Both the position numbers and the translations under genes were made by a program. This document shows, in pieces, positions 1 to 23,671 of a DNA stretch of 23,671 nt. Source of the stretch: a virus; IMG/VR virus record IMGVR_UViG_3300010883_000482, positions 1-23,671 of that record; one strand, given 5' to 3'. Numbering within the stretch: the stretch's first letter is position 1; every line of letters starts with the position of its first letter. The notes under the pieces are model-generated. The model was not told the origin of the DNA and ran no database searches. It saw only the letters and a list, made by a program, of their open reading frames with translations.

Positions 1-50
1 AGATGTCAACTGTGAATCAACACATGATCATGCAAGCTCTTCATACTACC

Positions 51-310
51 CTACCTAGAATAGGTCTATATTCTTGATAGCATTAACCACATCTCTGTGA
101 CTACTCTACCTAGAATATTCCTGATAGCATTAATCACATCTCTGTGACTACTCTACCTAGAATAGGTCCATATTCTTGATAGCATTAATCACATCTCTGT
201 GACTACGCTACCTAGAATAGGTCTATATTCTTGATAGCATTAACCACATCTCTGTGACTACTCTACCTAGAATATACTCCACCCAGAATAGGACTAGCCT
301 ACCTAGAATG
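51..310. repeat. Tandem array of 55-base repeats
   Basis: Units begin with CTACCTAGAATA at 51, 106, 153, 208 and 263. Spacings are 55, 47, 55 and 55 bases; the 47-base unit lacks 8 bases next to the GAATA core. After 263 the array decays into partial copies near 282 and 298. Each full unit contains the small inverted repeat ACCTA-GAA-TAGGT and a second possible one, GAATA-GGTCTA-TATTC. The array is noncoding: the frames are closed by stops. It lies just downstream of the last small minus-strand gene, whose stop codon falls in the last decayed unit. It could be a protein-binding array, a replication origin or a set of promoters; nothing in the sequence decides between these. Confidence 0.93.
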
Positions 311-475
311 TACGGACAACTCGCCCTTAATCTTTTGAACTGCGACGAAGGAGCCATCTTTTCCTACTATGAGCGTTAACGGCATCCTCTTTTGAACTGC
401 GACGAAGGAGCCAGTCTTTTCGTAAACGGCATTGGAGGGTTTAATGAGAAACGGGACGCTAAAGGGTAATGGCAT
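299..475 (-). CDS. Hypothetical 58-residue protein with an internal duplication
   Basis: An ATG at 475 opens a 58-residue frame that closes with TAG at 299. AGGAAAG upstream is a fair ribosome binding site. The protein carries the peptide GSFVAVQK twice, at residues 22-29 and 41-48, because a 26-base stretch is duplicated in frame at a 57-base (19-codon) spacing. Both copies follow a MPL-type segment, which suggests two short beta-hairpin units. The same frame stays open upstream to 544 but shows no ATG there, so a longer protein would need another start. It follows a small membrane peptide gene in the same direction. Function is unknown. It is too short to be sure it is translated; the in-frame duplication and start context favour it. 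Confidence 0.45.
   Translation of the reverse strand: MPLPFSVPFLIKPSNAVYEKTGSFVAVQKRMPLTLIVGKDGSFVAVQKIKGELSVHSR
331..413. repeat. Pair of identical 26-base direct repeats
   Basis: The stretches 331-356 and 388-413 are identical. Their start-to-start distance is 57 bases, a multiple of three, so the duplication keeps the minus-strand frame and encodes GSFVAVQK twice in the 58-residue protein. Flanking AACGGCAT sequences at about 378 and 425 are also shared, so the duplicated unit was probably longer. Confidence 0.9.
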
Positions 476-527
476 CTGACGCTTTCCTATTGTGATGCTC
501 CCTAGTTGATCATGGCCATTACTGTCA

Positions 528-544
528 GCAGTAGGTTGCCAGCC
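528..544. repeat. 17-base dispersed repeat, copy 1
   Basis: GCAGTAGGTTGCCAGCC occurs here and again at 1112-1128. This copy is just downstream of the stop of the 29-residue membrane peptide gene. Identity over 17 bases in two noncoding gaps of the same transcription unit is unlikely to be chance and suggests a shared regulatory or RNA element. Confidence 0.75.
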
Positions 545-550
545 TTATAC

Positions 551-640
551 CTATATCATAACAAACACCGGTAAGCAGATTAACCCAACCACAACCGAAG
601 CCATGAACACATTGTACGTAACAGCTTTAATTACATTCAT
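551..640 (-). CDS. Small single-span membrane peptide (29 residues)
   Basis: The ATG at 640 overlaps the TGA stop of the upstream 84-residue gene in an ATGA arrangement, which usually means coupled translation. GGAAGGTG just upstream is a good ribosome binding site. The 29 residues begin MNVIKAVTYN and continue as an almost unbroken hydrophobic stretch rich in Val, Ile, Leu and Phe (residues 11-29), enough for one membrane span. There are no other features. The frame ends at TAG, followed two codons later by TAA. Possible roles, by analogy only, include small phage membrane proteins that alter the host envelope. No family is recognised. Confidence 0.55.
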   Translation of the reverse strand: MNVIKAVTYNVFMASVVVGLICLPVFVMI

Positions 641-891
641 ACTATCACCTTCCAGTTGATCTCAGCTACCTTAGCAGCAGTAAGTTTGTGTTTGTGGTTA
701 ACAACACCCATGTCTTTGGATAACTCAACCCAACGCTCATAAGTCACTGGCACTGATGTGAAAGTTTCTGTAGTGTTGTACTCTGTTTGGAAAGAGCAAT
801 ACAGTTCGTAGTGCATTCCACTGGCTATACACTCACGAGCTTCCACTTCGTCTACTTTCTTCATTGTTGACACCAACCTTAATATAGTCAT
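637..891 (-). CDS. Hypothetical 84-residue protein
   Basis: An 84-residue acidic and basic mixed protein with no recognised domain. GGGGAAG precedes the ATG at 891 and is a good ribosome binding site, better than what stands before the alternative ATG at 864 (residue 10), so I keep the longer start. The gene begins one base after the stop of the 59-residue gene upstream and overlaps the next gene by four bases, so it belongs to a compact cluster following the RNA polymerase gene. The sequence has a conserved-looking aromatic core (YELYCSF) and a C-terminal helical segment, but no catalytic motif or membrane segment. Function unknown. Confidence 0.75.
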   Translation of the reverse strand: MTILRLVSTMKKVDEVEARECIASGMHYELYCSFQTEYNTTETFTSVPVTYERWVELSKDMGVVNHKHKLTAAKVAEINWKVIV

Positions 892-892
892 A

Positions 893-1072
893 TTACTTCC
901 CCAATGCTGATAGAGTTAAAGACAAACCAACACGAGCTTCATTGATGTCGTTGTTAGTCTTGTGAGCTTGTTTCGTACTAGCTTCTATCTTAGCTAGCAA
1001 CTTACGTAGCTTGTAATTCATTGACGGTGCAATCTTAGTTGAACCTGTTGATATAGGTGTGATTATGTTCAT
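893..1072 (-). CDS. Hypothetical 59-residue basic protein
   Basis: This frame starts at ATG 1072 and ends with TAA at 893-895, one base before the next gene. The leader AAAGAGAATATCACT resembles the one before the RNA polymerase gene, which supports real translation. The product is 59 residues, begins MNIITPISTG, is rich in Lys and Arg in its middle (residues 20-40, NYKLRKLLAKIEASTK) and is probably helical there. It has no membrane segment and no recognised domain. The position directly after the polymerase gene could mean a role in the same stage of infection, but this is only context. Confidence 0.65.
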   Translation of the reverse strand: MNIITPISTGSTKIAPSMNYKLRKLLAKIEASTKQAHKTNNDINEARVGLSLTLSALGK

Positions 1073-1109
1073 AGTGATATTCTCTTTAATTAGTTAAGTT
1101 TAGTTAAGT

Positions 1110-1128
1110 TGGCAGTAGGTTGCCAGCC
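1110..1128. repeat. 17-base dispersed repeat, copy 2, with a small hairpin
   Basis: GCAGTAGGTTGCCAGCC at 1112-1128 repeats 528-544. Here it lies just after the RNA polymerase stop codon, and an added upstream base pair context gives a short hairpin TGGCA-GTAGGT-TGCCA (1110-1125). There is no U-run after it, so it is not a typical intrinsic terminator. It may be an RNA processing or stability element. Confidence 0.7.
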
Positions 1129-1134
1129 ATGATC

Positions 1135-3321
1135 TTACTTAGCGAAGTAGTAAGTCTTCCCTAGGGCATTGATCAAGTCAGGTAATGACTGACCATTGAT
1201 CTTTTGCATCTTACGTACTTCACCAAGAAGTCCTACTGTCATGAACTGTTTGATAGGAGTTACTGACTCTCCTTTCTTTAATTGAGCACAAGCACCAGCA
1301 AAGTATAATGCTAAGACATCAGTGCCCATTGGCAAATCCTTAGTCTTAATATTAGTACGAGAACCAAACAAGTCCATGTAAGCTAACTTGATAGCATTCT
1401 CTAATAGGTGCATCTCTGTCACATTCACTCGGAAACAGTCATGCACTGCTATGATGTGCTGAGCTCCAAGACGCTTTAGGTGTACAATGATCAACCTAGC
1501 TATCAAGGCATCAGTAGCTTGTATCATGTTAACAAAGCCATTACGTACGAAGTCACCAGTGTGTACCTCACGAGTCTTCAAACCCATTTGGATGAACTTG
1601 TAGGTATTGTTCTCAGTTGTTACTGTCACATCTGGACACACTGTATCATACTCTACAGCTTCGTTCAGGATGTTAACCTTCACTTTATAGTTCATAACTA
1701 CCTTTGCACCATCTGGCATTAGGTGAGAGATACGACCTTCAACCTTACCAGCAAACTCCTTGAATCTGCTTCTTACTGCAACCATCTTCTGACCAAACGA
1801 CTTAGTGATCGCTTTATGGAATCTTTTTGCAACGTCGTCATTAGCTACTCCGTCTGGATATAAAGTATCTACTATCACATCTAACTCATCTTCTTTCATA
1901 TCTTTTATGTTAGTGAATGCAGCCCAACCTTGACCGTAGAAGACGCCCATGAACGGCTTCTTAATGTCGTTACGGTTCTTCATAGTGAAGTTAAACCCAA
2001 CCTTAACCAGCTCTTTGATAGCTCTATGGTAAGCATCTTCCATCTCTACCATTGTGAAGCCACACGCGGCTGCTATCTCTTGATCTCCAGCTTGTAAAGC
2101 ACCTAACTGAGGACCTGAACATTTAGCATCAAGACCAACAGCCATTCCAATGTAAGGTCTTTTACCTTGATTCAAGTCGTTCCAGATGAAGGCAGCCTTA
2201 ACGAATGACCAAGGCTTAGCAGCATCACGATCTTTCTTCTTCTTAGCTAACTCACCTATTATGAAGTCAACAGGGTTATTCAAAGCCTTAACCATCAACT
2301 TACCTACCATGTTGGCAGGCACATTTACCATGTCCATCACTTCTGCTTTAATTACTTTCTTAACCTCGTTAACATCATAGTCTTGAGGTACTCCAGCCAA
2401 GTCCATCAATGCACGTGAACGATCACTTGCTTGACCATTTGGACCATGACAAGCTGCTTGGTAAGAACGTAGTCTTGAGTCGCCCTTGAACTCTGAACAG
2501 TAAGCCTGACCTGCTTCTAAGGCATTTGTTCCTGCAAGTACATAGCCTTCGTCATCGTTGTCCATTCCTAGTATTGTTTGTACTCTGTTGGCATAACCAA
2601 GCATACGTTCGTCTCGCATAAACTCACTAGACTCTTGAGCCTCGGTAGCCTCAATGAACAGTGGACTTGCTTGGCCTTTTTCTTTAGCATATAGTGGAAA
2701 CCTACGTGTCCAATCAGTGCCAGCCTTGTGTGGTGCATAAGCCTCAGTACGTTGCTCTAGCATCTCTACTAGCTTAGCTCCTATTGTCATATCATCATTC
2801 ATCAGGCCTATCTTAATCATAGCCTTCTCTAGCTTGTCCATGTCCATTACTGGAGTGTGAGGAGTCTTGGTGATACTACCATCTCCTGATACAGTCGACT
2901 CCAACTTGGCTGTTGATATGACGCTTCCTATTATTTCAAAGAACGCTTCTGGCATTCCTAGATTGTCCGAAAGCTCAATTGCATCAACAATTGCACAACC
3001 TGCAAGCACGCTTTGCATTGGACAACCCAATTCATGAAACAAGCTTGCCGTTATTGTGGAGCTTAAGCTGTTTACGTTTATCATGTCAGCTAACTTCAAT
3101 TCGTTTGACAAGTCAGTGCTTACTGATTCATCCAACACTTCTTGATCTTCGAAGCCCATGATGTCTTCCACATCTTGGTCTGTCAAGTCAGTTACTTGAT
3201 CAGTTGTTTCAGTGTTCATTGTTAACACCTCGATTGATGTTGCGTTGTCAGTAACATTGATAGCTTCAATGTTGTTTACTTTTGCACGGTTGATCATGTT
3301 GATTAAGTTAGTATTTGACAT
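1135..3321 (-). CDS. T7-type single-subunit DNA-directed RNA polymerase
   Basis: A 728-residue protein counted from ATG 3321, which has GAGAG before it; the frame is open further up only from a TTG and without a good site. Three family motifs are present in order: motif A at D398 (DAKCSGPQ), motif B with R450, K454, Y462 and G463 (spaced like T7 R627, K631, Y639), and motif C with HD at 627-628. A segment GDSRLRSYQAACHGPNGQ near residue 280 matches the T7 region DFRGRVYPVSxFNPQG. RNGFVNMIQATDA near 597 matches the T7 segment before motif C. It is about 150 residues shorter than T7 polymerase (883), mainly at the N-terminus, where T7 has promoter-recognition parts. It should transcribe phage genes from its own promoters, which are not identified here. 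Confidence 0.88.
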   Translation of the reverse strand: MSNTNLINMINRAKVNNIEAINVTDNATSIEVLTMNTETTDQVTDLTDQDVEDIMGFEDQEVLDESVSTDLSNELKLADMINVNSLSSTITASLFHELGCPMQSVLAGCAIVDAIELSDNLGMPEAFFEIIGSVISTAKLESTVSGDGSITKTPHTPVMDMDKLEKAMIKIGLMNDDMTIGAKLVEMLEQRTEAYAPHKAGTDWTRRFPLYAKEKGQASPLFIEATEAQESSEFMRDERMLGYANRVQTILGMDNDDEGYVLAGTNALEAGQAYCSEFKGDSRLRSYQAACHGPNGQASDRSRALMDLAGVPQDYDVNEVKKVIKAEVMDMVNVPANMVGKLMVKALNNPVDFIIGELAKKKKDRDAAKPWSFVKAAFIWNDLNQGKRPYIGMAVGLDAKCSGPQLGALQAGDQEIAAACGFTMVEMEDAYHRAIKELVKVGFNFTMKNRNDIKKPFMGVFYGQGWAAFTNIKDMKEDELDVIVDTLYPDGVANDDVAKRFHKAITKSFGQKMVAVRSRFKEFAGKVEGRISHLMPDGAKVVMNYKVKVNILNEAVEYDTVCPDVTVTTENNTYKFIQMGLKTREVHTGDFVRNGFVNMIQATDALIARLIIVHLKRLGAQHIIAVHDCFRVNVTEMHLLENAIKLAYMDLFGSRTNIKTKDLPMGTDVLALYFAGACAQLKKGESVTPIKQFMTVGLLGEVRKMQKINGQSLPDLINALGKTYYFAK

Positions 3322-3350
3322 AGTTATTCTCTCATTAATTAAAGTTAAGT
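3319..3350 (-). promoter_or_regulatory. Leader with ribosome binding site of the polymerase gene
   Basis: Before ATG 3321 the minus strand reads TTAATTAATGAGAGAATAAC. A close relative, AATTAAAGAGAATATCAC, precedes the 59-residue gene at 1072, and TTCTAAGAGAGAACAAC precedes the tail chaperone gene at 17725. The GAGAG part can serve as the ribosome binding site and fixes the start. The wider similarity, including AACTTAACT upstream in the first two, may mean a shared promoter or leader. Confidence 0.45.
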
Positions 3351-3362
3351 TACAGTATATAT

Positions 3363-3398
3363 TCACACACAAATGCACGCAAATAGTAAACAAGCCAT
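3363..3398 (-). CDS. Possible 11-residue leader peptide before the polymerase gene
   Basis: The minus strand carries AAAGGAG five bases before an ATG at 3398, the strongest ribosome binding site in this part of the window. The frame encodes MACLLFACICV and ends with TGA at 3363, about 40 bases before the polymerase start. The peptide is hydrophobic with three cysteines. It may be a translated leader that affects polymerase expression, or simply a decayed gene start. There is no hairpin pair that would prove attenuation. Confidence 0.35.
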   Translation of the reverse strand: MACLLFACICV

Positions 3399-3491
3399 AG
3401 AGACTCCTTTACACACTGACTCCCTAAGCAAGGCAAGCAGATCTACACTCTATATATTATATTTTTATATTTTATAATTCTACCTACTCTG

Positions 3492-3597
3492 CCTAGCCTC
3501 TCTAGCTTGTACTAACCAATCATCTACTAAGCCCGTAATACTGCAAACAACTTCCTATACCTTCTAACATCTGAATCGTAACTACCTAGCCTCTCTA
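3492..3597. repeat. Pair of 13-base direct repeats in the polymerase upstream region
   Basis: CCTAGCCTCTCTA occurs at 3492-3504 and 3585-3597. On the minus strand this is TAGAGAGGCTAGG; in the second copy it continues an AT-rich TATATAGAGAGG stretch that superficially resembles the start region of T7-type promoters. It could be an operator or promoter element. Confidence 0.55.
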
Positions 3598-3634
3598 TAT
3601 ATTTTATAAGTTCTTCCCCATAATGAGCTAACAT
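3527..3634 (-). CDS. Possible 35-residue peptide, weak support
   Basis: An ATG at 3634 opens 35 codons with a protein-like composition (starts MLAHYGEELIKYIERLG, then basic and helical) and ends with TAG at 3527. No ribosome binding site is visible. In another frame just downstream, a coding-like stretch VDDWLVQAREARQSR appears, which suggests the remnant of a longer gene broken by a frame change. It may equally be a chance frame. Function unknown. Confidence 0.22.
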   Translation of the reverse strand: MLAHYGEELIKYIERLGSYDSDVRRYRKLFAVLRA

Positions 3635-3890
3635 AGGTGCTAGCTAGTAGCAAGTTAGAGTTCATTAATCTAGGTATACCCGTAATACATATAGCATAAT
3701 AGTTACTAATAAGGTGCTATTCTACCCCTTAAAAGTGCTGTATGGAGGTATTTAAACTAAATCTATGCCATTATATCGGTTATATTTAAAGCCGCTTAGA
3801 GGTGATTTAAGGCATTATTAGTGTTTATATAGGGCTAGATAGTACAGGTTCAGCAACTAATCGCGCCAACAAAACAGCCCAAAAGGTACT

Positions 3891-3958
3891 AAAATAAGCT
3901 TTATAAAGCACTTTATCGTAATAGTTAAGCAATCATACCGCTAACTGATAAAGTGCTT
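3891..3958 (-). terminator. Probable transcription end of the late operon (long hairpin)
   Basis: AAGCACTTTATC at 3906-3917 pairs perfectly with GATAAAGTGCTT at 3947-3958. Inside lies a second imperfect pair, AGTTAAGC with GCTAACT. It lies about 20 bases after the last fiber-region stop codon. On the minus strand the hairpin is followed by TTATTTTA-like sequence, only moderately U-rich. A 12-base palindrome GCTTTATAAAGC (3898-3909) overlaps its far arm. It fits a terminator, although the loop is long. Confidence 0.5.
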
Positions 3959-3978
3959 GAAAAGCTCACACAAGCTCC

Positions 3979-4380
3979 CTAACTACTTAGGACTATTCTT
4001 GCCTCTGCTCTCATAAGTAATATCACTTCTGGAATTTCCTTACCTGAACTTGGGTCATTTAATCTCTCTACATACCAGTCAGTCTCTTCCAAGTAGTTCA
4101 TAGCTATTTGATGGGCTTCTGATAGCTTAGGTTTGATAGGCCTGCCTGCTGAAATTGCCTCTGTCAACTCTTGATAGAAACTACTTGATCTATCTGTGAT
4201 TACTGACACATTTTCGTCGTATAGTTGTATGTTATTCTTTGTTAGGTTCACGTACAAGTCAGCTGCATGATTATAGAACATACCTGCTAGACTCCCCAAT
4301 ACTACTGGTACACCAGTGGGCAGTGTAGCTGAGCCCAGAGATATACTACTTCCTGTTGTTTGTCCTACGAATTTAATCAA
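3979..4380 (-). CDS. Small fiber-region protein with tail fiber assembly-like C-terminus
   Basis: A 133-residue protein. Residues 1-88 are clearly related to the N-terminus of the neighbouring 377-residue fiber protein: both start MI, share GS near residue 10, GV near 23, F-N-D-Y near 35-43 and a Y-x-EN then F-x-Q-x-L-x-E pattern. Residues 92-128 (AMNYLEETDWYVERL, then G-x-EIPE and an R-x-x-AR end) resemble the C-terminal motif of phage tail fiber assembly proteins. Its ATG overlaps the TGA of the fiber gene by four bases. It may be a fiber chaperone or a small fiber-associated structural protein. It is the last gene of the late operon before the hairpin. Confidence 0.6.
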   Translation of the reverse strand: MIKFVGQTTGSSISLGSATLPTGVPVVLGSLAGMFYNHAADLYVNLTKNNIQLYDENVSVITDRSSSFYQELTEAISAGRPIKPKLSEAHQIAMNYLEETDWYVERLNDPSSGKEIPEVILLMRAEARIVLSS

Positions 4381-5510
4381 GTTTGCTCTCCTGATATTGT
4401 TATAGAGAATCTACCTAGTGCATTTAAGTGGCTAGTACCGCCACTATTGTTGAAGTGGATACCATACAAGATATTATCCTCAAGAGTGTGTGGATTTACG
4501 TAATTCCGCAGGTCCAACTCAGCTAACACAGGGGCATTAGTTTCTCCTCCTAGGTTATTATATGTACCTACTCTGCCCCAATGTATGACTGGAACAGAAA
4601 AATCATACATCTTAGACCAATTCGAACTAGTCAACTTATACAGGCTTATAGAAATATATAGCTGATCAGCCTTATTTCCTCCATCTACCGCTGCTGCTGC
4701 TGCCAGAATATTTATATGATTTAGTACTTGCCCTTTTCCTGTTTTGAGTGGGCACAGTTGGCCATTGCGAATACCTTGCAAGTCAGAAGTAGACCCAAGT
4801 ATTGAATTTGAATTATTTGCACTCCACTTATAAGTTCTACCCGTATGGCCTATTACGTTAGCCCTATTACTAACAGTAACTGACCAGTCTTCTTGAGTTT
4901 CTGGGGCTGTACCTCCTCCTCCAGCAACACCCTTACTCTGCACTCTGTAGTGGATACCACCAGGGCCTGTCGCTAGTATTGCTAGGAAAGTTTCATAGGA
5001 AGCACTAAGATCACCAGTTACTAGGGCTGTACCATCCTCTTGCCTTAACCCTATAGGAGGTAATCCACCATTTATAGGGTGTCCATTAAAGAACAAACTA
5101 GTATTACTGTTTGAATCTACTTTATTGTTATGGTCACTGGTTTTAAAGAGTAACGATGCTGGGTAAGCTTCCAGAGGTTTATTACCACTTTGCAATATCA
5201 AAGCTTGGGGGTCAGTTGGGTGCACTATAGTATCGTATACAGAGTTAACTTCATCTGTTGCCCTAACTTGTCCCAAGGTAGCCACTACTTCAAGTAGGTC
5301 TTGCCAGAAATCTTCATCAAATACTAGGATGGGTAACTTGTTTTCCTTATAAAAAGACACTTGTTGTCCATTATAATAAAAATACATATCCCTTCCATAG
5401 TTAGTGAAAATCTCTGGTACACCAGCTACAGAGGTAAGCACTCCAGCCTCTAGCGCCCCCTCCCCTATAAGCATTAAACTTCCACTATCATTTCTTATAT
5501 AAGTAATCAT
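4377..5510 (-). CDS. Putative tail fiber / receptor-binding protein (377 residues)
   Basis: A mosaic protein. Residues 1-90 match the N-terminus of the following 133-residue protein. Residues about 91-200 are unique and end in a glycine-rich hinge (VAGGGG). Residues 209-377 match the C-terminal domain of the preceding 254-residue protein, starting W-S-V-T-V-SNRA-VIG-TGRTY and ending F-S-I-T-I-SGEQT. The C-terminal domain is beta-rich with an Ala-rich strand (ILAAAAAV) and is probably the receptor-binding head or a trimer-forming beta-sandwich. It overlaps both neighbours by four bases (ATGA), so the three are translationally coupled. Assignment as a fiber rests on position after the baseplate genes and on composition, not on a named family. 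Confidence 0.7.
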   Translation of the reverse strand: MITYIRNDSGSLMLIGEGALEAGVLTSVAGVPEIFTNYGRDMYFYYNGQQVSFYKENKLPILVFDEDFWQDLLEVVATLGQVRATDEVNSVYDTIVHPTDPQALILQSGNKPLEAYPASLLFKTSDHNNKVDSNSNTSLFFNGHPINGGLPPIGLRQEDGTALVTGDLSASYETFLAILATGPGGIHYRVQSKGVAGGGGTAPETQEDWSVTVSNRANVIGHTGRTYKWSANNSNSILGSTSDLQGIRNGQLCPLKTGKGQVLNHINILAAAAAVDGGNKADQLYISISLYKLTSSNWSKMYDFSVPVIHWGRVGTYNNLGGETNAPVLAELDLRNYVNPHTLEDNILYGIHFNNSGGTSHLNALGRFSITISGEQT

Positions 5511-6271
5511 TGTGTATCTCCTGTAATCCTGATTGAGTAGTTACCTAAACCATTTATCTTACTTAGCCCATCATCAGCAACAAACTTAAAACCATAAGCT
5601 GCTCCATCATCTAAGGAAATACTAAGTCCAGAGGCCAGTGCTCTAGTGAACCCAACTGGTGTACCTTGGTCATCATCTTGAGACAAGTTGTTACCAGAGG
5701 TAATCCAGTTTATAGTAGTTACTATCTGAACATCTATGGTAGCTGCCCATGTAGTAGAACCATTACTAATCTTGTGTAGTTCTAGTTTAATAGTAGGTGT
5801 TGGTCCAACAGGCGAGTCCCAATTCTTAACAGTTGCTGCTGCTGCATTTATGTATATTTCAGTTATCCTACTACCTACACCTGCAATTATAGGGCATAGT
5901 TGATCTTCCTCATCAGATCGACCTATGCCGTATTCATGCTGAGTTGCCCCATTTCCTCGGTTTAGGTTATCGGGACACCACAAGTAAGTTCTTCCTGTAG
6001 TTCCTATTACCCTAGCTCTGTTTGAAACCACTACTGTCCAAGTATTTATATTACCTTGGTTGTACTTAGAGTCCTCTAGGTTTTCTGGTGTAACGTACTT
6101 GACAGGTTCTGTACCATCATTGATCTCTTGCACAGAAGCTATTCCAGAGTTATTAGGAAGTTGTACTTTCCAGTAGCCTACATCTGTCCCATTTTTTGTG
6201 AATGTGTATATTGTTCCTCCGTAAGAGTATGTGTTGCCATTTATTGGAGAATTTGGAAAATTTATAGCCAT
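5507..6271 (-). CDS. Putative short tail fiber (254 residues)
   Basis: The N-terminus (residues 1-40, INFPNSPINGNTYSYGG, then YTF and GYWKV) is a common opening of phage fiber and structural proteins. Residues 45-70 form a short linker. Residues 78-254 are homologous to residues 209-377 of the next gene product (shared SNRA-VIG-TGRTY, QLCP, I-N-AAAA, GF or GIHF, NGLG or NALG, then S-I-ITG). So two neighbouring fiber genes end in the same domain type but differ elsewhere. This protein is likely a receptor-binding or fiber-tip subunit in the baseplate. A short gap of about 15 bases separates it from the upstream fiber gene. Confidence 0.7.
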   Translation of the reverse strand: MAINFPNSPINGNTYSYGGTIYTFTKNGTDVGYWKVQLPNNSGIASVQEINDGTEPVKYVTPENLEDSKYNQGNINTWTVVVSNRARVIGTTGRTYLWCPDNLNRGNGATQHEYGIGRSDEEDQLCPIIAGVGSRITEIYINAAAATVKNWDSPVGPTPTIKLELHKISNGSTTWAATIDVQIVTTINWITSGNNLSQDDDQGTPVGFTRALASGLSISLDDGAAYGFKFVADDGLSKINGLGNYSIRITGDTQ

Positions 6272-6286
6272 GTTAGGCTCCTATAA

Positions 6287-7357
6287 TTAGATTGGCTGTA
6301 CTACTGTATATCCAAGACTGGAAACCCAAGGGTCTGTAGGTAAAGGACCAGCAGCCCAGAGCGGTCTATTTTGTGTAGATGACCAGACTTGGTACCCTCT
6401 CATTTTTTGGTCACTAATGTTTATTGGGCTTGTTGCAACACTAAGAAACCCATCTGGCACAGCTGGCGGGTTGTAAGTGTTAGGTGCATTTGGAGGACTA
6501 GCTGGAACCCATTGTGAACTGTCTCCATCATTAATATCCATGTAAAGAGTGCCATCACTAAGGTTGTACCAGACAGTACCTAAGCCATTTACTGGCGGTG
6601 GTGGTGCTTCACCGACATGAGAAGATGATACAGGAACCCATGTCTGGTCCTTACGACCATACACTTGACTGTCCTGTGGGTTCTCTGGAATAGTTCCATC
6701 AATATCACTCTGAGCAGGTCTGTTACCTTCATGATAAACATGGTAAGCAGTATTAGTTGGACTAGGCTTTAGTTCAATAGACGGGTCTGCTCGTTTCTTA
6801 TCACCAACATCAACTACTACTACCTTACCTTTTACATTACCGAACACCCAATTCTTCTCTAGTGTGTTAGTAGTGTTTAGTGCAATCACTGAGTAGTTGT
6901 TGTATAGAGTTAGTTCGTTACCTTCCCAGTTGGCGGTAGCTGTATCAGTTTTGGTGTTTACCTTTTTAATGTACACACCATCTTTATAGTTTAAGTCATT
7001 AAAAGAATAAGGTACCTTGCTAAATACAGTGCCATTTACCCAGTACGAGCCAGTATTATCTAGGGCTGGGTCTTGTGGTTGAGTACCTACACTATCATTA
7101 TGTTCATTTCTACATGTGTATACTACCTCCCCTCTAACTACTTTTGCACCTTCTTTGTAGTTAATTTTATCTTGCCAAGGGTATACATCCTTCTCTGCAT
7201 AAGCCAACTTAGCCTTATCTAGATTCTGTAGTACCCAGTTAAAGTTCTGGAAGGTTGGTATTTCCGCTACCCAACCTAGCTGATACTTTGAGTCTCCTGG
7301 GTCTGAATATCCGCCAGATACAGCCCAAACTAATTCTAGTCCTGTAGGAGTTGTCAT
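6287..7357 (-). CDS. Putative tail fiber with a carbohydrate-binding-like segment (356 residues)
   Basis: It is next to the DUF2612 baseplate gene and probably attaches the fibers. Residues 1-50 (GLELVWA, then WVAEIPTFQNFNWVLQNLD) look like the baseplate-attachment start seen in several myophage fibers. Residues about 58-108 have a W-x5-Y-x-x-G-x-x-V-x3-G-x-x-Y-x-C pattern ending P-x-x-YW, similar to the CBM5/12 family of chitin-type carbohydrate-binding modules. The middle contains V-Y-H-E-G-N-R-P, a motif often seen near the end of phage fibers before a variable tip. The C-terminal third is rich in Pro, Gly and Trp (HVGEAPPPPVNGLG, then VWYNLSDGTLYMD). The CBM assignment is by pattern only. 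Confidence 0.7.
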   Translation of the reverse strand: MTTPTGLELVWAVSGGYSDPGDSKYQLGWVAEIPTFQNFNWVLQNLDKAKLAYAEKDVYPWQDKINYKEGAKVVRGEVVYTCRNEHNDSVGTQPQDPALDNTGSYWVNGTVFSKVPYSFNDLNYKDGVYIKKVNTKTDTATANWEGNELTLYNNYSVIALNTTNTLEKNWVFGNVKGKVVVVDVGDKKRADPSIELKPSPTNTAYHVYHEGNRPAQSDIDGTIPENPQDSQVYGRKDQTWVPVSSSHVGEAPPPPVNGLGTVWYNLSDGTLYMDINDGDSSQWVPASPPNAPNTYNPPAVPDGFLSVATSPINISDQKMRGYQVWSSTQNRPLWAAGPLPTDPWVSSLGYTVVQPI

Positions 7358-7360
7358 AAT

Positions 7361-8050
7361 TTATTCCTGTGTTATTGTGAAAGTTATACCAGTTGGTACA
7401 AAATATTTAGATATGTAAAAAATAAGCTGTAAGTCTCTATCTGTAGTATCAGATGCAGACAACACTAAATTTACAGTTTTGTTAGGTATTGCTGGTGTTA
7501 CATCTGACTCCTCATCTCTTATTTCTAAGGTAGAAGGTACTCTACCTAATACTATACTAATTAGGTAGTAAGCTAGATCGAAGTCGGCTGTATCTCTGTT
7601 TGAAACTATAGCTCTTACAGTAAGCAACCTGCGATAAACTGCGTCATCTAGGGGAGTTACTTCGCTGTTTCCTAAGTTGCCATCCCTAAATACACCACCA
7701 TCATCTGGAGTAGCTTTGTCTGCCATCTTATGTGAGAATGCTCCTTGGAAACCAAACCATCTTACTGGTAATATTACCGCTCTTGTTTGTTGTAGTATAA
7801 TACCTATAACATCCAACTGAGCACCAATAGCATTTTCAAGGAACCTTCCTATGTATGCTTCCTCTATCTGCTCAAATAAGTAGTCCATTTCTGAAATAAA
7901 TGCCATGAAGTATTCTTTAAGGTTTGCACTGTCTCTATATTGGGATAGTAGTAGGCCTTCCATTATTTGATTACCTTTATCCTTTACCGTTGGTTCCGGA
8001 TATGTTTTCTGAGGCAAAAATAAAGGGCTTTCATTTAGTAGTGTATTCAT
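7361..8050 (-). CDS. DUF2612-like baseplate wedge protein
   Basis: A 229-residue protein. The order after baseplate J, the helical N-terminal half (LKEYFMAFISEMDYLFEQIEE), the A-I-GAQLDVIG segment near residue 75, then DAVYRRLLTVRA and the C-terminal beta segment ending K-YFVPTGITFTI match the DUF2612 family, found beside baseplate J in phages with a DUF3383 sheath. The family has the role of P2 protein I: it sits at the baseplate edge and links it to the fibers. The ATG overlaps the baseplate J stop by four bases. The following fiber gene starts just three bases downstream of its stop. Confidence 0.82.
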   Translation of the reverse strand: MNTLLNESPLFLPQKTYPEPTVKDKGNQIMEGLLLSQYRDSANLKEYFMAFISEMDYLFEQIEEAYIGRFLENAIGAQLDVIGIILQQTRAVILPVRWFGFQGAFSHKMADKATPDDGGVFRDGNLGNSEVTPLDDAVYRRLLTVRAIVSNRDTADFDLAYYLISIVLGRVPSTLEIRDEESDVTPAIPNKTVNLVLSASDTTDRDLQLIFYISKYFVPTGITFTITQE

Positions 8051-9204
8051 GGATTTACCGTATTTATCATTATATCACCAGCCTCAGAGAAAGCAAAGAG
8101 AGCACTGCTTATTTCTACGTTGCTGCCTGTTGTGTAACTTACACCATCTATTGATAACTCTAATGATCTTACATCGGCCTTAGCGTAAGGAGTTATGATA
8201 CCAAACAATCTTGACCAAACTACATCCTCTCCTGCATCTAAATTCTCTATGTAGTTAAGCAAGTCAGACCTGATAGCTTCTACTGCTCCAGCATAGTCTT
8301 CATCTAGGAAAAGGACATCCAATTTTATAAATACATTGATTGCTACTGCTTTACTGAACTTTATTGGGTGAGTAAACCCTTGCGTGTCGGTTACTAAGAC
8401 CTCCTCAGTGCCATGCGTAAGACAACCCAATCCTTTTGTTTCAAGGATTAACCTAGCTATAGCCTCGTCAGTTATTACATTAGTATCATACTCTCCTAAC
8501 ATAACTTGTATATGATTAGCAGGTGTGCCATCTCCCAATGTTATGGTACTATCATTGTTAGATACTAGAACTTGCGTAATTCCTAATTTTTCTACAATTC
8601 TAGCTTTTAATACTTCGGCTATTGGTATAGAATTCCTTAATACAGTCCTGTTTCTTAGGTTTCTATATTGTATATCTGTTTGGGCTGCTCCGCCAACCCT
8701 TCCAGCAATAGGTTGGTTTATTGAATCCCACCCTGTAATCTCACTTACAATGGTATTGATAGTACCTATGTCAGTATTAATACCACCGGAGACTGTAGCT
8801 ATTACTTGCACAGTTGCAGGTAAAGTAACACTAAACGTAGTAGCGAACTCATTGCCATTACTATCAGCCACTACTGAGCCAGCACTGACTGTGGTACCAG
8901 CTACTCCGTCTAGCTCTACGTTTGCCTGAGAGCGAGTAGCTGCCCCATAAGGTAAACCTGTTATCATTCCTACGTTTCTTAGTCCAGCACCTATAGCTAC
9001 GTCTGGGTTGTAGCTATGGAAAACCTGACTTAGTTCGTTCCATGCCTGTGCTAGTTCAAACGAGAATATCTCTACTAGTTGTCCGTCAGGAGACTCAGTA
9101 CTTAAATCCATATCAGGGCTAAATGCTAATAGCCTAGTATGGATTCTATCTATAATCTCCTTCTCAGTTAAAGGGGTGAATCCCTCTATTGATAGTCCTG
9201 CCAT
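8047..9204 (-). CDS. Baseplate J-like protein
   Basis: A 385-residue protein (starting MAGLSIEGFTPLTEKEII) of the baseplate J family (P2 gpJ, T4 gp6 type), which forms the wedge ring. Typical features are the N-terminal helical start with TPLTEKEIIDRI, then FSPDMDLSTESPDGQLVEIF, GLRNVGMITGL at about 80 and G-VS-AGS-V with the repeated beta strands that follow, and AQTDIQYRNLRNRTV near 175. I choose the ATG at 9204, which overlaps the previous gene as TAATG and has GGAG eight bases upstream, rather than the ATG at 9216 four codons earlier. It is flanked by gp25-like and DUF2612 genes, the normal order. Confidence 0.9.
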   Translation of the reverse strand: MAGLSIEGFTPLTEKEIIDRIHTRLLAFSPDMDLSTESPDGQLVEIFSFELAQAWNELSQVFHSYNPDVAIGAGLRNVGMITGLPYGAATRSQANVELDGVAGTTVSAGSVVADSNGNEFATTFSVTLPATVQVIATVSGGINTDIGTINTIVSEITGWDSINQPIAGRVGGAAQTDIQYRNLRNRTVLRNSIPIAEVLKARIVEKLGITQVLVSNNDSTITLGDGTPANHIQVMLGEYDTNVITDEAIARLILETKGLGCLTHGTEEVLVTDTQGFTHPIKFSKAVAINVFIKLDVLFLDEDYAGAVEAIRSDLLNYIENLDAGEDVVWSRLFGIITPYAKADVRSLELSIDGVSYTTGSNVEISSALFAFSEAGDIMINTVNP

Positions 9205-9560
9205 TATATACTCCAAGGTACAGTTAAATCTATACCACCATAAATTGTTGTAGCTGTAAAAGTCACTGTCAGTGTACGTTGACTCAGTTCCATACTAAAG
9301 GTCTCAATCTTTTGTACACCAACAGTCCCTAGTATAATTTTTCTTGCCCTAAACTCTAAATCAAACAAGTCTGGGTCCTTCTTTAGATCACTACTTTGCA
9401 ACCAACCAATAGTAGGGTCAAGCAACCACTCACCTAATACAGTGAGTAGTCTATTCTTTACTAGTTGGATTGTGTAGCGCCCATCAGATACCCTAGCAAT
9501 ACCTCCACCATCTAGTTTGATGATGTCATTGTTTTTGTCTAGGGCTATTTGTATAGACAT
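9204..9560 (-). CDS. gp25/Mu gp46-like baseplate wedge protein
   Basis: A 118-residue protein. The centre reads ARVSDGRYTIQLVKNRLLTVLGEWLLDPTIG and then an R-x-x-I-L-x-V-x-x-I-x-F pattern, as in the T4 gp25 / GPW family and the DUF2634 (Mu gp46) group. These proteins join the baseplate wedge to the first ring of the sheath and help start sheath assembly. It lies between the Gp138-type spike and baseplate J, as in related phages. The end of the gene gives the TAATG overlap with baseplate J. Confidence 0.85.
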   Translation of the reverse strand: MSIQIALDKNNDIIKLDGGGIARVSDGRYTIQLVKNRLLTVLGEWLLDPTIGWLQSSDLKKDPDLFDLEFRARKIILGTVGVQKIETFSMELSQRTLTVTFTATTIYGGIDLTVPWSI

Positions 9561-9574
9561 TTAAGTCTCCTATG

Positions 9575-10603
9575 TTATAGTGGTGGTGGTGCTATTGGTG
9601 GCCCAGAGTTAGATCCGCTTGCCGAGCTTACATGTAAGTGAGTTTCAACAGCTTCAACAAACACGCCATTGTACGTACCAACTAATGGTACTCCTAGTGT
9701 GGTTTCGCCAATTGCTTCAATGGTTCCAGCAACGTCAGGTGTACCAGTAACTCGTAGTGAGCCGGATATTTCTATTACATCTGTCTCTCCTCCTGCTGCT
9801 GGTGGCCCAAATGAAGCACCTCCCAACGTCATTGAACCTACTGCTATAGAAGCTCCCGAGATTGCCCCACTAGCAACAACAGTTACGCTATTTACAGATG
9901 TATCTGATGTTAGCATACTAGTAGTAGTAGCTCCTACTACATCTAGCTTACCTTTTACTACTACATTAGTTGAGAACTCTGCCAGTGGTGTAGCAATTTC
10001 AACCTTGTTATCTGCTACTACTTTCACATCTGGTGCTGTTACATCTGCCCTTGTGCCGCAGTTAACTTCACTTGTATCACAGTTGACAATAACCGAAGGT
10101 GCATTTATAGTAACTACAGTTGTGCTGTTTACCTCAATAGATAGATCATCCTTGAGGTGTATGTTCTGAGTAGCATTACTGTTACGCCACTGGCTTCCAT
10201 CAGTTGTGTAGTCGGTTATCCTTCTTGGTATTGTATTAAAACCTACAAAGGCAAATCCATCATTTATACTAAACTGGCGTCTTAGCCAAGGTCTTGGTAG
10301 GTTAGCTTGCTTACCTGCTACATCTTTATCTTTGTATAGCCAGTGGTCGTAGCCTACCTGACTAAATACCATCAAGCAAGTGTCACCTTCCTTTATAGGC
10401 ATAGTCATAGACCACCCACCACCCGAAGGAGTATGTACAGGTACATCCTGAATCGGTTTTCGTATAGCTGTTTGTGATACCAAGTCGGAGTTGCTGAACA
10501 CACTTTCAGCTGAGATTTGTATAGTAGCAGTTTGATCTTCTGGGAAGTACTCAACTATACGTGCAGGTAGTATTATCGACATCTCCTGATTATCAATTAT
10601 CAT
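9575..10603 (-). CDS. Baseplate spike protein with Gp138-type N-terminus
   Basis: Residues 8-128 match the phage Gp138 N-terminal (OB-fold-like) family: ILPARIVEYFPEDQTATIQI, then IQDVPVHTPSGGG, GDTCLMVFSQVGYDHWLY and FAFVGFNTIPR. The remaining 200 residues are repeated beta strands with many Val and Thr residues (VTINAPSVIVN, VKVVADNKVEIATP), as in the triple-stranded beta-helix of a membrane-piercing spike. The C-terminus has an HLH pair (H322, H324), then glycine and serine, ending in a proline-rich tail (PPIAPPPL). In P2 gpV-like spikes an HxH pair near the tip binds iron. The gene overlaps the preceding gene by four bases. Confidence 0.85.
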   Translation of the reverse strand: MIIDNQEMSIILPARIVEYFPEDQTATIQISAESVFSNSDLVSQTAIRKPIQDVPVHTPSGGGWSMTMPIKEGDTCLMVFSQVGYDHWLYKDKDVAGKQANLPRPWLRRQFSINDGFAFVGFNTIPRRITDYTTDGSQWRNSNATQNIHLKDDLSIEVNSTTVVTINAPSVIVNCDTSEVNCGTRADVTAPDVKVVADNKVEIATPLAEFSTNVVVKGKLDVVGATTTSMLTSDTSVNSVTVVASGAISGASIAVGSMTLGGASFGPPAAGGETDVIEISGSLRVTGTPDVAGTIEAIGETTLGVPLVGTYNGVFVEAVETHLHVSSASGSNSGPPIAPPPL

Positions 10604-11790
10604 AGTGAATCCTCTAGGAAGTTAACACTGTCTGTGCTGGATATTTTAGTTAGGGTTGTTGGTGCAGATGCTCTTAGGAAAGTAGTTGTTGCTATATCTC
10701 CTCTCTTTGCAGCACCTAGTAATATGTCATCAATTGTAGGTAAGTCATTGTCACTGAAATCATCAGGGTTTAGTGAAGGGTTTACTGAGCCTATAGCTCC
10801 AGCTATTATACAATCCACCCCCAATGCTAACAGTACTTGTCCAAATTCCTTATTACCATTTACTCCAAATATTCCATAAGCTGCACCATAAACAGTCTTC
10901 TTTAGATTGCCTAATGCAGTATCTATAGTATCTTCCACTATGTCAGTACCAAGTCCGATTAACCCGTCCTTGATACAAGCTGATGCTGTCAGTGCTCCCT
11001 TTTCCAAACCTATGTTGCCCTGTATTAAGTCAGCCCAATTCATACTAGAGCTTGCTTCTTCCTGCACAACATCTATGTCACTAGTGCTAACTTCATATAG
11101 GTATTGCTCAGTAGTAGGGTCATAACCAACATTAGAGTAAGTCATTCTTACTGCCTTACCATTTGTGCCAGTGGTTTCCCATTGAAAACCCTCTCTCAAG
11201 TCAACTGTAGCTTCTGATATTTCTGCATCATCAGTTACAGTTAACCCAGCAGAAGTAAGCTTAGCTACTACACTTTTTCTTTTAGTTTTACTAATTGGTT
11301 TAAATTCTATCAAGGCTGGAGTAGGGCCATTAATACTGTCGGCAACTTGCACTTCCTCACCTGAGATAATAAACTCCATTATATCTGTTTTACCAGCGGC
11401 AAGCTTAGTTTTAAACTTAGTAAATATTACTGGAGAGTAGTCACCAAAGTTAGTAACAACGTCACATGGTGTAGCTTGGTGTACTAACCCTTCAAGGGTA
11501 GCAAACATAATCTTAGAGTTGTTTCCACCATACTCATGTAATTCTTCCGAACCTACTACTAAGTGGTTAGAGATAACTCCAGATATAGACACTGCCCTGT
11601 TTTTCTTAATTGCATGATTACTGATATTAAAACCTGACTGTACAGGAAACTTAGTTATCTCAGTAGATATGCTGTGATCTTCCGCTACTACTGAGTGGAA
11701 TCTCAGTACGGATTCCACTGCACTATTAATAAAAGGGTTATTGTCAGTATCCACTTTGTAAGTTATTTGAGCTTTGGTTAGTTTTGCCAT
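10600..11790 (-). CDS. Dit-like baseplate protein
   Basis: A 396-residue protein. Residues about 45-110 match the Dit-like family in DUF3383-type myophages: KFPVQSGFNISNHAIKKNR, then V-SISGVISNH and the aromatic and acidic stretches after them. A second domain occupies the rest and includes a glycine-rich helical stretch (ILAGAIGSVNPS) near residue 330, where a membrane-like or aggregating segment might sit. It belongs between the hub and the spike and probably forms part of the ring around the tail tube end. The start ATG has AAGGAAC upstream. The second domain is not recognised. Confidence 0.75.
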   Translation of the reverse strand: MAKLTKAQITYKVDTDNNPFINSAVESVLRFHSVVAEDHSISTEITKFPVQSGFNISNHAIKKNRAVSISGVISNHLVVGSEELHEYGGNNSKIMFATLEGLVHQATPCDVVTNFGDYSPVIFTKFKTKLAAGKTDIMEFIISGEEVQVADSINGPTPALIEFKPISKTKRKSVVAKLTSAGLTVTDDAEISEATVDLREGFQWETTGTNGKAVRMTYSNVGYDPTTEQYLYEVSTSDIDVVQEEASSSMNWADLIQGNIGLEKGALTASACIKDGLIGLGTDIVEDTIDTALGNLKKTVYGAAYGIFGVNGNKEFGQVLLALGVDCIIAGAIGSVNPSLNPDDFSDNDLPTIDDILLGAAKRGDIATTTFLRASAPTTLTKISSTDSVNFLEDSL

Positions 11791-11805
11791 TATTGTTCCT
11801 TAGTT

Positions 11806-11932
11806 AGTCCACCATTGCCAAGTAGCCATAGTGGTTCCTTGGGTTGGAGGATATGCTATTGTCTTTGAGTCCACCATTTCCCACCAACAGCCATAGTGAT
11901 TCCTTGGGTTGGGGGGTATGCTACTGTCTGGG
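11806..11932. repeat. Imperfect tandem duplication at the end of the hub gene
   Basis: Bases 11868-11932 (the last in-frame part of the hub gene) are repeated with changes at 11806-11867. Both copies encode the peptide AYPPTQG-x-TMA then WWT, but the second copy is in the -1 frame after the hub stop codon. Differences between the copies include synonymous third-position changes (TAC/TAT, CCC/CCT). Confidence 0.9.
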
Positions 11933-12842
11933 TCATCCAAGTACTATCCCAATTAGAGCCTTTGTGTTGTACTTGAGAGACTAGATACAAACTATTTCCT
12001 CCTATCTTTTCTGCTATAAAGTCTTTTGCTTGCTCTAGTACAGATTGATGGGAATCTACACCTATTGTAAGTAGGTTTGTTATATCTAAAATAGCAGAAG
12101 GTTTAATGTTTGTATCTAGGTTCGATACTACACTTATCTGACCTTTCCCAAGTTTTGGGTTAGATCTCATATTATCTGTAGATAACTTAACAGTACCAGC
12201 AGCATTGTAGAAATCAGTATTTTTTACATTAGCAAAGTTGGCCTTATACACAAATACAAACGTACTACTTTCTGTGTATATATTAAATCCATACTCCTCC
12301 CCAAGTCTTTCTAGCACACTACCTAGAGTCCCTTGTTCTCTGGACACTCTCCTATAGCTTGCATGAGATATTATATCATCTGGGAAGTGTTTGAACTCTG
12401 ATATACCATCAAACTTAGCAGCAGTTAGACATTGCTTAATAATCTTCTTTAAGTTAGGTTGTCTGGTTATAACATCTATATTTTTCTCCAAGTATAACTT
12501 ACGAAGTTTAGAGTAGCAGTACATAGTAAATATACTTTCTGGTACATTTATCTCCTCAAGTGAATTACTTATGTACAAGCTATTTATGACCGCCACTTTA
12601 GGAGACCCATGCAAAGATGTATACACAGTAACATAGGCATCTTGTGCATAGCTGATCTTATTTATAATTTTCGGTGATAGGTTAGTTAAAGTGATCTTAG
12701 CTCTTTCCCATCCTTTAATACTTCTTATATCAAAATCTATCTTAAGGCTATCAGTTTCAAACAGTGTCTTGCCATGTACCTTGCCATCCATCTCATGTAC
12801 TTTCAATAGTACATATTGCCCAAATTTACTAATCTTAGCCAT
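11856..12842 (-). CDS. Baseplate hub-like protein
   Basis: A 328-residue protein that starts in a TAATG overlap with the tape measure stop. By position (between the tape measure and Dit-like genes) and composition it resembles baseplate hub proteins of the gp27 / Mu P type. Residues 80-130 (ISNSLEEINVPESIFTMYCYS, then R-x-P-NLKKIIKQCL) and 175-210 (RVSREQGTLGSVLERLGEEYGF, then F-VFVYKANF) are the expected type of hub domains. The C-terminal peptide is duplicated downstream, out of frame (see the repeat). No hydrolase motif is seen. Confidence in the class is moderate. Confidence 0.65.
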   Translation of the reverse strand: MAKISKFGQYVLLKVHEMDGKVHGKTLFETDSLKIDFDIRSIKGWERAKITLTNLSPKIINKISYAQDAYVTVYTSLHGSPKVAVINSLYISNSLEEINVPESIFTMYCYSKLRKLYLEKNIDVITRQPNLKKIIKQCLTAAKFDGISEFKHFPDDIISHASYRRVSREQGTLGSVLERLGEEYGFNIYTESSTFVFVYKANFANVKNTDFYNAAGTVKLSTDNMRSNPKLGKGQISVVSNLDTNIKPSAILDITNLLTIGVDSHQSVLEQAKDFIAEKIGGNSLYLVSQVQHKGSNWDSTWMTQTVAYPPTQGITMAVGGKWWTQRQ

Positions 12843-15800
12843 TACTTATATCCTGCACTAGAGGTAGCTTCTTCATCTATATTCAAGTCACCATTTACGT
12901 TAGTAGTAGTCTTAATTAAGTCTGGTGAGATCTCATTTGTTACTTCTACGTTCACTATTGGGTTACTTGCACCTTGCTGTGAAGTTTGTGATGGCATATA
13001 ACCGATGTCAGAGCTAGGTACAACATCATCATCATCAGTTAGCCACTCCCACGCTTCATTAGCAACACCAACAGCAGCACCGCCAACACCACCAATAGCA
13101 CTACCGATCATAGCACCTGGAACTGCCCCAACACCAAAACCGAATGCTCCGATAGCTGCTCCGATAGCTGCACCACCAGAAGCTCCATAGGAAGCAAACT
13201 CCATTACATCTAATGCACTATCTGCAAGGCCTCCATCATCTTCAACTTCACCATAGTGTCTAATAGCCATAGGAGCTAAGCTTGTAGCCAATGCAACAGG
13301 TGTAACCTTAGCTCCTACACCTAATCCTTTAATAGCCGTAACCGCCTTATTAGAATTTTTCATAGCAGCATTAGCAGTTTTACTTGCAGCATTAGCAGTT
13401 ACATTTACAGTTGCATTAGTTGCATTCTTGACCATATTAGCTGTAGCTGGTCCAACAGTCTTAGCTTTACTTAAAAATGCCCCAGCTTTGCTAACTGCTG
13501 CTGGTATTTTAGGTGCTAGTAACCCACCAGTGAGAGAATTAGCTATGCCACCAATAGCAACCCCACCTGCTCCTAGTAAACCAGCTGTAAAGCCCATTGA
13601 GCCTACTGATTCTTTGCCATCCTGAATTAAGTTATCAATCAAATTAATACCAGTGTAAGCGTCTCTGGCTCCCTCTTTATTAATTGAGTGGTTTTCCGTA
13701 AGTAGGCTCATTGGGTCGCCATCAAATGCAGCTAAGTCTGGCATCCTCGCTAAGGTATTAGCTACGTAAGCTTTATCTTCTGGAGACATACCTACCATCT
13801 GAGTAGCCCAATAATGAGCAATCTGATTAGATTTCATCCCTTGAAACTCTACTGCTGATGGTAAGTTCATGGTAAGGACTGCTGTCCTGTTAGATAGGCT
13901 TTGCTCTTCGTGAAGCCGTCTAACTTCTTTTTCCGTATCTCTTTCATTGTTTAACGTCAAAGCTTGTCTTGCAGCAGACGTAAGTACACCTTCCGCTCCA
14001 GCTTTACTTAATCCACCTTTTGTAAGTGCTCTACGTGTACCGCGTAGCTCTTCTACGGATTGGCCAGTCTGGGCAGCCATCCTGATTTCATCCATAGCAC
14101 TTGTGTTACCACTTACTACAATACCACCTAGCTCTCCTAATACACCTGCCGCACTTCTTAATTCCTTACTAAATTCCTGCATACTCTTCGTCGCATCTTT
14201 AGTAGCTTTTGCTGAGTCTTTCTGTGCTTTTGCGTAGTAGTCTGACATGTTCTTGCTAGCATCATTATCCTCTGCATCTCCAAAGGCTGGCCTGTCATTA
14301 GTATTATTAAAAGCATTTTTGGCACTTGCCTGATCTTCCCCAGTTACAGGCTTCTTAATTTCTATATCACTGATAGGTAGTGTATCTGCTTTGAGACTTC
14401 TAAGCTGGGCATCACTCATATCGTTTAGCCTATTAGTCCTATCAGCTCTATCTACTCGTGTTGCGTGATTTAGTTTCTTCCTTTCTGTTATTACAGTATC
14501 AGATACTACATCCTCTGAGGGTAGGTCCTTACCGAAGAAGTCCATTTGCTCTGGTTCGCCACTAACAGAGAACATTTCTAACTGATCACTTTCACTATCT
14601 GAATCATCAAAAGGAGTCATAGGGACTTCTTTGTCATCTGTATCTTCACTAAATGCTTTAGAATGCACACCGTTCTTAGCATCTACATTGGACTTAGACT
14701 TAGCCTTATCAGCCTTAGCCTTAACCTTATCAGCAGCTTTCTTAATTCTTGCTTCTTCTCGCGCTATCTTTCTTTCTGCTTTTCTGTTTGTAATATTGTT
14801 TCTCAAGGCTTGTACTCCTCTGTAGTCTAAGTCTTCTGACATATCCAGTGCAGCCTCACCAGCCGCTAGTAATTCAGCTTGCATAGCTGGGTCAGCTTCT
14901 ATTAGCTTATACACGTATTCGTCAGTCTGTTTGTCAAGTGCGTAGAAGTGTGTTTCTTTCTCACCAGCAATGGCCATCTGCATTTGCACTTGTGGTGTAT
15001 ATGTCTTAATAGCTTCATCCATACCACCAGAACCTAAGAACTTAACCTCCAACAATCCAGCACTTTGCCTAGGTCCAACAAAGTTCTCCTCGTCTGAGCT
15101 TGTGCCATGATACATCCTACCATCCGGAGACACACCAAAGCCTTCGTGATTTGGATTAGTTTCAAAGAAAGCTTCCTTGAAAGTTAGGCCTCTCCCGTGC
15201 TTTGCCATAAAAGCTTTAACTGCTTTTGCTTCTCCTTCATTCCCCTCACGAGTGTCGGAGTTGCCCTCAAACTTCTTCTTCTCCCCAAGCCTTTCCTCAG
15301 CTAGGGCTAGTGCTCTCTCTTCAATACCATCTACTGCTAATAGTCCAGCAGCAGCAGAGGCAGTAATCTTACCCTCACGTAGTCTTAACCAAGCATCTGT
15401 ACCCTGCTTTATGTCACCACTAGTGTCGATCTTCTTCTCTTCCTCTTCTTCACGAGCTTTTTCTACAAAGATTTGCTGTTCTGACATTATGCTGTTTCCG
15501 TAGAACCCACCTCTCTCTGAGCCTCCTACATCCACTGTCTCTTGCATCAATCCAGACTGGTATATATTAGGTCCAACATTAGTAGGCCCAAACTCTAGCC
15601 TTTCTTGGTATGCCTTCCTCTCTCTTGCGTTATGAGCTTCCGCAGATACAAGTACTTTCTTAGTTACTCTAGTCTCTGAGTCAACAGCAGCACCCCAATC
15701 TTTGTCCTGTTCGGCAGCTAGGTTGCGAATGTTTTCCGTATCACTTTGTTCACCTGTTAGACTTACAGTACTAAGCTGACTCTTAAACACAGCACTAGCT

Positions 15801-17116
15801 TTGTGGGCTGCTTTAATGTCAAGCTTCATTTTCATCTTATTGTCTTCTGCCATACCTTCCATCTCACTAGCACTAAGACTTTTCTTCTCTGCCTTAGTTA
15901 GTGGGACGTTATATATGGAGTTGTACAGTGAGGGAGTTCCACGCAATACCGCTTTCCTCTGTTCTTCTGTTACTCCTTTCTTGAATACCTTATGTCCTTT
16001 TTTATTCCTAATGAACTTGGTTTTCTGCCCATCCATGAATGTCTCATACAAGTCGTTGTACTTACTGGCTGATAGTCTGTCCTCAGCAGTACCTTGATTT
16101 GTCACACCTTTCCAGATACCTTGAGTACGCTTTATTCCCAACACACCAGTCTCGTTAGGTAGGGCTAGTATGTTACTAGTATTGAATCCCCACTTGCCAT
16201 CCCTAAGCCTTCCAGTTATTGAACTCTCTAGGGCTTCACGCCTAGCTCCCTCTACCTTAGTACCAATAGTGTTTGGGTGTATGTACCTATTTGCCAACCT
16301 CTTTACAGTTGCAATAGAATCATACATCTCTTTATCAGCTTTCTCTTGCTTAGTAAAGTTTTGGTGGTGGTTCTCTAATTTACCTCCAGGTCCTTTATCT
16401 ATGTACTCACCAGCAGTATTCTGCAACATAGACACAACTGTTCTAAGGTCTTGATTCGACCTAGGTAGTGGGACTTCTGCCGCGTTAAACCCATCTATAT
16501 TTATTAGGTTAGCAAACTGTGACGGCTCCATTCCTGTCATCTCAGCGAACGACTCGCGAGCTGCCATTGCATCTATACGACCAATACCCTCTACAGGTTG
16601 CTCGTTTAATACTGCCTTAATTCCGGCTGCTATCTTGGGGTCTACTCCTTCTATCCTACCAAGTTGTAAGGTAGCTATGGTAGCACCACCCATTAGGTGC
16701 GTTGGATGGTTTAGGTCTGCCTCACCTTGGGAGATTTTGTAAGCTAACTGTTCATCAAGTGGTCCTGTACCTCTTTCTCCATAGCTTCCTAGCCAGTTAT
16801 CAATCGTGCGATCACTTGCTTTTCCTCCTAGGTAGTTTAGTATGTCTTCCTTATGCTCACCCCTTAGTCCATCTAGTGTTTGCCTGATTGGGGTATCTCC
16901 CCACCTAATACCACTCCTAAATTGTTGGTTAGGGGTTTTGGTAGAATCCATTTCTCTAAAGAATGCGTCAGCCGCAGCATCCTCTTCTGAGCTTCCTAGT
17001 GCTTCAGCTAAGCTCTCATGTATCGTTAGCCCAGCAAGTGATTCTCCTTGCTCATTTTCTTCCCAACTATTAATTGGGTCCTCGTGCTCATTGTCTTGTA
17101 TTGAATCATCCCACAT
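12842..17116 (-). CDS. Tail tape measure protein with embedded YqaJ-type exonuclease
   Basis: A 1424-residue protein after the tail chaperones, with AAGGAGTAAGAT before its ATG. Residues 1-550 are unrecognised, mixed charged and helical. Residues 555-565 form a Glu/Lys-rich linker. Residues 565-755 are a YqaJ/lambda-exonuclease-like nuclease domain (see separate entry). Residues 770-810 are very basic. Residues 825-865 are acidic and hold QLEMF (845-849) and QMDFF (857-861), like sliding-clamp binding motifs. Residues 960-1150 are helical and tape-measure-like. Two Gly/Ala-rich hydrophobic segments follow (about 1173-1203 and 1310-1352), as expected of tape measures, which cross the inner membrane. 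The end (NVEVTNEISPDLIKT) is typical of this protein class. It sets tail length and is ejected with the genome. An embedded nuclease is very unusual; the tape measure assignment itself is firm by position. Confidence 0.88.
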   Translation of the reverse strand: MWDDSIQDNEHEDPINSWEENEQGESLAGLTIHESLAEALGSSEEDAAADAFFREMDSTKTPNQQFRSGIRWGDTPIRQTLDGLRGEHKEDILNYLGGKASDRTIDNWLGSYGERGTGPLDEQLAYKISQGEADLNHPTHLMGGATIATLQLGRIEGVDPKIAAGIKAVLNEQPVEGIGRIDAMAARESFAEMTGMEPSQFANLINIDGFNAAEVPLPRSNQDLRTVVSMLQNTAGEYIDKGPGGKLENHHQNFTKQEKADKEMYDSIATVKRLANRYIHPNTIGTKVEGARREALESSITGRLRDGKWGFNTSNILALPNETGVLGIKRTQGIWKGVTNQGTAEDRLSASKYNDLYETFMDGQKTKFIRNKKGHKVFKKGVTEEQRKAVLRGTPSLYNSIYNVPLTKAEKKSLSASEMEGMAEDNKMKMKLDIKAAHKASAVFKSQLSTVSLTGEQSDTENIRNLAAEQDKDWGAAVDSETRVTKKVLVSAEAHNARERKAYQERLEFGPTNVGPNIYQSGLMQETVDVGGSERGGFYGNSIMSEQQIFVEKAREEEEEKKIDTSGDIKQGTDAWLRLREGKITASAAAGLLAVDGIEERALALAEERLGEKKKFEGNSDTREGNEGEAKAVKAFMAKHGRGLTFKEAFFETNPNHEGFGVSPDGRMYHGTSSDEENFVGPRQSAGLLEVKFLGSGGMDEAIKTYTPQVQMQMAIAGEKETHFYALDKQTDEYVYKLIEADPAMQAELLAAGEAALDMSEDLDYRGVQALRNNITNRKAERKIAREEARIKKAADKVKAKADKAKSKSNVDAKNGVHSKAFSEDTDDKEVPMTPFDDSDSESDQLEMFSVSGEPEQMDFFGKDLPSEDVVSDTVITERKKLNHATRVDRADRTNRLNDMSDAQLRSLKADTLPISDIEIKKPVTGEDQASAKNAFNNTNDRPAFGDAEDNDASKNMSDYYAKAQKDSAKATKDATKSMQEFSKELRSAAGVLGELGGIVVSGNTSAMDEIRMAAQTGQSVEELRGTRRALTKGGLSKAGAEGVLTSAARQALTLNNERDTEKEVRRLHEEQSLSNRTAVLTMNLPSAVEFQGMKSNQIAHYWATQMVGMSPEDKAYVANTLARMPDLAAFDGDPMSLLTENHSINKEGARDAYTGINLIDNLIQDGKESVGSMGFTAGLLGAGGVAIGGIANSLTGGLLAPKIPAAVSKAGAFLSKAKTVGPATANMVKNATNATVNVTANAASKTANAAMKNSNKAVTAIKGLGVGAKVTPVALATSLAPMAIRHYGEVEDDGGLADSALDVMEFASYGASGGAAIGAAIGAFGFGVGAVPGAMIGSAIGGVGGAAVGVANEAWEWLTDDDDVVPSSDIGYMPSQTSQQGASNPIVNVEVTNEISPDLIKTTTNVNGDLNIDEEATSSAGYK
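14852..15424 (-). other. YqaJ/lambda exonuclease-like domain inside the tape measure gene
   Basis: Codons for residues 565-755. Aligned by eye with lambda exonuclease, all key parts are present: GTDAWLRLREGKITAS (572-587), the opening motif; E629 in the helix after GNEG, matching lambda E85; SPDG with D665, matching D119; GLLEVK with E690 and K692, matching E129 and K131; and YTPQVQMQM (706-714), matching YMAQVQYSM. The metal-binding and catalytic set is intact, so the domain is predicted to be active. In free-standing form this family degrades one strand of duplex DNA and pairs with a recombinase; no partner gene is in this window. Confidence 0.9.
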
Positions 17117-17126
17117 ATCTTACTCC

Positions 17127-17321
17127 TTAGTCGCCTCCATTAGAACTAGGAGGTACCATGTGCTTTTTAATTTCTAGGATTTGGTGAAACATTTCCAGAT
17201 CGTATATAGTATAGGTTCCGTCTTGTAACTCTTTTAAGGTACAAAGCGGAGGATTTACTAACAAAGGTTTTACTAAGTACCCGTTTAGCATAGGATAAAT
17301 CTTGCTATAATCAACAGGCAT
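17127..17321 (-). CDS. Tail assembly chaperone extension (T part of a G-T fusion)
   Basis: An open frame of 64 codons from an ATG at 17321, in the -1 frame relative to the 127-residue gene upstream and open without a stop all the way back to the slippery site at 17381. The ATG itself has only a weak site (GTGAG) so I think it is made as an extension: about 115 residues of the first gene, 20 residues from the region in between, then these 64, giving about 199. It has no recognised domain, as is usual for the T part (lambda gpGT, for instance). It ends 10 bases before the tape measure start. Confidence 0.75.
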   Translation of the reverse strand: MPVDYSKIYPMLNGYLVKPLLVNPPLCTLKELQDGTYTIYDLEMFHQILEIKKHMVPPSSNGGD

Positions 17322-17334
17322 ACTAGTTTGCTCA

Positions 17335-17387
17335 CCAGAGATTACTGCTCTGGAGAGGGTTCCTTTGCTAAACCTAAGCTGAAAAAA
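17335..17387 (-). promoter_or_regulatory. Programmed -1 frameshift signal
   Basis: The slippery heptamer T TTT TTC (17381-17387) is in the right phase in the 127-residue gene: GAT TTT TTC. Slipping by one base enters the frame of the downstream 64-codon part. About 27 bases further on is a small hairpin, CCAGAG-CAGTAAT-CTCTGG (17335-17353), which holds the normal stop codon in its loop. The spacing is longer than usual for a stimulating structure. No other stop interrupts the shifted frame. Confidence 0.75.
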
Positions 17388-17725
17388 TCAGCATACTGGT
17401 TATGAATTACATGAGCAAATAATTCTATTACTAAGTGTAAGGCACCCATAAACATATCATCTATTGTACCAGATTCTATCTTCTTATTATCAATTCGTAC
17501 TTGACATACAAAATGTCTTATCATAGCTGAGGCTCGTTTGGGGTCTGCACACTCCATCACTGCCACAACAGCAGCAGCTACATTTAACTCAGAGATACGG
17601 ATTACGCTCTCTGAGCTTAGTAGTTTACCTACCAAAGACAAGTTTTCTAATGCTACTGCTACAGGCCAGTTTGGTATGTATATTTCTTGGCCACTTTTTA
17701 GTGTGCCACTATATGATTCTTTCAT
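17342..17725 (-). CDS. Tail assembly chaperone (G part)
   Basis: A 127-residue protein between tail tube and tape measure. It is mostly helical after residue 25, with MECADPKRASAMIRHFVCQV and the C-terminal helix FMGALHLVIELFAHVIHNQYADFF. Position and size fit the chaperone that coats the tape measure protein during tail assembly. The slippery T TTT TTC lies at D113-F115. The gene begins after a strong terminator, with GAGAG as ribosome binding site, so it needs readthrough or its own promoter. Confidence 0.78.
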   Translation of the reverse strand: MKESYSGTLKSGQEIYIPNWPVAVALENLSLVGKLLSSESVIRISELNVAAAVVAVMECADPKRASAMIRHFVCQVRIDNKKIESGTIDDMFMGALHLVIELFAHVIHNQYADFFSLGLAKEPSPEQ

Positions 17726-17752
17726 GTTGTTCTCTCTTAGAAATTAATTAAC

Positions 17753-17789
17753 AAATAAAAAAGCCCTACCTTTAATTTAAGGTAGAGCT
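17753..17789 (-). terminator. Intrinsic terminator after the tail tube gene
   Basis: On the minus strand the stem AGC-x-CTACCTT / AAGGTAG-x-GCT closes a six-base loop and is followed directly by TTTTTT-A-TTT. The stem is 7 perfect pairs plus 3 after a mismatch. It ends the gene for the abundant tail tube and would lower transcription of chaperone, tape measure and baseplate genes. Confidence 0.85.
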
Positions 17790-17794
17790 ATTGG

Positions 17795-18289
17795 TTATAC
17801 TTGTGCGCCGAGGTTTGAAGAGTCATCGCCAATATTACGACGAATATCTATGTTCTCAAAAGTAAGAACCCAATTAACAGTGTTCATGGTTTGTCCACGA
17901 GAGATAGCTGGGATTGCTAAAATTACACCATTGTCTAGGGTTGCCTCATCCTTACCCATGTTGTCTTTCATCTTAGCCTGAATAGGGTAGATTAACACCC
18001 CATCTTTATCTGCCTGATCTTGAAAGTAGTTGCAGTAGTCCTGCAAAATCTTGTTCTCAGGAGCATTCATTAGAACTGGGAAGGTTAAGTCACCAGCCTT
18101 AATACGTTGCATTGATACAACCATATCACCATACGCACCAAACTGGGTGGTAGCGATAGGTGCTCTACGTGCAATGTTAATCAGGTTCTCACCTGTGCCA
18201 AAACCTGTAACGAATACAGGTGTGTAAGTACCAGTTGAGTCTGGTACTTGAAGTATAAGGTCAACATTGGCAAAACTATATTGATACAT
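17795..18289 (-). CDS. Tail tube protein (DUF3277-like)
   Basis: A 164-residue protein directly after the sheath gene. The start YQYSFANVDLILQVP and the middle GENLINIARRAPIATTQFGAYGDMVVSMQR fit the DUF3277 tail tube family, which goes with DUF3383 sheaths. Such proteins stack as hexamers to form the inner tube. A terminator follows immediately, in line with its need in large amounts. The gap to the sheath gene is only 19 bases. Confidence 0.85.
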   Translation of the reverse strand: MYQYSFANVDLILQVPDSTGTYTPVFVTGFGTGENLINIARRAPIATTQFGAYGDMVVSMQRIKAGDLTFPVLMNAPENKILQDYCNYFQDQADKDGVLIYPIQAKMKDNMGKDEATLDNGVILAIPAISRGQTMNTVNWVLTFENIDIRRNIGDDSSNLGAQV

Positions 18290-18308
18290 TTATTATTCCT
18301 ATTAATTA

Positions 18309-19784
18309 TTAAGCGAATGTGCCATTAACGACAACATCATGTAAAGCACCAGCACCAACCATTCTAAATGATAAGCCTGCGTATAAGCGGTTGTCTTTGT
18401 CACTTGACGGCACATCAGCAATTGGTATTGCGGTAATGTCATAACCATCAGGAAGGTAGGTACCATCTTTTAAGTAGCCTGAACCTGCTAGGCCGTTATT
18501 AACAGCAGCTTTTAAGCTACGTTCCAGAGTTGCCTCAGTTACGTTAATACCTGCCTGTGTGTAAGGTAGCTTAGTTGGAGTTTGGTATAGTAAGTTAAAC
18601 ATATCAACTTCACAACGATTTTCTAACCATAACAAACCGTGAGTAGTATCAAACCATGAACCATTGCCCATACGAGAATCTGAGTAAGCATTGACTGTCT
18701 TACCGATACGTACAACAGCAGAACCGTTCTTAGCACGTAAGTTAGCGAACTCACCAGGAGTTAGGTCTTCGGCAGTGATGGTAGGGATTTGCTTCAAGTT
18801 CAAAGTAATCGTAGTTGAAACCCCTGAGAAGTTTACAGAGGCAGCTCGACCAAACACAGCAGCAGATGGGTACTGTGCTGCATCTTTACTGAAAGTACTT
18901 AGTGTAAAGCGTAAAGTCTTACCCATACATAACGAGATGATGTCAGATTTATCCTCTTTATCCAAAACTCCTAAGTCATTAGAGGTGTTGCAGAAAATCT
19001 TCTTAGCACCCTCAGCCCAGCTAGCTATATCTAGCGTAGTATTGCCAGTACTACCAGACAATACATCACGGTACTTCTTGTGAGTAACTAAGCCAGTAAA
19101 CTCAACACCTGTTGCAATAATCTTACCTAGTGCTTGTACTGGAGTTTCAGCAGCAAGGCCAGCAGATATTTTACCTTGATGCTGCCCTAGACCAAGAGCA
19201 CTAGCAGCATCACTATCACCTATACCAGTTGAGCCATCAGCAAAAGAGATTGTTGATGCAATACCAGATACTACTGACTTGACTTGGAAACCGTGGCCAG
19301 TATGCGTCACTTCTACTGTAGGTGAACTTCCTGAATTGATTGCTGAACCTAGTTCTACAGCAATCGCATCAAAACCACCCTCAGTAGTTACGCCAGAGAA
19401 GTCAAGGTCAGCAATAGAAGTTGTTGTACCATCAACTGTAATTGCAAAGTTGCCATCGGTAATACTGATAAGCTCTGCGATAGTGTCATGACCACCACCA
19501 GATAATGTTGCTTTTTGTTCTGCCTCGAAGCACATGAATACTACGAAGTCAGTTGGAGTAGGGGTAGCAGCATAGAAAGATATAGCAGCTTTAACTACTT
19601 CACTGTCATCGTCCCAATCTAATTGTACTCCTGCAAGGCTGGAATATGCACGACTACGTTCAGCCGAACCAATAACTCCTTCCTCCATTGTTAGGAATCC
19701 TAGGATGCCGAAGTCACCACCAGCTACACCAGAAGGTGATACTGAAATGGATACGTTAGCAAATTCTGTGATTTCAATTGCCAT
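18309..19784 (-). CDS. Contractile tail sheath protein (DUF3383)
   Basis: A 491-residue protein of the DUF3383 sheath family. It starts MAIEITEFANVSISVSPSGV with the expected strand arrangement, then FGILGFLT, and later shows TVNAYSDSRMGNGSWFDTTHGL followed by DMFNLLYQTPTKLPYTQAG, a typical sheath core stretch, and ends in RLYAGLSFRMVGAGALHDV. It contracts to drive the tube through the host envelope. The genes before it code for the neck and after it for the tube, the normal order. Confidence 0.92.
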   Translation of the reverse strand: MAIEITEFANVSISVSPSGVAGGDFGILGFLTMEEGVIGSAERSRAYSSLAGVQLDWDDDSEVVKAAISFYAATPTPTDFVVFMCFEAEQKATLSGGGHDTIAELISITDGNFAITVDGTTTSIADLDFSGVTTEGGFDAIAVELGSAINSGSSPTVEVTHTGHGFQVKSVVSGIASTISFADGSTGIGDSDAASALGLGQHQGKISAGLAAETPVQALGKIIATGVEFTGLVTHKKYRDVLSGSTGNTTLDIASWAEGAKKIFCNTSNDLGVLDKEDKSDIISLCMGKTLRFTLSTFSKDAAQYPSAAVFGRAASVNFSGVSTTITLNLKQIPTITAEDLTPGEFANLRAKNGSAVVRIGKTVNAYSDSRMGNGSWFDTTHGLLWLENRCEVDMFNLLYQTPTKLPYTQAGINVTEATLERSLKAAVNNGLAGSGYLKDGTYLPDGYDITAIPIADVPSSDKDNRLYAGLSFRMVGAGALHDVVVNGTFA

Positions 19785-19798
19785 TTTTATTTTCCTAT

Positions 19799-20341
19799 TT
19801 AAGGTATGTTTATATTAAGTACCAGTGTTTCCATATTTTGATGTATGAATTTACCAGTGATATTTACTATGTTAATGTTACCTACTACTTCCTCGTAGAC
19901 ACGAGTTACATATAGTTCTACTGAGAAACCTTTACGGTATTCCCACTCCTTCTCTAGCTTAGCATCTTCTGATGACAAGGGAGTGCATCTAACAAAGCCA
20001 TACCCTGTCTCCATCATAATTGCTTTCATAGCTTCGGAAGTCCAACCATTCATAATCTTGCTTGAAGGTATGCCTGTAGTTTCTACTACTCCTATCCTAG
20101 CTCTGATCTTTACTAGGCTGTAGGTTCGGTATGTAGTAGTTTCTTCGTCTTGAGAGAATATCTTTTGGGCTGGTATGCCTTCTTGATACTCTTCTAAAAC
20201 TCTTATGTGAGCAAATTCACCTTCTGGCTTCTTTGCATCATGCTGTCTTGCAGGATAAGAGAACTTAGGTATTCCTACCATATTATCCACCATCCTCTGC
20301 AAAACCATTACATCTACTCTATCAGGTGTCATGGTTTCCAT
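19799..20341 (-). CDS. Neck terminator / tail-completion protein (LIC_12616-like)
   Basis: A 180-residue protein between head closure and sheath. The order and beta-rich composition fit the phage neck terminator family sometimes called LIC_12616, which caps the tail and joins it to the head. The pattern EEYQEGIPAQKIF, then YRTYSLVKIRARIGVV, and Y-RKGFSVELYV are the strongest features. It overlaps the upstream gene by 13 bases. A start at the ATG a few codons further on is possible. Confidence 0.7.
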   Translation of the reverse strand: METMTPDRVDVMVLQRMVDNMVGIPKFSYPARQHDAKKPEGEFAHIRVLEEYQEGIPAQKIFSQDEETTTYRTYSLVKIRARIGVVETTGIPSSKIMNGWTSEAMKAIMMETGYGFVRCTPLSSEDAKLEKEWEYRKGFSVELYVTRVYEEVVGNINIVNITGKFIHQNMETLVLNINIP

Positions 20342-20706
20342 CCCTCTGATTTCTCTATTAGGAAGGCTCTATAGTTGTACTCAGCTTCATCAGACCTCTG
20401 GAGTACGTTAAAGTAATCTCCTTTATACATTAGCTTATCTCCAAGCTCCAAGTCAAACCTGTCGGTTATGTGTATAGACTTATAGTCACTAATTCTAATG
20501 CCACCATCTTCCGATTGTATAGCCTGCCCAATCTCAAACTGGGAGAATTTGTTACCAGAAATCATAACTGCCCAGATGTTACTTTGTGTAGTAGCTCCTT
20601 TTACCCAGTTATTATGTTCATCAAAGGAACCTTCTTCAATACTAAAGCGTACTAACTTAGTCAGCATCTTACTATTGAAGGCCCTCCTCATGTTTAGGTT
20701 AGCCAT
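20329..20706 (-). CDS. Head closure / head-tail joining protein
   Basis: A 125-residue protein. The core FSIEEGSFDEHNNWVKGA, GNKFSQFEIGQAIQSEDGG and ITDRFDLELGDKLMYKGDYFNVLQRSD follow the pattern of small head-closure proteins (Gp7-like) with a beta-barrel and a D-x-L-x-x-x-GDxxxYxGxxYxV core. Its position between DUF4054 connector and neck terminator supports this. It starts two bases after the previous stop. Confidence 0.7.
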   Translation of the reverse strand: MANLNMRRAFNSKMLTKLVRFSIEEGSFDEHNNWVKGATTQSNIWAVMISGNKFSQFEIGQAIQSEDGGIRISDYKSIHITDRFDLELGDKLMYKGDYFNVLQRSDEAEYNYRAFLIEKSEGWKP

Positions 20707-20708
20707 TG

Positions 20709-21068
20709 CTATGCTCCTCTAGGACCTGTAAGGCATATCTTCCTGTAGAATACATAACGCTTACCGTAAGATGTACTATACAGATCGCTTTCACTGGCCT
20801 TAGAATCTGACACTGCACTTTTGATAGTTACATCATCTACCTCCTGTTCCTTTATAGGAGATATGGGACTAAAATCACCAGACTCAGTTGCCTCTGCTGC
20901 CACTAGCAAGTGAGCTGCATGGTACAGTTGAGCTACATCATAGTAGGTCAACCACTTACCTGCACTGGTCATTATTAGGGCAGCATCATCTAAGAACAGT
21001 TGTACCCTTAAGTCTGTAGCACTGTCAAACTCAGGGAATCTGGCTTTGAATTGTGCTACATCAGCCAT
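20709..21068 (-). CDS. Head-tail connector protein (DUF4054)
   Basis: A 119-residue protein. The start FKARFPEFDSATDLRVQLFLDDA, a middle helix YYDVAQLYHAAHLLVAAEA and the end TSYGKRYVFYRKICLTGPRG are the signature of the DUF4054 family, a small connector (Gp6-like) that binds below the portal. It starts in a TAATG overlap with the gene before. Confidence 0.85.
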   Translation of the reverse strand: MADVAQFKARFPEFDSATDLRVQLFLDDAALIMTSAGKWLTYYDVAQLYHAAHLLVAAEATESGDFSPISPIKEQEVDDVTIKSAVSDSKASESDLYSTSYGKRYVFYRKICLTGPRGA

Positions 21069-21325
21069 TACTTATCACTCTTGGAGATTAATTCTTTAGC
21101 AGCAAGTAAAGCGGCAGCCTTATTAGCAGCTACTTCTTCGGCAGATTTAGCAGGTTGTTTAACCCAACTAGCACCTTCTTCTTTAACTAGTTCATTTAGT
21201 TGTGGTACAAACTTCTTAAATATAGAGTCATCTAACTCTAAGATAGAAGGGCTTGCAGGTACAGTGATGCGATGACCGCTATTGATAAGGCTTACGTTGC
21301 ATACTAAGTTACTTTTAATTTTCAT
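21068..21325 (-). CDS. Small head-region protein of unknown function (85 residues)
   Basis: I start the protein at ATG 21325, which has GGAA upstream and lies after the capsid hairpin; the frame is open 32 codons further into the hairpin and capsid gene, which is unlikely to be translated. The product is 85 residues, starts MKIKSNLVCNVSLINSGHR and has a basic, Lys- and Ala-rich C-terminal helix (ANKAAALLAAKELISKS). Small proteins of this kind are common between capsid and connector genes in related phages. The function is unknown. Confidence 0.65.
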   Translation of the reverse strand: MKIKSNLVCNVSLINSGHRITVPASPSILELDDSIFKKFVPQLNELVKEEGASWVKQPAKSAEEVAANKAAALLAAKELISKSDK

Positions 21326-21350
21326 TTTAATTCCAATAAGGTAGGTAAAG

Positions 21351-21370
21351 GAGCCCACATAAGTAGGCTC
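21351..21370 (-). terminator. Hairpin after the major capsid gene, possible weak terminator
   Basis: GAGCCTAC-TTAT-GTGGGCTC on the minus strand forms 8 pairs, one of them G-U. It is followed only by CTTTACC, so a full intrinsic terminator is doubtful. It may partly stop transcription or protect the capsid message. Confidence 0.5.
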
Positions 21371-21386
21371 ATGGGTACTAGCTAGA

Positions 21387-22487
21387 TTAGCCAGAGATGT
21401 TAAGGAAATGCTGGAAAGCATCTGGACGAATCATTTCAACACCAGCGAAACGGCCATAACAGTTGATTTCAAACTCTAAGCCTTTGTACTGAACAGGCAA
21501 GTGCATGTACGGGAAAGGTTCACGAATACGTGCATTCTTAGCATCAGAAGCAACAATTGTGAAGCCACCAACTTGATTGCCAGTAGAGTCAAAAGTACCA
21601 CCAACTGTAGCTGGGTAGATGTTTTCTAATTCGTTAATGTCTTTGATCTGATCAGCAGACTTGATGAACTTGTTGTTAGCTAAGAACCAAGACAAGATTG
21701 ACATATCTGATTGATCACTACGAACAGTGTTTTCTAAGTACAACTTATCTTCTACTGACATTAAGATAGTGTCAGGACGGAATAACTTCTTAGTATCTAC
21801 ATACATCTGAGAACAAGCATCAGTTAAGTCACGAATAACTTCTGTAGGAGTTTTGTTTCTCCAGTACGTAGAATTAGTACCACCAGCAGCACCAGCAGCA
21901 ACAGCAGTTTTCTTAATGGTAAGGCAAGGAGCACCTACTGGACCATCGAATAAGCCGTTTAACTTATTTTCAGGGCTACCAAACCAGATGATTTGATTTA
22001 CTTTCTCTTCGTAAGAACGACGAGTAGCTTCTGCCTTACGAGCTTCCAAAGGCATACCTGTTACTTTAGCAGCAGCTAACTCTTGACGAGAGTAACCGAA
22101 AGCATTAGCTAAGGTCTTAACAGTGATTGAGTACTCTTCACCGCTAATATCACCACGAGGTAAATCAGTTGCTTTGCCAGCAATGATTGCAGTCTCGCCA
22201 CGCTTATCGTAAGAACGGTAAGTAATCATGTTGATACCTTCACCGCCTTCCGTATTAAGTGGGAAGATTGAACGACCCATTAAGTCAGGGTACAATACGT
22301 CAAAGCTTTCTGCTTGGATATATTCAAGTTGGCGTTGGAAGAATACACCTTCATCATCCGATAATAACACACCACGATTGATTAAGTCTTCAACTGCATC
22401 AGTAATAGTAAAGCTTACTAATTCTTGATCAGTTAGTAAAGTACGAGTTTCTTCGTCGATTGCAAAGGTTTTGATAATTTTTGACAT
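21387..22487 (-). CDS. Major capsid protein (DUF2184, HK97-fold type)
   Basis: A 366-residue protein. The opening section (IDRG-type start with LVSFTITDAVEDLINRGVLL, then FQRQLEYIQAESFDVLYPDLMGRSIFPLN) and later YSRQELAAAKVTGMPLEARKA, with EINCYGRFAGVEMIRPDAF near the end, match the DUF2184 major capsid group, which has the HK97 fold. Upstream are the cement protein and the protease, downstream the connector genes. It is framed by hairpins on both sides and has a good context for high expression. Confidence 0.9.
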   Translation of the reverse strand: MSKIIKTFAIDEETRTLLTDQELVSFTITDAVEDLINRGVLLSDDEGVFFQRQLEYIQAESFDVLYPDLMGRSIFPLNTEGGEGINMITYRSYDKRGETAIIAGKATDLPRGDISGEEYSITVKTLANAFGYSRQELAAAKVTGMPLEARKAEATRRSYEEKVNQIIWFGSPENKLNGLFDGPVGAPCLTIKKTAVAAGAAGGTNSTYWRNKTPTEVIRDLTDACSQMYVDTKKLFRPDTILMSVEDKLYLENTVRSDQSDMSILSWFLANNKFIKSADQIKDINELENIYPATVGGTFDSTGNQVGGFTIVASDAKNARIREPFPYMHLPVQYKGLEFEINCYGRFAGVEMIRPDAFQHFLNISG

Positions 22488-22521
22488 GTTTTTATTAATC
22501 CTAATAATTTTGTAATTAAAG

Positions 22522-22545
22522 ATAGGCTAGGCCATCCTAGCCTAT
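22522..22545 (-). other. Perfect 10-base-pair hairpin before the major capsid gene
   Basis: ATAGGCTAGG-CCAT-CCTAGCCTAT is a perfect 10-pair stem with a 4-base loop, between the cement and capsid genes, about 35 bases before the capsid ATG. After it on the minus strand comes CTTTAATT, too poor in U for a strong terminator. A processing or stabilising role is plausible. Confidence 0.7.
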
Positions 22546-22556
22546 AAGTTTAGCAA

Positions 22557-23066
22557 TTAGCTAGTTGTAATATCAATACGTACTTTGAATACATCACCAG
22601 CGATAGCAGCTTCTTCTGCTACTACGTTAGTACATGCTACAGTTCCAGCAGCAACGGCATCTTTAGTAAACTCACCAGTGGCAGTTACTACATGCAACAC
22701 ATCACCAGCAGCAATGCCAGCAGCACCACCAAGTTGAACATACAAGTAGCCTTCACGAATAAGTGATACTGACTCACCTTCATGATAAGCCCAAGCACCA
22801 GTTCCTGTTTTAGCTGGACGAGTACTAGCTTCATGGTTGTACTCACGTTGTGCAATAGCATATACGTTAGCTGAACCGCCTAACTCTACACCGCGTTCGA
22901 CAGGAGTACCAGTTAATTGACGTAACATAGCTACACCAAAGCCAGCATCTGCAACACCAGCTGCATTCGGTACTAGTACACCAGTTTGAATAACTCTTGG
23001 AGCTGAATCTACTAAGTCACCAGCGTAACCGTTTTGAGTGTAAATATTGAAATCTTGAATAGGCAT
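22557..23066 (-). CDS. Capsid cement / decoration protein (Gp24-like)
   Basis: A 169-residue protein before the capsid gene. It starts MPIQDFNIYTQNGYAGDLVD and has the hallmarks of capsid cement proteins: glycine-rich beta segments (GVAMLRQLTGTPVERG, LYVQLGGAAGIAAGDV) and a short C-terminal strand. Cement proteins bind to the outside of the shell and stabilise it. The ATG has AAGGAAAAATTA upstream. Confidence 0.78.
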   Translation of the reverse strand: MPIQDFNIYTQNGYAGDLVDSAPRVIQTGVLVPNAAGVADAGFGVAMLRQLTGTPVERGVELGGSANVYAIAQREYNHEASTRPAKTGTGAWAYHEGESVSLIREGYLYVQLGGAAGIAAGDVLHVVTATGEFTKDAVAAGTVACTNVVAEEAAIAGDVFKVRIDITTS

Positions 23067-23077
23067 TAATTTTTCCT

Positions 23078-23671
23078 TTAAATTACTTTATTAAATAGAC
23101 TAGCTTGGCGCTTAGTCATGTTTTTGTGAGCTTCTGCTACTTTGTCTACAGGCTTAGCATCTACTACTACATGCGTTGCCTGAGTCTTCATTAACTTACT
23201 CATTGGTGTTTCACCTTTGGCTTGGTCAATCAACATCTCGAACATAGCTTCGATGAATGCTTCCGACTTTACACTTAGGTCTTTCTCAGGGTACTGATCT
23301 GCTACAACCAATAATCTAATTTCTTGCACTGACTTGTCGCCCAAGTCACGCATATCTGCAATTAGTCTAGCTTGTTCGATTGCTTCACAGCGTTCTACTA
23401 CACCTTGCTTTGCAGCTATTAATGCATCTTCTAACTTTTTAGACATGGTTGCTAATTCTACTTCTGCTTCATCAGCAGTTAGCTTTAGTTCTTTGACCAC
23501 TTCTTTCTGTACTACTACAGCATCCAGTGCGTCTACTAGCTCAGCCTTCAACGCAACTACTTCTGCTTGTGCATCAACAAGACTTACAGCATCTTGAACA
23601 TCAAGAGCTTCATCTGAGATACGACAGCTTGCACCTGCACGACCTTTTGCTACAATAGCAATATGGTTAGC
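23078..23671 (-). CDS. Prohead protease / scaffold protein (DUF2213), partial
   Basis: The C-terminal 197 residues of a longer protein; the frame runs beyond the right end of the window without a start. The first residues, NHIAIVAKGRAGASC, match the core of the DUF2213 prohead protease family. After it comes a long helical and charged region (EVVKELKLTADEAEVELATMSK and beyond), the expected scaffold-like part. It should shape the procapsid and cut scaffold and capsid proteins. The catalytic part is mostly outside the window. Confidence 0.82.
   Translation of the reverse strand, partial: ANHIAIVAKGRAGASCRISDEALDVQDAVSLVDAQAEVVALKAELVDALDAVVVQKEVVKELKLTADEAEVELATMSKKLEDALIAAKQGVVERCEAIEQARLIADMRDLGDKSVQEIRLLVVADQYPEKDLSVKSEAFIEAMFEMLIDQAKGETPMSKLMKTQATHVVVDAKPVDKVAEAHKNMTKRQASLFNKVI

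Follow-up and report, generated by a model that had tools for sequence, protein, structure and literature searches.

The window analysed here, a 23,671-nucleotide stretch of DNA from a contractile-tailed phage, carries a gene for a chasevirus-type single-subunit RNA polymerase (RNAP1); in its closest relatives a second polymerase gene (RNAP2) stands just before the genes that build the particle, an arrangement suggestive of gene expression relayed in two steps. As a whole explanation, the RNAP1 gene together with a relay from host RNA polymerase to RNAP1 to RNAP2 is given a probability of roughly 0.6. RNAP1 lies at the early end of the genome beside candidate promoter sites, and RNAP2 lies after the replication genes and beside the late genes; because of these positions the relay is the simplest reading. 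Host RNA polymerase would make RNAP1 first. RNAP1 would then initiate at TCTAGGTAG-centred sites, which lie just downstream of the RNAP1 gene in noncoding DNA, and transcribe the early, middle and replication genes, RNAP2 among them, and RNAP2, by descent an enzyme of the autographivirus side, would transcribe the terminase, head and tail genes. Gene content and order are observed; timing, activity and promoter function we infer, and the full mechanism is for this reason graded below the identity of RNAP1, which is near certain.

If the relay is correct, two single-subunit polymerases of separate origin would make up an unusual transcription plan for a myovirus, and two small polymerases would be gained (RNAP2 has 609-620 residues vs 883 for T7 RNA polymerase) as possible orthogonal tools. 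According to the ICTV description, no chasevirus promoters have been identified (PMC12842549), and the TCTAGGTAG-centred sites of the window's clade and the CATTAGTTGGAWRTGA-like sites of four named Cleopatravirinae make the chasevirus promoter question directly testable. With a proposed dual-polymerase plan and a set of promoter candidates, the lineage deserves a test at the bench. Among the open-access papers listed by literature searches, none describes two single-subunit polymerases within one chasevirus-like phage.

The RNAP1 gene and its product

The RNAP1 gene occupies exactly the span given in the original prediction, which left its strand unstated; the frame runs on the minus strand from an ATG at 3321 to a stop at 1135, and plus-strand translation of the same span meets stops all along. 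Its product matches the PHROG RNA polymerase family (E 1.5e-27) and, by profile, T7 polymerase structures (E 1e-14), and the best match of the single sequence in the PDB is N4 RNAPII (3.7e-4). The Pfam RNA_pol model scores 20.9 bits, just below a cut-off of 22 that is a detection threshold and not a biological boundary. An AlphaFold2 model (pLDDT 82.2, with most of the first 80 residues below 50) has the T7 RNA polymerase fold, with a Z-score of 25.9 over 454 aligned residues (rmsd 3.5), and also aligns with the T7 promoter complex 1cez (Z 21.1, 517 residues, rmsd 4.9). Collectively, the PHROG, profile and predicted-fold matches are not chance matches, and the T7-type assignment made earlier stands. 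The identity of RNAP1 as a chasevirus-type single-subunit RNA polymerase is near certain from its sequence, and polymerase activity is predicted.

The catalytic motifs A, B and C and the PQG-like segment are intact, as had been claimed. Motif A begins at residue 398, and the corresponding DGSCSGIQ of T7 gp1 begins at residue 537 of its own record. Motif B retains R-x3-K-x7-YG (R450, K454, Y462, G463) with the spacing of its T7 counterpart, RSVTKRSVMTLAYG at 627, and motif C reads HDCF at 627 vs HDSF at 811 in T7. The aspartates of motifs A and C and the R-x3-K-x7-YG pattern of motif B are invariant across 25 aligned sequences. A further substitution, absent from the earlier description, affects the DX2GR-like motif DSRLR, in which the Asp and the final Arg are retained and Leu stands in place of Gly.

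The positions of motif A place 139 fewer residues before it in RNAP1 than in T7, in agreement with the predicted figure of about 140. By profile alignment, in which residue 219 of RNAP1 lies opposite T7 residue 313, about 94 of the missing residues precede T7 residue 313 and about 45 belong to the thumb, and the N-terminal promoter-binding part of RNAP1 would therefore be reduced, whereas the specificity-loop region is retained; the names thumb, specificity loop and N-terminal promoter-binding part are those of the aligned T7 positions. The enzyme is thus short relative to T7, as was noted, but normal within its own family, where motif A begins at residues 309-531 across 27 relatives (one of them truncated).

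Table 1. Features of the window, with RNAP2 of a relative in the last line
Feature	Position	Strand	Basis or remark
Candidate promoter cluster, six copies around TCTAGGTAG	35..323	-	k-mer counts, motif model
TCTAGGTAG copies	299-307, 263-271, 208-216, 153-161, 106-114, 51-59	-	
Small ORF, 84 aa, after RNAP1	637..891	-	ORF list
Small ORF, 59 aa, directly after RNAP1	893..1072	-	ORF list
RNAP1, chasevirus-type single-subunit RNA polymerase, 728 aa	1135..3321	-	translation, PHROG, tblastn, profile, predicted fold
RNAP1 motif C, HDCFR, residues 627-631	1429..1443	-	alignment
RNAP1 specificity-loop region, PDG (D537) to D604	1510..1713	-	length given in text
RNAP1 motif B, RNDIKKPFMGVFYG, residues 450-463	1933..1974	-	alignment
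RNAP1 motif A, DAKCSGPQ, residues 398-405	2107..2130	-	alignment; Pro common to whole clade
RNAP1 PQG-like segment, GPNGQASD, residues 293-300	2422..2445	-	alignment
RNAP1 DX2GR-like motif, DSRLR, residues 281-285	2467..2481	-	Gly to Leu
AAGGAGTCTCTA element, 12-nt AAGGAGTCTCT[TA]	3398..3409	-	once per genome, upstream of RNAP1
Tail fibre protein	6287..7357	-	PHROG
Baseplate wedge subunit	8047..9216	-	PHROG
1424-aa protein at tape-measure position, with YqaJ nuclease-like domain	12842..17116	-	PHROG, Pfam
YqaJ nuclease-like domain inside that protein	14960-15391	-	Pfam, 6.8e-12
Tail sheath (contractile tail)	18309..19784	-	E 7.7e-90; best named relatives Nefertitivirinae
Major capsid protein	21387..22487	-	best listed named relative a Cleopatravirinae phage
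Head maturation protease, cut by contig end	23078..23671	-	terminase and RNAP2 would lie beyond
RNAP2	G010:47897-49738 (L098, L102); equivalents in G004, G009, G011, G012, G014		before TerL

A deep lineage beside the named Chaseviridae

Searching phages by tblastn with RNAP1 returned 97 matching records, with identity below 60% throughout among the 60 matches listed; eight of nine records inspected are classed as Chaseviridae and one (AS2) has no family. A profile search of IMG/VR gave 46 loci, a profile being required, as a single-sequence search of viral contigs with RNAP1 found no match; megablast of the whole window against phages likewise found none. The Chaseviridae are myoviruses with a large single-subunit RNA polymerase (PMC12842549), and such an enzyme in a myovirus is therefore expected here, contrary to the suggestion that it would not be the rule. 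As for motif A, noted earlier as departing from the usual SGIQ, DAKCSG is the family norm: all nine named chasevirus polymerases aligned have DAKCSG[TA]Q, and among 27 IMG/VR loci read, 15 have DAKCSGPQ and 12 the T or A variant. RNAP1 by itself is ordinary, a further member of a known polymerase family, since such polymerases are a hallmark of the Chaseviridae and DAKCSG is normal there.

RNAP1 resembles the polymerases of phiEcoM-GJ1, Myduc, Y2, 4HA13, Spp001 and PVN03 in its DAKCSG, in its overlapping length, and in its place at the early end of a genome with myovirus gene order; it differs from them in sequence (20-28% identity) and in carrying Pro where their motif A has T or A. A polymerase tree was built from 34 rows, with L019, L026 and L027 omitted as near-copies or a fragment; in it, all 13 rows with Pro form one clade (support 100/99) that is sister to the 20 other chasevirus rows (98/95), with a root set only by the very long T7 branch. 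RNAP1 of the window thus falls with the chasevirus polymerases when T7 is the outgroup, as sister to all named Chaseviridae and not nested inside them. The structural genes point to different subfamilies: the best named match of the capsid protein among the matches listed is Erwinia phage Faunus (46%), on the Cleopatravirinae side, and the tail sheath is closest to the Nefertitivirinae (about 41%). Because of the sister position in the polymerase tree and the split between capsid and sheath matches, the window is assigned to a third deep lineage of chasevirus-like phages, sister to the named Chaseviridae and ranking as either a subfamily or a sister family.

The predicted contractile tail is borne out by the sheath gene and the baseplate genes. 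The Autographiviridae, by contrast, have a short-tailed (podovirus) virion, and although RNAP1 shares the fold and the catalytic motifs of T7 RNA polymerase, it is RNAP2, and not RNAP1, that falls on the T7 side of the tree described below. The G+C content of the window (about 41%, mean of 1-kb rows) lies inside the Chaseviridae range of 39.3-52.5%. Chasevirus genomes are linear, of 52-56 kb, with terminal repeats of about 3 kb and gammaproteobacterial hosts, whereas the window is a fragment; five long contigs of the clade measure 52.5-59.0 kb. In all five the gene order is RNAP1, primase/helicase, DNA polymerase, RNAP2, TerL, capsid, sheath, tape measure and wedge, and three named chaseviruses have the identical core order minus RNAP2.

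The C-terminus of RNAP1 is distinctive in the clade loci (L013-L025), which have 98-119 residues after motif C vs 64-72 in other chaseviruses, the extra length being an insertion ahead of a YYF terminus. Separately, one scan of cellular genomes gave a single match, a chasevirus-type polymerase with 27% identity (L155, JABSPG010000007.1) on a 41.9-kb contig that is binned as an Ekhidna MAG and is possibly phage; a match of 27% is too distant to name Ekhidna as host.

A second polymerase before the terminase gene in the relatives

In one of the long clade contigs (G010) a 614-residue protein, encoded separately from RNAP1, is an RNA polymerase by PHROG (E 2.3e-68). RNAP2 is intact in all six clade records that reach TerL and is conserved (49-63% identity), and in the alignment of six copies motif A reads DGRCSGLQ, motif C reads HDSF, and motif B has R-x3-K-x7-Y followed by N in place of G. 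Its predicted structure (pLDDT 90.4) matches 1cez with Z 32.7 and rmsd 3.2, 582 of its 614 residues being aligned.

The gene keeps a fixed place. TerL is present in six of the 14 clade records, RNAP2 is present in the same six, 0.9-2.4 kb before TerL, and the other eight records have neither gene; in five of five long contigs RNAP2 follows the replication genes and precedes TerL. The window stops short of this position, and its phage probably carries RNAP2 as its kin do. An RNAP2 relative was found in 41 records, of which 11 have a strong RNAP1 match as well (E 1e-120 or better), namely eight of the clade and three of another deep lineage (G043, G045, G047) whose RNAP2 is about 35% identical to that of G010; the remaining 30 are fragments or have RNAP2-like matches only. 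With regard to other chaseviruses, the RNAP2 profile was searched in 25 further records, 22 of them of at least 49.6 kb, and RNAP2 was not found in 20 of these 22, where the sole matches reached an E-value no better than 1.5e-10 vs 1e-137; the weak matches compared by position (G052, G062, G070, G072) fall on RNAP1. Nor was it found in any of the seven named chaseviruses, of each of which 48-50 kb was searched, and in this the named phages differ from the window's relatives.

In a tree of 29 rows, built by a quick method with one kind of support, RNAP2 groups with T7, VSW-3, JG068 and Buco (99), RNAP1 groups with the chaseviruses and, by way of a long branch, N4 RNAP2 (99), and the two lie on opposite sides (SH-aLRT 98-100). 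By this phylogeny, RNAP1 and RNAP2 are of separate descent, and RNAP2 comes from the autographivirus side. In VSW-3 and Buco, too, the polymerase is encoded a short way before the genes for terminase or head-tail connector, and the siphovirus KASIA is reported to have one just before its structural module (PMC8541194). In the parts compared, KASIA, VSW-3 and Buco show one such gene, whereas RNAP2 is the second polymerase of a myovirus.

Candidate promoters

The GJ1 record annotates nine putative phage promoters. In a blind count of 18-mers (at most 3 mismatches) in named chaseviruses, the GJ1 motif is the top family, with 9 members in GJ1, and relatives of the motif occur in Myduc (8), 4HA13 (6) and Y2 (5), with nothing comparable in Spp001 or PVN03. 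CATTAGTTG sites occur in the named relatives GJ1, Myduc and 4HA13. In four of four Cleopatravirinae examined (L059, L002, L091, L094) the leading repeat family is of the CATTAGTTGGAWRTGA type, and exact ACATTAGTTG is there confined to the plus strand.

In the window, the motif has 7 sites vs 0.13 expected, and part of the cluster (115-274) consists of 2.9 tandem copies of a 55-bp unit. Across the clade, counted after omission of the near-copies G007 and G014, TCTAGGTAG has 20 intergenic plus-strand copies in nine of 13 genomes, one minus-strand copy and three copies elsewhere; in several other clade genomes the copies are separate and non-tandem. A 33-nt motif model was evaluated by leaving out one genome at a time and compared with 50 column-permuted models; as the core string chose the training sites, only the position and the flanks of the motif are independent evidence. 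In eight of 13 genomes (the window, G001, G002, G003, G004, G008, G009 and G010) the best match anywhere in the genome falls in the noncoding stretch that follows RNAP1 and exceeds all 50 permuted models; in G004 the contig breaks off shortly past RNAP1, with the sites at its opposite end. Three of the six window sites exceed all permuted models. G011 is marginal, its best match lying inside a gene and its intergenic match barely passing, and the model fails in four genomes, namely G005 and G006, with 176 and 256 nt after RNAP1, and G012 and G013, with ample DNA. It also fails in G043 and G047, and in the further clade contigs G019 and G029, where the core TCTAGG[TG]AG alone recurs near RNAP1, at +145 and +254.

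The candidate sites face the early genes, and the TCTAGGTAG-centred sites are considered candidate phage promoters from their sequence and placement. The prediction of a phage-specific promoter set is partly supported because a candidate cluster was found by motif discovery, but the sites are not distributed over the genome. In register with the T7 promoter the clade motif matches at 7 of 18 positions, and since 20% of random AT-rich 18-mers reach the same score, no likeness is claimed. Among conserved k-mers near the late genes no late promoter for RNAP2 was found, the candidates being terminator-like, AT-rich, or the AAGGAGTCTCT element described below.

Weighing the alternatives

Since the sites are clustered in one place, the TCTAGGTAG cluster could be an iteron array of a replication origin or a genome-terminus element near the end of a terminal repeat, and not a promoter. 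The tandem 55-bp units of the window would fit such an array, the annotated terminal repeats of Myduc and 4HA13 end in the matching noncoding stretch, and no TCTAGGTAG copies precede the late genes among the top matches. Such an element is nonetheless doubtful as the explanation, given the marked strand bias of the intergenic copies, the non-tandem arrangement in several genomes, and the agreement of the cluster's place with putative phage promoters 1 and 2 of GJ1. A further possibility concerns RNAP1, which may be too reduced to open duplex promoters alone and may require a phage helper protein, as would befit the loss of N-terminal and thumb residues and the grouping with N4 RNAP2. N4 RNAPII (gp15/gp16, Schitoviridae) is described as having similarly truncated N-terminal and thumb domains and as recruited by gp2, and late genes of N4 use the host polymerase (PMC4496689). 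N4 RNAPII consists of two chains, however, and RNAP1 is one open frame; its specificity-loop region, measured between two anchor positions, exceeds those of T7 and N4 RNAP2 in length (67 residues vs 56 and 48), and a duplex promoter-like motif is present. A dependence on a helper is accordingly considered rather unlikely.

The clade may also follow the ordinary chasevirus plan, in which RNAP1 alone would transcribe the whole genome from the downstream cluster in the manner of T7 and RNAP2 would be an accessory, for example a maker of replication primers, or a passenger. Nearly all genes share one strand, and RNAP1 suffices in the named and near-full-length chaseviruses in which RNAP2 was not found. 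The conservation of an intact RNAP2 in six of six records, and its fixed place shortly before TerL, as reported for the KASIA polymerase, speak against an accessory, and we think the ordinary plan improbable. The relay through both polymerases is preferred. In its most specific form, in which a lineage of contractile phages would relay two polymerases of different descent, each with promoters of its own and RNAP2 encoded where middle genes give way to late ones, beside a conserved structured RNA, the chances for and against appear about even.

Other conserved elements and genes

Directly after RNAP2 lies a structured RNA (for example L108:7848-7927 and L111:7856-7936) made up of GCUAAUGG, a stem that covaries and an internal loop of CGUUACUACCCCG/AGGGAGA. 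Counted outward from the conserved internal loop, 88 of 96 cells in 12 sequences pair; when the 3′ arms were re-dealt 2000 times, the mean was 53.1 and the highest value 69. Of 31 stretches supplied, four were set aside as near-copies and 15 because they lacked the exact loop pattern, L131 and L113-type variants partly among these 15. The stem was counted in this way because consensus folding based on MAFFT misaligned it and recovered only 3 pairs. No Rfam family reached its gathering score for this RNA in the 12 loci searched, and an Rfam search of the window gave no match. Downstream of RNAP2 in another locus (L104:9073-9305) there is a group I intron (Rfam RF00028, 84.8 bits).

Upstream of RNAP1, AAGGAGTCTCT[TA] occurs once in the window and in 12 of 14 relatives, 50-970 nt before the first ATG. 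It may mark a terminus or belong to an early promoter region; its reading as a leader peptide or ribosome site was rejected, as there is no consistent ORF, and RNA folding at the element is not unusual locally (z -1.17).

Among the other genes, the pair of small ORFs after RNAP1 has a parallel in Myduc, which likewise has two after its polymerase. In the window the YqaJ-like domain of the tape-measure-position protein has DG, EVK and QVQ residues, and the domain recurs in six of seven relatives tested. In noncoding DNA at about 325-416 of the window, on the minus strand, there are two GGCTCCTTCGTCGCAGTTCAAAAGA copies about 60 nt apart, and the noncoding stretch after the polymerase of Aeromonas phage PVN03 (L093, 12720-14010) contains repeated GCTC...GAGC hairpins.

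Follow-up and report, generated by a model that had tools for sequence, protein, structure and literature searches.

The tape measure protein of Chaseviridae and uncultured relatives carries an intact lambda-type exonuclease domain, suggesting a DNA-end-trimming enzyme delivered alongside the genome

Results

The window, that is, the whole stretch of viral DNA analysed here (23.7 kb), encodes a tail module of the contractile type together with a single-subunit RNA polymerase that is T7-like; all features described below lie on its minus strand. The tail genes follow in the order sheath, tube, chaperone, tape measure and hub. The tail sheath (18309–19784) matches PHROG 205 with E 7.7e-90 and is about 41% identical to sheaths of Chaseviridae, subfamily Nefertitivirinae. 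The tail tube protein (17795–18289) matches PHROG 280, a virion structural protein family, and the gene at the same position in the relative L025 is annotated as tail tube. Within the gene of the tail assembly chaperone (17342–17725, G-like product; PHROG 11820, E 2.6e-14), comparison with relatives predicts a −1 frameshift at the heptamer TTTTTTC (17381–17387). Reading in the shifted frame extends the product by 84 residues, and this GT-like form ends with a stop at 17127, just ahead of the tape measure start. Heptamer and extension (83–95 residues) are found in 12 of 13 phages compared, the window included, and in nearly all of these the extension reaches the start of the tape measure gene. 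As judged from the sequence, the predicted chaperone pair is the G/GT arrangement of phage lambda. The chaperone of L004 (L004:11067–11447) is the only one of the 13 that does not contain the TTTTTTC slip site.

The RNA polymerase (1135–3393; PHROG 414, E 1.9e-27), a hallmark of Chaseviridae, has its best matches among the RNA polymerases of this family. Its open reading frame is listed from a TTG codon and an internal ATG at MSNTNLINM looks like the better start. Polymerase and syntenic tail module together identify the window as part of a Chaseviridae-like myovirus. In a tree of the nuclease domain described below, it groups in a third clade, separate from the two cultured subfamilies of Chaseviridae and so far without a cultured member; the branches of this tree are very long and do not separate a single from a multiple origin of the domain fusion.

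The open reading frame between chaperone and baseplate hub (11856–12842; PHROG 196, E 1.2e-15) spans 12842–17116 and encodes 1424 residues. Several features mark it as the tape measure gene: its neighbours are a G/GT chaperone with a slip site on one side and the hub on the other, an SLT transglycosylase domain is found at the C-terminus of the same chain in Cleopatravirinae (Fifi44, flopper), and a helical stalk as well as Gly-rich hydrophobic segments are predicted towards the C-terminus. The two metagenomic tape measures L084 and L085 group with Cleopatravirinae, and L084 likewise has an SLT domain. A full-length model of the homologous tape measure from L034 (1193 residues, mean pLDDT 66) shows an N-terminal helical region (residues 55–400, pLDDT about 80–94), a disordered link, the nuclease (about 470–672), a second disordered link and a stalk (784–1001), while its C-terminal part is poorly predicted. 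Transferred to the window by alignment, the N-terminal helical globular region corresponds to approximately residues 125–480 (15677–16744) and the stalk to approximately residues 956–1173 (13598–14251). A structure search with the N-terminal region of the L034 model matched no known fold. Residues 1174–1192 and 1267–1352 (within 13061–13597) are Gly-rich and, according to their hydropathy, a candidate membrane-inserting region. The tail of the cultured relative 4HA13 measures 116.5 nm, equivalent to about 777 helical residues versus the 1204 residues of its tape measure protein; the excess could be globular parts, a comparison that is suggestive only.

The middle of this protein resembles lambda exonuclease. 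The earlier note had located a complete YqaJ-type exonuclease at 14852–15424, which indeed corresponds to residues 565–755 of the tape measure frame. Pfam PF09588 (YqaJ) matches residues 576–719 (14960–15391) with E 6.8e-12 and 46.3 bits (cut-off 22), PHROG 434 (RecE-like exonuclease) covers residues 554–806 (14699–15457) with E 2.8e-15, and NCBIfam TIGR03033 of the lambda-exonuclease family matches residues 568–727 with E 1.8e-10, which lies under its trusted cut-off. A profile built from nine such domains of relatives (A1) and searched against all PDB chains retrieved LHK-Exo (3SYY, E 7e-15) and lambda exonuclease (1AVQ, E 6e-5). The AlphaFold2 model of the window domain (pLDDT 82, pTM 0.79) had its best Foldseek matches in LHK-Exo (3syy, E 2.1e-10) and the lambda exonuclease complex (3sm4, E 1.2e-8) with TM scores of 0.65–0.76, so that profile and fold searches agree on the identity that the note had read from motifs. 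Nothing relevant was matched in a library of defence proteins.

The PD-(D/E)XK core is present with its E, D and E-x-K residues and the downstream Q motif, at the positions given in the note. W576 and R580 form the W...R motif (15377–15391), E629 is the metal-site glutamate (15230–15232), D665 belongs to SPDG (15122–15124), E690 and K692 to LLEVK (15041–15049), and Q709, Q711 and M714 to QVQMQM (14975–14992). From alignments and general knowledge of the enzyme, we take R580, E629, D665, E690, K692 and the Q motif to be the equivalents of R28, E85, D119, E129, K131 and the Q157 region of lambda exonuclease. The 1424-residue protein thus embeds a complete lambda-exonuclease domain that looks competent for catalysis.

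Across 51 distinct full-length tape measures, only W576, R580, G625, E629, D665, E690, K692, Q709, Q711, M714 and G1018 (window numbering) are strictly invariant. Ten of these 11 residues lie inside the YqaJ domain and include the whole predicted active site; the remaining tape measure shows a column conservation of only about 20–40%. For pairs where it could be estimated, dN/dS of the domain was 0.035–0.10. A protein serving purely as a ruler would not keep these residues, and the full invariance of the active site indicates that catalysis is under selection. The embedding of the domain in a structural protein would be in line with a non-catalytic role, that is, mere DNA binding or shaping of the tail, but an active site that is conserved in all 51 proteins within such a variable chain makes this very improbable.

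Relatives were found with the sheath, the hub and the domain alignment as queries. Searches with the whole protein, by tblastn and by peptide scans, returned none because the rest of the tape measure diverges fast. The domain alignment retrieved 61 metagenomic viral loci. In 53 of them the domain lies inside a long open reading frame (1131–1723 residues where complete, the others being cut by the contig end) and eight encode free-standing proteins of 187–211 residues. A scan of 19 Chaseviridae or Chaseviridae-like records gave a single YqaJ match in each, always in the tape measure gene, and a second YqaJ gene was found in none of them. Bacterial genome contigs searched with the domain alignment yielded no relatives, which is consistent with lytic phages. 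The domain of flopper matches 219 phage records; among the matches listed, those outside Chaseviridae are labelled as recombination protein or exonuclease, or carry no label. The few of them that we inspected are separate proteins, and two adjoin RecT or Erf.

The records of Spp001 (L014) and pAh6-C (L022) hold the tape measure gene in two to three open reading frames, split at or near the nuclease, which may reflect sequencing errors. Such splits could be taken as a sign that the fusion is a misassembly, and the resemblance to lambda exonuclease might be fortuitous. This reading was rejected and its probability is negligible, as the same fusion recurs in dozens of assemblies and isolates of independent origin, and as profile, fold and motifs agree. 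None of the three outcomes that would have spoken against the note's proposal was therefore observed: the YqaJ match is present, the catalytic residues are retained in relatives, and the frame is genuine.

A homologue of the window protein is present in purified virions. Particles of the Escherichia phage 4HA13 (Chaseviridae) banded twice in CsCl yielded 15 proteins by LC-MS/MS with at least 50% coverage, and the "tail tape measure protein" is second in the list of proteins with high-abundance peptides shown (PMC9699118). This protein, AC4HA13_0067 (1204 residues), contains the domain (E 3.2e-13) with an intact active site. Published mass spectrometry thus places in the virion a tape measure protein of a relative, one whose sequence includes the exonuclease domain; the earlier note had suggested to look for it there.

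Tail proteins are made in the cell before assembly, and lambda exonuclease itself normally acts in the cell. The nuclease might accordingly act in the producing cell, for example in recombination, in the processing of concatemers, in the destruction of superinfecting DNA prior to assembly, or on the genome end held by the tail. Against this, the gene is a late structural gene of the tail operon and its product ends up in the particle (4HA13), whereas the free-standing relatives, of which few were inspected, reside in early recombination operons beside RecT or ERF. Release of a free domain by internal initiation is not indicated either: no pair of ribosome site and start codon was found within 130 codons upstream of the domain in the 13 genes searched, a set without L004. 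We therefore regard an action in the producing cell as unlikely.

Chaseviridae genomes are linear, 52–56 kb long and have direct terminal repeats of about 3 kb (ICTV profile). Where the ends of Chaseviridae-type genomes are determined, the repeats span 2.7–3.4 kb, i.e. 3120 bp in 4HA13, 3202 bp in Myduc and 3234 bp in Mangalitsa; the ZPAH14 record holds both copies (3373 bp, identical). A near-complete relative from the clade of the window (G003, 56.5 kb) has a terminal repeat of 2688 bp with 99.8% identity. Four other long contigs checked for end repeats gave 113–177 bp in two cases and none in the other two, which may reflect their assembly.

RecT, ERF and Rad52 (PF03837, PF04404, PF04098) were detected in none of 15 records, and an annealing protein of an unrecognised type is possible. 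A protein of 260–289 residues encoded beside the DNA polymerase is conserved in Chaseviridae (L025:18775–19638 and homologues) and belongs to PHROG 862/6599, to which no function is assigned; in size it would be compatible with an annealing protein that has escaped recognition. The "recombinase" of VPs20 (L028:21816–23711) was considered as a partner and rejected, since it matches ribonucleotide reductase and is likely misannotated. Chaseviridae also encode a separate flap-type 5'-3' exonuclease (PHROG 107). A RecBCD inhibitor of the T7 gp5.9 type is present in all five Cleopatravirinae scanned (W04, W05, W12, W13 and W14) and besides in the metagenomic relative G009; scans of Nefertitivirinae and window-clade records found none. 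Its presence in all five Cleopatravirinae suggests that DNA ends and RecBCD matter to these phages.

Discussion

Contractile-tailed Chaseviridae and their uncultured relatives possess a tail ruler with an intact lambda-type exonuclease, which suggests that an enzyme for trimming DNA ends is delivered alongside the genome. Tape measure proteins are ejected at infection and hence the domain would reach the periplasm or cytoplasm together with the DNA. Enzymes of the lambda-exonuclease class require a free end of double-stranded DNA. The ends of the phage genome are those available and would thus be the likely substrate. An intact circular chromosome has no such end, and a partner endonuclease would be needed for the nuclease to degrade host DNA. 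Injected nucleases do exist in related machines, such as Tme (PMC11126660), but the requirement for a free end makes a takeover of the host by degradation of host or rival DNA improbable. Among the roles that the earlier note had put forward, the processing of phage ends fits best, and an attack on the DNA of the host or of rivals is a poor fit.

The proposed course of events would be as follows. The tape measure would be assembled into the tail lumen, as the mass spectrometry of the homologue suggests, and upon contraction it would be ejected with its C-terminus first. The Gly-rich hydrophobic segments, in Cleopatravirinae together with the transglycosylase domain, may then open the envelope, and the nuclease would come next, reaching the entry site together with the DNA end or shortly before it. 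There it would resect the 5' strands at the ends of the linear phage genome itself, so that the complementary 3' single strands of the 2.7–3.4 kb terminal repeats could anneal and give rise to a circle or concatemer. At the same time, blunt ends would become long overhangs on which RecBCD would not load. We infer the ejection order, the activity and the substrate, and give even odds (a probability of about 0.5) that the ejected exonuclease resects the incoming ends of its own genome, thereby aiding the annealing of the repeats and hiding the ends from RecBCD. That this recombination-type exonuclease is delivered by the tail, resects the ends on entry, ahead of all gene expression, and serves both circularisation via the terminal repeats and escape from RecBCD seems slightly less probable than even.

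The odds are not higher because an annealing protein was not detected and because another 5'-3' exonuclease is encoded. As neither RecT, ERF nor Rad52 was detected, annealing would need a single-strand binding protein of the phage, a host protein or a protein that is not recognised as such. The PHROG 107 exonuclease could resect the ends after its expression, and an exonuclease at the entry site could harm the genome if nothing held it in check. To our knowledge, some other terminally repetitive phages, T7 and T5 among them, do without an exonuclease in the virion, which likewise counts against end resection.

RecBCD needs nearly blunt DNA ends. The nuclease could hence serve to disguise the ends only, with long 3' overhangs or capped ends blocking the loading of RecBCD and no part in joining the repeats. 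The failure to detect an annealing protein agrees with this, as does the finding that the Nefertitivirinae and window-clade records scanned yielded no gp5.9-type inhibitor, so that other protection may be needed. On the other hand, Cleopatravirinae carry both gp5.9 and the nuclease, and the terminal repeats are long and conserved. We consider disguise of the ends possible but doubtful, about as much so as an action in the producing cell, and favour resection that also prepares the repeats for annealing.

In sequence profile, in fold and in having a complete active site, the domain agrees with the lambda exonuclease/YqaJ family (1AVQ, LHK-Exo 3SYY, RecE). The members known so far are stand-alone proteins of early recombination, as a rule encoded beside an annealing protein, whereas the domain described here is located inside a late virion protein. 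In Red and RecET the exonuclease is paired with an annealing protein, unlike in Chaseviridae where none of the three types searched for was detected. Enzyme-bearing tape measures such as that of mycobacteriophage TM4 with its peptidoglycan hydrolase motif, or those with SLT domains, deliver an enzyme at infection, but these enzymes cut peptidoglycan and not DNA. Closest in concept is Tme, an endonuclease effector related to tape measures from a contractile injection system of Streptomyces davawensis (PMC11126660). The two have in common that a nuclease domain is part of a tape-measure-like protein and is loaded with it into a contractile apparatus; Tme differs in that its nuclease is a C-terminal EndA-like endonuclease of another fold and in that its apparatus is an injection system of bacteria rather than a phage. 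Injected multidomain "polyvalent" phage proteins also bring enzymes into the cell along with the DNA, but they are not tape measures, and no tape measure with a YqaJ domain is mentioned there (PMC7824862).

The earlier note knew of no described phage with this arrangement. The fusion proves to be the rule in Chaseviridae and some GenBank records do read "exonuclease" or "tape measure", but we found no paper that discusses it. Direct homologues of the window protein are the tape measures of 4HA13, PP101, Mangalitsa and SSEM1 as well as the "exonuclease" of ZPAH14, and the YqaJ domain was confirmed in 4HA13, ZPAH14 and the other records scanned. Labels of the homologues in GenBank range from tail fibre, virion structural protein and putative endonuclease to exonuclease and tape measure. 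Full-text searches of the open-licence literature returned no paper with both Chaseviridae and YqaJ. We also came across none that reports a YqaJ domain embedded in a tape measure or that links the two labels "exonuclease" and "tape measure", and no description of a virion-borne step of DNA-end processing for any phage.

If the proposal holds true, phage tails would deliver DNA-processing chemistry with the genome, while the tape measure enzymes known so far cut the cell wall. This would matter for the question of how linear, terminally repetitive phage genomes persist and form circles at the very start of infection. Cultured phages of E. coli and Erwinia that are already in collections allow the proposal to be tested. 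The identification also corrects the inconsistent labels (tail fibre, exonuclease, endonuclease, tape measure) given to this protein across a whole virus family.

Between the tape measures of phiEcoM-GJ1 (L092) and flopper (L016), approximately residues 150–700, comprising the N-terminal domain and the nuclease, are strongly divergent with near-identical flanks, and from these sequences the middle block seems to have been exchanged as a cassette. ZPAH14 and LA93P1 show a weaker, mostly synonymous version of this divergence.
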